A DNA stretch of 64,000 nucleotides, from NCBI GenBank assembly GCA_001038565.1, contig LFJO01000002.1, positions 484,970 through 548,969 on the forward strand, read 5' to 3'. This DNA comes from Alkalihalobacillus pseudalcaliphilus. Its GTDB lineage: Bacteria; Bacillota; Bacilli; Bacillales; Bacillaceae_D. The translations under genes were made by a program, and so were the position numbers. Under the pieces are notes generated by a model. The model saw only the letters and a program-made list of their open reading frames with translations. It ran no database searches and was not told the DNA's origin. Of this stretch, positions 1 through 64,000 are shown piece by piece. Position 1 is the stretch's first letter, and each line of letters starts with the position of its first letter.

Positions 1-98
1 CCATCTCTTAAAAGAAATTGGTAAAAAAAGATCGTCATCTCACATGATAGTGTTAAAATGGTAGATTGAAGAATGTATTAGTAAAGGAAGGTAATATT

Positions 99-575
99 TT
101 GACGGGAAAAACACATATTATGGGGGGAATCGCAGCATCAGCTACTGTCGCATATTTTACGAATTATGATCCGTTAGCGATGATGGTTTCGGGGGCAGTT
201 GGTGGTTTATTGCCTGATATATGTCATGGTGGTAGCAAAATGGGTAGGAGGTTCCCGGTTACATCACGAATCGTCAATACTCTTTTTGGTCATCGTACTT
301 TTACTCACAGCTTATTATTTTTGGCGATTATTGGATTTATACTTAATCAATTTATGCCGGTTGAGGCGATTACGGTTGGTGTATTAACGGGAATGACGAG
401 TCATATTTTATTAGATTCTTTCACTCGGAATGGTGTTCGTTTATTTTATCCATTCCCATTGACGTTTCGTTTCCCCGTGACGATTAGGACCGGAAGTCTT
501 GTTGAAAATATTGTGGTTACAGGTTTTACGATTGTGGTTATTTATTTTACGATCACCTTTATTTGGGTGTATTAA
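99..575 (+). CDS. YdjM-family membrane-bound metal-dependent hydrolase (DUF457)
   Basis: The 158-residue protein carries the pattern of the LexA-binding/YdjM (DUF457) family of inner-membrane putative metal-dependent hydrolases: THxxGG at the N-terminus (His6), LLPDICH near residues 37-43, HRTFTHSL near 65-72 and SHILLDSFT near 100, interleaved with three or four hydrophobic segments. The His/Asp clusters are the likely metal ligands. I start it at TTG 99 because AAAGGAAGG lies 8 bases upstream; an earlier in-frame TTG at 66 has no ribosome-binding site. The substrate is not known for this family. It is a single-gene unit followed by a terminator. Confidence 0.75.
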   Translation: MTGKTHIMGGIAASATVAYFTNYDPLAMMVSGAVGGLLPDICHGGSKMGRRFPVTSRIVNTLFGHRTFTHSLLFLAIIGFILNQFMPVEAITVGVLTGMTSHILLDSFTRNGVRLFYPFPLTFRFPVTIRTGSLVENIVVTGFTIVVIYFTITFIWVY

Positions 576-582
576 CAAATGG

Positions 583-610
583 GAAGGCTCCATCTTGAGT
601 CTTCTTTTTT
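583..610 (+). terminator. Rho-independent terminator after the YdjM-like gene
   Basis: Stem GAAGGCTC / GAGTCTTC (one G-U type pair), loop CATCTT, followed by six T. It sits 8 bases after the stop codon. Confidence 0.75.
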
Positions 611-801
611 AGTGGATGATAATTATTTGTGCACTTAATTGAGGAGGTTTTGACATCAATTGTGAATGAGTAGTGCTTGACTTGAAAAGTAGAAGTTCTT
701 TGAGTTCAATACCCTTCAGAAAATTCGTTCATTACTAGGACGTCTCCTGAAAAATCATGTACAATGAAAACATAGATTGAAGGTTAAGGGATTGTGATGA
801 A

Positions 802-2229
802 GTGACGGTACTAAATACGTTAAGAAGAATATCAATGACATTAAATCAAGGTGAAAACCTTGAAGACATGTTACAAGCTGTCCTTGAAACATTATTAGAA
901 ACAACAGGTATCGAAAGCGGTTGGATCTTTTTAATTGACGAAGTTGGACAACATCGTTTAGTTGCTGCGTCGGGTTTACCAGAAGGATTAAAGTATCAGG
1001 ATTGCCTCCCGCTTAAACAAGGTGGTTGCTGGTGTATGAATAAATATAAAAATAATGAGTTACCTCATGCTGTTAATATTATGAATTGTAAAAGGCTTGA
1101 GCAAGCCAATTTATATAATTGGGGTGGCACTGATAATTTAGAGCGACATGCAACGATTCCGATTCGAGCTGGAATAGAAGGCTTAGGAATTATGAATGTC
1201 GCGTCGGCACATATCGATGAATTTGATGAAACTGAGCTTGAGTTATTAGAGACGGTTGCTTATCAAATGGGTGCGGCAGTGAAGAGATTTCAGCTATTTT
1301 TGCAAGAACAGGAACGAACCATGTTGTTATCAAAGCTTGGCAGTTATCTTGCCCTGCAAACAGAGTGGAGTAATGAGCAGGAATTTCTAGTGCATACAAG
1401 TGAAACGTTAATGAAGTTGTTTCATTGGAGTGGTTTACAAGTTCAAGCACAAGAAAGTGTATACAATTTTGGGCAAAGGAACCGTCAGCAAAGAAAGATA
1501 AAGGTCGGCTTTAAAGATTCAGACCTACAATTAGTTGTTTTTTCAGATTCTTTCTCGCAGGGCAGTACGATGGTTCTTCAAGAGATTGCTACCCACCTCT
1601 CCCTCCAACTTGAAAAAATTGAAATTGAACGAAGGAAACAAAACATTGTACGCACAGAGGAACGTAATCGTCTGGCCCGCGACCTACATGATTCGGTGAA
1701 TCAACTATTGTTTTCCCTCATTTTACATGCAAAGGGTTTGGAAAAGAGAGTAAAGGATGAACACATAAACGCTTCTATTCAATCGATTCATAGCTTAGGT
1801 ACGGAAGCTTTGAAGGAGCTGAAACAATTAATCTATCAGCTGAGGCCAGAAGGTTTAGAGTTTGGGCTTGTAGCAGCCATTCAAAAATACGGGCAGCTAC
1901 TGGGGCTGGTGGTTCATATTGAAGCAAAGGGCTTAAAAGGGTTAACTGATGAGCAGGAACTGTGTTTGTGGCGAGTGATTCAAGAGGCTATGAATAATAC
2001 AAAAAAACATAGTGGTGTCACTGAATTATTTGTTACTTTTCAATTCTCCTCTGAATGTGTTCAAGTTCTGATTAAGGACCATGGTGTAGGTTTTAAACCA
2101 GAAAAGTCGACTACGGGTATCGGTCTTAAAACAATGGCAGAACGAATCAAGGAAGTCAGTGGAACGGTACAAGTACATTCAAACGCTGGAAATGGGACTT
2201 CGATTGTAATTGAAGTTCCTACAACATGA
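802..2229 (+). CDS. GAF-domain sensor histidine kinase (NarX/LiaS type, YhcY-like)
   Basis: 475 residues. An N-terminal GAF domain (about 15-160) precedes a HisKA_3 dimerisation segment with the H-box RNRLARDLHDSVNQ (phospho-accepting His in DLHD) and an HATPase domain with N-box EAMNNTKKH, DHGVGF and GIGLKTMAERI. No membrane segment is evident, so the sensor is probably cytosolic; the GAF domain has Cys-rich stretches (GGCWC, NCKR) that could bind a ligand or cofactor, which is inference. The GTG start is followed by a response-regulator gene 15 bases downstream, so the two form a two-component operon. The layout resembles B. subtilis YhcY/YhcZ, but orthology is not proved. Confidence 0.88.
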   Translation: MTVLNTLRRISMTLNQGENLEDMLQAVLETLLETTGIESGWIFLIDEVGQHRLVAASGLPEGLKYQDCLPLKQGGCWCMNKYKNNELPHAVNIMNCKRLEQANLYNWGGTDNLERHATIPIRAGIEGLGIMNVASAHIDEFDETELELLETVAYQMGAAVKRFQLFLQEQERTMLLSKLGSYLALQTEWSNEQEFLVHTSETLMKLFHWSGLQVQAQESVYNFGQRNRQQRKIKVGFKDSDLQLVVFSDSFSQGSTMVLQEIATHLSLQLEKIEIERRKQNIVRTEERNRLARDLHDSVNQLLFSLILHAKGLEKRVKDEHINASIQSIHSLGTEALKELKQLIYQLRPEGLEFGLVAAIQKYGQLLGLVVHIEAKGLKGLTDEQELCLWRVIQEAMNNTKKHSGVTELFVTFQFSSECVQVLIKDHGVGFKPEKSTTGIGLKTMAERIKEVSGTVQVHSNAGNGTSIVIEVPTT

Positions 2230-2244
2230 AAAAGAGGCGATAAC

Positions 2245-2889
2245 ATGGGGATAAAACTTTTAATTGTAGATGATCATACAGTCGTGCGGAAGGGTTTGAT
2301 TTTTTTCCTGGAAACGATGGATCAATTTGAAGTTGTCGGTGATGCTGAAAATGGAGATGAGGCAATAAAATTAGTTGGAAAGCTAAAGCCGGATGTAGTT
2401 CTTATGGATGTGATGATGCCTGTTATGGACGGTATTGAAGCGACGGAACACATAGTTGCTCAATTTCCTAATGTGAAAGTATTAGTCCTCAGTAGCTTCT
2501 CTGAACAAGACCATGTGATTCCAGCATTAAAGGCTGGAGCTAGTGGTTATCAATTAAAGGATATTGAACCAGAACAGCTAGCTGAAACGATACAAGCAGT
2601 TTATCAGGGAGAGCATAAACTGCATGATAAAGTAACAAAATTTGTTCTGACACGGATCGCTCAGCCACAATCCGAAGATGAAAGGCGAGTAGCTTCTCTA
2701 ACAAAACGTGAGATAGACGTATTACAGGAGATTGCGACGGGGAAAAGTAATAAAGAGATTGGTATAAGTTTGGCGATTACTGAAAAAACGGTTAAAACAC
2801 ATATATCAAATATTTTTCAAAAAATTGATGTGCAAGACCGAACACAAGCCGCTCTATTTGCTATAAAAAATAAGGTTGTTCAGTTTTAG
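2245..2889 (+). CDS. NarL/FixJ-family response regulator (YhcZ-like)
   Basis: 214 residues: a receiver domain (1-120) with the acidic pair Asp9-Asp10, phospho-acceptor Asp55 in VLMDVMMP, the SS and K positions of the switch (LVLSSF, QLKD), then a LuxR-type helix-turn-helix (about 147-205: LTKREIDVLQEIATGKSNKE and TVKTHISNIFQKI). ATG 2245 is preceded by AAAGAGGCGATAAC. It follows the kinase by 15 bases and is its evident partner. Targets cannot be read from this window. Confidence 0.92.
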   Translation: MGIKLLIVDDHTVVRKGLIFFLETMDQFEVVGDAENGDEAIKLVGKLKPDVVLMDVMMPVMDGIEATEHIVAQFPNVKVLVLSSFSEQDHVIPALKAGASGYQLKDIEPEQLAETIQAVYQGEHKLHDKVTKFVLTRIAQPQSEDERRVASLTKREIDVLQEIATGKSNKEIGISLAITEKTVKTHISNIFQKIDVQDRTQAALFAIKNKVVQF

Positions 2890-2912
2890 AGACAAAGAGT
2901 TATGTCTAAAAT

Positions 2913-2944
2913 AAAACCCTAATTTCATATGAGATTAGGGTTTT
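2913..2944. terminator. Bidirectional terminator between converging genes
   Basis: Perfect stem AAAACCCTAAT / ATTAGGGTTTT with T-rich flanks in both directions. It serves the response regulator (+) and the VOC gene (-); the VOC stop codon lies within its 3' arm. Confidence 0.85.
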
Positions 2945-3309
2945 TCCTCCGTACTGATAAGCTCGATGATTTCCTTTTCAACCCCTTCGTAATAGGCAAT
3001 CTTCCAGCCGTTGCTAAGTTGAAAAGGTCCTTCTATCGGATATAAGCCAGCTTGCTTTAGTAGATTCATTTGACCAACTAAAGAGGGGACTTCAATAGCG
3101 AAGTGAATAGGCTGATGCCTTGCTATTTGTTTTTCGGTGGAACCTTTAATATAAGAGAGTTCTAAAAGAAAGGAACCAATTTTTAAAAAGATGATCTCTT
3201 CGTTATTAATAAAAAAATGATTAATGATTTGGGCCTGAAAATATCTTTGATAGAAATGTGTACTTCTTGATAAATCCGTAACTTCGATACCAATATGATG
3301 TACGTTCAT
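2935..3309 (-). CDS. VOC-superfamily (glyoxalase-like) metalloprotein
   Basis: 124 residues, a single vicinal-oxygen-chelate domain: N-terminal HHIGIEVTDL, central HFAIEVP and C-terminal KEIIELIS give the usual His/His/Glu metal-ligand spacing. This looks most like the methylmalonyl-CoA epimerase/glyoxalase subgroup, but the substrate cannot be assigned. It starts 13 bases after the stop of the QueA-like gene with GAGGGGAAG as ribosome-binding site, so it is the third gene of the SDR/QueA-like/VOC operon. Confidence 0.75.
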   Translation of the reverse strand: MNVHHIGIEVTDLSRSTHFYQRYFQAQIINHFFINNEEIIFLKIGSFLLELSYIKGSTEKQIARHQPIHFAIEVPSLVGQMNLLKQAGLYPIEGPFQLSNGWKIAYYEGVEKEIIELISTEEKP

Positions 3310-3322
3310 TTACTTCCCCTCA

Positions 3323-4339
3323 CTAAAGAATCAAATTAATATCACCAAACTCATGCCAGAGATACCTATGATTGAGTGCATGGTGATAGGCTCTCCGTAC
3401 ATACTCTTCTTTTGTAAAGGCACGAAGCATATGGAGGTGGCTAGTTTCAGGTTCATGCAAACCAGTTAGGAGCCCATCGACGAAATTTAGTGATGTATCA
3501 CCGGTGACATATAAGTTCGTATGCCCTGAAAGGGTAGGTGAATGCTTGTTTAAAGCGACGGTCTCAAGGGCACGGACAACGGTTGTCCCTACAGCGATAA
3601 CACGATTGCCATTCCTTTTTGTTTCGATAACATCTGTGAATGTTTGTTCTGGAACCGAATAGGCTTCAGGGTGAAAAAGTGGATTTGGCCAATGATCATT
3701 TCCATAATAGCTAATGCCAGCATGTAATTCTAAAAAGGCTATTCGAATACCTACTTTTTTCAATTTCTTGATAAGACTCCATGTAAAAGCACGTCCTGCA
3801 GAAGGCATTTCAATTGAACCAGGAACGGATGCAAACATCGTTTGATAATCTGAAAGTGGCCAGTTTTTATTAATATATTCGTAGCGAATAGGTGTGCCAT
3901 ATTTGTGTAAATAAGACAAGACTGGCTCTTTCAGTTGTTCAAATTGAATCTTGATAAGTGGAGACTCGCTTCCTTTTCCGATTATCTTGATCTGCACATT
4001 TTCAGGGAGTTTGAGTAACGTCTGTGATGAATCAGGGAATAAAATTGCTTCCCAAACAGTATCGGTGATTTTTCTAGCTAATCGTATTTCCGTTTGCTGG
4101 TCAGACGTTTTTAAGACAGCAGGTATGGTTCTGCTTCGATTGAAAACGAGTAAGTCTCCTGTTTGTAATAGATGTGGTAAATCTAGCAATGTTTGATCGT
4201 TAATTGTACCTGTTTTCCTATCTAATGTTAATAATTGTACGCGATCTCTTTGGCCCTTACTATATTCGATTGGTGCTTCTGCGTTTAGTTCAGAGGGGAT
4301 TTGAAAGGTTTGATTATTGGTAGATAAGGTATCGTTCAT
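3323..4339 (-). CDS. Divergent QueA paralogue (S-adenosylmethionine:tRNA ribosyltransferase-isomerase family)
   Basis: 338 residues, full length for the QueA family. The C-terminal part is well conserved (NRVIAVGTTVVRALE, VDGLLTGLHEPE, HEFGDINLI), as is DYQTMFASVPGS. Several motifs that are nearly invariant in true QueA are changed: NDTR is NRSR (LLVFNRSRTIPAVL), APTAGLHFT is MPSAGRAFT, and the LHVGxGTFxPV loop reads LHAGISYYGNDHWP. True QueA transfers the ribosyl part of SAM to preQ1 in tRNA; the altered loops suggest another acceptor or reaction, which is inference. The ATG overlaps the SDR stop codon by four bases (ATGA), so translation is coupled. Ribosome-binding site TGGAG. Confidence 0.85.
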   Translation of the reverse strand: MNDTLSTNNQTFQIPSELNAEAPIEYSKGQRDRVQLLTLDRKTGTINDQTLLDLPHLLQTGDLLVFNRSRTIPAVLKTSDQQTEIRLARKITDTVWEAILFPDSSQTLLKLPENVQIKIIGKGSESPLIKIQFEQLKEPVLSYLHKYGTPIRYEYINKNWPLSDYQTMFASVPGSIEMPSAGRAFTWSLIKKLKKVGIRIAFLELHAGISYYGNDHWPNPLFHPEAYSVPEQTFTDVIETKRNGNRVIAVGTTVVRALETVALNKHSPTLSGHTNLYVTGDTSLNFVDGLLTGLHEPETSHLHMLRAFTKEEYVRRAYHHALNHRYLWHEFGDINLIL

Positions 4340-5061
4340 ATCGAATCTCCATTCAGGTAATCCTCAATGTTATAGCGCTTACCGTTTGATTTGTATCTTT
4401 CTTCCATAATTTGATCAAACAAAGGAAGTAGTTGGGCGGGCTCGAGTAGCGGGTAATCGCAATCTGGAACAGCGATTTCATGCATCGTTGTATTCATTTC
4501 TCCTGGATCGATTAAGCAAGTATGCACACCTGTTCCCTCAAGTTCATCCGCCCACGTTTGTACCATACCTTCAAGTGCAAATTTAGAGATACCGTAAGCT
4601 CCCCATTCAGCAAATCCCGTTTTTCCTGCAGCAGAGGTTATATTAATGATGAGCCCTTCTTCACGATTTAACATGCCTGATAGAACTCTTTTTGTAACTA
4701 AAAATGGGTTAAGAATATTAATTTGGAGTACATGGTTAAAATGTATTTCTGGGTAATCAATTAATTCCGTTGGTCCAGGACCAAAAATGGATGCGTTGTT
4801 AATGAGCGTGTCGATGTGACCAAATTGTTCTTCCGCAACGGAGACAAGGCGGTCAACGTCCTGATAGTTAGATACGTCGGCTTCTATTGCGATAATGGTA
4901 GCACCTAATGCTTCTGCTTTTCTTTTTACTTGATTTAGTTCATGGATGTTTCTTGAGCAGATGATGAGTTTCTGTTGTTTGCTTGCAAAATGGTATGTCA
5001 GTTGTTCGCCTAATCCTTTAGAGGCGCCTGTAATCATGATAACTTCTTGTGTTTTTTTCAT
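4336..5061 (-). CDS. Short-chain dehydrogenase/reductase (SDR)
   Basis: About 241 residues of a classical SDR: the dinucleotide motif TGASKGLG, NNAS, the catalytic Ser of NITSAAG, and YGISK (Tyr-x-x-x-Lys), followed by DPGEMNT. The substrate is not identifiable. I choose ATG 5061 because GAAAGGATG lies upstream at normal spacing; an ATG nine bases earlier overlaps that site. It is the first gene of the operon with the QueA-like and VOC genes, which suggests that the three act on one substrate. Confidence 0.85.
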   Translation of the reverse strand: MKKTQEVIMITGASKGLGEQLTYHFASKQQKLIICSRNIHELNQVKRKAEALGATIIAIEADVSNYQDVDRLVSVAEEQFGHIDTLINNASIFGPGPTELIDYPEIHFNHVLQINILNPFLVTKRVLSGMLNREEGLIINITSAAGKTGFAEWGAYGISKFALEGMVQTWADELEGTGVHTCLIDPGEMNTTMHEIAVPDCDYPLLEPAQLLPLFDQIMEERYKSNGKRYNIEDYLNGDSI

Positions 5062-5077
5062 GTTAATCATCCTTTCG

Positions 5078-5209
5078 TTTTGTATGAAAGTGTACTAAAG
5101 CTGGTGTGCTCTTCTTCGAAGCTCGCTCCGAGAAGGGAGTTCAGCACCCGCCATTCCCTCCGCTTTGGTTAGTGCAGGCTTCTTGGTTAGCAAACTTCTC
5201 ATACAAAAT
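5078..5209. repeat. Intergenic repeat copy R1, with outward-facing inverted ends
   Basis: The block begins with TTTTGTATGAAAGTGTA (5078-5094), the reverse complement of the family's 3' end, and closes with ACTTCTCATACAAAA (5194-5208). It is the only copy where both ends are visible as an inverted pair. The interior holds TTCAGCACCC, also seen in the copy near 20217, and a short CTTCTTCGAAG palindrome. The left end abuts the SDR ribosome-binding site. Confidence 0.7.
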
Positions 5210-5494
5210 AGATGAATGAAAGGTAATAAAAGTTAACAAACCAAGAAGCAAAGGCATATTGAACAAAAATGCCACCAGTCAAGGGGCAAACGTGAATCGG
5301 CTTCGCCATGAATGAGTAGTTGTGTCATGTTTCTATGTACATTGTATGTTTGAATCGTTTTTTAAACATCGGGGATTGGTTGGGAGGATAAGTAATAAAA
5401 TGGAAGGAGAGTATCTACAACTATAGATGTAGATTCATAGCAAACATTTGTTTGTATTTGTATGGTAGATTGTAGTAAAATAAAGGTGAACCAA
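5210..5494. other. Intergenic region upstream of the Mrr-like gene
   Basis: No gene seen. It holds a 7-bp perfect inverted repeat ATCTACA (5413-5419) / TGTAGAT (5428-5434) around an 8-base centre, a possible operator or small hairpin, about 60 bases before the next gene. The AT-rich stretch before it may hold the promoter; no clear consensus was found. Confidence 0.4.
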
Positions 5495-6133
5495 ATGAGA
5501 AGAATGGATGATGTTCTTTTGGAATTGTTACAATTACTGATGATGGGTATTATTGTTCTATTACTTATGACAGTCTGTTTTTGGTTGTGGATAAAAAAGC
5601 TTAGAAGTAAAAAGTATGACCTAACGAAAATTTCGTTAGCTGATATTGATAAAATGTCAGGTCATGACTTTGAGGATTATTTAGTTGTCTTGTTTGCAGC
5701 ACTTGGGTTTAAAGATATTTATTTAACAAAAAAAAGCAGAGATTTTGGGGCAGATATGATTTTTTATAATCAACATTTAGAAAAGACTGTCCTGCAAGCC
5801 AAGCGATATTCTGATAAATTGGGGCTCACGGCCGTTCAAGAAGTATATGCAGCACAGGCATTTTATGAGGCAAAAAGAGGTTTGATTGTTACAACGAGTT
5901 CACGAATTTCAGACCCTTGCTATCAATTAGCTTTGGCAACCCAAATTGGAATTATTGACCGAGACGGGGTAGAACATATTATAAAGCTTTTAAAAAAAGG
6001 AAAAGTGGAGCAGGCTCGCCTATTTATGGAGGAAGCATTTGTTGTTGAACCGTACCAATATGAAAATTCTTTAGAACAATTGGATACGGAGCGTCACATT
6101 TTAAAAGTAGGCGACTATTATTATAAACGATAA
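5495..6133 (+). CDS. Membrane-anchored Mrr-like restriction endonuclease-fold protein
   Basis: 212 residues. One strongly hydrophobic segment (about residues 8-32) followed by the basic KKLRSKK predicts an N-terminal anchor with the rest in the cytosol. Residues about 45-165 form a restriction-endonuclease/Mrr_cat domain: MSGHDFEDYL (first Glu), DFGADMI (Asp), LQAKRYS (Gln-x-Lys) and an RGLIVTTS core, the usual PD-(D/E)xK arrangement of DNA nucleases. No methylase or other restriction gene is adjacent. ATG 5495 has AAAGGTGA at proper spacing; the longer reading from 5462 lacks one. The role is unknown: modified-DNA restriction and DNA repair are both possible. Confidence 0.8.
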   Translation: MRRMDDVLLELLQLLMMGIIVLLLMTVCFWLWIKKLRSKKYDLTKISLADIDKMSGHDFEDYLVVLFAALGFKDIYLTKKSRDFGADMIFYNQHLEKTVLQAKRYSDKLGLTAVQEVYAAQAFYEAKRGLIVTTSSRISDPCYQLALATQIGIIDRDGVEHIIKLLKKGKVEQARLFMEEAFVVEPYQYENSLEQLDTERHILKVGDYYYKR

Positions 6134-6169
6134 CAAGAGCTAGATAAGAATAGGCATCTAGCTCTTGTT
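6132..6169. terminator. Bidirectional terminator
   Basis: A 14-bp perfect stem AACAAGAGCTAGAT / ATCTAGCTCTTGTT between the converging nuclease and gbsR genes. It is followed by TCTTTC on + and overlaps the + gene's stop codon. Confidence 0.85.
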
Positions 6170-6172
6170 CTT

Positions 6173-6718
6173 TCATTCCTTTTTTGGAATAATATTATAA
6201 ATTTCCCCAGATTCAAATAAGTGGATAACTTCGTTCAGCCAGCTATAGTAGTTACGAGCATGTTCCATTTTGATTAAGTCGTTTTGAACCGCATTCTGGA
6301 GGCTCTCATCTTCAAAATTAGAGAGACTTTCCAGCGTTGAACAATGTTGTTCGACGGCCTTTAAGTTATTATCAACAGAATTCCTCCAGCGTTTAACAAA
6401 TACAGTGGAGAATGATTTATACCAATCATCCTCTGATTGATAAAGATCTTTTCGAACCCCTTTTTGCCAAGCGCGATCGACCATATTAGCCTCGAGTAAC
6501 GTACGAATGCCGGTACTCATACTCGTTTTACTCATGCCAATCGATTGACTCATTTCATCAAGCGTCATAGGCTCTTCAGCAAATAAAACCGTTCCATATA
6601 AACGTCCAACTGACTGTGATATCCCGTACATATGAATATTTTTTGATAATTCATGAGAAAATTCTTCACGAGCTTGCTCGAGCTTTTCCCAACTTTTATT
6701 GTTGATGTGATCAACCAT
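6173..6718 (-). CDS. GbsR/OpcR-type MarR-family transcriptional repressor
   Basis: 181 residues, the length of B. subtilis GbsR. A winged helix-turn-helix sits at about 35-100 (MTLDEMSQSIGMSKTSMSTG, GIRTLLEANMVDRAW), followed by the aromatic-rich helical C-terminus typical of this family (YKSFSTVFVKRWRNSV). GbsR senses choline and related OpcR proteins control opuC; here the gene is divergent from an opuA operon, so repression of betaine uptake or synthesis is likely. Ribosome-binding site GGGGAGGA. The shared 400-base intergenic region has two perfect palindromes. Confidence 0.85.
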   Translation of the reverse strand: MVDHINNKSWEKLEQAREEFSHELSKNIHMYGISQSVGRLYGTVLFAEEPMTLDEMSQSIGMSKTSMSTGIRTLLEANMVDRAWQKGVRKDLYQSEDDWYKSFSTVFVKRWRNSVDNNLKAVEQHCSTLESLSNFEDESLQNAVQNDLIKMEHARNYYSWLNEVIHLFESGEIYNIIPKKE

Positions 6719-6809
6719 ATTTAGTTTGTCCTCCCCAGAAAGATATCATCGGTTTCTTTTTGTCCATTCCCATTTTCATAGTGAAAAATCGATTCTTTCA
6801 AATTATCCC

Positions 6810-6829
6810 AAATAAATAATTATTTATTT
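6810..6829. promoter_or_regulatory. 20-bp AT-only palindrome, candidate operator
   Basis: AAATAAATAATTATTTATTT is an exact palindrome centred on AATT, about 90 bases upstream of gbsR. Position and symmetry fit an operator, for example gbsR autoregulation. Because it contains only A and T, chance symmetry is more likely than for a mixed sequence. Confidence 0.4.
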
Positions 6830-6989
6830 TAGGTTTATACATAATTATAAAAGGGTAAAGCTTATTCGTCACTCTTAATTCGGACTTCTTCATGTATCGT
6901 ATCAAAAAAGTTAAAAACGTGGTAGTTTCTTAAAAGTGATGATATGTAAGGATAAGCTAGCATTTCTAAGGATCATTCCTGTATATTTT

Positions 6990-7007
6990 GTACAGTTTAA
7001 ACTGTAC
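6990..7007. promoter_or_regulatory. 18-bp perfect palindrome upstream of opuA, candidate operator
   Basis: GTACAGTTTAAACTGTAC is an exact palindrome of mixed composition, 112 bases before the opuAA start, overlapping a possible -35 (TTGTAC). A MarR-type dimer such as the neighbouring GbsR protein would bind a site of this kind; binding here is inference. Confidence 0.5.
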
Positions 7008-7118
7008 GTAATAAATAGACGATATATACAGAATATCAAGATTGTCGTAATTTTTTTAAAAGGCTATAGTAGGTAAGTCGGATATTGAGAGAAAAAAGTA
7101 AGTGAGGTGAACGTAAAC

Positions 7119-8336
7119 GTGGCAAAAGTAAAAGTGGAAGGTCTCACAAAAGTCTTTGGTAAGAAGACAAAAAAGGCGATGGATCTTCTAAATCAAAAGA
7201 AAACAAAAGAAGATGTATTAAAAGAAACAGGAATGACCGTTGGCGTTAATCAAGCTAGCTTTGAAATTGAAAATGGTGAAATCTTTGTCATCATGGGGTT
7301 GTCTGGTAGTGGTAAGTCAACGATTATTCGGCTGTTAAATCGTCTTATTGAACCTACTGCTGGAAGCGTTTGGTTAGATGGTGAAGATTTAGCGAAGATG
7401 GATAGTAAGACATTAAGAGAAGTTCGTAGAAAGAAAATGGGGATGGTTTTCCAAAAATTCGGATTGTTCCCGAATCGAAACATTTTAGCGAATGTTGAGT
7501 ACGGTCTTGAGGTACAAGGGATACCAAAAGCAACAAGAAAAGCTAAAGCAATGGAGTCCATTGAATTGGTTGGCCTCTCAGGATATGAAACGAAGTATCC
7601 GAATGAATTATCGGGTGGGATGCAGCAACGTGTTGGTTTAGCAAGGGCGTTAGCGAATGAACCTGATATTTTATTAATGGATGAAGCTTTCTCCGCATTG
7701 GACCCTTTAATTCGAAAGGACATGCAGGATGAGCTTTTAGAATTACAAGAAAAGATGCAAAAGACGATCATTTTTATTACGCATGATTTGGATGAGGCCT
7801 TAAGAATTGGTGACCGTATTATGATTATGAAGGATGGGGCATTAGTTCAAGTAGGAACACCTGAAGAAATTTTGACTCAGCCTGAAAATCAATATGTAGA
7901 AAAGTTCGTAGAAGATGTTGACCGTTCAAAAGTATTAACGGCAGAGAATGTTATGATACGTCCAGAAACGATTAATTATGAAAAAGATGGTCCGCGTGTA
8001 GCGATTCAAAGGATGAAGGATGCTGGATTATCAAGCATATATGTGACGAACCGAGCAAAGGAATTGATTGGTGTTGTCCATGCTACTGACGTTTCTCGAT
8101 TAATAAAAGAACAGAAAAATGATTTACAAGAAATTATTGATAAAGATGTGCCGAGAGTTACTTTAGATACATCCATACATGATTTAATGGATTCGTTATC
8201 AACAAGTTCAATTCCTATTTCTGTCGTTGAGGATGGAAAATTACGTGGCATTATCGTCCGCGGAGCAGTCCTTGGTGCTTTATCTGGAACGGAGGTGGAT
8301 TTTAATGGATTCAATACCGCGTCTACCACTAGCTGA
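7119..8336 (+). CDS. opuAA: Glycine betaine ABC transporter, ATP-binding protein
   Basis: 405 residues. The ATPase shows Walker A GLSGSGKS, Q-loop VFQKFGLF, signature LSGGMQQR, Walker B ILLMDEAFSALD and the switch His of ITHD. The N-terminal insert about 20-45 (KAMDLLNQKKTKEDVLKETG) is typical of OpuAA/ProV. The C-terminus (about 285-395) carries tandem CBS domains, which in relatives sense ionic strength. The GTG at 7119 is chosen because GAGGTGA ends 8 bases before it; a GTG inside that site at 7107 is less likely. It overlaps opuAB by 32 bases. Confidence 0.93.
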   Translation: MAKVKVEGLTKVFGKKTKKAMDLLNQKKTKEDVLKETGMTVGVNQASFEIENGEIFVIMGLSGSGKSTIIRLLNRLIEPTAGSVWLDGEDLAKMDSKTLREVRRKKMGMVFQKFGLFPNRNILANVEYGLEVQGIPKATRKAKAMESIELVGLSGYETKYPNELSGGMQQRVGLARALANEPDILLMDEAFSALDPLIRKDMQDELLELQEKMQKTIIFITHDLDEALRIGDRIMIMKDGALVQVGTPEEILTQPENQYVEKFVEDVDRSKVLTAENVMIRPETINYEKDGPRVAIQRMKDAGLSSIYVTNRAKELIGVVHATDVSRLIKEQKNDLQEIIDKDVPRVTLDTSIHDLMDSLSTSSIPISVVEDGKLRGIIVRGAVLGALSGTEVDFNGFNTASTTS

Positions 8337-9147
8337 ATGGATTGATAGTTTTGTTACTTGGTTAAGAGGTGCAGCTGGATTTTTTGATGTCATTCGTAAC
8401 GGGATTGGATGGTTAGTTGATCGATTTGAAGACATTCTTACTTTTCCACCAGCATGGTTATTCATCATTATTGTTGTTGGTTTAGCTGTATTAGTCAGTA
8501 AGAAAAAAATTGGTTTACCTATATTCACATTAATTGGACTCTATTTAATTTATAACTTAGGTTATTGGGATGGAGCGATGTTAACGCTCGCTCTTGTTTT
8601 AACGAGTGCTTTTATTGCATTAGTGATTGGAATTCCATTAGGTATCTGGATGTCTAAGAGTAAAATTGTCGAAAGCATCCTAAAACCGATGTTAGATTTA
8701 ATGCAAACAATGCCTGCATTTGTATACTTAATTCCTGCTGTTGCCTTCTTTGGCATTGGTATGGTTCCTGGAGTTGTTGCCTCTGTCATTTTTGCAATGC
8801 CACCGACAGTTCGATTAACGAATTTAGGAATTAGACAAGTTTCGAACGAGCTTATCGAAGCGGCCGATGCATTCGGATCTACACCTGCACAGAAGCTATT
8901 TAAAGTGGAACTGCCAATGGCAAAAGGAACAATTATGGCAGGGGTTAACCAAAGTATTATGTTAGCTCTATCTATGGTTGTTATTGCTGCCATGATTGGA
9001 GCACGAGGTCTTGGACAAGAGGTTTATTATGCGGTTGGACAAAATAATGAAGGAAAAGGTTTCGAAACAGGAATCGCGATTGTTATAATAGCCATCATCC
9101 TAGACCGACTCACACAAAGCTTTAATAGTAAAAAAGAAGAAGGATAA
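8305..9147 (+). CDS. opuAB: Glycine betaine ABC transporter, permease
   Basis: 280 residues. Six or more membrane helices and a ProW/OpuAB-type permease domain with the EAA loop LIEAADAFGSTPAQKLFKVE, which contacts the ATPase. It imports glycine betaine or proline betaine with OpuAA and OpuAC. ATG 8305 lies within the end of opuAA behind a strong GGAGGTGG; the longer reading frame from 8227 has no signal and falls inside the CBS coding sequence. A 214-base gap with a repeat separates it from opuAC. Confidence 0.93.
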   Translation: MDSIPRLPLAEWIDSFVTWLRGAAGFFDVIRNGIGWLVDRFEDILTFPPAWLFIIIVVGLAVLVSKKKIGLPIFTLIGLYLIYNLGYWDGAMLTLALVLTSAFIALVIGIPLGIWMSKSKIVESILKPMLDLMQTMPAFVYLIPAVAFFGIGMVPGVVASVIFAMPPTVRLTNLGIRQVSNELIEAADAFGSTPAQKLFKVELPMAKGTIMAGVNQSIMLALSMVVIAAMIGARGLGQEVYYAVGQNNEGKGFETGIAIVIIAIILDRLTQSFNSKKEEG

Positions 9148-9157
9148 ATACGAAAGA

Positions 9158-9298
9158 GAAAGATGTGGGAACGACTCCCGCGGAATGTGTGGCGAAAGCT
9201 AGAAATCCAGCGACATAGCCGACTAGCTCAGCACCACGCGGTGGTCTCGGAGCATAATTTTCGGTAGCGGTGAACAACGCACCAACTTTCATACAAAA
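9158..9298 (+). repeat. Intergenic repeat copy R2, inside the opuA operon
   Basis: It ends in AACTTTCATACAAAA (9284-9298) and contains CTAGCTCAGCACC and CGGAGCATAATTTTCGGTAG, blocks shared with copies near 18235, 38670 and 60602. The left boundary is approximate. It lies between opuAB and opuAC. Confidence 0.7.
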
Positions 9299-9361
9299 CA
9301 CGTAATCAAGCTATAAAAAGGCTTTGATTAATAGATACTAACTTATAAGGAGTGGTCAATT

Positions 9362-10282
9362 ATGAATAAGACTTGGAAACGTACAGGTTTGGCACTAGGT
9401 TTATCAGCAGCACTTGTATTAGCAGCATGTGGAACTGATGATGACACAGCAAACAACGACACAAACGGAGATGACGGAGAATCTTCTACAGCCGTAGCAG
9501 AATCACTGGATTACACGATTACTGGCATTGATGCAGGAGCAGGTGTTGTAGCTGCAGCTCAAGACGCATTAGATGTATATGACTTAGAGGGTTATGAAGT
9601 TCAAATGAGTTCATCGGCAGCGATGACAAGTGCTCTTGGAACGGCGATTGATAATGAGGAACCAATTGTGGTCACTGGTTGGAATCCACATTGGAAATTT
9701 GCTGAGTATGATCTTAAGTATCTAGAGGATCCGGAAGGTGTTTTTGGGGCAGCGGAAGATATTCATACAATCACTCGCCTTGGTTTAGCGGATGAAATGC
9801 CAGAGGCTGTAGAGGTGTTAGGCAACTTCTTCTGGACAGAAGATGATATGGGTGTAATTATGAATGATATTAATAACGGTGCAGACCCAGAAGCTGCTGC
9901 CCAAGAATGGTTTGACAATAACCAAGATAAGGTTGCAGAATGGACAGATGGCGTTAATCATGTTGATGGCGACGCAATTTCTTTAGCATTTGTAGCATGG
10001 GATTCAGAAATTGCATCTACTCATTTAATGGAATTAGTGTTAGAGAGCGTTGGTTATAATGTAGAAATTAGTGTACTAGAAAATAGCTTTATGTGGGAAG
10101 CTGTTGCTTCAGGTGAAGCGGATGCAATGGTAGCCGCTTGGTTACCAGCAACACACGGATCGCAATGGGATCTATATCAAGATCAAGTTGATGATTTAGG
10201 ACCAAACTTAGAAGGTGCTAAGATTGGTTTAGTCGTACCAACTTATATGGATATTGACTCGATCGAAGATTTGAATAACTAA
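9362..10282 (+). CDS. opuAC: Glycine betaine-binding lipoprotein
   Basis: 306 residues. A type II signal peptide with lipobox LAAC (Cys about 22), an acidic Asp/Asn-rich linker, then an OpuAC periplasmic-binding fold. The aromatic residues that cage the quaternary ammonium in this family are visible: GWNPHW, VAWDSE and VAAWLPATHG. The very acidic composition fits an outward-facing protein of a halotolerant organism. It should capture glycine betaine outside the membrane for OpuAA/AB. Ribosome-binding site AAGGAG. It is the last gene of the operon. Confidence 0.93.
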   Translation: MNKTWKRTGLALGLSAALVLAACGTDDDTANNDTNGDDGESSTAVAESLDYTITGIDAGAGVVAAAQDALDVYDLEGYEVQMSSSAAMTSALGTAIDNEEPIVVTGWNPHWKFAEYDLKYLEDPEGVFGAAEDIHTITRLGLADEMPEAVEVLGNFFWTEDDMGVIMNDINNGADPEAAAQEWFDNNQDKVAEWTDGVNHVDGDAISLAFVAWDSEIASTHLMELVLESVGYNVEISVLENSFMWEAVASGEADAMVAAWLPATHGSQWDLYQDQVDDLGPNLEGAKIGLVVPTYMDIDSIEDLNN

Positions 10283-10293
10283 CGATTTTGTAG

Positions 10294-10333
10294 AAAAGCC
10301 TATTTAGTTAAAAGCTAAATGAGGCTTTTTTTT
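10294..10333 (+). terminator. Terminator of the opuA operon
   Basis: Imperfect stem AAAAGCCTATTTAG / CTAAATGAGGCTTTT followed by eight T, 12 bases after opuAC. Confidence 0.85.
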
Positions 10334-10410
10334 AGGTGTAATAAACTAAAAATTATGAAAATAATAGCTTTATTGATAAAATAATGTGTATAAGAAAAAG
10401 GGGGCTTGTG

Positions 10411-11397
10411 ATGATGGAATATCGACCACTAGGTAAAACAGGTATAAAAGTAAGTGAAGTCAGTTTAGGAACATGGGCGATTGGTGGATCATGGGGGAAA
10501 ACGAGTGATGAGCAATCACTCGATGCTCTTCATTATGCGATAGAAGCAGGTGTGAATTTCTTTGATACGGCTGATGTTTATGGCGATGGTCATAGTGAGG
10601 AGCTCTTGGCTAAGGCTACCAAAGGAAAAGAGGAGCAGATCTATTTTGCGACGAAATTTTGTCGGCAAGGTAACTTACAAGCACGAGATAATTATTCCTA
10701 TGATAAAGTGAGAGAATATTGCGAAGCGAGTTTAAAAAGATTAGGCCGTGAAGCGATTGACCTTTATCAGATTCATTGCCCACCAACGGATATTTTAAAA
10801 GAAGGTGAAGTGTTTGATGTTTTAGATCGCCTTCAAAAGGAAGGGAAAATTAAACATTATGGTGTGAGTGTTGAAACGGTAGAAGAAGGGCTCATTTGTT
10901 TGGAGCATCCTAACGTCCAAGCACTACAAGTGATCTTTAATATTTTCCGTCAAAAACCGTTAGAGCAATTATTTCCTGAAGCTGAAAAAAAGGGTGTTGG
11001 TATATTAGCCAGGGTACCATTAGCAAGTGGCTTATTAACTGGAAAGTTTTCGCTAGATTATCAGTTTGAAAAGGATGACCATCGTTCTTTTAACGAAAAT
11101 GGAGAGGCCTTTAATGTTGGAGAGACTTTTGCTGGCTTAGGTTTTAAAAAAGGAGTGGCACTATCTGAACAGCTCAAATGGATTGAGGACGGTCGTGATT
11201 CGATGGGGCAAGCGGCGATTCGATGGGTACTCGATCAACAAGGTATTACTTGTGCAATTCCAGGTTTTAAAACAAAAAAACAAGTTATTAGTAATTTAGG
11301 TTCAGCCGAGCAAAAGAAATTTTCGGACGCGGAGTTGGGGAAATTGCAGGCGTTTTACCAGGACTATGTAGAAGGTTACATTCGCGGACCTTACTAA
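10411..11397 (+). CDS. Aldo/keto reductase
   Basis: 328 residues of a (beta/alpha)8 NADPH-dependent AKR. The catalytic tetrad is visible: Asp of FFDTADVYG, Tyr of the same motif, Lys of YFATKF and His of YQIHCPP. The C-terminal RWVLDQQGITCAIPGFKT is the usual cofactor-binding segment. The substrate is unknown. ATG 10411 follows AAAAAGGGGG; an upstream ATG at 10384 has no site. It is a single-gene unit after the opuA terminator. Confidence 0.88.
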   Translation: MMEYRPLGKTGIKVSEVSLGTWAIGGSWGKTSDEQSLDALHYAIEAGVNFFDTADVYGDGHSEELLAKATKGKEEQIYFATKFCRQGNLQARDNYSYDKVREYCEASLKRLGREAIDLYQIHCPPTDILKEGEVFDVLDRLQKEGKIKHYGVSVETVEEGLICLEHPNVQALQVIFNIFRQKPLEQLFPEAEKKGVGILARVPLASGLLTGKFSLDYQFEKDDHRSFNENGEAFNVGETFAGLGFKKGVALSEQLKWIEDGRDSMGQAAIRWVLDQQGITCAIPGFKTKKQVISNLGSAEQKKFSDAELGKLQAFYQDYVEGYIRGPY

Positions 11398-11465
11398 AAA
11401 GTGGCAGCACTCAAGACTAGGACAATTCCTTTTTAGCATAGAAATCAGTAAGGAGGGATGTTCGT

Positions 11466-11624
11466 ATGGTCAAAGGGGTGGATATTCAAGGTCTATTGTT
11501 CGTTATTCTTTCTGTATGGCAAGAATATGTATCGTATCAGCATTTACCAAAGGTCTACTATTGGAAAATGGAGCAAATGGAAGAAGATGAGGACGTACCT
11601 AATACGAAGAAATGGGTTTCATAA
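11466..11624 (+). CDS. Small unrecognised protein, 52 residues
   Basis: ATG 11466 lies 7 bases after a strong AAGGAGGGA. The product begins MVKGVDIQGLLFVILSVWQ, a short hydrophobic segment, then a charged tail with MEEDEDVP. A terminator follows 57 bases downstream. I do not recognise the family. The longer overlapping frame from 11458 is less likely because its ATG lies inside the ribosome-binding site. A peripheral or membrane-associated small protein is possible. Confidence 0.6.
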   Translation: MVKGVDIQGLLFVILSVWQEYVSYQHLPKVYYWKMEQMEEDEDVPNTKKWVS

Positions 11625-11675
11625 GGCACTATTAATGATACCAAACACACATGGCAAAGCTCCAATCTATACAAA

Positions 11676-11705
11676 ACAAGACCACCTTGCATAAGGTGGT
11701 TTTGT
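11676..11705. terminator. Bidirectional terminator
   Basis: Stem ACCACCTT / AAGGTGGT with loop GCAT; TTTTGTT follows on + and CTTGTTTTG on -. It lies between the 52-residue gene and dck. Confidence 0.8.
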
Positions 11706-11717
11706 TGATGTGTACTT

Positions 11718-12374
11718 TTAGACATGCTGCTTCATTAGTTGAGAGATTTGTGCCACAATCTCTTCTGTCGCTCCATCATCTTCTAATAAATCATAGTCTT
11801 TAATATTTAATTTCAAAACGGGACAGGCAGTAAATTCATGAATCCAATTTTGATAACGTCCATGCATTTCTTGCCAGTATGTAAGTGGTGTTTGCTGCTC
11901 CATATCACGGCCACGTTCATGAATGCGATTAATGACATGATCAAGGTCGCCTTCAAGGTAGATCAGTACGTCTGGGTGTGGGAAATAAGGAGTCATAACC
12001 ATCGCATCAAAAAGGCTTGTATACGTTGCATAATCAGTTGGATTCATCGTTCCTTTATCAAAATGCATCTTTGCAAAAATACCTGTATCTTCATAAATTG
12101 AGCGATCCTGAATGAATCCACCACCCAATTCAAACATCTTTTTTTGCTCTTTAAATCGTTCAGCAAGGAAATAGATTTGTAAGTGAAAGCTCCAGCGTTC
12201 AAAATCAGCATAAAATTTATCGAGATAAGGGTTATGATCAACATTTTCAAATGATGTATGAAATTGTAGGGCCTCAGCAAGCTTTTGGGTCATCGTTGAT
12301 TTACCGACGCCAACCGTTCCGGCAATTGTAATCACAGCATTGGAAGGTATATTATATTTTTCTCGTAGATTCAA
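11718..12374 (-). CDS. dck: Deoxyadenosine/deoxycytidine kinase
   Basis: 218 residues, matching B. subtilis Dck (YaaF) in length. P-loop AGTVGVGKST, the lid-type ERGRDME, and DRS in FIQDRSIYEDTG are the deoxynucleoside-kinase motifs. It phosphorylates deoxynucleosides for salvage. Translation starts at TTG 12374 inside the end of dgk, behind AAAGGAG; the 23-base overlap implies coupling. It is paired with dgk as in B. subtilis. Confidence 0.9.
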   Translation of the reverse strand: MNLREKYNIPSNAVITIAGTVGVGKSTMTQKLAEALQFHTSFENVDHNPYLDKFYADFERWSFHLQIYFLAERFKEQKKMFELGGGFIQDRSIYEDTGIFAKMHFDKGTMNPTDYATYTSLFDAMVMTPYFPHPDVLIYLEGDLDHVINRIHERGRDMEQQTPLTYWQEMHGRYQNWIHEFTACPVLKLNIKDYDLLEDDGATEEIVAQISQLMKQHV

Positions 12375-13002
12375 GAGGAACGACTCCTTTATGTTCGAGT
12401 TGTTGTATGATTTTTTCTAAATCTGCTTGGTTATTCACATAATCGAGCTTATCTCCATCCAATCGAATAATCGGTATAGAGGGATTCTCTTTTTCAAAAA
12501 GGTCGATCGCTTTTTCATAGTCTGAGCTTAATTGCTCTAAATAGGTTGGATCAATATTTTGTTCCATTTCACGACCACGAAGTGCAATTCTCTTTAGCAG
12601 TGTAGGTAGACTTGCTTGAAGGTATATAATAACATTTGGCTTTGGCATATCTTCAGTGAGGATTTCAAATATTTTATAATATTTCTCGTACTGCTTGTCT
12701 GATAAGGTCCGCTGAGCAAAAATTAAGTTCTTTAAAATATGATAGTCAGCAACAACTGGAAGATGCTTCAAAAGGTATTGCTTATGTATATCTTCAAGCT
12801 GTTTAAAGCGATTGCAGAGAAAAAACATCTCCGTTTGAAAGCTCCATTCAGAAATATCTTCATAGAATTTACTTAAAAAAGGATTCTCATCAACGATTTC
12901 CTTTAAAATCGGGTAGTGAAAATACTGAGAAATAGCTTGAGCTAATGAAGTCTTTCCTACACCAATAGGACCTTCAATCGCAATAAAAGGTGTATCCTGC
13001 AT
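12352..13002 (-). CDS. dgk: Deoxyguanosine kinase
   Basis: 216 residues, the size of B. subtilis Dgk (YaaG). P-loop EGPIGVGKTS, ADYHILKN (the DRS-equivalent) and RGREMEQ lid. It is homologous to the downstream dck product and salvages deoxyguanosine. Ribosome-binding site GAGGAGG. It is the first gene of the dgk-dck pair, 94 bases after yfmM. Confidence 0.9.
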   Translation of the reverse strand: MQDTPFIAIEGPIGVGKTSLAQAISQYFHYPILKEIVDENPFLSKFYEDISEWSFQTEMFFLCNRFKQLEDIHKQYLLKHLPVVADYHILKNLIFAQRTLSDKQYEKYYKIFEILTEDMPKPNVIIYLQASLPTLLKRIALRGREMEQNIDPTYLEQLSSDYEKAIDLFEKENPSIPIIRLDGDKLDYVNNQADLEKIIQQLEHKGVVPLESTRKI

Positions 13003-13038
13003 ACTAAACCTCCTCGTGTTCTTGTTTTAAAGAGCCGC

Positions 13039-13088
13039 AACTGTTGTAAACTAGACTTCCTGAAAGAGAAATCTAGCTACAAACAGTT
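13039..13088. other. Imperfect hairpin between yfmM and dgk
   Basis: AACTGTTGTAAACTAGA and TCTAGCTACAAACAGTT form a long interrupted stem. No T-run follows in either direction, so it is not a standard terminator. It may be an mRNA-processing or stability element. Confidence 0.35.
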
Positions 13089-13096
13089 TAGTCTTG

Positions 13097-14650
13097 TTAG
13101 ACTAATTTCGTCGTCCAATCCTCGACATTCCAAACATCCGTAACGACATCCTGATAAAACTCTGGTTCGTGACTAATTAATAAAATACTGCCTTTGTACG
13201 CTTGTAAAGCCCTTTTCAGTTCTTCTTTGGCATCTACATCTAAATGGTTTGTTGGCTCATCCAATAGAAGAATATTCGTTTCATTGTTAATGAGCTTACA
13301 AAGACGAACTTTTGCCTTCTCTCCGCCACTAAGCACAACAATTTTACTTTCAATGTGTTTAGTCGTTAAGCCACACTTGGCTAAGGCAGCACGTACTTCG
13401 GCCTGAGTTAAGGAAGGGAACTCACTCCAAATCTCATCAATACACGTATTATCTGTACTTTTAGCCTCTTGTTCGAAGTAACCAATCTCTTGATAATCAC
13501 CGCGTTCGATCGTACCGGAAAGAGCGGGATTAATACCTAAAAGACTCTTTAATAACGTTGTTTTACCAATCCCGTTCGCACCTACTAGGGCAATTTTCTG
13601 ACCACGTTCCATTCTTAAATTAAGAGGCTTTGAGAGTGGCTCATTGTACCCAATAACTAACTCTTTCGTTTCAAAAATAGTCTTGCTAGGTGTTCTAGCT
13701 TCCTTAAAGTTGAATTGCGGTTTTGGCTTTTCCTTTGCTAGTTCAATGATATCCATTTTATCTAATTTTTTCTGACGCGACATGGCCATATTGCGCGTTG
13801 ATACGCGTGCTTTATTTCTTGCAACAAAGTCTTTTAGTTGAGAAATCTCTTGTTGCTGCCGCTTATAAGCTGACTCTAATTGTTGCTTTTTCATCTCATG
13901 GACTTCTAAGAAATGGTCATAATCGCCAACATAACGATTTAATTCTTGGTTTTCCATATGATAAATTAAGTTAATAACGCTATTTAAGAAGGGAATATCA
14001 TGTGATATTAAAATAAATGCATTTTCATACTCCAATAAGTAGCGCTTTAACCATTCAATATGTTGTTCATCTAGATAGTTTGTCGGTTCATCGAGTAAAA
14101 GAATATCTGGCTTTTCAAGAAGTAGTTTAGCTAGTAAGACTTTCGTACGTTGCCCACCACTTAAATCCGTAACATCTCGGTCGAGCCCAATCTCTTCTAA
14201 ACCTAAACCACGAGCAATTTCTTCTACTTTTGCATCAATGATATAAAAATCATTGTTCGTTAATATATCTTGGATCACGCCAACTTCTTCTAACATTTTC
14301 TCGAGCTCTTCAGGTGTAACCTCACCCATTTTGTCATAGAGGTTATTCATATCTTGTTCTAAATCAAATAAATATTGGAAGGCACTTTTTAAAACGTCAC
14401 GTATCGACATCCCTTTCTCTAGAACGGTGTGCTGGTCTAAGTAACCAACACGAACACGTTTTGACCATTCCACTTTTCCTGCATCTGGCATTAGTTTGCC
14501 AGTTATTATATTCATAAAGGTTGATTTCCCTTCACCATTCGCACCAATTAAACCGATATGCTCCCCTTTTAAAAGGCGAAAAGAAACATTTTCAAAAATG
14601 GCTCGGTCACCGAAACCATGACTTAAATTAGATACAGTTAAAATACTCAT
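13097..14650 (-). CDS. yfmM: ABC-F family ATPase (YfmM-like)
   Basis: 517 residues with two ATPase domains and no membrane segments. Domain 1 has GANGEGKST, LSGGQRTK and ILLLDEPTNYLD; domain 2 has GANGIGKTT, LSGGEKAKVR and ILLLDEPTNHLD. The charged linker about 240-310 (EMKKQQLESAYKRQQQEISQ) is the P-site tRNA interaction motif region. ABC-F proteins act on the ribosome to relieve stalling or give antibiotic resistance. The N-terminus matches my memory of B. subtilis YfmM (518 residues). Ribosome-binding site AGAAGAAGG. Confidence 0.85.
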   Translation of the reverse strand: MSILTVSNLSHGFGDRAIFENVSFRLLKGEHIGLIGANGEGKSTFMNIITGKLMPDAGKVEWSKRVRVGYLDQHTVLEKGMSIRDVLKSAFQYLFDLEQDMNNLYDKMGEVTPEELEKMLEEVGVIQDILTNNDFYIIDAKVEEIARGLGLEEIGLDRDVTDLSGGQRTKVLLAKLLLEKPDILLLDEPTNYLDEQHIEWLKRYLLEYENAFILISHDIPFLNSVINLIYHMENQELNRYVGDYDHFLEVHEMKKQQLESAYKRQQQEISQLKDFVARNKARVSTRNMAMSRQKKLDKMDIIELAKEKPKPQFNFKEARTPSKTIFETKELVIGYNEPLSKPLNLRMERGQKIALVGANGIGKTTLLKSLLGINPALSGTIERGDYQEIGYFEQEAKSTDNTCIDEIWSEFPSLTQAEVRAALAKCGLTTKHIESKIVVLSGGEKAKVRLCKLINNETNILLLDEPTNHLDVDAKEELKRALQAYKGSILLISHEPEFYQDVVTDVWNVEDWTTKLV

Positions 14651-14875
14651 AACGACACCCTTCTTCTAAATCGGACATTATTTCTTCTCATATCTTACCA
14701 TATAATCACAAAAATCATATGGTAATTGAAGGATTCATTGGCGATTTTTAAGCGTCCCATTCATAATATCGACATGATCCGTGCTATACTAGGGAAGGAA
14801 GTGTTAGGTAGGTTTTGATTGATAGTAAACTTACTCATATTGAAGAAGATTTTACATACGATAGGAGATTGGCTC

Positions 14876-15844
14876 ATGAAAATATTAGTTACAAGGAAAA
14901 TTCCTGCAGCATTATTGAAACCTTTGAACGAACTACCAAACGCAGAGATTGTTATGTTTGAAAAAGAAGATGAACCAATGCCTTATGAAAGACTTGTTGA
15001 AGAGTTAAAAACCGCGGATGCCGTTTTCTCTAATCTGTCAGATAAATTAGATAAGCATGCGTTAGAACAAGCTCACAACTTAAAGGTTATCAGTACGTTG
15101 GCCGTTGGTTTTGACAATATTGATTTAGAAGTAGCTAAGGCTAAAGGCATTAAGATTGGACATACTCCCTATGTGTTAACGGAGGCTACAGCGGATTTAA
15201 CGTTTGCCCTGTTATTAGCGGTGGCACGTAACCTGCCACAAGGACAACAAATGATTAAAAATGATCAATGGAAAAGCTGGAGTCCGTTTGGCTTAACAGG
15301 CAAACAAGTATATGGTTCGAAAATTGGTATTATCGGTATGGGACGAATCGGCTTAAGTGTGGCACGAAGAGCAAAAGGATTTTCAATGGCCGTTTTTTAT
15401 CATAATCGTAATCGCCATGAAGAAGCAGAAAAAGAGGTTGGAGCAACGTATTGCCAGTTAGATGAGCTTTTGGAGCAAAGTGATTTTGTTGTGTTGCTTG
15501 CCCCGGGTTCAAAATCTACCTATCGAATGCTTGGGAAAGAGCAATTTAAGAAAATGAAAAATACGGCTTATTTGATTAACTCTTCTCGAGGTACGAATGT
15601 CGATGAGCAAGCTCTCTATGAAGCCCTGAAATCAGGTGAGATTAAGGGAGCTGGCCTAGATGTTTTTGAAAAAGAACCTATTTCTGCAGAGCATCCTTTG
15701 CTTGAGCTAGATAATGTATTAGCGATTCCACATATCGGAAGTGCTTCTGTTGAAACAAGAGAAGAGATGGTACAAGTAACGATAACGAATATTATAAATG
15801 GATTAACAAATAAAGAGCTCGTTTATGAAGTGCCGAACTCATAA
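14876..15844 (+). CDS. D-2-hydroxyacid dehydrogenase (glyoxylate/hydroxypyruvate reductase type)
   Basis: 322 residues. The NAD-binding motif GMGRIGLSVARRA and the catalytic Arg (NSSRGTNVDE), Glu (VFEKEP) and His (PHIGSA) of the D-isomer-specific 2-hydroxyacid dehydrogenase family are present. It is closest in general form to GyaR/YvcT. ATG 14876 has ATAGGAGAT upstream; the reading from 14819 lacks one. A C-S lyase gene starts 38 bases later, so they may be co-transcribed. Confidence 0.85.
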   Translation: MKILVTRKIPAALLKPLNELPNAEIVMFEKEDEPMPYERLVEELKTADAVFSNLSDKLDKHALEQAHNLKVISTLAVGFDNIDLEVAKAKGIKIGHTPYVLTEATADLTFALLLAVARNLPQGQQMIKNDQWKSWSPFGLTGKQVYGSKIGIIGMGRIGLSVARRAKGFSMAVFYHNRNRHEEAEKEVGATYCQLDELLEQSDFVVLLAPGSKSTYRMLGKEQFKKMKNTAYLINSSRGTNVDEQALYEALKSGEIKGAGLDVFEKEPISAEHPLLELDNVLAIPHIGSASVETREEMVQVTITNIINGLTNKELVYEVPNS

Positions 15845-15882
15845 ACGAAATGAATCAATGGTCTGAAGAAAGGGGAAGAAGA

Positions 15883-17058
15883 ATGAGCGAACGTTTTAAT
15901 CAAGTAATCGAGCGTAAAGGAACGAATTCTTTAAAGTGGGACATGTTACAGGAACGTTTTGGTTCCGATGACGTTTTACCTTTATGGGTAGCAGATATGG
16001 ACTTTCGGGCCCCTGATGCGGTTATTGAAGCTATTAAGGAAAAAGCTGATCATGGCATCTTTGGATATCCAGCCCATGCAAAATCGCTGGATAAGGCTGT
16101 ACAGTCATGGTTAAAAAGAAGATACGGCTGGGAAGTACAGGAAAACGCTTTTATTTACACGTTAGGAGTTGTGCCAGCTTTAAGTCATTTAATTTGTACA
16201 TTTACAAAAAAATCAGACGAGATTATTATACAATCACCGGTTTATTATCCTTTTTATGATGTTATTGAAAAGAATGAACGAACGCTAGTGAAAAATCCTC
16301 TGAAATATAATGGGCAACGTTATGAGATGGATTATGAGGATTTGGAATCAAAAATTACGGATCATACAAAAATGCTGCTTTTATGTCACCCACACAATCC
16401 TGGAGGTCGTGTTTGGGAAAAAGCAGAGCTCGAAAGACTTGTAGCCATTTGTAAAAAGCATAATCTATATATTGTATCGGATGAAATTCATGCCGATCTA
16501 TTATATGATGGCTTCACTCATACACCGATTGCTTCCATCGATCTAGAGATGAGTAATCGAATTTTCACTTGTTTAGCTCCTAGTAAGACATTTAATTTAG
16601 CGGGAATGCAAGCGTCTTACGTCGTCATAGAGGATGCGGCGAAGCGTCTTGAGTTCAAGAAATATATGGCAACAACTTTTACAGGTATGAATAATAGCTT
16701 TGCAGAAGTGGCTATGGAAGCGGCTTATACGTATGGCGAGCCTTGGTTGGAGGAACTGATGACTTATATTCAACATAATTATCAGTTAGTCACGACCTTT
16801 ATAACCGAGCATATGCCAAAGATTAAGTGGATGGAGCCTGAAGGAACCTATTTACTATGGTTAGATTTCACAGGTTTAAATATGGACCCAGTTGAGCGGA
16901 AGAAATGGTTAATTGAAGAAGCGAAGGTTGGTTTTAACCATGGGGCAATGTTTGGTGAAGAAGGTTCTAACTTTGAGCGAATGAATTTAGCTTGTCCTTC
17001 AAGTATAGTAGAGGAAGCATTAACTAGGTTAAAAAGAGCATACGATAATATCAGTTAA
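15883..17058 (+). CDS. patB: PatB/MalY-type PLP-dependent C-S lyase/aminotransferase
   Basis: 391 residues of fold-type I. The substrate-end motif PLWVADMDF, the HPHNPGGRVW loop, DEIHADLLYDG and the PLP lysine in APSKTFNLAG match the MalY/PatB group, cystathionine or cysteine-S-conjugate beta-lyases. ATG 15883 follows AAAGGGGAAG. Downstream of the hydroxyacid dehydrogenase. The symbol is by family resemblance only. Confidence 0.8.
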   Translation: MSERFNQVIERKGTNSLKWDMLQERFGSDDVLPLWVADMDFRAPDAVIEAIKEKADHGIFGYPAHAKSLDKAVQSWLKRRYGWEVQENAFIYTLGVVPALSHLICTFTKKSDEIIIQSPVYYPFYDVIEKNERTLVKNPLKYNGQRYEMDYEDLESKITDHTKMLLLCHPHNPGGRVWEKAELERLVAICKKHNLYIVSDEIHADLLYDGFTHTPIASIDLEMSNRIFTCLAPSKTFNLAGMQASYVVIEDAAKRLEFKKYMATTFTGMNNSFAEVAMEAAYTYGEPWLEELMTYIQHNYQLVTTFITEHMPKIKWMEPEGTYLLWLDFTGLNMDPVERKKWLIEEAKVGFNHGAMFGEEGSNFERMNLACPSSIVEEALTRLKRAYDNIS

Positions 17059-17215
17059 TTAATATTATTTAATGAAGGATTTAAGATCTGTATAACGAAT
17101 TATTCTTATACGGAAGAAAGAATGAAGACTGTCATATTTTGAAGTGAGTAAACATATATTGTTGTATAGCTTGTCCGATTGACAAAGTTTACGTGGAAAA
17201 AGGAGATATTTGCAC

Positions 17216-17353
17216 ATGAAACAAATCAATCAATTTCTAGAGTTAGTCGACGATTTTAAATGTAAGCTTAATCGAAATTTGACAAAACAAGAATTAGAAC
17301 TAATTATGTGGATTGAAGAAAAGAAATTAGAGGCACTGTTTGAAGAAGTATAA
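17216..17353 (+). CDS. Small unrecognised acidic/helical protein, 45 residues
   Basis: ATG 17216 lies behind AAAAAGGAGATATT. The product begins MKQINQFLELVDDFKCKLN and continues NLTKQELELIMWIEEKK, a predicted amphipathic helical pair with no membrane segment. A clear terminator begins 24 bases after the stop, so the gene is a complete single-gene unit: promoter region, ribosome-binding site, gene, terminator. I do not recognise the family. Confidence 0.65.
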   Translation: MKQINQFLELVDDFKCKLNRNLTKQELELIMWIEEKKLEALFEEV

Positions 17354-17376
17354 AGACAGACTAAGTCGTTTTAATG

Positions 17377-17422
17377 AAGAGTTACTGACTGATGTTACCA
17401 TCGCAGTAGCTCTTTTATTTTT
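17377..17422 (+). terminator. Terminator of the 45-residue gene
   Basis: Stem AAGAGTTACTG / CAGTAGCTCTT (one G-U pair) followed by TTTATTTTTA. Its presence argues against the 64-residue frame that overlaps it being a gene. Confidence 0.75.
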
Positions 17423-17514
17423 ATGCGAAAGAAGACCGATTGGAAGTCGAGCCAAACTAGATATCGAAGAAGTTACTGAAGAAGAGGGGAGCAAGTGCAA
17501 AAAAAGGCAAGATC

Positions 17515-17630
17515 ATGATATCACTTCCTTATAAAACGAACATGCCGGCTCCTGCAGGAGGAAAGCCCCCATTCCTGGAGCGCTCTTCGAAGAAGAATAC
17601 ATCGTCCTTAGTTACACTTTCATACAAAAA
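17515..17630 (+). repeat. Intergenic repeat copy R3
   Basis: Ends in ACACTTTCATACAAAAA (17614-17630). The interior has GAGCGCTCTTCGAAGAAG, resembling CTTCTTCGAAG of copy R1, and a CTCCTGCAGGAG palindrome. It lies 70 bases upstream of the YwpF-like gene. The left boundary is approximate. The rest of 17354-17700 holds only the terminator above. Confidence 0.6.
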
Positions 17631-17700
17631 ATTGGCTGTCTATTCATTAATATGGTTAAATAGAAATAGAATTGTTCGAATGGAATGGAGGAGTTAAATT

Positions 17701-18192
17701 ATGAAAACATTTAAGCTTTACTCAATCTATTTATTACAAAATGAGTCAGGAAAAGTAACAACATCATCACTTAAATTGGATCGTGGATTAATTATAAATA
17801 TGGAGAACTCCAAGCAAACATGGCTAATCGAAGCAGTAGTAGAAAAAGATCTCTTTCCATTCTTTAGTGAGGTTCAACAAGATGACAAGGATTTATTACT
17901 TGATGTTGTCATATCTAGAAAAGATAATTACCCAGCAACACTTATTACAAAAGTATCCGAAATTACCCAATTATCAAATGGAATAAGTATTCTCATGAAG
18001 GGTAAGCTTGTTTTAGGTAAAGACGATGTGTTAGAAGATGTTATTGAAGATTTAGTTGCTGATAACTATCAAGGTGAAGAATTTATTGACGAATTCAAAA
18101 GAAGAAAAGCTGATTTGACAGCTTACTCTCAAAGAACATTAGAAGAAATCTACCAAGAGTTAGAGAAAACAGGGGATTACCGATTAGCATGA
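17701..18192 (+). CDS. ywpF: YwpF-like protein
   Basis: 163 residues. The N-terminus MKTFKLYSIYLLQNESGKV and the GLIINMENSKQTWLIEA block resemble the YwpF family of Bacilli. It has no signal peptide or membrane segment. The C-terminus about 115-160 is rich in Glu and Lys (DEFKRRKADLTAYS) and probably helical. The function is not established; B. subtilis ywpF has been linked to the competence/DegU network only by position. ATG 17701 has GGAGGAG upstream. A repeat copy separates it from its terminator. Confidence 0.6.
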   Translation: MKTFKLYSIYLLQNESGKVTTSSLKLDRGLIINMENSKQTWLIEAVVEKDLFPFFSEVQQDDKDLLLDVVISRKDNYPATLITKVSEITQLSNGISILMKGKLVLGKDDVLEDVIEDLVADNYQGEEFIDEFKRRKADLTAYSQRTLEEIYQELEKTGDYRLA

Positions 18193-18221
18193 CAATCTTG
18201 GATTGCCTTTAACCTTTTATG

Positions 18222-18305
18222 TTACCAACAGGACGGAGCATAATTTTCCGGAGCAACGAGCAGCACACTATGTTCGCACTGCACCTCAATAACTTTCATA
18301 AAAAA
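18222..18305 (+). repeat. Intergenic repeat copy R4
   Basis: Ends in AACTTTCATAAAAAA (18291-18305) and contains CGGAGCATAATTTTCCGGAG, matching R2. It sits between the ywpF stop and its terminator. Confidence 0.65.
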
Positions 18306-18308
18306 TTC

Positions 18309-18335
18309 GAACCAAGCTCTGTTGGTTCTTTTTTT
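18309..18335 (+). terminator. Terminator downstream of ywpF and repeat R4
   Basis: Stem GAACCAA / TTGGTTC with loop GCTCTG, followed by seven T. It lies immediately after the repeat end. Confidence 0.75.
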
Positions 18336-18415
18336 ATGCCACTTTTTATGAAGAATAGGATGTGATTTATGTCACATACTGAAAAGTAAATAGCTTCTCA
18401 TAAAGGGGAAAAGCC

Positions 18416-19627
18416 ATGTTAGGTGAAAATAAAAAATTAGCGATCATTTCAATGGCCTCTATTCCTCTGGTCATGACGCTCGGAAACTCCATGCTCATTC
18501 CTGTCTTACCGATGATCGAAAAAGAGTTAGGAATTACATCATTACAAGTAAGTATGCTCATAACCATCTATTCGGTAGTAGCGATCATTTGTATTCCAAT
18601 TGCGGGCTATTTATCTGATCAGATTGGCAGAAAAAAAGTGATTATCCCTAGCCTCATTATCTCAGGAATTGGAGGCTTGGTTTCTGGTGTTGCAGCTGTA
18701 TATGTTGCCAATCCCTACTACCTTATTCTCGTCGGTCGCTTCTTGCAAGGTGTAGGAGCAGCTGGGGCCTCTCCGATAGTTATGCCTTTAGTTGGGGATA
18801 TGTACCAAGATCAACAGGAGGTTAGTAAAGGGCTAGGTACGATTGAGACCTCTAATACATTTGGTAAAGTGTTAAGCCCAATTTTGGGAGCGAGCTTAGC
18901 TACTTTACAATGGTATCTACCGTTTTTTTCATTCCCGATATTCTGTTTTATTTCTATTTTGTTAATGGTTTTTCTCGTGAAGTCTCCTCCATTAAGTACC
19001 GAAAAAATCAAACTACCAGATTTTTTGAAAATCTTAAAAAGTATTTTTAGGCGTGAGGGTAGATGGTTATATGCCGTATTTATTATTGGTGGAGTTTGTA
19101 TGTTTGTATTATTTGGTGTGCTTTTTTATTTATCAACGATGTTAGAGGATAAATATCAAATTGAAGGAGTAAAAAAAGGAATTGTCTTGGCTGTTCCCTT
19201 AGCAGCTTTGTGCTTTAGCTCTTTTTTTACAGGGAAATATATTGGACAAGATTTAAAGAAAATGAAAAGTATGACGGTAATGGGTCTATTGCTTCTAGCC
19301 ATTTCGATTAGCTGCATTGCGTTTACAGAGGATATTTATGTATTATTAACCTGTATTTTTGTAAGTGGGATCGGAATTGGTTTTGCATTACCAAGCCTGG
19401 ATGCTTTTGTTACAGAAGGGATTGTCAAGGAGCAAAGAGGATCGGTTTCTTCTTTTTATAGCTCCATGAGGTTTGTAGGTGTAGCTCTTGGCCCACCTGT
19501 ATTTACATTTTTAATAAAAATCTCTCATCAATTTCTTTTCTTAGTAAATGGAATCTTATGCTTTCTCATCTTTTTAATAGCTATATTTATGATAAAAGCT
19601 AGTGAAAAATTAAAATATACTTGGTAA
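18416..19627 (+). CDS. Major facilitator superfamily exporter (drug:H+ antiporter type)
   Basis: 403 residues, twelve predicted helices. Motif A GYLSDQIGRKK between helices 2 and 3 and a motif-C-like GKVLSPILGASLA in helix 5 point to the 12-helix drug exporter group. The substrate is unknown. ATG 18416 follows AAAGGGGAAAAGCC. It is preceded by the ywpF terminator. Confidence 0.8.
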   Translation: MLGENKKLAIISMASIPLVMTLGNSMLIPVLPMIEKELGITSLQVSMLITIYSVVAIICIPIAGYLSDQIGRKKVIIPSLIISGIGGLVSGVAAVYVANPYYLILVGRFLQGVGAAGASPIVMPLVGDMYQDQQEVSKGLGTIETSNTFGKVLSPILGASLATLQWYLPFFSFPIFCFISILLMVFLVKSPPLSTEKIKLPDFLKILKSIFRREGRWLYAVFIIGGVCMFVLFGVLFYLSTMLEDKYQIEGVKKGIVLAVPLAALCFSSFFTGKYIGQDLKKMKSMTVMGLLLLAISISCIAFTEDIYVLLTCIFVSGIGIGFALPSLDAFVTEGIVKEQRGSVSSFYSSMRFVGVALGPPVFTFLIKISHQFLFLVNGILCFLIFLIAIFMIKASEKLKYTW

Positions 19628-19688
19628 GCGTTGCTTCTTTCTCGAATAGACTTATATACTTAAGGTATAAATCGTGAGGAGTTAGAAG

Positions 19689-20165
19689 ATGACTTATCAA
19701 TTTAAAGATTGGAATGGCTGCAAAATTTACTTGAGTTTTAACCGCGAAGATAAACCGCAGGATATTCACCATGTTTGGGTAATCTGCCGTTATCAGGAGC
19801 AATGGTTACTAACCAAACATTCTCAGCGGGGACTAGAGTTTCCGGGAGGTAAAGTTGAAAAAGGTGAAACGCTTGAAGAGGCTTGTCAGCGAGAGGTGTA
19901 TGAAGAAACAGGTGGTAAAGTAAAGGAGTTAACTTATCTTGGCTGGTACCGAGTATGTGGAAAGAAGGAAAGCTTTTCTAAGGCTATTTTTTATGCGACG
20001 ATAGATGCCATGGATCACAATGACGATTACCTTGAGACAAGTGGACCTCAACTAGTTAGCGAATGGCCCTCTCAAATCAATCAGCAAAAAGAGTATAGCT
20101 TCATAATGAAGGACAAAGTTCTACCATTAAGCCTTTCCGTTGTTAAAAATAGACAACTGTATTGA
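19689..20165 (+). CDS. ytkD: Nudix hydrolase YtkD
   Basis: 158 residues. The Nudix box runs from GGKVEKGETLEEAC to REVYEETGG with the catalytic REVYEE. Length and N-terminus fit B. subtilis YtkD, reported as an 8-oxo-dGTP/NTP pyrophosphohydrolase with antimutator role. It lies near ytlA-D and metK as in B. subtilis. Ribosome-binding site GTGAGGAG. A repeat copy lies between stop and terminator. Confidence 0.8.
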   Translation: MTYQFKDWNGCKIYLSFNREDKPQDIHHVWVICRYQEQWLLTKHSQRGLEFPGGKVEKGETLEEACQREVYEETGGKVKELTYLGWYRVCGKKESFSKAIFYATIDAMDHNDDYLETSGPQLVSEWPSQINQQKEYSFIMKDKVLPLSLSVVKNRQLY

Positions 20166-20185
20166 GTGCCATAACCAAGTAGGCA

Positions 20186-20307
20186 AAAAGGTCAACAAAC
20201 AGCTGCATTAGCAAGTTAGTTCAGCACCCACCTGAGGGTGCGTGTCCCATGTTCGTAGTGATATCCGAAGGGAAAAACTAGCGCCCTTAGCTAACTTTCA
20301 TATAAAA
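20186..20307 (+). repeat. Intergenic repeat copy R5
   Basis: Ends in TAACTTTCATATAAAA (20292-20307); contains AGTTCAGCACCCACC, shared with R1, and a CACCCACCTGAGGGTG hairpin. Its last four A form the base of the following terminator stem. Confidence 0.65.
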
Positions 20308-20334
20308 GATGCCTCCATTTCGGAGGCACCTTTT
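20304..20334. terminator. Bidirectional terminator of ytkD and ytlD
   Basis: Stem AAAAG-TGCCTCC / GGAGGCA-CTTTT, loop ATTTC, one internal mismatch. T-rich on both strands. Confidence 0.8.
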
Positions 20335-20339
20335 ACACA

Positions 20340-21131
20340 TTAAAATTGAATTAACCGTTTCTCGAGCATTTCAACTAATTTATACATAACCGTCGCCAAA
20401 ATAGCGATGACTACTAAGCTCATTAAAACGAGCGTGAAATTAAATACTTGGAAGCCATAAATGATTAAATAACCTAACCCCTGTTTAGAAACGAGAAACT
20501 CTCCAACAATGACCCCTACCCATGATAATCCGACATTCACTTTTAACGTAGAAATAATCGTAGGCATCGAGGCAGGTAGAATCGCATTACCAAAAGTCTG
20601 ACCTTTAGTAGCACCAAAGGTTTGTAGCACCTTAATATAGTTAACATCAACTTCACGAAAAGCACTATAGACAACAATGGTTGTAATAATAACAGAAATT
20701 AACGCCCCCATTGCTAAAATAGATGTGAAGTTTGGACCTAAACCAACAATAAGTAAAGGACCTAAGGCCACTTTAGGCATGGAGTTTAAAACGACTAAAT
20801 ATGGATCTAGTACCTTTTGGAGAAAAGGTGACCACCAAAGTAATGCAGCCAGTAGAACGCCTACTAAAGTTCCAATTAAAAAGCCTAAGATTGTCTCAAA
20901 TAACGTAAAGGAGGTGTGCAAAAATAAACTTCCATCTTGAATTCGTGCCACCATTAAATCCCAAATCCTTGAAGGCATGCTAAAAAGTAAAGGATCAATC
21001 CACTGCGCTCTTGCAGCGATTTCCCATAGAGAAATAAAGGTAATCAGTATCGAAAGCTGAACGCTAAATACAATCCACTTTTGTTTTCGTAATGATTGAA
21101 GATAGTTATGATGAAGCTTTCCGAGGTTCAA
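20340..21131 (-). CDS. ytlD: ABC transporter permease, YtlD-like (SsuC/TauC type)
   Basis: 263 residues with five to six membrane helices and a BPD_transp_1 domain. The EAA loop is [20 protein letters not shown]. The family carries nitrate, sulfonate, taurine or pyrimidine precursors. It overlaps ytlC by 26 bases. With YtlA and YtlC it forms a complete importer; the substrate of B. subtilis YtlABCD is not settled in my knowledge. Confidence 0.85.
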
Positions 21132-21894
21132 GGGATTCCAACTCCTCCCATATTAAATTGAATTGCTCGGTATAGGCTTGAGTTTGTCTTGCCTCAAAAG
21201 GGACTAATTCTTTAATTTCTTCAGGCATCTCAAAAATTCGATGCACTCTGCCAGGCTTTGTATTTAATAGAACAACACGATCCGACATCGAAATAGCTTC
21301 ACCGATATCATGTGTCACTAAAATTGCTGTTTTATCTTCCTTTTTTAATGTTTCAAATACGAGGTCCTCTAACTTTAATTTCGTTTGGTAATCAAGAGCA
21401 GAAAAAGGTTCGTCAAGAAGCATAAAAGAAGGTTCAGAAGCGAGCATTCTTACTAGAGCGACACGTTGACGCATGCCACCGGAAAGCTGTGTTGGATAAA
21501 AGGACCTTTTATCAAGCAAACCCATTGCATCGAGTAAATGTAAGGCTTTCTTTTGGGCCATTTTATTATCTTGATGACGAATATGTTGACCTAGAGTTAT
21601 ATTTCGTTCAATCGTTAACCATGGGAATAAATAATCTTGCTGCAGCATGTAACCGACATTTGTCGTTTGTGGATCAACTTGCTGATTATCTAACAAAATC
21701 TTTCCCTCAGTCGGTTTCAAAATACCTGCAATCAGAGAAAGTAAGGTTGTTTTTCCGCAGCCGCTTGGTCCTATTAACGAGATGAATTCACCTTCCTCAA
21801 TGGTTAAATCAATGTTTTCAAGAGCCAAGGTGGCTTCTTCTTTTGTTAAATATATTTTTGATACGTTATCGATATGGATTTGTGACATGGTCAT
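21106..21894 (-). CDS. ytlC: ABC transporter ATP-binding protein, YtlC-like
   Basis: 262 residues: Walker [11 protein letters not shown]-loop LQQDYLFPW, signature LSGGMRQR, Walker [13 protein letters not shown], switch VTHD. Closest in form to SsuB/TauB ATPases. The start ATG shares one base with the ytlA stop (TAATG), so translation is coupled. Second gene of the importer operon. Confidence 0.88.
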
Positions 21895-22892
21895 TACTCC
21901 ATAACACTTTCGGCAATAGAAGTATTCACTAGCTCGGTAAAGTTAACTTCCTGTGGAAGCTCCCCAGCTTGATCCATGATCAACTGCAATTGCTTCCAAG
22001 CTTCTTCTGTTAAAAGAGGGTCTGTTGCATAAGAACCTTGAGACTGATAACGTTCAATAACTTGGGCTATAAGCTCTTCATCTGTATCTTCAAAAAAATC
22101 AGCAATTGAACTAGCTATAATGTCCACAGGTTGCTCTTCTACCCATTGCTGCCCTTTATATAAAGCTCTTGTAAATGCTTCAAGTGTTTCGGCGTTTTCA
22201 TCTATGAAGCTCTGTTTCGACATAAATCCTGTGTACGGTACAAGCCCAGACTCTTCTCCAAATGAAGCAACGATATAACCAATCCCTTCATTTTCAAATT
22301 GTGTGGCCTGTGGTTCAAATAATTGAACAAAGTCGCCAGTACCGGAAGCAAAAGCACTTGGGATATTGCCAAAATCAATACTTTGAATCAATTCTAAATC
22401 TCCATGAGGGTCAATGCCATGCTGTTTTAATACATGTTCACCGACCATCTGCGGCATACCACCGACACGTTGACCGAGGAATGTAGAGTCTTTTAAATCG
22501 CTCCATTCGAATGAGTCGAGCTTTTCGCGAGATACTAAAAAGGTTCCGTCAGTTTGAGTTAAAGCGGCAAAGTTGATGGCAGGATCATTGGCCTCTTGGG
22601 CATACACATAAATCGATGTTTCCGCACCTACTAAAGCAACATCTGCTCCATCAGATAGAAGTGTTGTCATTGTTGTATCTCCACCCCAGGTTGTTGTTAA
22701 TTCTAAATCAATTCCTTCATCTTCAAAGAAACCTTCTGAAATAGCCGCATAGAGGGGAGCGTAGAAAATAGAACGTGTCACTTCAGCTAGACGCACTTTT
22801 TCTAATTCGGCGTTTGAATTTGAGCAAGCAACAGGTATTAATATAAGGAAAAGAAGTAACAGCATAAAAGTTAAACGTTTTAAGGTACTCAT
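21894..22892 (-). CDS. ytlA: ABC transporter substrate-binding lipoprotein, YtlA-like (NMT1/THI5 fold)
   Basis: 332 residues. Lipobox IPVAC (Cys about 23 from the chosen start), then an NMT1/THI5-like binding domain: VRLAEVTRSIFYAPLYAA, FFEDEGIDLEL and GADVALVGAE. These proteins bind small anionic or pyrimidine-like ligands; the ligand here is unknown. ATG 22892 has AAGGAG upstream, while the reading from 22913 begins inside that site. It is the first gene of ytlA-C-D. No riboswitch fits in the 98-base gap to the divergent ytmA. Confidence 0.85.
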   Translation of the reverse strand: MSTLKRLTFMLLLLFLILIPVACSNSNAELEKVRLAEVTRSIFYAPLYAAISEGFFEDEGIDLELTTTWGGDTTMTTLLSDGADVALVGAETSIYVYAQEANDPAINFAALTQTDGTFLVSREKLDSFEWSDLKDSTFLGQRVGGMPQMVGEHVLKQHGIDPHGDLELIQSIDFGNIPSAFASGTGDFVQLFEPQATQFENEGIGYIVASFGEESGLVPYTGFMSKQSFIDENAETLEAFTRALYKGQQWVEEQPVDIIASSIADFFEDTDEELIAQVIERYQSQGSYATDPLLTEEAWKQLQLIMDQAGELPQEVNFTELVNTSIAESVME

Positions 22893-22990
22893 CTTTATCA
22901 ACTCCTTGCACATTTGTATAATTAGATCTGTGATAGTCTATGTTCAAAGGGTTGAATGTGTGTTTGCCTACTGCGAGAAAAGGTTGTGTC

Positions 22991-23773
22991 ATGATGTTGT
23001 TAGAAAAAAAGAGAATTCCGTCTCCTCATCAGAGGATTGATTTATTTGAAATCACCTATTTAAGTGCTGGATTACAAGTGAAGGGATATTTGGCAACCCC
23101 TTTAAATAAAGGTAAGCTACCCGGTCTATTATATTTAAGAGGTGGTATAAAAAATGTTGGAATGGTCAGAGTTCAGAGAGTCATTCAGTGGGCCAGTGAG
23201 GGGTTCGTTGTCATCGCCCCTTTTTATCGGGGAAATCGTGGTGGTGAAGGGCAAGAAGATTTTGCCGGTGAGGATCGTGAAGATGCTTTTAAAGCCTACG
23301 ATTTATTATATGAAAGTGAAGAAGTTCAGCACAATCAAATCCATGCATTAGGATTTTCACGGGGGGGTGTTATGGCCTTATTAACGGCTTTAAAACGGCC
23401 ATCATTAGCTAGTTGTGTTTTATGGAATGGTGTGACGGATATGTTTCTAACCTATGAGGAGCGTATTGATTTAAGGAGGATGATGAAGCGTGTAATTGGT
23501 GGTACACCAAATAAATACCCCGAACGCTATCAAGAGAGAAGTCCAATTCCAGAGTTAAAGCAAAGTGCAGTACCGATTTTAACGATACATGGTATGTTAG
23601 ATGAACATGTGTCGATTGAACATTCTTATCGGTTAGAAAATGCGTTACATGGTCATGTTCAAAGCTGGTACTATCCTCATTTTTCGCATCATTTTCCTTT
23701 AAAGGATCAACAGCGCATATTAACGGAAGCTGCCAATTGGATGAAAAAACAGACAAGTAGTCCTCAAAAATAA
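22991..23773 (+). CDS. ytmA: Alpha/beta hydrolase, YtmA-like (prolyl oligopeptidase-type)
   Basis: 260 residues, close to B. subtilis YtmA. Catalytic Ser in GFSRGG, Asp in HGMLDEHV, His in HFSHHFP; oxyanion-region LRGG. A cytosolic serine hydrolase with unknown substrate. ATG 22991 has GAAAAGG upstream; the frame from 22940 has none. Divergent from the ytlA operon, upstream of metK. Confidence 0.8.
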   Translation: MMLLEKKRIPSPHQRIDLFEITYLSAGLQVKGYLATPLNKGKLPGLLYLRGGIKNVGMVRVQRVIQWASEGFVVIAPFYRGNRGGEGQEDFAGEDREDAFKAYDLLYESEEVQHNQIHALGFSRGGVMALLTALKRPSLASCVLWNGVTDMFLTYEERIDLRRMMKRVIGGTPNKYPERYQERSPIPELKQSAVPILTIHGMLDEHVSIEHSYRLENALHGHVQSWYYPHFSHHFPLKDQQRILTEAANWMKKQTSSPQK

Positions 23774-23834
23774 GAAGGTTATTTAGTGTGTGAAAGAATG
23801 GAAATAATTAAATAAAAAGAAAATCTCAAAATAA

Positions 23835-23863
23835 TTGACAGTCATTTTAATCTGCGTTATGAT
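23835..23863 (+). promoter_or_regulatory. Sigma-A promoter of the S-box/metK transcript
   Basis: TTGACA (23835-23840), a 17-base spacer and TATGAT (23858-23863), ending 16 bases before the riboswitch. Confidence 0.85.
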
Positions 23864-23879
23864 ATGTTGCGAACGGATA

Positions 23880-23994
23880 CTCTTATCCCGAGTCGGTGGA
23901 GGGACAGGCCCGAAGAAACCCAGCAACCATCATTTCAATGAAAAGAAATGAAAAGGTGCTAACCTGCAAGGCATATGACCTTGAACGATAAGAG
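23880..23994 (+). ncRNA. SAM-I riboswitch (S-box) upstream of metK
   Basis: P1 is CTCTTATC (23880-23887) / GATAAGAG (23987-23994). Between them are the conserved S-box blocks GAGTCGGTGGAGGGACAGG, CCCGAAGAAACCCAGCAACC, AAGGTGCTAACCTGCAAGGC and GAACGAT. Bound SAM should free the downstream terminator and switch metK off. Confidence 0.97.
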
Positions 23995-24012
23995 GCGAAA
24001 GGTAAACACTCC

Positions 24013-24047
24013 AACCCTTTTCCTCAGTATGTGTGGAATGGGTTTTT
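24013..24047 (+). terminator. Riboswitch-controlled terminator
   Basis: Stem AACCC..TTCC / GGAA.GGGTT followed by six T, 18 bases after the aptamer; the expression platform of the S-box. Confidence 0.8.
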
Positions 24048-24173
24048 TATTGTTTATATTTGTCAAATTGTGTCTTCGATTGTTATTTTACTCCCATTCA
24101 ATCGGAAATGAGTGCCGTTATAAATTATTGGCTCATAGCTGTTTGTAGTTGTGTGCAGAGGAGGAAATGAGAT

Positions 24174-25382
24174 ATGGTTTTAAAAAGTAGACGGTTATTT
24201 ACTTCTGAGTCGGTTACTGAAGGACACCCAGATAAGATTTGTGACCAAATTTCAGATGCGATTTTAGATGAGATTTTAAAAAGTGACCCAAATGCTCGTG
24301 TAGCTTGTGAGACTTCTGTCAATACAGGTCTTGTATTAGTTGCCGGCGAGATTACGACAAGCACTTATGTGGATATTCCTAAAATTGTTCGTGAGACAAT
24401 TAAAGGTATCGGCTACACACGTGCTAAATATGGTTTTGATGCAGAAACTTGTGCCGTTTTAACGTCGATTGATGAGCAATCAGCTGACATTGCATTAGGT
24501 GTAGACAAAGCTTTGGAAGCTCGTGAAGGTCAAATGACAGATGAAGAGATCGAAGCAATTGGTGCAGGAGATCAAGGGCTAATGTTTGGTTTTGCTTCGA
24601 ATGAAACGGATGAATTAATGCCTTTACCGATTTCATTAAGTCACAAATTATCTCGTCGCTTAGCTCAAGTTCGTAAAGATGAGATTTTAGACTACTTACG
24701 TCCTGATGGTAAAACACAAGTAACGATTGAATATGATGAAGCTGGAAAACCAGTGCGTGTTGACACGATTGTTATTTCAACTCAGCACCATCCAGAGATT
24801 ACTTTAGAACAAATTGAAAAAGATTTAAAGCAATATGTGATTAATGAAGTAGTTCCTGCTGAATTAATTGATGATCAAACGAAGTATTTTATCAATCCTA
24901 CAGGTCGTTTCGTTATCGGTGGACCACAAGGTGATGCAGGTCTTACAGGACGTAAAATCATCGTTGATACGTACGGTGGTTATGCTCGTCACGGTGGTGG
25001 TGCATTCTCTGGTAAGGATGCAACAAAAGTAGACCGCTCTGGTGCTTACGCTGCTCGTTATGTAGCCAAAAACATCGTTGCTGCTTGTCTAGCTGATAAG
25101 TGTGAAGTACAATTAGCGTATGCGATTGGTGTGGCACGCCCGGTATCGATTTCGGTTGATACATTTGGAACAGGTGTCGTATCAGAAGAAGTACTTGTTC
25201 AGCTTATTGCAGACAACTTTGATCTTCGTCCAGCAGGCATTATTAAAATGCTTGACCTACGTCGCCCTATTTATAAGCAAACGGCAGCATATGGTCACTT
25301 TGGACGTACAGATGTTGACTTACCATGGGAAAACACAGATAAAGCAGCCGCTTTAAAAGAGCAAGCTAAAGTTTTACGTTAA
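24174..25382 (+). CDS. metK: S-adenosylmethionine synthetase
   Basis: 402 residues, family length. Signature motifs [44 protein letters not shown] are intact. It makes SAM from methionine and ATP in the cytosol. It is preceded by an S-box riboswitch and a good sigma-A promoter, so expression should fall as SAM rises. Ribosome-binding site GAGGAAATG. Followed by its own terminator. Confidence 0.98.
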
Positions 25383-25407
25383 CCTTGATATGAAATGAAT
25401 GATAAAG

Positions 25408-25445
25408 GCCCTTCTAATCGATGCTCTCGGTAGAAGGGCTTTTTT
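25408..25445 (+). terminator. metK terminator
   Basis: Stem GCCCTTCTA / TAGAAGGGC, followed by six T. Confidence 0.88.
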
Positions 25446-25515
25446 ACTGTATAGTGACATAAAAAAACAGAGCCAGATTTATCCTGTAATGTGAGACATT
25501 TTCCGAGGCTTTTGG

Positions 25516-25545
25516 GTATGCGAGGCATATAAACAGGTAAAAATG
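25516..25545 (+). promoter_or_regulatory. Possible forespore (sigma-F/G-like) promoter of the DUF1540 gene
   Basis: GTATG (25516-25520), a 15-base spacer and GGTAAAAAT (25536-25544) approach the published sigma-F pattern GCATR-N15-GGHRARHT. The start site would fall at the ribosome-binding site edge, which weakens the call. Confidence 0.3.
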
Positions 25546-25564
25546 TACGTAGGAGGTGATGATA

Positions 25565-25726
25565 ATGGCTGTTGAAGTATTATGTGAAGTAAACAACTGT
25601 GTGTATTGGGATCATAATAATCGCTGTGGGGCAGATAAAATTTATGTGGTAAGTCATAAGGGTAAGCAAGCCAAAAAGACAGAAGAGACAGACTGTAAAA
25701 CGTTCGAGCCAGAACATTTAGGTTAA
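25565..25726 (+). CDS. DUF1540 small cysteine-containing protein
   Basis: 53 residues. Four cysteines in the DUF1540 pattern: LCEVNNCVYW, NRCGADKIYV and ETDCKTFEP; also VSHKGKQA. The spacing suggests a small zinc- or metal-binding fold. DUF1540 proteins are common in spore-forming Firmicutes; the function is unknown. A strong AGGAGGTGAT precedes ATG 25565. A single-gene unit ended by a hairpin. Confidence 0.85.
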   Translation: MAVEVLCEVNNCVYWDHNNRCGADKIYVVSHKGKQAKKTEETDCKTFEPEHLG

Positions 25727-25736
25727 TTAGCTAGCT

Positions 25737-25769
25737 GTAAAGGGTGGGAATGGCGTTCCTACCCTTTAC
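25737..25769. terminator. Hairpin between the converging DUF1540 and ytoA genes
   Basis: Fourteen-pair stem GTAAAGGGTGGGAA / TTCCTACCCTTTAC with one G-U pair, loop TGGCG. No T-run follows on +, so termination may be inefficient. Confidence 0.6.
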
Positions 25770-25796
25770 CATTAATATTGATTATCATTATCGATA

Positions 25797-26321
25797 TTAT
25801 ACATCCTTTTTTACTTGTGCTTGTTTATAAATCTGTCCCTTGTTCCGGTAGTCTTTAACAATTCGCTCCATTTCTTGACGATCTTTTTCATTAATAGCAC
25901 GAACAACCTTAGCGGGTCGTCCAAATGCCAAAGTGTTGGGCGGAATCTTTTTTCCGGGTGGGACGAGACTACCAGCCCCAATGAATGCACCTTCACCGAT
26001 TTCCGCTCCATCTAGAATCGTTGTACCCATCCCAATTAATGAGCGTTTGCCAATGAGGCAGCTATGTAACATCACTTGATGACCAACCGTGACATCGTCT
26101 TCAATAATAAGTGGCAGATCAGGGCTTTGGTGTAACATGGATTGATCTTGGATATTCACTCTGTTTCCAATAATAGTTGGTGCTACGTCACCTCTGATGA
26201 CTGTTTGAAACCAAATACTTGATTCTTCGCCAATCACAACATCACCTGTAATCGTAACATAATCAGCTATAAAAGCTGATTTAGCGATTTGAGGTTCTTT
26301 TCCGTTATAAGCATAAATCAT
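25797..26321 (-). CDS. ytoA: Gamma-carbonic-anhydrase-like hexapeptide protein YtoA
   Basis: 174 residues of left-handed beta-helix hexapeptide repeats (VTITGDVVIG, SLIGMGTTILDGAEIG). The metal-binding His residues of the gamma-CA family are visible (SMLHQ, VTVGHQVMLHSC). Activity is not certain for this subgroup, also annotated PaaY/YrdA-like. ATG 26321 has AAGAGGAG ten bases upstream; the GTG at 26330 is too close to it. Neighbour of ytpA as in B. subtilis. Confidence 0.85.
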   Translation of the reverse strand: MIYAYNGKEPQIAKSAFIADYVTITGDVVIGEESSIWFQTVIRGDVAPTIIGNRVNIQDQSMLHQSPDLPLIIEDDVTVGHQVMLHSCLIGKRSLIGMGTTILDGAEIGEGAFIGAGSLVPPGKKIPPNTLAFGRPAKVVRAINEKDRQEMERIVKDYRNKGQIYKQAQVKKDV

Positions 26322-26496
26322 AGTTGGCACACTCCTCTTATAAAAATGTTTGCTCCCTCATATATTGTATCAAATCATGTCAAAAACTTCATAAATGCTA
26401 GGTGAATAGCATCAAAAAAATCTATTTTCTTTCTTTTAGTTCATGTTTTCGGTAAAATGAAGACAAGATTTTGGCTGAGTAAAAGGAGTTGATTGC

Positions 26497-27276
26497 ATGT
26501 GGACATATGCAAGTAAAGATGCCAGAGCGACGATTGTTTTAATACACGGAGCAGGTGAACATCATGGTCGTTATGAGTGGTTAGCTCAGAAGTGGAATGA
26601 GCATGGTATTCATGTCATCATGGGTGATTTACCAGGGCAAGGAAAAACAAGAGGTAAACGAGGTCATATCAATCAATTTTCTCAATATATAGATGCCGTG
26701 CAAGAATGGGTAGATGAAGCGAAGAAGTTTGAACAGCCTATTTTTATATTGGGTCATAGTATGGGTGGGCTTGTTGCGATTCGTTATGTGATGGAGAGCA
26801 AAGCGAAGGATATTCAAGGTTTACTTTTATCCTCACCTTGTTTAGGTCTATTTAGGCCTATTAAGACAAGCAAAGATTTAGCCTCTAAAGTATTAAATCG
26901 CCTAACCCCAACTCTTACGGTAGCATCTGGAATAAATTCGAATCATGTCACGAGAGATGAACAGATAAGAGATCAGTATGTTCGTGATGAGTTACGAGTA
27001 ACAAAGGTTTCCGTAAGGTGGTACCAGGAGCTTCATAAAAATATGCACCTTGCCACACGTTATCCAGAAAAAATGCCAGATATACCACTTGCTGTTTTGC
27101 AAGCCGGAGATGATAAGATTGTGAGTAAATATGCCGTGCGTGACTGGTTTGATAGCTTAGATGTGACGGAGAAGTATTATAAAGAATGGAAAGGCCTATA
27201 TCATGAGGTTTTTAATGAGCCTGAAAAAGAAGTTGTATTTCGACATGCGGTTGGAATTATGAACTTATGGACATGA
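26497..27276 (+). CDS. ytpA: Lysophospholipase-type alpha/beta hydrolase YtpA
   Basis: 259 residues; Ser in GHSMGG, Asp in AGDDKIV, His in LYHEVFNE; oxyanion HGAGEHHGRY. B. subtilis YtpA releases a fatty acid from phospholipid to give bacilysocin. It precedes ytpB with an 85-base gap as in B. subtilis. ATG 26497 follows AAAGGAG. Confidence 0.85.
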   Translation: MWTYASKDARATIVLIHGAGEHHGRYEWLAQKWNEHGIHVIMGDLPGQGKTRGKRGHINQFSQYIDAVQEWVDEAKKFEQPIFILGHSMGGLVAIRYVMESKAKDIQGLLLSSPCLGLFRPIKTSKDLASKVLNRLTPTLTVASGINSNHVTRDEQIRDQYVRDELRVTKVSVRWYQELHKNMHLATRYPEKMPDIPLAVLQAGDDKIVSKYAVRDWFDSLDVTEKYYKEWKGLYHEVFNEPEKEVVFRHAVGIMNLWT

Positions 27277-27361
27277 GTATCTTCATAAGATTTTAAGATT
27301 TGATCGTTTGTTGTCGGACTCATTTTGTGCTAACGTTAGGTATAGATAAGGAGGATCCACT

Positions 27362-28423
27362 TTGAAAGTTCCGACACAACCAATCCCATTAATGATGAAT
27401 ATTTTTAGGGATGTTTTACCGACGGTTCATCGTTATTATGACCAATGGAAAGAAAGAGCCGAATTAATCCCTGATCCAGAATTAAGAGCTCAGGCACTTG
27501 ATGCACTTGAAAGAAAAGAATTTCATTGTGAAGGTGGCGGTATTTATGGGTTACTTGCCCGAGACCGCTTCGATGAATTAATCCAGTTTATAATTGCCTA
27601 TCAGATTATGTGTGATTACTTAGACAATTTGTGTGACCAAAGTGACTATTTAGATCCGAAAGATTTCCGTTCTTTACATAATGCTTTATTAGCTGCTTTG
27701 ACGCCTGGTGAACCGTTAGTAAATTATTATCAATATCGAGTTGAACAGGAAGACGGTGGCTATTTACACGAGCTCATTGAAACGTGTCAGCATATTTTAG
27801 TGACATTCCCATCTTTCCGAATTGTTCAAGATAACATGTTGCAGCTCAGTAAGTTATACGGTGATTTACAAGTGCATAAGCATGTGGTCAAAGAAGAGCG
27901 AATTCCCAGATTAGAAGCTTGGTTTGAGGAATATAAAAACGAACTCCCAGAGATGACTTGGTTCGAGTTCTCAGCCTGTACAGGATCTACTTTAGGGATT
28001 TATTCATTAGCGACCTATGGCACGAAAGAAGGCTTAACAGAAGCAGAAGCAAATGTCATTAAGGATGGTTATTACCCTTGGGTTCAAGGCGTTCATTTGT
28101 TGCTTGATTATTTTATTGATCAAGAAGAGGACATTGCTGATGATGAGTTAAATTTTTTATTTTATTATGACAATGATGAGCAGATGATTGAACGATTTCA
28201 ATACTTTGTCAAGCAAGCGGAACAAAGGTTGTCAACGATGCCTGATCCGAAATTCCACCGTCAAATTTGGCGTGGTATTATTGCCATTTATTTATCGGAT
28301 TCTAAAGTACAAAAAAATAAAGAGTTGAAAAAAAAGTCAAAGCAAATGATTAAAATGGGTGGTCTCCCAACCTTTTTATTTTATTTAAATAGTTGGATTT
28401 ATCGAAGAGACCGTTCATCTTAA
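27362..28423 (+). CDS. ytpB: Tetraprenyl-beta-curcumene synthase YtpB
   Basis: 353 residues of the DUF2600 family. Asp-rich helices replace the usual DDxxD motif: YQIMCDYLDNLCDQSDY and LLDYFIDQEEDIADDE. In B. subtilis YtpB cyclises tetraprenyl diphosphate to tetraprenyl-beta-curcumene, precursor of C35 sesquarterpenes found in spores; the partner cyclase is not in this window. TTG 27362 has AAGGAGGA upstream. It is co-directional with ytpA and ends at a terminator. Confidence 0.88.
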   Translation: MKVPTQPIPLMMNIFRDVLPTVHRYYDQWKERAELIPDPELRAQALDALERKEFHCEGGGIYGLLARDRFDELIQFIIAYQIMCDYLDNLCDQSDYLDPKDFRSLHNALLAALTPGEPLVNYYQYRVEQEDGGYLHELIETCQHILVTFPSFRIVQDNMLQLSKLYGDLQVHKHVVKEERIPRLEAWFEEYKNELPEMTWFEFSACTGSTLGIYSLATYGTKEGLTEAEANVIKDGYYPWVQGVHLLLDYFIDQEEDIADDELNFLFYYDNDEQMIERFQYFVKQAEQRLSTMPDPKFHRQIWRGIIAIYLSDSKVQKNKELKKKSKQMIKMGGLPTFLFYLNSWIYRRDRSS

Positions 28424-28463
28424 CTGAGATATGTCGTTAGACTGATACCAATCTGATATGTGG

Positions 28464-28510
28464 AAGCCGTTGTTTATACACTGTGGTGTGTGGATAGACG
28501 GCTTATTTTT
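28464..28510 (+). terminator. ytpB terminator
   Basis: Stem AAGCCGT / ACGGCTT with further pairing of GTTTATACAC to GTGTGTGGATA in the arms, then TATTTTTTATTT. Confidence 0.75.
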
Positions 28511-28555
28511 TATTTGAAAATTAAATGAGAGAATGACTTTAAATGATATAAAAAA

Positions 28556-28585
28556 CCACCAGTCTAGTTTGATTGGTGGCTTTTG
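28556..28585. terminator. Terminator, mainly serving ytiB
   Basis: Stem CCACCA / TGGTGG with A-run before and CTTTTGTT after; usable in both directions. Confidence 0.6.
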
Positions 28586-28623
28586 TTCTTATATTAATAA
28601 TAGGGTTCTTTTTTCTGAAGGTA

Positions 28624-29202
28624 TTAGACGTTTGTCTCTTCTGTATACCCATTCACTAATACGTCAAGTTCCCCGGTTTCTGGGCTGATAATTAACCCAT
28701 GAACAGGTACATTGTTCGGGAGAAGTGGGTGTTTTTTGACGAGATCAACACTGTTTAGAATATTCTCCTCAACGCTACTAAAACCAGATAAAAACTGCTT
28801 GACATCAACACCAGCGTATTCAAGCGGTTCAATAACATCTAAATCGACTCCACGGGCTTTTGCTTTTTCTAATAAAGTTTCGTGTTCGAGACCCGTCATT
28901 CCACAACCGTGATGCCCGATAATCAAAATTTCCTCTGCTTGAAGCTGGTAAAGGGCAACGAGAATACTACGCATAATTGAACCAAAGGGATGTGAAATAA
29001 CAGCACCAGCATTTCGAATGATTTTGGCATCCCCATTTTTTAAGTCCATGGAACGGTGAAGTAGCTCTACTAATCTAGTATCCATACAAGTGAGAATAAC
29101 TAGCTTTTTGTTCGGGAATTTAGTAGTTTGATATTGCTCATATTCTTTATTTTCTACAAACGATTTGTTAAACGTTATAATGGAATCTAAAATGGTTGTC
29201 AC
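28624..29202 (-). CDS. ytiB: Beta-carbonic anhydrase (YtiB-like)
   Basis: 192 residues. Zinc ligands are visible as CMDTR (Cys, Asp-Arg pair) and HHGCG (His and Cys), the beta-CA pattern. It interconverts CO2 and bicarbonate. I choose GTG 29202 because ATAGGAG lies 8 bases upstream and the length then matches B. subtilis YtiB (about 187); a TTG at 29283 would add 27 basic residues. It is next to ytqB/ytqA. Confidence 0.85.
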   Translation of the reverse strand: MTTILDSIITFNKSFVENKEYEQYQTTKFPNKKLVILTCMDTRLVELLHRSMDLKNGDAKIIRNAGAVISHPFGSIMRSILVALYQLQAEEILIIGHHGCGMTGLEHETLLEKAKARGVDLDVIEPLEYAGVDVKQFLSGFSSVEENILNSVDLVKKHPLLPNNVPVHGLIISPETGELDVLVNGYTEETNV

Positions 29203-29315
29203 ACTAGCCACGCTCCTATCGATCGATTTTATTTTTTGTACTTGAATGTCTTTTATTTTCAACTTACTAGTACGAATTGTCAATAGTCTCTCATCCTATT
29301 TCACATAGAGAGTAA

Positions 29316-29888
29316 TTATCTTTTCTCAATAGCGATAATAAAAGGTGGATTGTTTTTCTGGTTCATAAATTGATAGGTTAATACATGTGCTTGCTGTTGG
29401 TCGATTGTTTTAAAATAGTCTAATAAATGGTCACGTTCTATTTGTCCTTGTTCATGACCATGATAAATGACCAAGACGATTAGACCTTCTTTCGGCATGA
29501 CATGCAAGAGCTTGTTAATCGCCTCGATTGTAGAATCGGGCTTCGTGACAATCGATTTATCTCCACCAGGCAAATAGCCTAAATTAAAAATAGCCCCCTT
29601 GATTTGGTGGAGATGTTCTTCCGGTAAACAGGCATCGAAATTCTGATGACCATTTACATAGAGAGTCACTCTTTCCTGTAAATCAAGCGACTTAAGTTTT
29701 TGTTCAGTCATGACTATCGCTTCTTCTTGAATATCGAAACTGTACACGTGACCAGCTTCACCAACTAATTGGGCAAGCGTTACAGTATCATTTCCTTTGC
29801 CCGCAGTACAATCTAAAGCGATATTACCAGGCTCCAGTGTTTGGGTTAAAAGCGTACGTGCAAATGGTAAAATCCCTTGGATTTTCAT
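29316..29888 (-). CDS. mnmM: tRNA mnm5s2U34 methyltransferase (YtqB/MnmM)
   Basis: 190 residues of a class I SAM methyltransferase: motif I DCTAGKGNDT, motif II FDIQ, motif IV FNLGYLPGGDKS. B. subtilis YtqB has been identified as MnmM, which methylates nm5s2U at wobble position 34. It lies 39 bases downstream of ytqA, so the pair is probably one transcript. Ribosome-binding site GGAGGAG. Confidence 0.82.
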   Translation of the reverse strand: MKIQGILPFARTLLTQTLEPGNIALDCTAGKGNDTVTLAQLVGEAGHVYSFDIQEEAIVMTEQKLKSLDLQERVTLYVNGHQNFDACLPEEHLHQIKGAIFNLGYLPGGDKSIVTKPDSTIEAINKLLHVMPKEGLIVLVIYHGHEQGQIERDHLLDYFKTIDQQQAHVLTYQFMNQKNNPPFIIAIEKR

Positions 29889-29927
29889 CTTTATCTCCTC
29901 CTAAAACAGATAATAAGCGCTCTATTA

Positions 29928-30878
29928 TTATGGGTGAAATAGTTTTCCTTGCCATGTCTGACGTTCCTCTAACTCTTTTTCAATCGCGTTTAAAACTTTC
30001 CACTTATTGCTACTCCACATCGGACCGATTAAAAGATCGCCCGGTCCATCTCCCGTTAAACGATGTATCATCATTTGAGGAGGGAGTAGTTCAATTTGCT
30101 TCACAACCACATCAATATAATCATCAAATGACATTAATTCGACTAGACCTTTCTCAAATTGCTTAACCATAGGGGTTTTATTTAATAAGTGTAGTAGGTG
30201 AATCTTAATCCCTTGCACATCAAGTTTAGATACTTGGCGTGCCGTTTCAATCATCATTTCCGGTGTTTCTAAAGGTAGTCCATTTATAATATGGGAACAT
30301 ACGCGAATGCCATGTTTACGAAGTTTTTCTACACCCTCAACATAACATTGGAAGTCATGTGCTCTGTTAATGAGTCTTCCTGTTTTGTCATGAGCAGTTT
30401 GTAAACCTAGTTCTACCCATAAATACGTACGTTGGTTAAGTTCAGCTAAATAGGATACGACATCATCAGGTAGACAATCGGGTCTCGTTGCAATCGCTAA
30501 ACCAACAACACCCTCTTGCTGTAGAATAGTTTCATAATAGGATTTCAGCGTTTCTACAGGTGCATATGTATTGGTGTAGGCTTGGAAATATCCAATGTAT
30601 TTGCCTTCTTTCCACTTGCGGTGCATACGCCCTTTTATCGTATGAAACTGAGTGACGAGGTCATCTTTCCGATCACCAGCAAAATCCCCAGAACCTCGTT
30701 CACTGCAAAACGTACAACCACCAAAAGCGACATTGCCATCACGATTAGGGCAATCAAACCCAGCATCAAGGGGGACTTTAAATACTTTTGTACCAAAATA
30801 TTCTTTTAAATGTTCATTCCAAGTGTAATATCTTTTTTGAGAAAATTGTGCAGGCAACTCCATTAACTTATTATTCAT
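29928..30878 (-). CDS. ytqA: Radical SAM protein YtqA (TIGR01212 family)
   Basis: 316 residues. A Cys cluster CPNRDGNVAFGGCTFC (two closely spaced Cys after a distant first) binds the [4Fe-4S] cluster; further ELGLQTAHD and HIINGLPLET match the YhcC/YtqA family. Recent work, as I recall it, links YtqA to conversion of cmnm5s2U to nm5s2U before methylation by YtqB; the adjacency here supports that. Ribosome-binding site AAGGATGATGAG. Confidence 0.82.
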   Translation of the reverse strand: MNNKLMELPAQFSQKRYYTWNEHLKEYFGTKVFKVPLDAGFDCPNRDGNVAFGGCTFCSERGSGDFAGDRKDDLVTQFHTIKGRMHRKWKEGKYIGYFQAYTNTYAPVETLKSYYETILQQEGVVGLAIATRPDCLPDDVVSYLAELNQRTYLWVELGLQTAHDKTGRLINRAHDFQCYVEGVEKLRKHGIRVCSHIINGLPLETPEMMIETARQVSKLDVQGIKIHLLHLLNKTPMVKQFEKGLVELMSFDDYIDVVVKQIELLPPQMMIHRLTGDGPGDLLIGPMWSSNKWKVLNAIEKELEERQTWQGKLFHP

Positions 30879-31059
30879 ATCTCATCATCCTTTTAACTTT
30901 CCGAACATATTCACTTCTACCGTATTTTATCACGTTTAAAAACAAGCACCAACTAAGAAAAAACAATTGTCAATTTCAGGATTTTACTATAGTATTACTA
31001 TTTAGAGAGACGAAACAATATTATGGAAGTGTTATGGAAGGGTAAAGTATAAATTAGAG

Positions 31060-31096
31060 GAAGTAGATTGTGCCTTGAACGAACTTTCATATAAAA
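31060..31096 (+). repeat. Intergenic repeat copy R6 (3' end only)
   Basis: AACTTTCATATAAAA at 31082-31096 with little recognisable interior; a truncated copy. Confidence 0.5.
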
Positions 31097-31217
31097 CCCG
31101 CATGGCGAAGCAATTCACTCCGCCACCAACAAAAATTAACGTGTAGTTTAGCTTTTCAACTGTTGGTTTTTCGTTCAATTTGACTTTGTTCTTTTTCAAT
31201 TTAAATGAATGATGGTG

Positions 31218-31302
31218 GATTGTTTTTCGAACTTGAGAGTCAGCAGAAACCCAGCGGACGTAAACCTTCGAACATGAGCATCAGCAGTAACTTTCATACA
31301 AA
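31218..31302 (+). repeat. Intergenic repeat copy R7
   Basis: Begins GAACTTGAGAGTCAGCAG, continues AACCCAGCGGACG, and ends AACTTTCATACAAA (31289-31302), 15 bases before the MFS start. The first block is also found in the copy near 60572 and inverted near 36945. Confidence 0.7.
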
Positions 31303-31317
31303 GGGGAGAGGAAGAAG

Positions 31318-32538
31318 TTGCCCAAGTCACTTTGGTTTTTATTAATTGCCGTTGCGATTCAGATAACTGGGGCGTCTTTTTTATGGCCTTTAAACTCACT
31401 GATTATTCATCAAGAACTTGGCAAATCATTAACCGCTGCAGGATTTATTTTATTTTTACACTCAGGTGCAGGTGTGTTAGGAAATATGACAGGCGGACGA
31501 TTGTTTGACAAGATAGGAGCTTATCGAACGATTCTGTTAGGGCTTAGCTTTGCAGTCGTTTCAACGATAGCATTAATTTTTGCTCATACATCGGTTATAG
31601 GATATACGATCTGTTTAATGGGGATCGGGTTTGGAGCTGGAGCAACATTTCCCGCCATGTATGCTTTTGCGGGTAGTATTTGGCCAGATGGAGGGCGAAA
31701 GCCATTTAATGCAATGTATGTTGCTCAAAACTTAGGGATTGCGATAGGAACAGCAAGTATTGGTTTCATTACACAAACCGAGCTTACCACTGTTTTTTAT
31801 GCCAATGCACTAGTGTATATTTTTGTTCTTCTTTTTGTAGCGGTTACCTTTAAGCGAATTAATACTGGCCAAGAAGTTGGGGCAACCGTCAGCATTGAAT
31901 CCGAAACGGTTAAAAAGCTAAGTAAACATGTTTATTATTCATTAGCTCTTGTGCTTTCAAGCTTTTTCATTTGTTGGCTTGTTTACACACAATGGCAGGC
32001 AAATGTGTCTGTCCATTCACAAAATTTAGGACTAACTTTACAACAGTATAGTATGTTCTGGACTATAAATGGCTTATTGATCGTATTAGCTCAGCCAATT
32101 TTGTCTATATTTATAAAGAAATGGGTAACCTCTTTAAGAAGGCAAATGGTTGTCGGCATATCGCTTTTCTTTGTATCTTATGCGGTATTGTCACAAGCCG
32201 AGCTTTTTTCAGCTTTTATGATTGCCATGGTTATTTTAACGGTCGGTGAGATGTTCTTCTGGCCCGTTGTTCCAACGATCGCTCATAAGCTTGCACCTAA
32301 AGGAAAAGAAGGTTCCTTTCAAGGGCTTGTTAATAGTGTTTCAACAAGTGCAAAAATGATAGGACCTCTATTTGGTGGATTCTTAGTTGATATGTATTCT
32401 TTTCAAATTATGATATATGTTTTGTTAGTGTTTATCATTGTTGCCATTGTGACAGCGGCTATCTATGAGAAGCCATTACAAAACGAAAATCGACAAAAAA
32501 TCACAACAAATCCGAAGAATTCCACATATGACGCTTGA
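31318..32538 (+). CDS. yttB: Major facilitator superfamily transporter, YttB-like
   Basis: 406 residues, twelve predicted helices. Motif A GGRLFDKIGAYRT; helix 4-5 region GIGFGAGATFPAMYAF. It resembles B. subtilis YttB, which also lies near leuS. The substrate is unknown. TTG 31318 has GGGGAGAGGAAG upstream, directly after repeat R7. Its 3' end overlaps the promoter of the leuS leader. Confidence 0.75.
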   Translation: MPKSLWFLLIAVAIQITGASFLWPLNSLIIHQELGKSLTAAGFILFLHSGAGVLGNMTGGRLFDKIGAYRTILLGLSFAVVSTIALIFAHTSVIGYTICLMGIGFGAGATFPAMYAFAGSIWPDGGRKPFNAMYVAQNLGIAIGTASIGFITQTELTTVFYANALVYIFVLLFVAVTFKRINTGQEVGATVSIESETVKKLSKHVYYSLALVLSSFFICWLVYTQWQANVSVHSQNLGLTLQQYSMFWTINGLLIVLAQPILSIFIKKWVTSLRRQMVVGISLFFVSYAVLSQAELFSAFMIAMVILTVGEMFFWPVVPTIAHKLAPKGKEGSFQGLVNSVSTSAKMIGPLFGGFLVDMYSFQIMIYVLLVFIIVAIVTAAIYEKPLQNENRQKITTNPKNSTYDA

Positions 32539-32563
32539 CAGTTGGCGCAGCAATTCATACAAT
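32535..32563 (+). promoter_or_regulatory. Sigma-A promoter of the leuS T-box transcript
   Basis: TTGACA (32535-32540), a 17-base spacer and TACAAT (32558-32563); it overlaps the yttB stop codon. Confidence 0.75.
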
Positions 32564-32611
32564 ACAAATAATAAATCGTATACAAAGGCGTTTGAAACAA
32601 AGGACTAGTAG

Positions 32612-32833
32612 CTTAGACTTGGATATTTAGAGAGCTGACGGTTGGTGCAAGTCAGTCGAAGAGTTAAGTGAACTCCCCTTTTAGTCTTGAGAGTGAATGA
32701 AAAGTAATTCTCGACGGGTCACCCTCGTTAACAGTGCAAAGCGGGCAATCTTAATGGATTGCTAATGTGGGTGGTACCGCGGGAATGTTAAATAAACTCT
32801 CGTCCCTGATTATATCAGGGATGGGTGTTTTTT
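32612..32833 (+). ncRNA. T-box leader of leuS
   Basis: Contains the AGAGAGCTGACGG start of stem I, a specifier region AGTGAACTCCCC with CTC (32673-32675) as Leu codon, and the T-box sequence GTGGGTGGTACCGCGGG (32766-32782) that pairs with the uncharged tRNA acceptor end. The terminator TCCCTGA / TCAGGGA with a T-run follows at 32803-32831. Uncharged tRNA-Leu should allow read-through into leuS. The 5' boundary is approximate. Confidence 0.95.
32803..32831 (+). terminator. T-box regulated terminator
   Basis: Stem TCCCTGA / TCAGGGA around TTATA, followed by GTTTTTTTT. Confidence 0.85.
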
Positions 32834-32905
32834 TTCGTTATGGAAGGTCTTAAATTCTAAAGATCGTCTCAATTCCGTCTGTATAGATAAAAAGGAGGAA
32901 ATAAA

Positions 32906-35326
32906 ATGACTTTTTCACATCACAAAATTGAAAAAAAGTGGCAAATGTTTTGGGAAGAGAACCATACATTTCAAACGAAAGAAGATCAAAATAATGAGAA
33001 ATTTTATGCGTTAGATATGTTCCCATTTCCATCAGGGGCTGGTTTACATGTTGGACATCCAGAAGGGTATACGGCAACAGATATTTTGTCGCGTTATAAG
33101 CGGATGCAAGGCTTTAATGTTCTTCACCCAATGGGCTGGGATGCATTTGGTCTTCCTGCTGAGCAATATGCGCTTGATACAGGAAATGACCCAGCAGAAT
33201 TTACAAAGAAAAATATTGATACATTTAGAAGACAAATCAAATCATTAGGTTTTTCTTATGATTGGGACCGTGAAGTATCAACAACAGATCCGGAATATTA
33301 TAAATGGACACAGTGGATTTTCTTAAAGCTTTATGAAAATGGCTTAGCTTACATTGATGAGGTGGCAGTTAACTGGTGTCCGGCACTTGGTACAGTTTTG
33401 GCGAACGAAGAAGTGATTGATGGTAAAAGTGAGCGTGGCGGTCATCCAGTTGAACGTCGTCCAATGAAGCAATGGATGTTAAAGATTACGGCATATGCCG
33501 ACCGTTTAATTGATGATTTAGAGGACCTTGATTGGCCAGAAAGCATTAAAGATATGCAACGCAATTGGATTGGTCGTTCAGAAGGTGCAGAAGTCACGTT
33601 CAAATTAGCGGGCTATGATAAAGAAGTAAAGGTGTTCACGACTAGACCCGATACATTATTTGGTGCAACCTACATGGTGCTTGCTCCAGAACATAAATTT
33701 GTCGACGAAATTACATCATCTGAACAACGTGCTATTGTTGAGGTTTATAAGAAAGAAGTAGCTTCAAAGAGTGACTTAGAAAGAACGGAGCTTTCCAAAG
33801 AAAAAACAGGAGTCTTTACTGGTGCTTACGCCATTAATCCGGCAAACGGAGAAGAAGTTCCCGTTTGGATCGGTGACTATGTTCTTGCAAGCTATGGTAC
33901 AGGGGCGATTATGGCTGTTCCAGCTCATGATGAACGCGATTATGAATTTGCCAAAACCTTTGATCTACCAATTAGAGAAGTTGTAGCTGGCGGTGACATT
34001 ACGAAAGAAGCTTATATTGGTGACGGGAACCATGTTAATTCTGATTTCCTTGACGGATTAGATAAAGTAGAAGGTATTAGTAAGATGATTGACTGGTTAG
34101 AGGAAAAAGGTTTAGGTACGAAAAAAGTGACGTATCGTTTGCGTGATTGGTTATTCAGTCGTCAGCGATATTGGGGTGAACCTATTCCAATTATACATTG
34201 GGAAGACGGGACGATGACAGCAGTAAAAGAAGAAGAGCTACCATTAACATTACCGATGATGTCAGAAATCAAACCTTCTGATACAGGAGAATCGCCACTG
34301 GCCAACAATAAAGAATGGCTAGAAGTTGTAGATTCTAAGACTGGAATGAAAGGTCGTCGTGAAACGAATACGATGCCGAACTGGGCAGGAAGCTGCTGGT
34401 ACTATTTACGTTATATCGACCCTAAAAATGATCAAGCGTTAGCTGACCCTGAAAAATTAAAGCAATGGTTACCTGTAGACATTTATATCGGTGGCCAAGA
34501 GCATGCTGTGCTTCATTTGTTATATGCACGATTCTGGCATAAGTTCCTTTATGATATTGGTGTTGTACCAACGAAGGAACCGTTCCAAAAGCTCTATAAT
34601 CAAGGAATGATTCTAGGTGAAAATAATGAAAAAATGAGTAAATCTAAAGGGAACGTCGTGAATCCTGATGAGGTTGTAGCGAGTCACGGGGCAGATACAC
34701 TTCGTTTATACGAAATGTTTATGGGGCCATTAGATGCATCCATTGCTTGGTCAACAAATGGTCTTGATGGTTCAAGACGATTTTTAGACCGTATTTGGCG
34801 CTTGTTTATTGATGAGCAAACAGGTGAGTTGAGTGAAAAGATTGCTGATACAAATGGTACCGATACTTTGACACGTGCTTATCACCAAACTGTGAAAAAA
34901 GTAAGTGAAGATGTAGAGGGTTTACGTTTTAATGTAGCTATCTCTCAATTAATGGTCTTTATTAATGAAGCTTATAAGCAAGAGCAACTACCAAAGTCGA
35001 TGATGGAAGGTTTTGTAAAACTGATTGCTCCATTCGTGCCGCATTTAGCGGAAGAGCTTTGGGAGAAATTGGGCCATACTGATACGATTGCTTATGTAGA
35101 ATGGCCGAAGTATGATGAGAACTGGCTCGTTGAAAATGAAGTAGAGATTGTTGTCCAAATCAATGGAAAAGTGAAAGCAAAGCTTGTGATTCCTGCAGAT
35201 GCTGACCGAGAGCAAATGCAAGAATTAGCTTTAGAAGATGAGCAAGTAAAAGCTGCAATGGATGGAAAGTCCGTACGTAAAGTCATTGCTGTACCTGGAA
35301 AATTAGTCAATATCGTTGTTGGATAA
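32906..35326 (+). CDS. leuS: Leucyl-tRNA synthetase
   Basis: 806 residues, typical for bacterial LeuRS. HIGH-type motif HVGHPEGYT near residue 49, editing domain with [14 protein letters not shown] and [20 protein letters not shown] near residue 575, and the C-terminal tRNA-binding domain. Charges tRNA-Leu. Regulated by the upstream T-box. Ribosome-binding site AAAGGAGGAAA. It ends at a strong terminator. Confidence 0.98.
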
Positions 35327-35332
35327 ATGAAG

Positions 35333-35368
35333 AAAACCCTCACTCACACAGTTGTGAGTGAGGGTTTT
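35333..35368. terminator. leuS terminator
   Basis: Fifteen-pair perfect stem AAAACCCTCACTCAC / GTGAGTGAGGGTTTT; could also serve ytfP from the other strand 117 bases away. Confidence 0.88.
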
Positions 35369-35485
35369 CGTTTAGGATTTCGAGAACTAATTCTAAACCC
35401 ATCAAAAGAGATAATGAGATGAGGGCTTTAATCAGGGCGTATTTCATGTATACGTCTAATATAATATCGAAGCCTTTTCTTTTGA

Positions 35486-36760
35486 TTATAGCGTATGAGA
35501 GGTTCCTTGACGTTCAGCTGCTGATTTTCCGGCTGTAAAACCTGTCGAAAAAGCACAGGTAATATTATAACCACCCGTATATCCATGAATATCTAAAACT
35601 TCCCCACAAAAATACAACCCTGTTTTCTTTTTAGAGTGCATCGTTTTTGGCTCTATTTCTTTCACTGAAACACCACCACCAGTAACGAATGCTTTTTCTA
35701 TCGATAATGTTCCATTGGCTCGTAGTGGAAACTGCTTACAATGAAGAGCAAGGTTGCGAAGGTCTTCATGAGATATATTAGCTTGTGTTTGGGAAGCATC
35801 GATCTGCAAATGCTCAAAAAGAAACAATAAAAAGCGCTCAGGTAAAAAGCCTTTTAGAACATTACGCATCGTTTTTTTAGGATCTGCTTTTAGTTTTTTA
35901 TTTAGTAGTTGGAATACCTCTTCTTGATTGATCGTTGGCATTAGATCGATGTATATGTCTATCGTATTTACTTTGAACTTTTTCAAAGCTTTGACAACAA
36001 ATTGGCTACATCGAAGTGCTGCAGGACCGGAAATACCAAAATGAGTAAAAATCATGTCACCATCATGTGTAATAATCCTTTTGCCCTTTGGATTGATAAC
36101 CGAGAGTTCGATATCTCTTAATGCCAAGCCTTGTAAGCTCTTATCTTGAATAAACGATTCATTGGAAGTAATCGGTACTTCTGTTGGATATAACTCGGTG
36201 ATCGTATGACCGGCTTTTTGAGCCCATGGATATCCATCACCGGTACTACCCGTGTGCGGGACTGATTTCCCACCAGAAGCGATGATGATATTTTTCGTTT
36301 CTATAGAAGATCCGTTGTCCAAAACAACAGCATGTACGTACTCATCACGATATTCGATATCGGTAACTTTATGATTGGTTTTAATATCAACATTAAGAGT
36401 ACGTATTCTTTTTAATAAAGTATCAACGACGGTTTTGGCTTTATCACTGACGGGAAACATTCTACCTCGGTCTTCTTCTTTTAATTCAATCCCTAAATTC
36501 TCAAAAAATGTAATGATATTTTCATTATCAAAAACAGAGAAAGGGCTATGCATGAATTTGCCGTTTCCTGGTATGTGCTCGATTAATTGTTTTCGCTCCA
36601 TACGGTTAGTGACATTACAGCGACCACCACCAGAAATGGCTAGTTTTCGGCCTAATTTGTCACCTTTATCTATCAAAAGTACTTTGGCACCGTGCTGGGC
36701 GGCGGCAACAGAAGCCATGAGTCCCGAGGGGCCACCTCCTATAATTATTACATCGTACAT
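35486..36760 (-). CDS. ytfP: HI0933/BaiN-type FAD-dependent oxidoreductase YtfP
   Basis: 424 residues. FAD-binding [14 protein letters not shown] and [20 protein letters not shown] are hallmarks of the HI0933 (YhiN/BaiN) family; the C-terminal [14 protein letters not shown] completes the FAD site. The substrate is uncertain for this family. ATG 36760 has AAAGGGTG upstream; a GTG nine bases earlier overlaps it. Neighbour of murJ/rsuA as in B. subtilis. Confidence 0.85.
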
Positions 36761-37179
36761 TACATTCACCCTTTAGTTATTCATAGAATTATTCGTTTTA
36801 AACTGTTTCTTATCATATCACCAGAATAAGCATTATGCTATGGAATTAAACATTTTTTAAGAAAGTGCAAAGAGAGAGTGTTACTCGTCGCTACAGAAAT
36901 GCTCGTTCCGCGTCCTCCGGGGTGGCGCCGCTGCATTTCTTCCGCTGGGTTACTGCTAATTCTCAAGTTCACAAAACAATTTAACATCATTCATATAAAA
37001 TGAAATAAACAAAGGAAAAGTGAAATGGTTAGTTTGTTGTGGCATCCACTCGAATAGTCCTAGCATTTATACATTCTCTTTACGTTTGAATGGAGAATCA
37101 TCATATATGTAATAGGATGTATAAGTCAGCTGATAAATATAGAAAATAGAAGTATGATTGAAGTTTTGGGGGATTTGTT
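36761..37179. other. Intergenic region between ytfP and the amidase gene
   Basis: 419 bases without a gene, holding an inverted repeat copy (R8) and a separate + oriented repeat end at 36985-37000. Promoters for both divergent genes must lie here; none was clear. Confidence 0.4.
36875..36971 (-). repeat. Intergenic repeat copy R8, inverted orientation
   Basis: Read on the minus strand it begins GTGAACTTGAGAATTAGCAG, then AACCCAGCGGAAGAAATGC, the same order as copies near 31218 and 60572. The interior has GC-rich hairpins. A + strand end CATCATTCATATAAAA lies 14 bases beyond it. Confidence 0.65.
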
Positions 37180-37857
37180 GTGAAAAAGTTGATGGTTGTA
37201 TGGCCACTCTGTTTGATGTTGTTAGTCAGTTATCAAATGCCGGTTCAGGCATTTTTGAAGCCTCAATATGATGTCATTATTGACGTCGGTCATGGTGGAG
37301 TTGATGGTGGCACATCTTTTAATGGAATATTAGAAAAGGAAATCAATTTATTATTTGGATTAGAATTATATCGACAGCTAGCAGATGCCAATTACCAAGT
37401 CGCTATAACGAGAATTGATGATTATGCATTAAGTGACGATTATAAGGGGCCAAGATTAAATCGGCATTCTAAAGATTTAAGGCAACGAGCTTTTATCGCC
37501 AATGTATTGAAACCAACGATTTATTTAAGTGTACATATCAATTGGTCAAAAAGTAAGAAAGCACACGGTCCGATTGTTATTTATCAAAAAAATGATAAAA
37601 GTTATTCTCTAGCAACGATTATCCAAAAGCACCTTAATAATTTGTATCAAACAGATTTATCTGTGTTAAAAGGGAAAAAGTATTACTTAATGAACTATAC
37701 GGATACCGCTGCGATTATTACTGAGCTTGGTTTTATTAGCCATTCAGGAGATAGGGCGAAGATGCTTGATGAGCAGATAAGATCAGAGATTGTTCAAGTG
37801 ATGGTCGAAGGAATTAATGAATATATGACTTTAATTGGAATTCAAGAGGAATGGTGA
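37180..37857 (+). CDS. Secreted N-acetylmuramoyl-L-alanine amidase (Amidase_3, CwlD-like)
   Basis: 225 residues. Signal peptide about 1-24 (cleavage near VQA). Amidase_3 zinc ligands and catalytic Glu are visible: DVGHGGVDGG, LEKEIN, LSVHINWS and ITELGF. It cuts the muramoyl-alanine bond of peptidoglycan. It lacks SPOR or LysM repeats, like the sporulation enzyme CwlD. GTG 37180 start. A deacetylase gene follows after four bases; the pair recalls CwlD/PdaA, which together make spore-cortex muramic lactam, but assignment as those genes is not proved. Confidence 0.85.
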   Translation: MKKLMVVWPLCLMLLVSYQMPVQAFLKPQYDVIIDVGHGGVDGGTSFNGILEKEINLLFGLELYRQLADANYQVAITRIDDYALSDDYKGPRLNRHSKDLRQRAFIANVLKPTIYLSVHINWSKSKKAHGPIVIYQKNDKSYSLATIIQKHLNNLYQTDLSVLKGKKYYLMNYTDTAAIITELGFISHSGDRAKMLDEQIRSEIVQVMVEGINEYMTLIGIQEEW

Positions 37858-37861
37858 AGGG

Positions 37862-38608
37862 GTGAATCTGATTAAAAAAGGAAAATGGATGTTACTTGTT
37901 TTTATGGTATTGTTCAGTGTCTCAGAAGTAACTGCTCTTGAAAAAGATCGTTCGTACTATGAGTCAAAGGGACAAGTGATTTGGGATTATCCAACTGATC
38001 AACCAGTCATTTGTTTGACCTTTGATGATGGGCCAGACCCTACATACACCTTAGATATCGCTCAAATATTAGAGAAGTATGGTGCAAGGGGCACTTTTTT
38101 TGTAACGGGTAAGCAAGTAGAGTTAGAGCCTGGGCTCATACATGACCTTTTTGAAAAGAAGCATGAAATTGCTAATCACAGTTATTCACATAGAGAAATG
38201 AATCGATTAAATGAAGAACAGATCAAAGAAGAGGTTATAAAAACAGGGGATTTAATCTATCAAGAAATAGGTATCAAGCCCACGCTTTTCCGGCCGCCAG
38301 GTGGTGTGTTTAATGAGCGTGTAGTGAATTTGACTACAGAACTTGGTTATATGACGGTAATGTGGTCCTGGCATCAAGATACGAGAGATTGGGATTCGAA
38401 TACCTATGCAGGTCGGATAATCAATCAAGTCATAACGAATGCGAGAAATGGCGATATTGTTCTGTTTCATGATTTTGGAGGAAGTCGTAATAATACGATA
38501 CAAGCTCTCGAATCTATTATCCCAACATTAAAAAAAGAAGGCTACTCCTTTATAACTGTCTCGGAATTATTAGAAGTTCGAATGAATGATTTAATGAATG
38601 GAAGATAA
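37862..38608 (+). CDS. Secreted polysaccharide deacetylase (NodB domain)
   Basis: 248 residues. N-terminal signal segment after KKGKW, cleavage near VTA. NodB motifs in order: TFDDGPDPT, HSYSH, RPPGG, DTRDW and LFHDFGG, so all catalytic and metal residues are intact. It should remove N-acetyl groups from peptidoglycan or another polysaccharide. GTG 37862 begins four bases after the amidase stop, with AGAGGA inside the amidase end, implying coupling. Confidence 0.85.
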   Translation: MNLIKKGKWMLLVFMVLFSVSEVTALEKDRSYYESKGQVIWDYPTDQPVICLTFDDGPDPTYTLDIAQILEKYGARGTFFVTGKQVELEPGLIHDLFEKKHEIANHSYSHREMNRLNEEQIKEEVIKTGDLIYQEIGIKPTLFRPPGGVFNERVVNLTTELGYMTVMWSWHQDTRDWDSNTYAGRIINQVITNARNGDIVLFHDFGGSRNNTIQALESIIPTLKKEGYSFITVSELLEVRMNDLMNGR

Positions 38609-38632
38609 GATGGTCAGAGGCTAAAACGGTGT

Positions 38633-38756
38633 CATGGCAAAACGGAAGTCCAAAGACCATTACCAATAATTAGCTCAGCCCACAGGACGTGAAGCATGAC
38701 TTTTCGGTAGCTGCAAGTAGAACTCCGCACATAATCAGCATCATTTTCAAAATAGA
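38633..38756 (+). repeat. Intergenic repeat copy R9
   Basis: Contains TTAGCTCAGCCC, GAAGCATGACTTTTCGGTAG and GCAAGTAGAACTCCGCAC; the last two blocks nearly match the copy at 60602. The 3' end is degenerate (CATCATTTTCAAAA). It lies just before the 94-residue gene. Confidence 0.7.
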
Positions 38757-38773
38757 ACGTAAGGAGAGCCATC

Positions 38774-39058
38774 ATGTTCCCTGATATTCAAACAAACTTT
38801 TGGGATGCCACTTTAGCCGTACCAACCATTATTATTGTCACACAGATTCTCAAGATTACTTTTAAACTAAACAAAGCATGGGTACCGACTTTGGCCAATA
38901 TCATTGGATATTCAGTATCCATCTTTATCAGTCATCGACATGACCTTGCAGCTGGTATATTTATGGGTTTCTTTTATGGAGCAGCTGCTATAGGTACCTA
39001 TGCTTCGATAAAAACAGCACTAAGAGCTTACCGAACACCAAAACAAGAACAAGAATAA
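38774..39058 (+). CDS. Small membrane protein, unrecognised (holin-like shape), 94 residues
   Basis: Three hydrophobic segments (about 12-30, 42-54 and 60-80) and a charged C-terminus RTPKQEQE. The shape resembles small holins or accessory membrane proteins but I do not recognise a family, and no lysis or phage gene is adjacent except the upstream amidase operon. ATG 38774 follows a clear AAGGAGAG. A terminator follows directly. Confidence 0.65.
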   Translation: MFPDIQTNFWDATLAVPTIIIVTQILKITFKLNKAWVPTLANIIGYSVSIFISHRHDLAAGIFMGFFYGAAAIGTYASIKTALRAYRTPKQEQE

Positions 39059-39089
39059 AAAGGACACTTGAATAAAGAGTGTCCTTTTA
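39057..39089 (+). terminator. Terminator of the 94-residue gene
   Basis: Stem AAAAGGACACT / AGTGTCCTTTT around TGAATAAAG, ending in T-rich sequence. Confidence 0.8.
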
Positions 39090-39124
39090 TCATTTTTTTC
39101 ATAAAGTTAACGACATTTAACGCC

Positions 39125-39149
39125 AATCCTATATAATAAGAGTAGGATT
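39125..39149. promoter_or_regulatory. Inverted repeat spanning a TATAAT hexamer
   Basis: AATCCTA (39125-39131) and TAGGATT (39143-39149) flank TATAAT (39132-39137). TTAACG at 39107 is a poor -35 at 19 bases. It may be an operator over a promoter of the UPF0047 gene 195 bases downstream. Confidence 0.35.
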
Positions 39150-39343
39150 CTGAGTAAAGGGTTTACAAAATGCAGATACCCCTCGTTATTTAGATATCGA
39201 TTTTTTGGGGGAAACTTGCTAACACATATAGAGAAACACTTGCCAACTTCATATAGCTTAGTAACGTTTGAAATACATAGGAATCAGTAGTATATTCTAA
39301 TAAGTATTCTATAAATTTTTCTAGTCGCTAATTGGGGGGCATA

Positions 39344-39748
39344 ATGGTGCTACGGAAAAGAAGTACGCAGACGAATCAACGTGATGAAATGGTCGATATA
39401 ACCGAGGAAGTCAAACGGATTATTCATACTTCAGGTGTGAAAAATGGTGTGGTATATGTATATTGCCCCCATACAACAGCTGGAATTACGATTAATGAAA
39501 ATGCGGACCCAGATGTGAAACATGATATGCTCATGCGTCTAGATGAGGTCTATCCTTGGTTTCATAACCTGTACAAACATATGGAGGGCAATTCGGCTGC
39601 CCATTTAAAAGCAAGTACAGTTGGTGTGCAACAATCAATTATTATTGAAGGTGGAGAGCTAATTTTAGGTACTTGGCAAGGTATCTATTTTTGTGAGTTT
39701 GATGGACCTCGCTACCGAGATTATTACGTAAAAATAATTGAAGGATAA
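39344..39748 (+). CDS. YjbQ/UPF0047 family protein
   Basis: 134 residues. The YjbQ signature is present: [34 protein letters not shown] and [15 protein letters not shown]. The family has reported weak thiamine-phosphate-synthase activity in vitro and its cellular role is unsettled. ATG 39344 has GGGGGGC upstream. It lies 40 bases before murJ. Confidence 0.85.
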
Positions 39749-39788
39749 AAGAATTTAATGATGGGGTATTAATAGGCAGGGGGAACGG

Positions 39789-41417
39789 ATGGCAGATTCA
39801 AAATTACTACGTGGAACAATGGTTTTAACCGCAGCCACACTTATATCTAAAATACTCGGTTTTATTTATATCATTCCTTTTTCTCATATCGTTGGAGCTG
39901 AAGGAATTACATTGTACCAATTTGGTTATATTCCATACACCGTTATGTTGAGTTTAGCAACAGCAGGTGTTCCATTAGCTGTGTCAAAATTTGTATCAAA
40001 ATACCAGACGTTAGGTGATTACGAGACCGGATATCGACTATTTCGCTCTGGTTTAGTTTTTATGGCTATATCAGGTACGGTGGCTTTTTTGTTCCTTTTC
40101 TTTTTAGCACCTATATTGGCACCACGTATTTCACCTGATGCGGCTGCTGGTGAAGACCACTTTTCTATAACGGATATTGTCTTTGCTATTAGAATGGTTA
40201 GTTTTGCGTTAATTATTGTACCTGTAATGGCTATTATCAGGGGTTATTTTCAAGGTTTTCAATCAATGGGACCAACGAGTGTCTCGCAAGTCTTAGAGCA
40301 AATCGTACGTATTAGTTTTATTTTAGCGGCCGCTTTTTTTATCATGAATGTAGGTAGTGGTAACCAAGTGTTGGCTGTAGGGTTTGCTGTATTTGGTGCA
40401 TTTGTGGGAGGTCTCGGTGGACTAGCCGTACTCTTATATTATTGGTTTAAACGAAGGAAAGGTATCTTAAAAAGTGTTGAAGCTTCTACTGTCCATCATG
40501 ATATCAAGTTAAAGGACATGTATAAAGAGTTACTACTATATGCGATCCCGATTTCATTTGTAGGCTTGGCAATCCCTTTGTACCAATTTATCGATTTGTT
40601 TTCAGTTCCGGCAGGATTAAGGGCCATTGACTTTCCTGAAGCAACGAGCTTTTTTGGTATTTATAGCGGTATGGCTCATAAAATTGTCTTAATTCCTATG
40701 GCATTGGCAACGGCATTATCCATTACGCTTGTACCGACTATTACGAAATCATTTATAAGTGAGGATCAAGGTACATTACAAAAGCAAATCACACAAACAT
40801 ATCAAATTATCTTATTTATCTCATTACCAGCTGCGATTGGAATGGCTGTACTTGGAGATAGCATCTATTACTCATTATTTGGATCCGCTCAAGCTGTGCT
40901 TGGTGGTGAAGTAATTAGTATTTATGGACCGATAGCTTTATGGTTTTCTTTATTCGCGGTCACAGCTGCTATTTTACAAGGAATGAATAGGCAAAAATTT
41001 GCTGTGGTAGCTTTATTAATTGGTTTAATTGTAAAGGCATTAACGAATTATTTATTCATCCTATGGTTTGGAGAATTTGGAGCTATTTATTCCAGTTATT
41101 TAAGTTTTACAGTTTCTATTGCTATTAATGTATGGGCAATCGGGTATTATGCCGATTATCGCTATGGTTTTATCTTAAAAAGATTACTGTTAATGGTCAT
41201 ATTCTCTACTATTATGGCGGTAGGGGTATGGATTATTAGTGAAGGTTTGCAGCAATTTTTACCTCTAGAAAGTAGATTGAATAGCTTTGTTGTCATGCTC
41301 GTTTCTGTTATGGTCGGTGTGATTATCTATTTCTTCTTAGCTGTACGTTCACGTTTGGCAGGGCAGATTCTAGGCGAACGCTTTGACTTATTAAATTATA
41401 AGAAAAAATCAAAATAA
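39789..41417 (+). CDS. murJ: MurJ-family lipid II flippase YtgP
   Basis: 542 residues, about fourteen membrane helices, MOP/MVF superfamily. The N-terminus LLRGTMVLTAATLISKILGF and VSKYQTLGD match YtgP, the MurJ functional equivalent in B. subtilis, which exports lipid II for peptidoglycan. Ribosome-binding site CAGGGGGAACGG. In B. subtilis it is next to the rsuA-type gene; here two SEDS genes lie between. Confidence 0.9.
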   Translation: MADSKLLRGTMVLTAATLISKILGFIYIIPFSHIVGAEGITLYQFGYIPYTVMLSLATAGVPLAVSKFVSKYQTLGDYETGYRLFRSGLVFMAISGTVAFLFLFFLAPILAPRISPDAAAGEDHFSITDIVFAIRMVSFALIIVPVMAIIRGYFQGFQSMGPTSVSQVLEQIVRISFILAAAFFIMNVGSGNQVLAVGFAVFGAFVGGLGGLAVLLYYWFKRRKGILKSVEASTVHHDIKLKDMYKELLLYAIPISFVGLAIPLYQFIDLFSVPAGLRAIDFPEATSFFGIYSGMAHKIVLIPMALATALSITLVPTITKSFISEDQGTLQKQITQTYQIILFISLPAAIGMAVLGDSIYYSLFGSAQAVLGGEVISIYGPIALWFSLFAVTAAILQGMNRQKFAVVALLIGLIVKALTNYLFILWFGEFGAIYSSYLSFTVSIAINVWAIGYYADYRYGFILKRLLLMVIFSTIMAVGVWIISEGLQQFLPLESRLNSFVVMLVSVMVGVIIYFFLAVRSRLAGQILGERFDLLNYKKKSK

Positions 41418-41444
41418 ACCATTTTCATAAAATCGTGTAAAATA

Positions 41445-41474
41445 CGAACGCCTCTTCCTTAGAAGGGGCGTTCG
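41445..41474 (+). terminator. murJ terminator
   Basis: Stem CGAACGCCTCTTC / GAAGGGGCGTTCG with one G-U pair; the following T-run is poor. Confidence 0.6.
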
Positions 41475-41617
41475 TTATACACTAAAGTAAAAAAGTAAGG
41501 TATATATGCAGTCTATAGTTAGTTAAGGGGAAAGAAGGAGTAAACTGGGCGTATACATTAGTGTTTACGTGTATGTTGTATTTCAAATTAGAGGAACTCA
41601 GGCATTAGGTGCAGTCG

Positions 41618-41710
41618 TTATGAAGGTACCGCACTAATAATCAATAGGGTTGTTATTGTACTTGTGATGAATCTGAATATGAGAACAAAGCATTAAATAT
41701 TTGAAAGTGA
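41618..41710 (+). pseudogene. Remnant of a third SEDS (RodA/FtsW-like) gene, C-terminal end only
   Basis: These 93 bases align without gaps to 44337-44429, the end of the intact second SEDS gene; I count 21 differences (about 77% identity). The frame would read YEGTALIINRVVIVLV then MNLNMRTKH, followed by an in-frame TAA where the intact copy has Tyr. No start or catalytic region is present. It is a decayed copy, either from a former tandem array or from a duplication. Confidence 0.8.
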
Positions 41711-41784
41711 ACGTTTATATTAAGCTTATAAAAGTGTGTAGCAATCTTTTGCTCAATTTAGACAAAGGTTCAAGCGGATTGCTC

Positions 41785-41813
41785 TTTAGAAATGAAAAGA
41801 GCTTTGCTATAAT
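41785..41813 (+). promoter_or_regulatory. Candidate sigma-A promoter upstream of the SEDS pair
   Basis: TTTAGA (41785-41790), 17-base spacer, TATAAT (41808-41813) with TG one base upstream of the -10. It lies 265 bases before the first SEDS gene, with repeat R10 in the leader. Confidence 0.55.
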
Positions 41814-41937
41814 TAAACTAACATGGACAAGTAGTACCAAATGAACAAAACAGAGGCAAAAATACCTCTTAATAACCAAAAATATAAAAGGGCTTTACAT
41901 AAAAGACATGTTTATAAATGGGCAGATGTTATTTGAA

Positions 41938-42043
41938 CGTAAGGAACAGGGAGCACTGTCCTACTAAGGTCATTGATCGCAAGATGGATGACGAGCTAAC
42001 TTCACGGCACAAACTATCGCCCATAAGTAACTTTCATACAAAA
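41938..42043 (+). repeat. Intergenic repeat copy R10
   Basis: Ends AACTTTCATACAAAA (42029-42043), 25 bases before the SEDS ribosome-binding site. The interior has a GAGCACTGTCC-type block but little of the GGAGCATG core. Confidence 0.55.
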
Positions 42044-42077
42044 TAAACTCGAATCCTAAATAGAAAGAGGGGAGGAT

Positions 42078-43232
42078 ATGAAGTATTCATTTATAAAAGA
42101 CAATGACTGGCTATTGATCTTAACGGTTTTCCTCCTTGCTACATTTGGCTTAGTTATGGTATTTAGTGCTAGCTATGCTATAGGTATCGCAGAAACAGCG
42201 AATTCCGATCCGTATTACTTTATAAAAAGACAAATCATGTGGTTTATCATTGCTACATGTGCATTCTTATTCGTGATGCATGTCCCATTTCGTTATTATC
42301 GGAACTTATCCGTTATCATCATCATTATCTCAATCATTTTACTAATCCTTGTGAAAACACCAGGAATAGGTCATACTGTAGGCGGTGCCGAACGCTGGAT
42401 TCGAATTCCAGGTCTAGGTGTCATTCAACCTTCAGAGTTTGTAAAGCTAGGAGTTATTATTTACTTAGCTCAGGTTTATACACAAAAACAAGCCTATATT
42501 GATAAATTTCTAGTAGGCGTTATGCCACCTCTCATTATGGTGGGCGTTATATTTGGCTTAATCATGTTACAGCCCGATCTTGGTACCGCAACATCCATTA
42601 TGGCTGTTGCCATGCTACTAGCCTTTTTCTCAGGAGCAAAATTCCGACATTTATTAGGACTAGCAATAGTAGGGGTTTCCGTATTTGTCTTTTTTGTTCG
42701 TTCCGAAGAATATCGAATGCAAAGAATTACAGGGTTTATGGATCCCTTTGCCGATATGTGGGGAGAAGGATATCATCTTGTTCAATCTTACATAGCTATT
42801 GCTCATGGAGGTTTAACCGGAACCGGTCTAGGACAAGGTGTACAGAAATTATTATATCTACCAGAGGCACATACGGATTTTATTTTAGCGGTCGTGGCAG
42901 AAGAATTAGGGATATTAGGAGTACTTTTTATTTTTGTATGTTATGCGATTATTATATTCCGCGGTGTAGTCATCGGTACAAAGAGTCGGTCACCATTTGG
43001 TAGCCTATTAGCTTTTGGAATCGTCTTTTTAATGGCAATTCAAATTGTCTTTAATGTAGGTGCGGTGACAGGATTATTACCGATAACAGGGGTTACCCTT
43101 CCATTAGTTAGTAATGGCGGCTCATCTTTACTCGTAACCTTTATAGGTTTAGCTATTATTGCGAACATATCAAGGAATAATAAAAGGCAAAAACGAAATA
43201 TGGAAAATGTGGAGGAACAAGTTCCAGCTTAA
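42078..43232 (+). CDS. SEDS glycosyltransferase, FtsW/RodA family (first copy)
   Basis: 384 residues, about ten membrane helices. Family motifs: GGAERWI, IQPSEFVKL, the catalytic-Asp loop PEAHTDFILAVVAEELG, and LPITGVTLPLVSNGGSS. SEDS proteins polymerise lipid II with a class B PBP. No PBP gene is adjacent. It is FtsW-like by the NGGSS end, but division, elongation or sporulation use cannot be told. Ribosome-binding site AGAGGGGAGG. A second SEDS gene follows after 34 bases. Confidence 0.88.
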   Translation: MKYSFIKDNDWLLILTVFLLATFGLVMVFSASYAIGIAETANSDPYYFIKRQIMWFIIATCAFLFVMHVPFRYYRNLSVIIIIISIILLILVKTPGIGHTVGGAERWIRIPGLGVIQPSEFVKLGVIIYLAQVYTQKQAYIDKFLVGVMPPLIMVGVIFGLIMLQPDLGTATSIMAVAMLLAFFSGAKFRHLLGLAIVGVSVFVFFVRSEEYRMQRITGFMDPFADMWGEGYHLVQSYIAIAHGGLTGTGLGQGVQKLLYLPEAHTDFILAVVAEELGILGVLFIFVCYAIIIFRGVVIGTKSRSPFGSLLAFGIVFLMAIQIVFNVGAVTGLLPITGVTLPLVSNGGSSLLVTFIGLAIIANISRNNKRQKRNMENVEEQVPA

Positions 43233-43266
43233 CATAGATGGGTAGTTGTTTCGTTTGGAGGGAACA

Positions 43267-44442
43267 ATGAAGGAACAAAAAACAAGCCTACAACAAATTG
43301 ATTATACGACATTGTTTTTGTTGTTCGTGCTGATGTGTTTTAGCTTAGTTGCGATATACAGTGCGGCAGGGCAGTATCATACCGATCCTTTCTTTTATGT
43401 ACAGAGACAGGTAATCTTTTATGTAGGTGGTTTTATCATTATGATCGTGATGATGGTAATGGATTATGACCTATTTAAAAATTTTACCATTCCTCTTTAT
43501 ATTATCGGTATGATCTTACTTATTTTAGTCGAAACCCCTTTAGGTGTTTTTCGTAATGGGGCACAGCGCTGGGTAGACTTAGGTTTTACAACGATTCAGC
43601 CCTCGGAATTTATGAAGGTTATTCTTGTATTAACGTTAGCTCATTTACTTTACCGTATTACGGTTTCGAGGCGAAGTCATGATATTAAAACAGACTTACT
43701 TATTTTAGGGAAAATCTTAGCGGTCGGTTTACCACCCTTTTTCCTTATACTTAAACAACCTGATTTAGGAACAGCCTTAGTTATTGCTGCTCTAATAGCT
43801 ACAATTATTTTAGTTTCGGGTATTGGCTGGAGGATTATTTTATCTTTAGTTGGTCTTGTGTTTATGGGGTTAGCAGCGTTAGTGTGGCTTCATAATCATC
43901 ACCCAGAATTATTCTTTTTCTTTATTGAAGATCATCAGCTATCGAGGATTTACGGTTGGCTAGACCCATATGGTACATCAGGGGCTGAAGGTTATCAGCT
44001 TGTGGAGGCATTAAAGGGTATTGGATCAGGTCAGCTGTATGGTTCAGGGTTCTTACAAGGGGTTCAAACTCAAAGTGACACAATTCCGGAGATTCATACC
44101 GATTTTATCTTCACAGTGATTGGAGAAGAATTTGGTTTTATCGGAGCGACGATTTTGCTTGTAACCTATTTCTTTTTGTTTTACCGGATGGTTATTATCG
44201 CTTTGACATGTAATAACTTATTTGGTACCTATTTAGTGGCTGGTATTATCGGATTATTTGTTTTCCAGATTTTCCAAAATATCGCGATGACGGTTGGGTT
44301 AATGCCAATAACGGGTCTTGCTCTTCCATTTATCAGTTATGGAGGAACGGCACTTATTACGAATATGGTTGCCATGGGCATCGTGATGAATGTCAATATG
44401 AGAACGAAGCACTATATGTTTGAAAGTGATGAATTAGAGTAG
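43267..44442 (+). CDS. SEDS glycosyltransferase, RodA-like (second copy)
   Basis: 391 residues, about ten helices. RNGAQRWVDL, IQPSEFMKV, PEIHTDFIFTVIGEEFG (catalytic Asp) and LMPITGLALPFISYGGTA. The FISYGGTAL end is that of RodA/YwcF-type proteins. ATG 43267 has TGGAGGG upstream; the frame from 43246 does not. Operon with the first SEDS copy; the two proteins are clearly homologous but well diverged. Confidence 0.88.
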   Translation: MKEQKTSLQQIDYTTLFLLFVLMCFSLVAIYSAAGQYHTDPFFYVQRQVIFYVGGFIIMIVMMVMDYDLFKNFTIPLYIIGMILLILVETPLGVFRNGAQRWVDLGFTTIQPSEFMKVILVLTLAHLLYRITVSRRSHDIKTDLLILGKILAVGLPPFFLILKQPDLGTALVIAALIATIILVSGIGWRIILSLVGLVFMGLAALVWLHNHHPELFFFFIEDHQLSRIYGWLDPYGTSGAEGYQLVEALKGIGSGQLYGSGFLQGVQTQSDTIPEIHTDFIFTVIGEEFGFIGATILLVTYFFLFYRMVIIALTCNNLFGTYLVAGIIGLFVFQIFQNIAMTVGLMPITGLALPFISYGGTALITNMVAMGIVMNVNMRTKHYMFESDELE

Positions 44443-44479
44443 AGTTGCTAATCGTTTTGATTATCAGCTCTTTCTTTTT
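44442..44479 (+). terminator. Terminator of the SEDS pair
   Basis: Stem GAGTTGCTAATC / GATTATCAGCTC with two non-Watson-Crick positions, loop GTTTT, then TTTCTTTTT. Confidence 0.7.
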
Positions 44480-44578
44480 CAAAAAAAGGCAAGTTTTACA
44501 AGGGTGATGGAGTAGTTAGCAGCTTCTTAACATAAAGCCCTTACTGGCAGTTAACAAGAATGACGTAGGGGGATATAG

Positions 44579-45298
44579 ATGATTAGGATAGATAAATTAC
44601 TTGCGAATATGGGTTATGGCTCAAGAAAAGAAGTAAAGCCATTATTTAAAAAAGGTAAGGTTTTCGTGAACGACCAAATCGTGAAAGATCCTTCCATAAA
44701 GGTGGATCCCGAGAAAGAAAAGGTTCAAGTGGATGGTCAGGAAGTCGAATATAAACCGTATATTTATGTCATGATGAATAAACCTAAAGGAGTGATTTGT
44801 GCAACGCATGACAAGCTTCATCGAACTGTCATTGACCTATTGGATGAGGATTTACAAAGCATTTACGCGCCTTTTCCAGTCGGGCGATTAGATAAAGATA
44901 CAGAAGGGTTATTATTATTGACGAATGACGGTGATTTCTCTCATGCCTTGATGTCACCAAGAAAACATGTCACCAAGCAGTATTGGGCGAAAATAAGAGG
45001 AAGAGTAAACGAAGAAGATCAAAAGGCTTTCCGAGAAGGAGTTAAGTTGGATGATGGCTATATGACGAAACCTGGTGAATTAGTGATTGTAGATAGTAAT
45101 GAGACATCCGAAATTTTATTAACGATTTCGGAAGGGAAGTTTCATCAAGTAAAAAGAATGTTTCTAGCTCGAGATAAAGAAGTAACTGAATTAAAACGGT
45201 TAAAAGTGGGAGCGTTAGAATTGGATTCGAATCTAAAGCTCGGAGATTACCGTGAATTGACGGAGCAGGAGAAGCAATTATTAGTTGGTAAACGATAA
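44579..45298 (+). CDS. ytzG: 16S rRNA pseudouridine synthase (RsuA family, YtzG-like)
   Basis: 239 residues. N-terminal S4 domain (IRIDKLLANMGYGSRKEV) and RsuA catalytic domain with GRLDKDTEGLLLLTNDG (catalytic Asp) and HQVKRMF. It converts a uridine of 16S rRNA to pseudouridine. Length and place next to the murJ region match B. subtilis YtzG. Ribosome-binding site GTAGGGGGA. Confidence 0.88.
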   Translation: MIRIDKLLANMGYGSRKEVKPLFKKGKVFVNDQIVKDPSIKVDPEKEKVQVDGQEVEYKPYIYVMMNKPKGVICATHDKLHRTVIDLLDEDLQSIYAPFPVGRLDKDTEGLLLLTNDGDFSHALMSPRKHVTKQYWAKIRGRVNEEDQKAFREGVKLDDGYMTKPGELVIVDSNETSEILLTISEGKFHQVKRMFLARDKEVTELKRLKVGALELDSNLKLGDYRELTEQEKQLLVGKR

Positions 45299-45345
45299 GG
45301 AAGAATAAAAAAACGATCAAGCATTGCACGTACATGAAAGCAGTT

Positions 45346-45381
45346 GAAACCCAGCCTTTAATAAAAGACTGGGTTTCTATT
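45346..45381. terminator. Bidirectional terminator of ytzG and ytzE
   Basis: Stem GAAACCCAG-CTTT / AAAG-CTGGGTTTC with one mismatch, T-rich after on +. Confidence 0.75.
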
Positions 45382-45387
45382 CAAGCA

Positions 45388-45606
45388 TTATGAGATCCGA
45401 ATTTTTTTCTTTGTGACGCTCCATTTTCCTCGAGTAGGACTTTCAACAAGCTTATTGTACTCTAATACATTGAGATCTCGTTGGATCGTCCGCTGCGTAA
45501 TCCCGAACTCTTCAACTAATTCATTCGTCGTGACGGTGCCCCTTTGTTTGATGTAGAGGTAGATGGATTTAATTCGAGTCAGCATACGATCAGTTGAAGT
45601 ATTCAA
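45388..45606 (-). CDS. ytzE: Small DeoR-type helix-turn-helix protein YtzE
   Basis: 72 residues, a lone DeoR-type HTH: RIKSIYLYIKQRGTVTTNEL and FGITQRTIQRDLNVLE. It has no sugar-sensing domain. It matches B. subtilis YtzE in length. I use TTG 45606, which has AAAGGTGAG upstream at correct spacing; a GTG at 45618 lies inside that site. Target unknown. Confidence 0.8.
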   Translation of the reverse strand: MNTSTDRMLTRIKSIYLYIKQRGTVTTNELVEEFGITQRTIQRDLNVLEYNKLVESPTRGKWSVTKKKIRIS

Positions 45607-45931
45607 ATAACCACTCACCTTTCATAATTGAGTCTAGTCTTTACAAGATGTGTATGTAGCAAGTTGCTACGACATGCAGACTTATGACTAATTGACCGGA
45701 ATATAGTGACAAGGGATTCATGTAGGCTACCCGATGCTGCTGAAGCAAAGCGACCGGGTGTTCCATAATAATAAGTCAAAATAGTAGTGTGATGAAGTTT
45801 CGTGTTGTAGGGATATGCTAATACTATTATTGGTTCAAAAATAAAACCAATCACCCTCGTTTGGTATAGTGTACACCATTTTCAAAAAACAATCAAAACT
45901 TTTGGCACATTCATTAACAAGGAGAATCGAT
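45607..45931. other. Intergenic region between ytzE and pepV
   Basis: 325 bases between divergent genes. A more GC-rich stretch (about 45710-45765) has a possible imperfect hairpin ACCCGATGC...GCGACCGGGT. No consensus promoter was clear. Confidence 0.35.
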
Positions 45932-47332
45932 ATGTCAACGATAAATTGGAAGTTAGAGGTAGAAAAATATCATAAAGAGTTAATAGAAAGAACACAGGAT
46001 TTCCTACAAATACCAAGCGTTTTGGATGAAAGTACAAGTAAAAAAGGTCAACCATTTGGAGTAGAAATTGGTAAAGCGTTGGACTTTATATTAGAAATAG
46101 GAAAAAAAGATGAATTTTTTGTAAAGAATGTTGACGGTTATGCAGGAGTTATTGAATTAGGAGAAGGAAAAGATATGATAGGAGTCCTAGGTCATTTGGA
46201 TGTAGTTCCTGCTGGTAAAGGTTGGGATTATCCTCCTTTTGGGGCACCGTTAGAAAATGGCAGAATTTATGCACGTGGTGCAATGGATGATAAAGGACCA
46301 ACAATGGCTGCTTATTTTGCAATGAAAATTATTAAAGAGTTAAAACTGCCATTATCCAAAAGAATTCGCTTAATTATTGGTACAGATGAGGAAAGCGACT
46401 GGCGGTGTGTGGAGTATTATCAAAAGCATGAGGAAATGCCAAGCTTTGGAATCGCCCCTGATGCTGACTTTCCTATTATTAATGCAGAAAAAGGCTTATT
46501 AGACGTTGAATTACAATTTAAAGGAGATAGCGATTGTCAATCAAATTTGGAGCTCATTGAGTTTAATAGCGGAGAACGTTTGAATATGGTACCTGATACA
46601 GCCCGTGCTTCGATAATAGCTGGGACTTCAGAAGATCAGGTTCGATTAAAATTTGAGAGATGGCTATCAGAATCCGAATACCTCGGACGAGCATATGTGG
46701 AAGGAGAGCACTTAATTTTACAATGTGAAGGCGTATCAGTCCATGGTTCAACTCCTGAAAAAGGTATCAATGCCGGCTTGCTATTAACTGAATTTTTATT
46801 GACATTATCTTTACAAGAGCGAGCGGAACAATACCTATCGTTTATAAACGAATATATAGATTCGGATGGTCAAAAACTGAATATTGCCTGTAGTGACAGC
46901 GTTTCAGGTGCTTTAACAGTGAATGCTGGAATTTTTAATTTTTCTAAAGAAGAAGGCATCATTGGGTTAAACATTCGAGTTCCTGTTGAAGTGCCGATGG
47001 ATAAAGCTTTGTTTGCTATAAAGCAACAAGCAGAAGAATTATCCTTTACTTGTCAGGTGAAGAGCGAAATGAACGCTAATTTTGTATCTGAACAAGAGGA
47101 AGAAATTCGAATTCTTCAATCCGTATATGAGAGGCAGACCGGACAACAAGCTGTATTATTATCAACAGGTGGAGCAACATACGCAAGAGCCTTAGAAAAA
47201 GGTGTCGCTTTTGGTGCTCAATTTCCTGGTAGGGAAGATTTAGCCCATCAAAAAAATGAATATATCATCGTAGAAGACTTATTAAAGATGACGGCTATTT
47301 ACGCAGAGGCCTTATACGAACTAGCCAAATAA
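45932..47332 (+). CDS. pepV: Dipeptidase PepV (M20 family, YtjP)
   Basis: 466 residues. M20 metallopeptidase motifs: GHLDVVPAG (first metal ligand), GAMDDKGP, TDEESDW (catalytic Glu), and a C-terminal GARA/LSTGGATYAR region. It cleaves dipeptides in the cytosol. ATG 45932 has AAGGAGAATC upstream. Length fits B. subtilis YtjP. Confidence 0.9.
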   Translation: MSTINWKLEVEKYHKELIERTQDFLQIPSVLDESTSKKGQPFGVEIGKALDFILEIGKKDEFFVKNVDGYAGVIELGEGKDMIGVLGHLDVVPAGKGWDYPPFGAPLENGRIYARGAMDDKGPTMAAYFAMKIIKELKLPLSKRIRLIIGTDEESDWRCVEYYQKHEEMPSFGIAPDADFPIINAEKGLLDVELQFKGDSDCQSNLELIEFNSGERLNMVPDTARASIIAGTSEDQVRLKFERWLSESEYLGRAYVEGEHLILQCEGVSVHGSTPEKGINAGLLLTEFLLTLSLQERAEQYLSFINEYIDSDGQKLNIACSDSVSGALTVNAGIFNFSKEEGIIGLNIRVPVEVPMDKALFAIKQQAEELSFTCQVKSEMNANFVSEQEEEIRILQSVYERQTGQQAVLLSTGGATYARALEKGVAFGAQFPGREDLAHQKNEYIIVEDLLKMTAIYAEALYELAK

Positions 47333-47348
47333 ACGTAAAAAGTCAAAA

Positions 47349-47378
47349 AGCCAAAGCGTTGGTTAAGCGGCTTTGGCT
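47349..47378. terminator. Bidirectional terminator of pepV and ytkP
   Basis: Stem AGCCAAAGC / GCTTTGGCT. The T-run is good on the minus strand (TTTTTGACTTTTT), weaker on +. Confidence 0.7.
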
Positions 47379-47389
47379 CTTAAGTGTTA

Positions 47390-48331
47390 TTATTCATTAT
47401 CTTCATAGTTAAAGAGGTCTGTGGATAGATAACGTTCACCTGTGTCACAGGCAATCGTAATGACAATTTGGTCATTTGGTAAATTTTTGGCTACTTCCAT
47501 AGCAGCATAACATGCGGCACCAGAAGAAGGGCCAACTAGAATGCCTTCTTTTTTAGCTAAGGATCTTACCGTTTCATAAGCATCTTCATCAGAAATTTTT
47601 AATATTTCATCATATACATCTGTATTAAGAATAGGAGGAATAAATCCAGGGCTTGTCCCAACCAATTTGTGAGGTCCTGGTCTTCCTCCTGATAAGACGG
47701 GTGAACCTAGAGGCTCTACGACTTTTACAAGAAGTTCAGGATAAAATTTCTTGAGCTCTTCACCAGTACCAGTAATGGTTCCACCAGTCCCAGAAGCTGC
47801 GACAAAAGCCGCAAGCGGTTTGCCAATTTCTTTAACGGCTTCTTGTATTTCGATGGCCGTTGTTTTCCTATGAGCATCAGGATTTGCTTGATTTTTGAAT
47901 TGCATCGGTAAAAAACTATTCGGGATTTCTTGTTGCAAGGCATAGGCTCTATCAATAGCTCCAGGCATCTTAAGGTTACCATCGGTTAAGACAACCTCTG
48001 CACCATAAGCTTTCAAAAGGTTAATTCTTTCTTTAGACATCGTATCAGGCATGACAATCATTGCCCGGTAACCTCTCGCTGCTGCGTTCATAGCTAAACC
48101 GATGCCTGTATTACCCGATGTTGGTTCGATGATTGTGGAACCAGGCGTAATTAGTCCTTGCTTTTCTGCCTCAACAATCATATTAAAGGCAGCACGATCT
48201 TTCACGCTACCACTAGGGTTTTGCATTTCAAGTTTTAAATAAACAGTCGCACCATGTGGGGATGTCACCCGATTTAAGCGTAATAAAGGTGTATCACCAA
48301 TTAATTGTGCCATGTTCGTTACTACCTTCAT
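47390..48331 (-). CDS. ytkP: Cysteine synthase-like PLP enzyme (YtkP)
   Basis: 313 residues. PLP lysine in NPSGSVKDRAA, the SGNTG loop EPTSGNTGIGLA and the phosphate loop AASGTGGTITGTG are the CysK/O-acetylserine sulfhydrylase pattern. It resembles B. subtilis YtkP, an extra cysteine-synthase paralogue. Ribosome-binding site AAAGGAAG. No S-box or T-box is upstream. Confidence 0.88.
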   Translation of the reverse strand: MKVVTNMAQLIGDTPLLRLNRVTSPHGATVYLKLEMQNPSGSVKDRAAFNMIVEAEKQGLITPGSTIIEPTSGNTGIGLAMNAAARGYRAMIVMPDTMSKERINLLKAYGAEVVLTDGNLKMPGAIDRAYALQQEIPNSFLPMQFKNQANPDAHRKTTAIEIQEAVKEIGKPLAAFVAASGTGGTITGTGEELKKFYPELLVKVVEPLGSPVLSGGRPGPHKLVGTSPGFIPPILNTDVYDEILKISDEDAYETVRSLAKKEGILVGPSSGAACYAAMEVAKNLPNDQIVITIACDTGERYLSTDLFNYEDNE

Positions 48332-48518
48332 AACGTTTCACTTCCTTTAAACTAGTCATGTTATTTTACCATAAGGTACCGAATATAAACAAAGGTACAG
48401 TCGCCAGACAGGTCTAGCAGCCAACATCCACACGTTATTACCCTCAATAAAATGGTCGTCTATAATTTTTTATTTTTTTGCCGATATAACGATCAACTTA
48501 TAAATGGTGGAGGTAGCC

Positions 48519-49439
48519 ATGGCTCATTTAATAAAATTAGCAGATTATGTGTCTCGATATCAAGGGGAATTCAACCAGTATGTTAACCAATTTACACGTA
48601 AGAAAAAAGAACATTGGTATTATATCAAGACCGAATGGGAACAAAGTCAATGGCGAAAGCCAGACCAGATGGTCATGGAAGAATCAAGCCCAATTAATCA
48701 TAAAAAGTTAAATCCGTTTATGAAAAAATTAAAGAAATTAACTCATTTTATACAACAACAAACAACGACAGACTTAGACCCTAAAGAAGCTTCAGAGAAC
48801 CAATTGCAAAGAAAGAGAGAGGAATTTCTCGATTTAATGTTTGAATCACAAATGACTTGGGCAAGCTCTTCTTTAGGTGAGCGCTCCAATTTAGATTCAT
48901 TCTACTTTGGAGATAAGCACCTAAAGTCATTTTGTACACGTATACCAGACAACTTCTTTTTGCTTTATCACCCGACTTTTTTTGTGAAAAATGCGGAAGT
49001 GGAGATGGAGGTAATAGTCATTAGTCCCTCCGAAATTTATTGTGTAACGATTCTTGAGGGCGAAAATCTAAGTGTATTTGAAGCAAGCTCAGAGAGGTTT
49101 TGGATAGAGTATATTCATCAGAAACAACAAAAACGTCTAAGCCCTTTACTAAGCTTATCAAGAATGTCTAATGTCATTCAGTACATATTAAAAAAAGAAC
49201 AACTGTCATTTCCCATTCGCAAAGTTGTCTTATCTCCAGAAAGTATGATTGATAATAAACTTCAGGGCTCAACAGTTGAATTCGTTGATAAAAGAAACTA
49301 TAAACAATGGATGGACAAACTTACGAAGACATCATCTCCAATTAAAAGAACACAATGTGACCTTGCTCTTATACTTTTATCTTATTGCCAAACAAAAATT
49401 GTTGAAAATGGCGATGAAGTGGAAGAATTTCATGAATAG
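48519..49439 (+). CDS. NERD-like nuclease-related protein
   Basis: 306 residues. The basic N-terminal region 1-100 (FTRKKKEHWYYIKTEWEQ, MKKLKKLTHFIQQQ) is followed by a domain with DSFYFGDKHLKSFCTRIPDN and EVIVISPSEIYCVTILEG, which resembles the NERD (nuclease-related) fold. The catalytic Asp-x(n)-Glu-x-Lys set is not plain, so activity is doubtful. ATG 48519 has TGGAGGTAGCC; the ATG at 48504 precedes that site. No partner gene. Confidence 0.5.
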   Translation: MAHLIKLADYVSRYQGEFNQYVNQFTRKKKEHWYYIKTEWEQSQWRKPDQMVMEESSPINHKKLNPFMKKLKKLTHFIQQQTTTDLDPKEASENQLQRKREEFLDLMFESQMTWASSSLGERSNLDSFYFGDKHLKSFCTRIPDNFFLLYHPTFFVKNAEVEMEVIVISPSEIYCVTILEGENLSVFEASSERFWIEYIHQKQQKRLSPLLSLSRMSNVIQYILKKEQLSFPIRKVVLSPESMIDNKLQGSTVEFVDKRNYKQWMDKLTKTSSPIKRTQCDLALILLSYCQTKIVENGDEVEEFHE

Positions 49440-49641
49440 TAAAAATATCATTAGTATTGAAAAGCAATTATAAAATCTTTATAATGACTAAGTATGTGTC
49501 AAATGAATAATGGGTTTTAGTAACTCCTTAAATGGGTATAGATGGAAAATACAAATCACTTGAGATAGATGCTTTGTGACAAGGGACGGATTATACTCAA
49601 TTTGGAAATTTGAACGAATGAATGGATGAAGGAGGGACTAC

Positions 49642-49971
49642 ATGATTAACGGAAGATCGGGTGAAATTCATATCGTTCAGCCTGAAGAATTTTCATGGTC
49701 TGTTAGGCGAGTGCCAAACTGGTTAGGTGGAACTGAGTTTATGTTTGAGATTATCGGTGCAGATGGTTGTGTTAGCTTTGGAGATACCATTTACGAAGCT
49801 AAGAGAGGCTTAAAGGAATCCTTGCAGCTTTGGATCAGAACCAACGGTGAACAATTATTACCAGATACAAATGATGGCGGACAACTCATTTACTTAGAAA
49901 CAGACATGAATGAAGAAGAGTTTCAATATATAAATACAGAACTAAAAATGTTACAAGAAAAGCAGGGCTAA
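49642..49971 (+). CDS. Small protein with HicB-like segment, unrecognised
   Basis: 109 residues. GCVSFGDTIYEAKRGLKESL and LQLWIRTNGE resemble the HicB RNase-H-like antitoxin pattern (GCxSxGDTxEEAxxNxxEA). No HicA gene is adjacent, so a toxin-antitoxin call is not justified. ATG 49642 has AAGGAGGGA. A single-gene unit with terminator. Confidence 0.55.
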   Translation: MINGRSGEIHIVQPEEFSWSVRRVPNWLGGTEFMFEIIGADGCVSFGDTIYEAKRGLKESLQLWIRTNGEQLLPDTNDGGQLIYLETDMNEEEFQYINTELKMLQEKQG

Positions 49972-49985
49972 TTCATGTAACTCAA

Positions 49986-50023
49986 AAAACTCAGGTATAG
50001 ATATTATCTACCTGAGTTTTTTT
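49986..50023. terminator. Bidirectional terminator
   Basis: Stem AAAACTCAGGTA / TACCTGAGTTTT; T-runs on both strands serve the 109-residue gene and purU. Confidence 0.85.
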
Positions 50024-50056
50024 GTGATCTCATTGGAAATAAAGGTATTTTTTTAG

Positions 50057-50941
50057 TTATGAGGAAAATACGATCGTTTTATTTCCATGAACGATTACTT
50101 GATCATCAATATGCCATCGTACTGCACGAGCTAGCGTCGTTCTTTCAACATTGCGCCCTAGGACTCGGAGTTCATCTGAGGAGTATCTATGATGGGACCG
50201 AATAACATCTTGTTCAATAATCGGTCCTTCATCTAAATCATTCGTCACATAATGGGCGGTAGCTCCAATTAATTTCACACCACGTTCAAACGCCTTTGCA
50301 TAAGGGTTGGCGCCAATAAATGCGGGTAAAAATGAATGGTGAATATTAATAATTCGATCGGGAAAACGTTCAACGAAAGAAGGCGATAGTATTTGCATGT
50401 ACCGGGCTAAGACCGAGAAATCAATTTCTGCTTGCTGAAGTAACTTCATCATTTTTGTTTCAGCCTCAAGTTTGTTCTCCTTGTTTACAGGAATGTGATA
50501 AAAAGGTATACCGTAATTTTCAACAACTTGTTTACTGTCAGGATGATTACTAATGACTAAGGGAATGTCAACGTCGAGCTCGCCTGCTCTCCATTTCCAC
50601 AAAAGCTCCATTAAACAATGATCTTCCTTCGAAACAAAAATAGCCATTTTCTTTTTTTTACGAGCAAGGCTCAATTGCCAATGGAGTTGAAATTGTGAGG
50701 CGATTTCAGTAAACTGTTCATTCATTTGTTGAAATGTATCGTCTTCATGTAAATCAAACTCAATTCTCATAAAAAACATACCGCCGGCTGGATCGGTAGA
50801 ATATTGATCCGATTGGACAATGTTAGCTCCGCGTTTAAATAAAAATGTAGATAAAACGGAGACGATTCCTGGTCGATCTAGGCAAGAAACGAGCAAACGA
50901 GCTCGGTTTAATTGTTTGTCACTCAATGTTGAAACCCCCAT
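50057..50941 (-). CDS. purU: Formyltetrahydrofolate deformylase
   Basis: 294 residues. N-terminal ACT domain (about 12-85, LLVSCLDRPGIVSVLSTFL) and a formyl-transferase fold with NIHHSFLPAF, GATAHYVTNDLDEGPI (catalytic His and Asp). It releases formate from 10-formyl-THF for one-carbon balance and purine synthesis. The start is uncertain: ATG 50941 has only AGG close by, while TTG 50926 has GGGGGT eight bases upstream. Confidence 0.9.
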   Translation of the reverse strand: MGVSTLSDKQLNRARLLVSCLDRPGIVSVLSTFLFKRGANIVQSDQYSTDPAGGMFFMRIEFDLHEDDTFQQMNEQFTEIASQFQLHWQLSLARKKKKMAIFVSKEDHCLMELLWKWRAGELDVDIPLVISNHPDSKQVVENYGIPFYHIPVNKENKLEAETKMMKLLQQAEIDFSVLARYMQILSPSFVERFPDRIINIHHSFLPAFIGANPYAKAFERGVKLIGATAHYVTNDLDEGPIIEQDVIRSHHRYSSDELRVLGRNVERTTLARAVRWHIDDQVIVHGNKTIVFSS

Positions 50942-51159
50942 CCTAGAAAATATCTTTTGGTGAAAATCTCTCTACGTGATCGATTACATTTTATCGGAAT
51001 AACTAGCTTTTGCCTAGCATTAATTAGGGTAAGGGAATTCAAAAGTTTATACATATTGTTAATGGTATCAATCGTATAAGGGCATTTTATTTGGGATATA
51101 CATCAATAGGAGAGGGTCTTTATATCGTAAGTGTAGCTGTAAAAAAAGGGGTGAGGGTC

Positions 51160-53283
51160 ATGGATAAGGTTCGTGTCCAATCAATAATCAAAGACGTTAG
51201 ACTCATTGATTTATATACGATTGTTATAGAAGGTAATGAAATTTTCAAATCAGAAAAGCTTTCACTTTTATCGATGAGCGATGGGACGAATGAGTACGTA
51301 TCATTTTCTATTCATTTAGAAAATAAACAAAAACTTTATTTAAAATTAGAACAAATTTATATATTAGGTAATCATTATCAAGTCAACATCGATGGAATCA
51401 AGTTCACAGTCAAAATAGCTGAAGAGGTTGTAAGAACTCAAATGTTTGAAGAACTATATACGTATCATGGTGACGATTTAGGCCTTTCACTTCAAAATGA
51501 ACATTATCATTGGGCGGTTTGGGCACCGACCGCAACGAAAATGCAGCTGCTTCTTTCGGTTGATTGGTCATGCAAAGAAATCGAGATTATTCCCCTGTTT
51601 CGAACAGAGAAGGGTGTGTGGCGACTTACATTGCCAAGACAATTTGAAGGGTATTTCTATCAATACCATGTATGTGTGAATGGTGAATGGGCAACAGCCA
51701 ATGACCCGTATGCGAAATTGTTAACCGTTAATGGGGAAAAGGCGATGATTGGTCATTTGGAAAAAACGAACCCGTCGCAATGGCCTGTACCAACGACTGA
51801 AATTCGACCAGTAGAAGCTATTATTTATGAGATGCATATTCGTGATTTTACAATTGGAAGACATAATGGAATAAAAGAAAAGGGAAAGTACGTAGGTTTG
51901 ACAGAGCAAGGAACGAGCTTGAACAATAAACGAACAGGAATGGATTACTTAAAAGAGCTAGGAATAACACATGTAGAGTTATTACCAGTCGCTGACTTTG
52001 GTAGTGTCGATGAAACTAATTGGCCACATGAATACAATTGGGGTTATGATGTTGTCCATTATTTTTGCCCGGAGGGTAGTTATTCTCTTGATCCGTTTAA
52101 CGGTTATACACGAGTGTGTGAGCTGAAGAAACTCATTGCCATATTACATCAAGAGAATCTTCAAGTTATTCTGGATGTCGTCTTTAATCATGTGTATATT
52201 CACGAGCAATCAGATTTTCATACATTAGTACCAGGCTATTATTTCCGTTACGGACATGATAGTAGCTTAAGCAATGGTACTGGTGTTGGTAATGATTTAG
52301 CGACAGAAAGAAAAATGGTCCGAAAATTCATCATTGACTGTGTGGTTTATTGGTTAGAGGAATTTGATGTCGACGGTTTCCGTTTTGATTTAATGGGAAT
52401 TATTGATGTGAATACGATCAACAAACTAACAAAGGAGCTAAAAGAGAGAAAACCATCCGTGTTACTTTTAGGAGAAGGTTGGAATTTACCAACGACATAT
52501 GACGAACAAAAACGTGCTATCTTATCGAATGCCAAACAATTAGAGGTGGCTTTTTTTGTAGATTCCTACCGTGATGCATTAAAAGGAAGTACTTTTCAGC
52601 TTGAAGCAAAAGGTTTTATACAGGGGAGTTTAAGCGACTTCGAAGCTATTAAGTCAGGCATTGTAGGTAACCCGGAGTTATTCAAATGTCCAGAACAAGC
52701 GATTCATTATGTAGAGTCACATGATAACCATACATTATGGGATAAATTACTTTTAAGTACAAGTGAAGATAAACAGTGGAGGGAAAAAAGACATCAATTA
52801 GCGACAGCGATGATTTTATTAGCCCAGGGCGTACCATTTCTCCATGCTGGTCAAGAGTTTTTTCGTACGAAATATGGGGTGGAGAACTCGTATAGGTCAC
52901 CTGACTATATTAACCAGTTTGATTGGAGGAGAAGGGAAAAATATTGTTCTTACGTTGACTATGTAAAAGAACTTATCGCCATACGTAAGTCCCACAAAGC
53001 CTTCTCTTTATCTACATATGAAGAAATTGGAAACCATTTGAATTGGCTCCACGTTGAAGAACAATGCTTTGGTTTTTCTTTGAATCAAGTGGAAAAATAC
53101 GGAAAATGGCAACAGGTTATTGTCATATTTAATGCAAGTGAGTATGAGCGTAAGGTTCCAATTGAACCACAAAAATGGCAAGTTGTCGTTGACGATCAAG
53201 TTGCATCTTTGATACCATTATATACATTCGACGGAAACGAGATAAAGATAAAGCCAGTCTCAACATTTGTATGTGTGAGATAG
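51160..53283 (+). CDS. amyX: Type I pullulanase
   Basis: 707 residues. An N-terminal CBM48 domain (about 115-200, YHWAVWAPTATKMQLLL) precedes a GH13_14 catalytic domain: DVVFNHVY, GFRFDLMGIID (nucleophile Asp), LLGEGWN (acid Glu) and VESHDNHTLWD. No signal peptide, so it is cytosolic and should debranch glycogen or imported maltodextrins by cutting alpha-1,6 links. ATG 51160 has AAAGGGGTGAGG. B. subtilis AmyX (718) is next to ytmP, as here. Confidence 0.93.
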   Translation: MDKVRVQSIIKDVRLIDLYTIVIEGNEIFKSEKLSLLSMSDGTNEYVSFSIHLENKQKLYLKLEQIYILGNHYQVNIDGIKFTVKIAEEVVRTQMFEELYTYHGDDLGLSLQNEHYHWAVWAPTATKMQLLLSVDWSCKEIEIIPLFRTEKGVWRLTLPRQFEGYFYQYHVCVNGEWATANDPYAKLLTVNGEKAMIGHLEKTNPSQWPVPTTEIRPVEAIIYEMHIRDFTIGRHNGIKEKGKYVGLTEQGTSLNNKRTGMDYLKELGITHVELLPVADFGSVDETNWPHEYNWGYDVVHYFCPEGSYSLDPFNGYTRVCELKKLIAILHQENLQVILDVVFNHVYIHEQSDFHTLVPGYYFRYGHDSSLSNGTGVGNDLATERKMVRKFIIDCVVYWLEEFDVDGFRFDLMGIIDVNTINKLTKELKERKPSVLLLGEGWNLPTTYDEQKRAILSNAKQLEVAFFVDSYRDALKGSTFQLEAKGFIQGSLSDFEAIKSGIVGNPELFKCPEQAIHYVESHDNHTLWDKLLLSTSEDKQWREKRHQLATAMILLAQGVPFLHAGQEFFRTKYGVENSYRSPDYINQFDWRRREKYCSYVDYVKELIAIRKSHKAFSLSTYEEIGNHLNWLHVEEQCFGFSLNQVEKYGKWQQVIVIFNASEYERKVPIEPQKWQVVVDDQVASLIPLYTFDGNEIKIKPVSTFVCVR

Positions 53284-53294
53284 CCATAAAAGGG

Positions 53295-53328
53295 GCAGAG
53301 CGAATTGAACTCTGCTTCGTTTTGTTTT
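53295..53328 (+). terminator. amyX terminator
   Basis: Stem GCAGAG / CTCTGC with 9-base loop, then TTCGTTTTGTTTTC. Confidence 0.65.
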
Positions 53329-53418
53329 CTTTGTAAAAAATTTAAATTTTTTAAGGTAGTTTCATGTAAAATAAGCTATACTTATATAAGTGTTAATTTG
53401 GGAAGATGGAGAAAGTAT

Positions 53419-54228
53419 ATGAAAATGAGGGTGAATTGGTTGGAAACGTTCTTAGGAGAAGGCTGGAAGGTGATGCCAGCTGGTGGGATAACTGGAGAAG
53501 CATATATAGCCCAGCAAGGTGACCAGAAGGTTTTTTTAAAACGTAATTCATCACCTTTTCTGGCTGTACTTTCAGCAGAGGGAATTGTACCCAAGTTATT
53601 ATGGACGAAGCGTTTAGAAAATGGCGATGTCGTAACGGCACAGAGATGGGTACATGGACGAGAATTAAAGTCCAACGAAATGAATGAGAAAAGAGTTGCG
53701 AACTTATTAGCGAAAATTCATGGTTCCAGTGAATTATTAGATATGTTTAAAAGAATCGGTAATGAGCCTTTAACACCGGAGATTATTTATGAAAACTTAA
53801 ACATACAACTGCAGCTTTTTAATATAGGTGATGAACCGATTAGACAAGGTATGCAGTATTTAAAAGAAAAGCTCCCAAGCATACATTATGACCACCATGT
53901 CGTTTGTCATGCAGATATTAATCATAATAATTGGATGCTTACCGAAGAAGAACAATTATATTTAATCGACTGGGATGGAGCGATTGTCGCTGATCCGGCA
54001 TTAGACTTAGGTCTGCTACTTTATCATTATATAGATCAATCGGAGTGGGAAAAGTGGCTAGCCCAATATGGTGTTCAAGTAGGTGAATCTCTTTATGAAC
54101 GGATGCAGTGGTACGTCGTTTCTCAATCGATTGCTTCGATCGTATGGCATGTAGAAAGAGATGAACAAACTCAAGCTGAAGAGTTAAAGAATTATTTGCT
54201 AATGAACTTATCAAACGATGAAGGATGA
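53419..54228 (+). CDS. ytmP: Choline/ethanolamine kinase-like phosphotransferase YtmP
   Basis: 269 residues of the APH/ChoK fold: catalytic HADINHNNW and metal-binding LIDWDGAIVADP. Small-molecule or thiamine/choline kinase is possible; the substrate is not known to me for YtmP. ATG 53419 has TGGAGAAAG; the reading from 53305 runs back into the amyX terminator. Followed by its own terminator. Confidence 0.85.
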   Translation: MKMRVNWLETFLGEGWKVMPAGGITGEAYIAQQGDQKVFLKRNSSPFLAVLSAEGIVPKLLWTKRLENGDVVTAQRWVHGRELKSNEMNEKRVANLLAKIHGSSELLDMFKRIGNEPLTPEIIYENLNIQLQLFNIGDEPIRQGMQYLKEKLPSIHYDHHVVCHADINHNNWMLTEEEQLYLIDWDGAIVADPALDLGLLLYHYIDQSEWEKWLAQYGVQVGESLYERMQWYVVSQSIASIVWHVERDEQTQAEELKNYLLMNLSNDEG

Positions 54229-54267
54229 TAAGAAGAGAAGAGTTTATATATAAGGATTTTCCTACAG

Positions 54268-54306
54268 AACAAAAGCTCTACTAATGAGTGAAGTAGAGCT
54301 TTTGTT
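54268..54306 (+). terminator. ytmP terminator
   Basis: Fourteen-pair stem AACAAAAGCTCTAC / GTAGAGCTTTTGTT. Confidence 0.8.
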
Positions 54307-54339
54307 GTGGGAAAATAGGATATTTCCGAGGAAATAGTG

Positions 54340-54609
54340 TCAGTCGATGTCGGAATGAGTCAGTTGTTCTTCTTGAAGAGTCATGACAAAGGCCTCTTTC
54401 TCATAAGCTGATAGGTGACCATTTGATAAAATATCTTGCACTTTTGTGAGGGCAACAATTGTATCTGATTGAAATTGTAATTCTTGTGATAAGCTAGATA
54501 ACAATAGGTCTAATTGCTCTTTTTCATTTGGTGTAAAGTGGTGTTCGTAATCAGCATCTTGAAGAAGATCAATAACTAGTCCAAGTTTGTCAGCTTTTGA
54601 TAAAGGCAT
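54340..54609 (-). CDS. ytzH: YtzH-like small protein
   Basis: 89 residues, helical and acidic, beginning MPLSKADKLGLVIDLLQDAD. N-terminus, length and place between ytmP and trmB match B. subtilis YtzH. Function unknown. Ribosome-binding site AAGGAGTC upstream of ATG 54609. Confidence 0.8.
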   Translation of the reverse strand: MPLSKADKLGLVIDLLQDADYEHHFTPNEKEQLDLLLSSLSQELQFQSDTIVALTKVQDILSNGHLSAYEKEAFVMTLQEEQLTHSDID

Positions 54610-54708
54610 GATGGAGACTCCTTTTTTGATTAAGTTATCAGTAGCTTAAGCAATGAAAGAAAATTTATACGTTATAAATTCGAATTGAAAAATTAGAGGT
54701 GTTAATCA

Positions 54709-55353
54709 ATGAGGTTGCGTCATAAACCATGGGCAAAAGAAGAAATGGAGAAAAACCCTAACATCGTTATTCAAAATCCATCAAGAGTGAAAGGGAAGTG
54801 GTCAGAGCTTTTTGGGAATCATCATCCTATCTATGTGGAAGTAGGAACGGGCAAAGGTCAATTTCTTTTAGGGATGGGACAAGCACATCCTAATGTAAAC
54901 TTTATCGGGATAGAAAAATACGATAGTGTGCTGATTACAGCGATGGAGAGAGTGAAAGAGGCTGGACTTTCCAATGTTGTTTTCCTAAATGAAGATGTTG
55001 AAGAAATATTGGACTTCTTTGGTGAGGGGGAAATTAATAGGTTTTTTATTAACTTTACAGATCCTTGGCCGAAAAATCGTCATGAGAAGCGTCGTCTGAC
55101 GTATCAAAGCTTTCTAGAAAAATATGAGTTGTTATTAAAGGAACAAGGCGAGATTCATTTTAAAACAGATAATCAAGGATTATTTGAATATTCACTTCAT
55201 AGCTTTTCTAAGTACGGCTTAATTTTAAATCATGTCAGTTTAGATCTTCATAATAGTAACTTTGAAGGAAATGTCATGACCGAGTACGAGCAAAAGTTTC
55301 ATGAAAGAAATATGAGAATATATCGTTGTGAAGCTGTCTTTAGACAAAAATAA
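54709..55353 (+). CDS. trmB: tRNA (guanine-N7-)-methyltransferase
   Basis: 214 residues. SAM motif [23 protein letters not shown], and the TrmB signature [15 protein letters not shown] are intact. It methylates G46 of tRNA. ATG 54709 is preceded by TAGAGGTG. Context is the same as B. subtilis ytmQ. Confidence 0.95.
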
Positions 55354-55372
55354 AGTCATTTATCAACATATT

Positions 55373-55411
55373 AAAAAAGCTACCCCATTACTAAAATGGG
55401 TGTAGCTTTTT
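55373..55411. terminator. Bidirectional terminator of trmB and ytzB
   Basis: Stem AAAAGCTAC.CCATT / AATGG.GTAGCTTTT, T-runs on both strands. Confidence 0.85.
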
Positions 55412-55414
55412 CTC

Positions 55415-55726
55415 TTATTGAGTTTTGGTCATCTCTAAAATAGTTCCCGTTTTTGTGTCGACAACGAAATCGTATTGAACAATGCCTTGGCTTTGTTTAG
55501 TTGAGATACCACCGATGTATACTTCATATGTTAAATCATGACGATGTAAAGTCTCGGGAACCATATGTATCCAAGAGCCAGAAATATGGTGAATGGTGCT
55601 TACTTGTTTTTTGACATTCTTTAATGCACGTTCTGGTGAGATTTTTGCATGGGAAATCGATTCACGAACTAAATAACCAGCAACAAGACCAAGACCTAAT
55701 CCAGCCAAGAAATTCTTTGTACTCAT
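55415..55726 (-). CDS. ytzB: YtzB-like PepSY-domain membrane protein
   Basis: 103 residues. One N-terminal hydrophobic segment (LAGLGLGLVAGYLV) and an extracytoplasmic PepSY-like domain with YDFVVDTKTGTIL. PepSY domains are thought to inhibit or modulate peptidases. Length and position agree with B. subtilis YtzB. Ribosome-binding site AAAGGAAG. Confidence 0.82.
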   Translation of the reverse strand: MSTKNFLAGLGLGLVAGYLVRESISHAKISPERALKNVKKQVSTIHHISGSWIHMVPETLHRHDLTYEVYIGGISTKQSQGIVQYDFVVDTKTGTILEMTKTQ

Positions 55727-55991
55727 CGAAATACTTCCTTTCTATTAGAGGAATAAAGAGCTTTTTCTATAAAAGTGTTGTTTCATTTATTGACTCATTC
55801 TTAGTATACAGAAAGTAAACATTGTCTTTCAAGCACAACCGCAAGAATATCAATATTTATCGATAATCTAGTCTAAACTTGTGAAGGAGTTTCTAGTTCC
55901 AAAGGTGGTCAAACTTGTCATTTTCAGATAAGATAAAAGAGTATGTTCAATTTAAATACAAAGTTATATGAGTTGGAAGGGAGTTATTGCA

Positions 55992-57062
55992 ATGAATCAG
56001 GAAACATTATCACTGTTTAAAACATTAACAGAATTACAGGGAGCACCTGGATTTGAACATGATGTCCGCAAATTTGTGAAAAGTGAGCTTTCAAAATATA
56101 CGGATGAAATAGTGCAGGACAAACTCGGAAGTATTTTTGGCGTTAAAAGAGGGGATGACTCTGGACCAACTATCATGGTGGCAGGACATATGGATGAAGT
56201 TGGCTTTATGGTTACCTCTATTAATGAGAAAGGGCTTATTCAATTTCAAACATTAGGTGGCTGGTGGAGTCAAGTATTACTAGCTCAACGTGTTCAAATT
56301 ATGACAGACCAAGGTCCAGTTATTGGTGTGATTGGGTCAATCCCTCCACATTTATTAGAAGAAGCTCAGCGTGCTAAACCGATGGCTTTAAAAAATATGT
56401 ACATTGACATCGGAGCTGACGATAAAGAGGACGCTATTAATATTGGGATTAAACCAGGTCAACAAATTGTGCCAATCTGTCCTTTTACGCCAATGGCTAA
56501 TGAGAAAAAGATTTTGGCAAAAGCTTGGGATAACCGTTATGGGGTCGGCTTATCGATTGAATTATTAAAAGAGTTAAAAAATGAAAAATTGCCGAACATC
56601 CTTTATTCCGGTGCAACTGTTCAAGAAGAGGTTGGGCTAAGAGGGGCACAAACGGCTGCTAATTTGATTAAGCCTGATTTATTTTATGCGTTAGATGCTA
56701 GTCCTGCAAATGATGCTACAGGTGGTAAAGATGCATTTGGTCATTTAGGCAAGGGAGCACTCTTGCGCATTTTAGACCGTTCGATGGTTACACACCGAGG
56801 CATGAGAGAATTCATTTTGGATACGGCTGAATCTAATAACATTCCATATCAATATTTTGTTTCTGCGGGTGGTACGGATGCGGGACGTGTACATATTAGT
56901 AATAACGGTGTTCCGTCTGCTGTTGTAGGAATTTGTTCAAGATACATTCATACTTCAGCATCTATCATTCATATCGACGATTATGCTGCAGCAAAGGAAT
57001 TACTCGTCAAGCTTGTCAAAGAGAGCGACAGTTCAACTTTAGCCTCTATTTTACAACAATAA
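55992..57062 (+). CDS. ytoP: M42-family glutamyl/leucyl aminopeptidase YtoP
   Basis: 356 residues. Metal ligands [28 protein letters not shown] (catalytic Glu-Glu) and ALDASPAND are the M42 pattern. A cytosolic cobalt- or zinc-dependent aminopeptidase, probably a large oligomer. ATG 55992 has GGAAGGGAG; the ATG at 55968 does not. Matches B. subtilis YtoP (357). Confidence 0.92.
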
Positions 57063-57106
57063 GAATGCATAGCACGTTCACAATTTTAGTGTAAGGAGCT
57101 GACATC

Positions 57107-57628
57107 ATGAAAATTGCTGTCGGAACAAAAAATCCTGCCAAAGTCCATGCCGTTCAAGAATTATTCTTAAAAATGAATGCAGGTGTTCAAAGTGTAGAAG
57201 TTCCATCAGGAGTTTCGTCACAACCATTTAGTGATGAAGAAACAGTGGAAGGTGCTGTGAACCGAGCGAAAGCAGCTCTTCAGATAACCGAGTCAGACCT
57301 AGGTTTTGGTTTAGAAGGTGGCGTAACAGAAACAACTGGTGGTCTTATGCTTTGTAATTGGGGTGCGCTTGTTAATAAGCAAGGTCAAGTTTGGCTTGCA
57401 AGTGGAGCTAAGATATTACTACCTTTTGATGTTGCGAGAAGTTTAAGAGAAGGAAGAGAACTGGGTGATATCATGGCAGAGCTAACCGCTGATCATGATA
57501 TTCGTAAAAAAGAAGGCGCTATTGGAGTATTTACAGCTGGACGAATAACGAGAAAACAAATGTTTTTACATATTGTGGAAATGTTGTATGGCCAGTACGA
57601 ATATAATCAGCAAGAATGGAAGCATTAA
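57107..57628 (+). CDS. DUF84 (YjjX-family) inosine/xanthosine triphosphatase
   Basis: 173 residues. N-terminal VGTKNPAKVHAVQE and FGLEGGVTE are typical of YjjX/DUF84, with a catalytic Asp/Glu set in GVSSQPFSDEETVEGA. Members remove deaminated purine triphosphates (ITP/XTP). ATG 57107 has TAAGGAG. It lies 44 bases after ytoP and is probably co-transcribed. Confidence 0.82.
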   Translation: MKIAVGTKNPAKVHAVQELFLKMNAGVQSVEVPSGVSSQPFSDEETVEGAVNRAKAALQITESDLGFGLEGGVTETTGGLMLCNWGALVNKQGQVWLASGAKILLPFDVARSLREGRELGDIMAELTADHDIRKKEGAIGVFTAGRITRKQMFLHIVEMLYGQYEYNQQEWKH

Positions 57629-57630
57629 AA

Positions 57631-57671
57631 AACTCTCTCGGCTACTGATGTGGCCGAAGAGAGCTTTTTTA
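57631..57671. terminator. Bidirectional terminator
   Basis: Stem CTCTCTCGGC / GCCGAAGAGAG with a one-base bulge, A-run and T-run on the flanks. Confidence 0.75.
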
Positions 57672-58115
57672 TTAGGATTCAAATACATAAGAAAGGGCTT
57701 GAAGGGCTTGTTCAGGTGTTTCAACTACGACCTGGGCTTTATTGGATAACTCCTTCAATGGGTGGTGTAACTTTTCAGGACGGATTAAAATGAGTGGTTT
57801 GTTGAGCGATATAGCTGTTGACGCATCCATAGCCGTATTCCATTGTTTATAATTTTCGCCAAATAACGCAATAACCACATCGGCTTTTTTCATCCATATT
57901 TGTGTGCGAAGATTATTAAAAGCTGATGCCGCTTCATCTTTTTGAACGGGATTTGGCTGATTGCCAATAATCTCTTCACCGATATTGTCTGAGCGGTCAT
58001 GGTCCTCCATGGGTCCTTTGAAAACTAGAGGCAATTGAAGCGACTCTGCTTTCTTCTTTAGGTCGTCACGCCAAGGTGAGTGAATTTCACCAGCTAAGTA
58101 TACGAGTAATTCCAT
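57672..58115 (-). CDS. ytoQ: YtoQ family protein
   Basis: 147 residues, the length of B. subtilis YtoQ. ELLVYLAGEIHSPWR and ADVVIALFGENYKQWNTAMD resemble the nucleoside deoxyribosyltransferase fold, but the substrate is unknown. ATG 58115 has GGAGGG; the frame to 58130 has none. Confidence 0.85.
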   Translation of the reverse strand: MELLVYLAGEIHSPWRDDLKKKAESLQLPLVFKGPMEDHDRSDNIGEEIIGNQPNPVQKDEAASAFNNLRTQIWMKKADVVIALFGENYKQWNTAMDASTAISLNKPLILIRPEKLHHPLKELSNKAQVVVETPEQALQALSYVFES

Positions 58116-58266
58116 TGCTAATCCCTCCATATTCTAGAAATAATCTATACTTAGTATAGCCTGTTCTTGGAGTAGGATCGAATGAGATGCTTATCTTTTG
58201 CTACATACTATAATCAAAGATGGACTTTTGGGACTAGCAAAGAGTATATGAAAAGGTGAGATGATC

Positions 58267-58782
58267 ATGGAGATAAAGGAAACTAACTTAATAAACGTAT
58301 TCTTATTCGTAAGTCTGCTTTTATTAGTCGGATGTTACCCTAATATTGAAGAAACTTTTCCGGATGTAGAAGCCTCTTTTAAACAAAAAACGATGTCTGA
58401 TCGACAAGATATTAATAATGATTTTGGGGACATTTCACTTTATATCCCCACCAATTATGAGGTGGTAAAAGAACAAACATTTAATTATGTATTTCTTGAC
58501 CAGCATGAGGACCTGGTCATTTTATTTTATATTCCAAAAGAAGATGAGCCGCGCTTGTTGGAGCAAGAAGCAATGGCAGAGTCATTATTATTTTTAACAG
58601 AAGAACAAGGAGAAGAACACTTTTTTTTATCTGTGAAATCGGATGATAAACTTCGCGAAATAGAGTTAACGGTAGGTAGTGGACATGTGAAGCTTACAAA
58701 ACTCACGAATTACGATAAAATAGTAGACGATACCGTGGTATTGATGGAAATATTGCATTCTTATCGCTGGAATGATAAGTAG
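58267..58782 (+). CDS. Hypothetical lipoprotein
   Basis: 171 residues with lipobox LLVGC (Cys about 23). The mature part is beta-rich (ISLYIPTNYEVV, LVILFYIPKED) and of no family I recognise; the general form recalls small Bacillus spore- or cell-surface lipoproteins. ATG 58267 has AAAAGGTGAG. It lies 18 bases before the EIIC-like gene, so the three genes to 60177 may form one operon. Confidence 0.65.
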   Translation: MEIKETNLINVFLFVSLLLLVGCYPNIEETFPDVEASFKQKTMSDRQDINNDFGDISLYIPTNYEVVKEQTFNYVFLDQHEDLVILFYIPKEDEPRLLEQEAMAESLLFLTEEQGEEHFFLSVKSDDKLREIELTVGSGHVKLTKLTNYDKIVDDTVVLMEILHSYRWNDK

Positions 58783-58800
58783 TCATCTAGGAGGGGAGTC

Positions 58801-59835
58801 ATGAGAGGGCTTCTACATAAAAAAGGGATTCAATTGAGCTTTAAAACGTATTTCATTGATGCGATGAGTTTTATGGCGTTGGGCTTGTTTGCATCCTTAA
58901 TTATTGGATTAATTATTCAAACAGCCGCTGACCAACTTATGCTTGTTTTTGAACAAAATAGACTATTAACAGACTTACAGGAATTAGGACAGTTGACGAT
59001 GAGTTTGATGGGGCCAGCAATTGGTGTCGCCGTTGCTTATAGTTTGAAAGCTCCAAAGTTAGTGTTGTTTGCTGCCGTTGTTAGTGGAGCGGCAGGAGCT
59101 ACTTTAGGGGGGCCTGCCGGGAGTTTAATCGCAGCGATTATTTCGACTGAAATAGGGAAATTGGTATCTGGTGAAACGAAGCTTGATATGATTATTACGC
59201 CATTTGTTACGATAACTACCGGTTTTATAACAGCTAGTTTTATCGGTCCGTGGATTCAGTCTGGATTACAGTCCATAGGTACCGTGATTGTTTGGGCAAC
59301 GGAACAGCAGCCTATTATAATGGGGGTATTAGTAGCGACAATTATGGGGCTTGCTCTTACGGCACCGATTTCAAGTGCCGCTTTAGCCATTATGTTAGAA
59401 ATAGAAGGTATTGCTGCTGGAGCGGCGACAATTGGCTGTGCGGCACAAATGGTCGGATTTGCAGTAAGTAGTTATCGAGATAATGGACTGTCAGGATTAG
59501 TGTCACAAGGTCTTGGAACGTCGATGTTACAAATGCCAAATATTATTAAGAACCCTATAATCCTTATTCCGCCTACGGTGGCAGGTATGGTTTTAGCCCC
59601 AATTGGAATTCATCTTTTTGGTATGGTAAATAATGCAGCGGGGGCTGGAATGGGTACAAGTGGTTTAGTAGGTCCTATTATGATGTTAAGTGAGATGGGT
59701 TTTAATCAAGAGACATTTATATCTATTTTCATATTTTTAATAGTTGCACCTGCATTTATTAGTTTGATACTATCAGAGTGGTTACGAAAAATAGGAAAAA
59801 TCAAAGCTGGGGATATGAAGATTCAGCAAGAATAA
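58801..59835 (+). CDS. PfoR/PTS_EIIC_2-family membrane protein
   Basis: 344 residues, about ten membrane helices, Gly/Ala rich. It resembles COG3641 (PfoR, PTS EIIC_2), proteins shaped like PTS permeases but without EIIA or EIIB domains; GGPAGSLIAAI, TAPISSAALAI and NNAAGAGMGTSGLVGP are typical. No sugar-phosphotransferase partner is near, so sugar transport is doubtful. ATG 58801 has GGAGGGG. Confidence 0.75.
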   Translation: MRGLLHKKGIQLSFKTYFIDAMSFMALGLFASLIIGLIIQTAADQLMLVFEQNRLLTDLQELGQLTMSLMGPAIGVAVAYSLKAPKLVLFAAVVSGAAGATLGGPAGSLIAAIISTEIGKLVSGETKLDMIITPFVTITTGFITASFIGPWIQSGLQSIGTVIVWATEQQPIIMGVLVATIMGLALTAPISSAALAIMLEIEGIAAGAATIGCAAQMVGFAVSSYRDNGLSGLVSQGLGTSMLQMPNIIKNPIILIPPTVAGMVLAPIGIHLFGMVNNAAGAGMGTSGLVGPIMMLSEMGFNQETFISIFIFLIVAPAFISLILSEWLRKIGKIKAGDMKIQQE

Positions 59836-59847
59836 AGGAGAATGATG

Positions 59848-60177
59848 ATGGAACAGTTGAAAAGTGTAGAACAATTTCAAGAGATCGTTAAAAAAGAAAC
59901 AGCTGTATTTTTATTTTCGGCAGATTGGTGTCCAGATTGCCGCGTGATTGAGCCTTACTTGCCAAGAATGGAAGCGGACTTTCCAACGTTTAATTATTAT
60001 TATGTTGATCGCGATCAATTTGTTGATTTATGTGTTGATTTAGGAATTATGGGAATTCCAAGTTTCCTTGTCTACTCTGGTGGTGAAGAAATCGACCGCT
60101 TTGTAAGCAAAGACCGAAAGACGGAAGAAGAGATTGAGGCCTTCCTAACTAATGCAGAGGAAAAAGCGTTTAAGTAA
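59848..60177 (+). CDS. ytpP: Thioredoxin-like protein YtpP
   Basis: 109 residues. Thioredoxin fold with active site ADWCPDCR (CxxC) and the cis-Pro IMGIPSFLV. Redox partner unknown. Three in-frame ATG codons (59842, 59845, 59848) follow AAGGAG; the third has the best spacing. In B. subtilis ytpP-ytpQ-ytpR are in this order. Confidence 0.85.
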   Translation: MEQLKSVEQFQEIVKKETAVFLFSADWCPDCRVIEPYLPRMEADFPTFNYYYVDRDQFVDLCVDLGIMGIPSFLVYSGGEEIDRFVSKDRKTEEEIEAFLTNAEEKAFK

Positions 60178-60192
60178 AAAAATGCGAAAAGG

Positions 60193-60226
60193 CACGAAGA
60201 TTCTCATGAGAATTTCGTGTTTTTTT
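60193..60226 (+). terminator. ytpP terminator
   Basis: Stem CACGAA.ATTCT / AGAAT.TTCGTG followed by seven T. It separates ytpP from ytpQ. Confidence 0.85.
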
Positions 60227-60739
60227 GATCTCATGAAGAGAAAGTGAGTGATAACACAGTGGGGAGGACGGGAGCTGGAAGAGCGAGTAACTGCACAAAG
60301 AAGGAGGTTAATGAGGGGAAGCCGAATGCGTGAGCACAAGCCTCTATTTTTCGTGCACTTACTAGCCCTCTCCCCTATGGTAACTGACATGAACAAGGCA
60401 AATCGTGCAGATAATCCTATTCTTACCGCGAGTATCTGTCCAAACTGACAGTTGATGTGTAGAAACAGAAGTCAAGAGAATCAGTACCTGGATAAAGAGC
60501 TTATTAACTTGTGGTTTTTAATTCCCATTGTTTTTTGTTCTTATTCATTTTAATCTTTGTTGTAAGTATGATTTTGAACTTGAGAATGGGCAGTACCCAG
60601 CGGAGCATGATTTTCGGTAGAGGCAAGTAGAACTCCGCACTCAATCATTAGCACCAACTTCCATACAAAACATAAAACCAAAATTGGTGACTGCTATATA
60701 AACATGTTAAACTATAACGGTATAAGGAGGCGAATAATC
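60227..60739. other. Intergenic region between ytpP and ytpQ
   Basis: 513 bases without a convincing gene. The first 200 bases are GC-richer than their surroundings with several possible hairpins (AAGGAGG.., AGGGGAAG / CTCTCCCCT). The last 120 bases hold repeat R11. Confidence 0.4.
60562..60670 (+). repeat. Intergenic repeat copy R11, best-preserved
   Basis: Begins GAACTTGAGAATGGGCAG (60572), then CCCAGCGGAGCATGATTTTC, GGCAAGTAGAACTCCGCAC, and ends AACTTCCATACAAAA (60656-60670). GCGGAG and CTCCGC can pair as a hairpin. It lies 55 bases before the ytpQ ribosome-binding site. Confidence 0.75.
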
Positions 60740-61555
60740 ATGGAAATGAGAGAATTTCGTAAAAAAATTGAGGCAAAGCTCGTTCATGAAGAATGGACCA
60801 CGGCCTATGACCATAAAGAATCCACATTAAGAGTTGAAGATAAACAAACAAAAAAAGGCGTGACTTTACAATTAAAACCTTTATTAGCAAAATGGGAAAG
60901 AAATGAATTTGGATCCATTGATGAAGTCGTACGTTATGTTGAGTTGGGCCTACACTCAATGAAAATAGAAGTATCATTAGAAGGAAACGAAAAGAATATA
61001 TATCCTGTCATTCGTTCTAGCTCATTTCCAACAGAAACAAAGGAAAATAAGCAGTTAATCTACCATGAACATACTGGTGAAACACGTATATATTACGCGG
61101 TAGATTTAGGTGAATCTTATACACTTATTCACGAAGAGATGATAAAAAGCTCGAAGCTAACGGCGGATAAAATTAGAGAAATCGCTCTTTTTAATATTCG
61201 GTCATTAGAACATCCATTAAATGAAGACCGAGTAGCTGGAAACACCTTTTATTTCTTAAGAGCCAAAGATGGTTATGATGCCAGCCGAATTCTAGATCAA
61301 TCACTTATAGATAAAATGGAACGCAAGGTTACTGGCAAGCTAGCTGTTGCGATTCCACATCAAGATGTATTAATTTTTGCTGATATTCAAAACGATACAG
61401 GTTATGATGTCCTAGCACAAATTGCCCTGCAGTTTTTTAAAGATGGAAGAATCCCAGTCACAGCATTACCGTTTCTTTACGAAAATGGGGAGCTTGAGCC
61501 TACTTTTATCTTAGCGCAAAAAAAACCTAAAGACCCATCATCAACGAAGAAGTAA
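60740..61555 (+). CDS. ytpQ: DUF1444 protein YtpQ
   Basis: 271 residues, the DUF1444 family; starts MEMREFRKKIEAKL and has YPVIRSSSFP. No known catalytic motif, no membrane segment. ATG 60740 has AAGGAGG. In the ytpP-Q-R-sftA order of B. subtilis. Function unknown. Confidence 0.85.
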   Translation: MEMREFRKKIEAKLVHEEWTTAYDHKESTLRVEDKQTKKGVTLQLKPLLAKWERNEFGSIDEVVRYVELGLHSMKIEVSLEGNEKNIYPVIRSSSFPTETKENKQLIYHEHTGETRIYYAVDLGESYTLIHEEMIKSSKLTADKIREIALFNIRSLEHPLNEDRVAGNTFYFLRAKDGYDASRILDQSLIDKMERKVTGKLAVAIPHQDVLIFADIQNDTGYDVLAQIALQFFKDGRIPVTALPFLYENGELEPTFILAQKKPKDPSSTKK

Positions 61556-61618
61556 TTATGGTACAATATTCTTGTTGTGCTATTAATGATGAGTGTTCGA
61601 CAAAAGGAGTTAAAAGAA

Positions 61619-62242
61619 ATGAATGTATTTTATAATGAAAAAGGAGTAGGAGATACCTTGCTACTCTTTGTAAAAGATATTGAGCTAGAAAAAAGAGCAT
61701 TCTCAAAGCATGGGGATGTCGTGCGAATATATGATCAAGATACAAAAGAGTTATCAGGATTTAATATCTTTCATGCTTCTAAATATGGTCAAATTGTAGG
61801 TACGGGCCAATTGGAAGTAAACTCAGAAATGAAACAATTAATACAAAAAGCATTCTCAGACAACAAAGCGGATGTCAATGAACTGCAATTTGAGGACCAA
61901 GCTTCTTTTGTTGTTGGTTTAGTAAAAGAAAAGGATAAGCATCCTAATGCCGATAAATTGAGTGTTTGTCAAGTAGACCTTGGCGAACAAACCGTTCAAA
62001 TTGTATGCGGTGCACCGAATGTAGAGGCAGGACAAAAGGTTGTTGTTGCAACAGTAGATGCTGTAATGCCAAGTGGACTGAAAATTAAGGCGGCAAAACT
62101 TCGAGGTGTAGATTCCCACGGTATGATTTGTTCAGCTAAAGAGCTTCAAATCCCAAATGCACCTGAAGAAAAAGGCATTCTAGTATTAGAAGACGCCTTT
62201 GTAGTAGGAAGTCAATTTGATCATTCTTTAGTGAAGATGTAG
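61619..62242 (+). CDS. ytpR: tRNA-binding-domain protein YtpR
   Basis: 207 residues. The C-terminal half (about 95-200) is a tRNA-binding OB fold, as in PheT and Trbp111: [54 protein letters not shown]. The N-terminal DUF4479 precedes it. ATG 61619 has AAAAGGAG. It lies 64 bases after ytpQ. Confidence 0.88.
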
Positions 62243-62295
62243 GAACGTTTTTGAAAAAAGAACAGGCTGAACATTCGATAGATGCTACAGCTTGG

Positions 62296-62322
62296 AACCA
62301 CTAGTTTTCTAGTGGTTTTTTT
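62296..62322 (+). terminator. ytpR terminator
   Basis: Stem AACCACTAG / CTAGTGGTT, loop TTTT, followed by TTTTT. Confidence 0.85.
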
Positions 62323-62364
62323 ATTCAAAGCTAGACTAGGTCAGAGTGGAAACGGAGGGGTAGT

Positions 62365-64000
62365 ATGTCAACATTTCAAGATGTATGGTCAAAAGTAAGG
62401 CGTTACTTTTTTGGAGAGGATTCTGAAACTGATTCTGATTATTTAGCATCTCATCATAAGCATAAAAAGGAAGAACAATCGATACATACACGCGGAAGAA
62501 CAGTTCAAGAACATGAAGGGCAAGCTCAATCAAAAATGACATACGAATATGCCAAGCCTGGTAAGTTTCGATTTCCTGTAATGGATGATCACTCTATAGC
62601 AAAGAGAACATCTGTACAGAAGGAAAAGGTGCACGCTCAAAATAATAGTGTCAAAGCCATTGATAAAAAATTTCCATCAAAAAAGACTGTTAACAGAACA
62701 CAAACAAAAACGAATCAGAGTCGTAACGTTGAGTTAAGGGACGAACAAAAGCAATCATTATCTTCCAATCTTCAACCAACTTACGAGAATCGTTCTAATA
62801 AACATCCGGTGCAAGATAGTCATTCGAATAAGGATATTGAATCTCAACCTAAACAAAAATTCACGAATGCTAGTTTTAAACCATCTGTTGTCCCATCACC
62901 TATTTACGGTTATAAACCGTATAAAGTGAAAAAAAGCAAATGGGAAAATAATGGTCACATTTATGTGAAGTCAAACGATGATTCATTAGAGACAGATGGT
63001 GATGTCTTTTCTGAGGTGAATGAAGAACTAGCGGCAGCCGTAGCTGAGCCATTGCATAAAGAGCAAGTTGACCGTCAAACAGAAGAGATGGATAGGGATT
63101 CGTTCAAGAGTCAGGAAAGCCAAACGAATGATAATCACGTTTCGATTGAAGACGAACTTCCCTCTTTGCATTTACAGGAAGTGCAAAGTTATGAAGAAGT
63201 GGAATCTCTTGAAACAATAGATGGTTTTTATAGTGAAACAGAAGTTGTCCTCCAAGAGTCAGAAGACCGTGTTATGGACGATGACCTATCGGAACAAGAA
63301 GCTGTTTCAACTCCTGATCTAGTAAACGCTTATGCTGATCAAGCAGAAGAACGAGCCGTTGTTGAGGAAGTCAAACCTAGTGCTCCAGTTAAGAGTAAAG
63401 CAGTAGCAAAGCAGGGAATGAAGCATAGTACTACTCAAAATAATAAGGGTAAACCAACCTTACCTTTTAATGTGATGATGCTACCTTCAGACCGGAAGAA
63501 GTACGCCAAAAGTCAGGAGACGAAAGCTTTTACAGAGCGGGTATCAAAAGAAGAGCATAAGCAACATAATGGGCAAAAGCTTTTGAACGGGACTTATCAA
63601 AAACCAAGTATCCAATTATTAAAGTATCCATCTGTCGAGACAGAGGATGACTCCGATTGGTTAAAGGAACAGGCGGATACACTTGAAGAGACACTAACCA
63701 GCTTTAATGTCGATGCCAAAGTCGTGTTCATGACAAAGGGTCCATCCGTTACACGTTTTGAAATTCAGCCAGCACGTGGTGTAAAAGTTACAAAGGTAAC
63801 CAGTTTAACAGATGATATGAAACTAGCTTTAGCGGCAAAGGATATTCGAATTGAGGCTCCTATTCCTGGGAAAAATACAATAGGAATTGAAGTTCCCAAT
63901 CGTCAATCTAAACCAGTCTTCTTAAGAGAAATCTTAAGGCGTAAAGAGTTCATCCAGCCAGACTCTCCTTTAAATGTAGCTTTAGGTTTAGATATATCTG
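62365..64000 (+). CDS. sftA: DNA translocase SftA (FtsK/SpoIIIE family), 5' part only
   Basis: Open from ATG 62365 (GGAGGGG upstream) to the window edge, about 545 residues without a stop. There is no N-terminal membrane region: residues about 1-410 are low-complexity, rich in Lys, Glu, Ser and Asp. From about 430 the FtsK beta/alpha domain begins (VVFMTKGPSVTRFEIQPARG, LALAAKDIRIEAPIPGK, VFLREILRR). Walker motifs and the gamma domain would lie beyond the window. The soluble build and place after ytpR identify it as SftA rather than SpoIIIE. SftA moves DNA away from the closing septum. Confidence 0.9.
   Translation, partial: MSTFQDVWSKVRRYFFGEDSETDSDYLASHHKHKKEEQSIHTRGRTVQEHEGQAQSKMTYEYAKPGKFRFPVMDDHSIAKRTSVQKEKVHAQNNSVKAIDKKFPSKKTVNRTQTKTNQSRNVELRDEQKQSLSSNLQPTYENRSNKHPVQDSHSNKDIESQPKQKFTNASFKPSVVPSPIYGYKPYKVKKSKWENNGHIYVKSNDDSLETDGDVFSEVNEELAAAVAEPLHKEQVDRQTEEMDRDSFKSQESQTNDNHVSIEDELPSLHLQEVQSYEEVESLETIDGFYSETEVVLQESEDRVMDDDLSEQEAVSTPDLVNAYADQAEERAVVEEVKPSAPVKSKAVAKQGMKHSTTQNNKGKPTLPFNVMMLPSDRKKYAKSQETKAFTERVSKEEHKQHNGQKLLNGTYQKPSIQLLKYPSVETEDDSDWLKEQADTLEETLTSFNVDAKVVFMTKGPSVTRFEIQPARGVKVTKVTSLTDDMKLALAAKDIRIEAPIPGKNTIGIEVPNRQSKPVFLREILRRKEFIQPDSPLNVALGLDIS

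Follow-up and report, generated by a model that had tools for sequence, protein, structure and literature searches.

A QueA-like protein and its SDR partner in Alkalihalobacillus pseudalcaliphilus: a candidate redox-sensor-linked, non-queuosine pair

What does a protein of the QueA fold do in an operon with an SDR and a VOC protein? The question is raised by a stretch of 64,000 nucleotides from Alkalihalobacillus pseudalcaliphilus, here called the window, for which an earlier note described a divergent QueA paralogue, here called QAL, between genes for an SDR and a VOC protein. We re-read the open reading frames and the sequence, and the coordinates given for the three genes are right (Table 1). 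The SDR and QAL genes do overlap by four bases (4336-4339), and the gap between QAL and VOC is 13 bases (3310-3322). The locus consists of two convergent transcription units, SDR-QAL-VOC on the negative strand and a kinase and response regulator on the positive strand. Of the two starts considered for the SDR, 5061, as in the earlier note, is probably the right one rather than 5070, because its AAAGGA site is better spaced. The inverted repeat between the convergent operons is absent from the terminator-scan output and is a possible two-way terminator.

Table 1. Features of the QAL locus and its surroundings, in positions of the window.
Feature	Position	Strand	Basis or context
GAF-domain histidine kinase (HisKA_3)	802-2229	+	convergent with the SDR-QAL-VOC operon
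NarL-type response regulator	2245-2889	+	downstream of the kinase gene
Inverted repeat AAAACCCTAATTTC / GAGATTAGGGTTTT, possible terminator	2913-2944		read from the sequence, between the convergent operons
VOC, glyoxalase-like, 124 aa	2935-3309	-	PF00903 25.9 bits, conserved H/E/H/E
QAL, QueA-fold protein of a non-queuosine group, 338 aa	3323-4339	-	PF02547, signature, predicted structure
SDR, 241 aa from 5061	5061 or 5070 to 4336	-	PF00106 164.7 bits, Ser/Tyr/Lys, co-occurrence
Dyad CTACATCTATAGTTGTAG	5415-5432	-	2 mismatches to the pattern preceding the SDR in other Bacillota loci

QAL belongs to PF02547 (252.5 bits against a gathering score of 25). It scores below both queA equivalog cut-offs, with 206 against 324 for NF001140 and 172.8 against 267.45 for TIGR00113, and four further members (in loci L055, L131, L119 and L162) are also under the queA equivalog cut-off. 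The earlier note took the protein for a divergent paralogue and not the working QueA, and proposed a search for a canonical queA elsewhere in the genome. This search found one, so that the absence of another queA, named in the earlier note as a refuting result, was not observed. A canonical queA (PF02547, 462 bits) adjoins tgt (567 bits) on contig C22, with queC (284 bits) elsewhere on the same contig. The window lies on contig C18, and the remark that no queuosine genes are nearby thus holds for queA, tgt and queC. Since the canonical queA and tgt are on another contig, QAL is not the QueA of its own genome. In a search of 60 genomes, its own included, QAL was found in 25, each of which also has a better match to QueA. 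Apart from the query itself, QAL proteins scored 277-401 bits in this search, and other proteins at most 155 bits.

Among 394 Actinomycetes genomes, drawn evenly, the QAL profile matched 78 at E<=1e-20. In the best 30 of these 78 (L058-L087) the motifs GSAEMxSAxRP and WHEFGD are each found in 29, and every one has at least one of the two. We searched 30 QAL genomes for TGT and PF02547. TGT was found in four (G000, G851, G766 and G646), each of which also encodes a canonical QueA of 435-485 bits, and was absent from 26. In all 25 Actinomycetes carriers, whose assemblies are of unstated completeness, and in G783 TGT was missing and PF02547 matches did not exceed 257 bits, which leaves QAL alone; G060 has a second PF02547 fragment of 87.5 bits besides QAL. 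The same TGT search was positive in 14 of 14 control genomes. As TGT and canonical QueA are both absent from these carriers, preQ1-tRNA cannot be the substrate of QAL there. That QAL is the working QueA of the strain was rejected, both on the canonical queA-tgt elsewhere and on the other carriers without TGT. Matches to PF06508 (QueC) above the Pfam cut-off are present in 12 of the 25 Actinomycetes, at 20-26 bits (at most 28.9 with neighbours) and within frames of 527-709 residues; G000 and G851 score 279-284 bits. The actinomycete matches appear to be relatives of another kind than QueC. QAL is rare elsewhere in the phylum of the window: matches above 280 bits were found in 5 of 398 genomes, the window included and all five with the signature, in a search that scored part of the candidates in each genome and did not pick up the canonical QueA of G646.

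The changes in three QueA motifs described in the earlier note are real, and they are a trait of the family. The QueA of the same genome (L001) has NDTRVLPA and GSAAAPTAGLHW, where QAL of the window has NRSRTIPA and GSIEMPSAGRAF. We aligned 31 rows of QueA and 89 of QAL (46 Bacillaceae-type, 43 other), after removal of identical rows and of rows shorter than 300 residues. QAL lacks the QueA motifs NDTR, APTAGLHF and LHVGxGTF as well as other QueA-invariant residues. In LHVGxGTF, G210, T211 and F212 are conserved in 100% of the 31 QueA rows and replaced in QAL, and E177, M178, S180 and R183 are fixed in the 89 QAL rows. We counted a position as switched where QAL and QueA have different residues, each fixed in at least 85% of the rows, and found 13 such positions, with the QAL states V34, T71, Y153, E177, M178, S180, R183, G293, S300, H301, W328, H329 and E330. 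The QueA-invariant R68, R164, H184, R331 and HxMH are lost in QAL. The core common to QAL and QueA includes R31, D62, N67, A181, H206, E225, G251-T252-T253, R256, E259, H295 and F331-G332-D333. Residues common to QueA, QAL and a set of plasmid relatives are R31, D62, N67, G148, A181, E225, G244, A249, G251, R256, E259, T292, H295, A307, Y326, F331, G332 and D333. QAL and all plasmid relatives examined have E177, S300 and E330, where the QueA states are A, T and S.

In an unrooted tree of 79 rows, QueA forms one side of a branch with 1.47 changes per column and a support of 100. QAL of Bacillaceae (support 92) and QAL of actinomycetes and others (support 99) are separate groups in this tree and, as it is unrooted, QAL may be either a single clade or the lineage that gave rise to QueA. 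By its signature, QAL is a group distinct from QueA. Structure prediction, which the earlier note had proposed, gave an AlphaFold model of QAL (26 rows) with pLDDT 91.2 and pTM 0.90. The model has the QueA fold: among the chains ranked by Foldseek, which were those taken into the structure alignment, the best matches are three QueA structures (1vky, 1wdi and 1yy3; Z 25.5-27.4, rmsd 7.7-8.8 over 271-281 residues), and the next have Z of at most 5.2. The structure look-up found no QueA structure with bound SAM.

The partner of QAL is the SDR. In the 60 genomes an SDR ortholog of at least 352 bits accompanies QAL in 25 of 25 cases, and the 35 genomes that lack QAL have none. Chance adjacency of SDR, QAL and VOC was rejected, as SDR and QAL are found in exactly the same 25 genomes. 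Of 50 QAL loci (L003-L027 and L033-L057, the window being L003 and one genome contributing both L010 and L033), all 50 have the SDR, 49 by clustering and L056 by model. It lies on the QAL strand, no more than 1.4 kb from QAL, in all four further Bacillota loci, L121 and L042 being from the same genome, and in 34 of the 35 actinomycete loci; it was not found in L130. The protein has the TGxxxGxG motif and the catalytic Ser, Tyr and Lys of classical SDRs. In 25 rows Ser146, Tyr159, Lys163 and R40 do not vary, and the invariant R40 suggests that the cofactor is NADP(H).

VOC is found in 47 of the 50 loci by clustering; L011 holds a remnant, and L055 and L056 have none. It was not found beside QAL in any of the 35 actinomycete loci nor in the Rhizobium locus L162, and VOC as a part of the core was rejected on these absences. 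The three-gene set that the earlier note had proposed to trace is conserved in Bacillota. The earlier note overlooked that SDR and QAL are the core and that VOC is an optional part in Bacillota. In 28 rows of VOC, H5, E50 and H69 are invariant and E116 is at least 90% conserved. This is the four-ligand H/E/H/E pattern of glyoxalase-I-like, metal-dependent VOC proteins, which we take to be like the metal ligands of glyoxalase I. We do not call the protein GloA, because its score is far under the GloA cut-off (20.4 against 165).

In brief, QAL resembles QueA (TIGR00113 and NF001140; 1vky, 1wdi and 1yy3) in its PF02547 membership, length, fold and invariant core. Unlike QueA, it has the 13 switched positions, scores under the equivalog cut-offs, has no adjacent tgt, is present in genomes without TGT and is paired with an SDR.

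The other neighbours of the pair, a kinase with its response regulator or SoxR, were overlooked in the earlier note and are the best clue to function. SoxR is a [2Fe-2S] regulator, with a regulon of six genes in Streptomyces coelicolor that includes a transporter and tailoring-like enzymes, according to the part of PMC4146615 available to us, and it is activated by redox-active compounds, as stated in the accessible part of PMC5288332. In 35 actinomycete loci (L122-L156) the SDR-QAL pair adjoins an oppositely oriented soxR in 14 cases, a GAF kinase and a NarL-type regulator in 17 and neither in 4; SoxR and kinase are together in none, and L153 has a weak regulator match of 54 bits besides SoxR. 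Two SoxR proteins were checked and both pass TIGR01950 (199.9 and 195.8 bits against 116.9). We scored the region before the SDR with the consensus of the E. coli SoxR box. All 14 SoxR loci have a SoxR-box-like site with 12-16 of 18 bases, 28-64 bases upstream of the SDR model start, and these scores were reached in at most 5% of shuffles in two-base blocks. The four loci with neither regulator also have such a site (13-15 of 18, 23-63 bases before the SDR model start), giving 18 of 18 actinomycete loci with SoxR or neither regulator. In the 16 kinase loci examined, L130 being left out as it has no SDR, the best score was 9-11 of 18, and 11 of 18 in L133 has a shuffle frequency of 0.05.

A search for SoxR over the first 16 kb of the window and in the other Bacillota loci examined gave no match; beside the operon of the window are the kinase and regulator instead. 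The GAF kinase and NarL-type regulator are beside QAL in many Bacillota, the window included, and the response-regulator cluster of the window is present in 24 of the 50 QAL loci by clustering, many of these loci having only 1.5 kb of flank. A strict tie between kinase and QAL was rejected: at E<=1e-80, a threshold that misses kinases adjoining QAL such as that of L013, the kinase is found in 17 of the 25 QAL genomes and also in 9 of the 35 relatives that lack QAL. The GAF domain holds C-x-C-x17-C and then His in all 29 Bacillota kinases aligned, whether linked to QAL or not, and these residues are missing from the 6 actinomycete kinases aligned. They might hold a metal or an Fe-S cluster.

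Most Bacillota loci with a linked kinase have, about 100 bases upstream of the SDR, a dyad, CTACNNCAAAAGTNGTAG, with 12-15 of 15 bases. It reaches only 9-11 of 15 in many Bacillota loci without a nearby kinase and in the kinase loci L019, L049 and L057. As the pattern was derived from some of the sequences later scored with it, these counts describe and do not test. Within 300 bases before the SDR of the window the dyad is absent (8 of 15). The dyad listed in Table 1 is split from the SDR by a dispersed repeat that has 57 genomic matches, itself counted. It is a possible operator of the response regulator, weak when taken alone because the window has three matches to the pattern, two of them being this dyad on both strands, against 1.57 expected.

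A distant relative is present in 32 Rhizobium plasmid records, that of the query included. It has 186 bits with the QAL model, where canonical QueAs have 238-275, and it has 9 of the 13 switches; its branch is long and its placement in the tree unsure. We include this remote protein with QAL on its signature and neighbours and not on its score. The divergent arrangement soxR-SDR-QAL was found in 3 of 3 Rhizobium loci read, two of them annotated (R. etli CFN 42 p42f and Rhizobium sp. T136) and L162 identified by model, with a SoxR of 179 bits. In this one locus a SoxR-type site, CTTCAAGTTAACTTGAAC, was read by eye at 5222-5239, between the divergent genes. The QueA-like proteins of plasmids pGeo12a, pSaLI10 and pRmeGR4a are like QAL and unlike QueA at E177, S300 and E330. 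Unlike QAL, their genes have no SDR alongside and adjoin thymidylate-synthase-like and PqqD-like genes, or radical SAM genes, and the tree puts the proteins nearer to QueA.

Based on these observations, we suggest that QAL and SDR are a redox-sensor-linked, non-queuosine pair that uses SAM-ribosyl chemistry on a small molecule in the processing of a redox-active compound, a reading to which we give a probability of about 0.5. In the scheme that we infer, from donor and acceptor through the order of steps and the direction of the SDR to control and purpose, QAL would most likely keep the SAM chemistry of QueA, in which the ribosyl carbons leave SAM and adenine and methionine are released. A shared donor site is suggested by the core residues that QueA, QAL and the plasmid relatives have in common. 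The acceptor would be a small molecule in place of preQ1-tRNA. E177, S300 and E330 may mark its site, and E177 and E330 together with R183, H301 and H329 would line it. The SDR would reduce or oxidise the substrate or the product with NADP(H), and in Bacillota the glyoxalase-I-like VOC would add a third step. The controlling sensor would be SoxR in Rhizobium and in 14 of the 35 actinomycete loci, and the GAF kinase with the NarL-type regulator in most of the others and in many Bacillota, the window among them. A redox-active compound, own or foreign, is the most likely target, because the pair has SoxR or a kinase with a possible redox role as neighbour and, in four loci (L055, L056, L124 and L130), also an MFS transporter gene.

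The main rival is that the pair takes part in the biosynthesis of a secreted metabolite, pigment or signal, to which SAM would give a ribosyl-derived, perhaps carbocyclic, unit, with the redox sensor timing production and the MFS transporter exporting the product. The MFS gene in four loci and the other divergent QueA-like genes within biosynthetic-looking plasmid clusters fit this idea. We consider it somewhat unlikely, as most loci encode two or three enzymes with no other biosynthetic gene conserved alongside, and the part of PMC4146615 available describes the SoxR regulons of S. coelicolor in terms of processing and transport. QAL might instead add a SAM-derived group to a base other than preQ1, in a stress-induced RNA modification. 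QueA works on tRNA, QAL has the whole QueA fold, and the net charge of actinomycete QAL is close to that of QueA (-3.2 and -2.8). tRNA modification would not be expected to need an obligate SDR partner, QAL has lost the QueA-invariant R68, R164, H184, R331 and HxMH, and Bacillota QAL is more acidic (-7.0), making this reading unlikely.

It is quite unlikely that QAL makes no use of SAM and that its fold now serves a different lyase, isomerase or binding activity. QAL has lost many of the residues that are invariant in QueA, and no QueA structure found shows the SAM site, but R31, D62, N67, E225, R256, E259, H295 and F331-G332-D333 are still common to QueA, QAL and the plasmid relatives. That QAL works as a second QueA, or is a degenerate copy of QueA, is highly improbable. 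Membership of PF02547 and the S. coelicolor gene listed as QueA in the table seen of PMC4932002 speak for it; the failed equivalog cut-offs and the canonical queA-tgt in the genome speak against it, the 25 carriers without TGT contradict it, and the strict conservation argues against decay.

A large group of the QueA fold in organisms without TGT, annotated as a tRNA enzyme, would imply that SAM use of the QueA type extends further than supposed. The title of Slany 1994, as cited in the part of PMC6313347 seen, calls the transfer and isomerisation of the SAM ribose by QueA 'unique'. More tentatively, QueA could be the tRNA-acting branch of a wider superfamily of small-molecule SAM-ribosyl enzymes, whose non-tRNA members have E177, S300 and E330 in common, and QAL with SDR a redox-sensor-controlled response of Bacillota, Actinomycetota and Rhizobium to redox-active compounds. 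The results also correct the annotation of the QAL group as a tRNA enzyme, the S. coelicolor member being counted as QueA in the accessible part of PMC4932002. With the partner SDR and the SoxR sites, the idea is open to direct test.

The earlier note had allowed for a described function of this orthologous group, and we found none in open-licence PubMed Central papers. From gene types and order, and with SCO numbers also found in published papers, we take the Streptomyces-like locus to be SCO1801-SCO1804 of S. coelicolor. These genes encode a NarL-type regulator, a kinase, an SDR and 'QueA', in the order of the Streptomyces-like loci; compared with the window there is no VOC, and the kinase has a GAF domain of another type. 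In the published tables and text available to us, the kinase and regulator are nameless (PMC9739842), the SDR is called L-fuco-beta-pyranose dehydrogenase (PMC11272600) and the QAL is listed as QueA (PMC4932002), and these parts of the three papers give no function for the set. SCO1803 and SCO1804 are not among the S. coelicolor SoxR targets named in the part of PMC4146615 seen, and they have the kinase and regulator beside them instead. The regulon described there has SoxR and a SoxR-box-like site ahead of oxidoreductase genes, as do the SoxR-linked QAL loci.

Divergent QueA-like genes are located on the plasmids pGeo12a, pSaLI10 and pRmeGR4a, within gene clusters of biosynthetic appearance. 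Their products share the signature residues E177, S300 and E330 with QAL, the QueA-fold protein of the non-queuosine group. In brief, one set of neighbours comprises diaminopimelate decarboxylase-like, PqqD-like, thymidylate synthase-like and phosphotransferase genes, and the alternative set radical SAM genes (n=2).

Location of the plasmid-borne QueA-like genes and of the divergent neighbour gene
Feature	Location	Remark
Divergent QueA-like gene	L158 5980-7014	pGeo12a
Divergent QueA-like gene	L160 4995-6041	pSaLI10
Divergent QueA-like gene	L159 5956-6981	pRmeGR4a
Divergent neighbour gene with Mrr-type restriction endonuclease domain	window 5462-6133	PF04471 match

In the window, the SDR-QAL-VOC operon is separated from the dyad at 5415-5432 by a dispersed repeat (5085-5265) with 57 matches in the genome, including the window copy itself. 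A member of the cluster of the Mrr-domain gene lies beside 10 of the 50 QAL loci.

The QAL copy of genome G019 (L020 1486-2517) is decayed, with a single in-frame stop, and in G028 VOC has decayed to a remnant (L011 1299-1484). Actinomadura genome G060 carries a second QAL fragment (L157 7030-7320), approximately 18 kb away from the first. In the tree, the locus from the record titled Chryseobacterium sp. ISL-80 (L053) is nested in the Mesobacillus/Bacillus group, with whose loci it also has its neighbour genes in common; this assembly is probably mislabelled.

The GAF domain of all 29 aligned Bacillota kinases (among them those of window 802-2229 and L166-L185) contains C-x-C-x17-C and a His, a pattern suggesting a possible metal or Fe-S sensor. 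Aligned Bacillota kinases from genomes without QAL have it as well.
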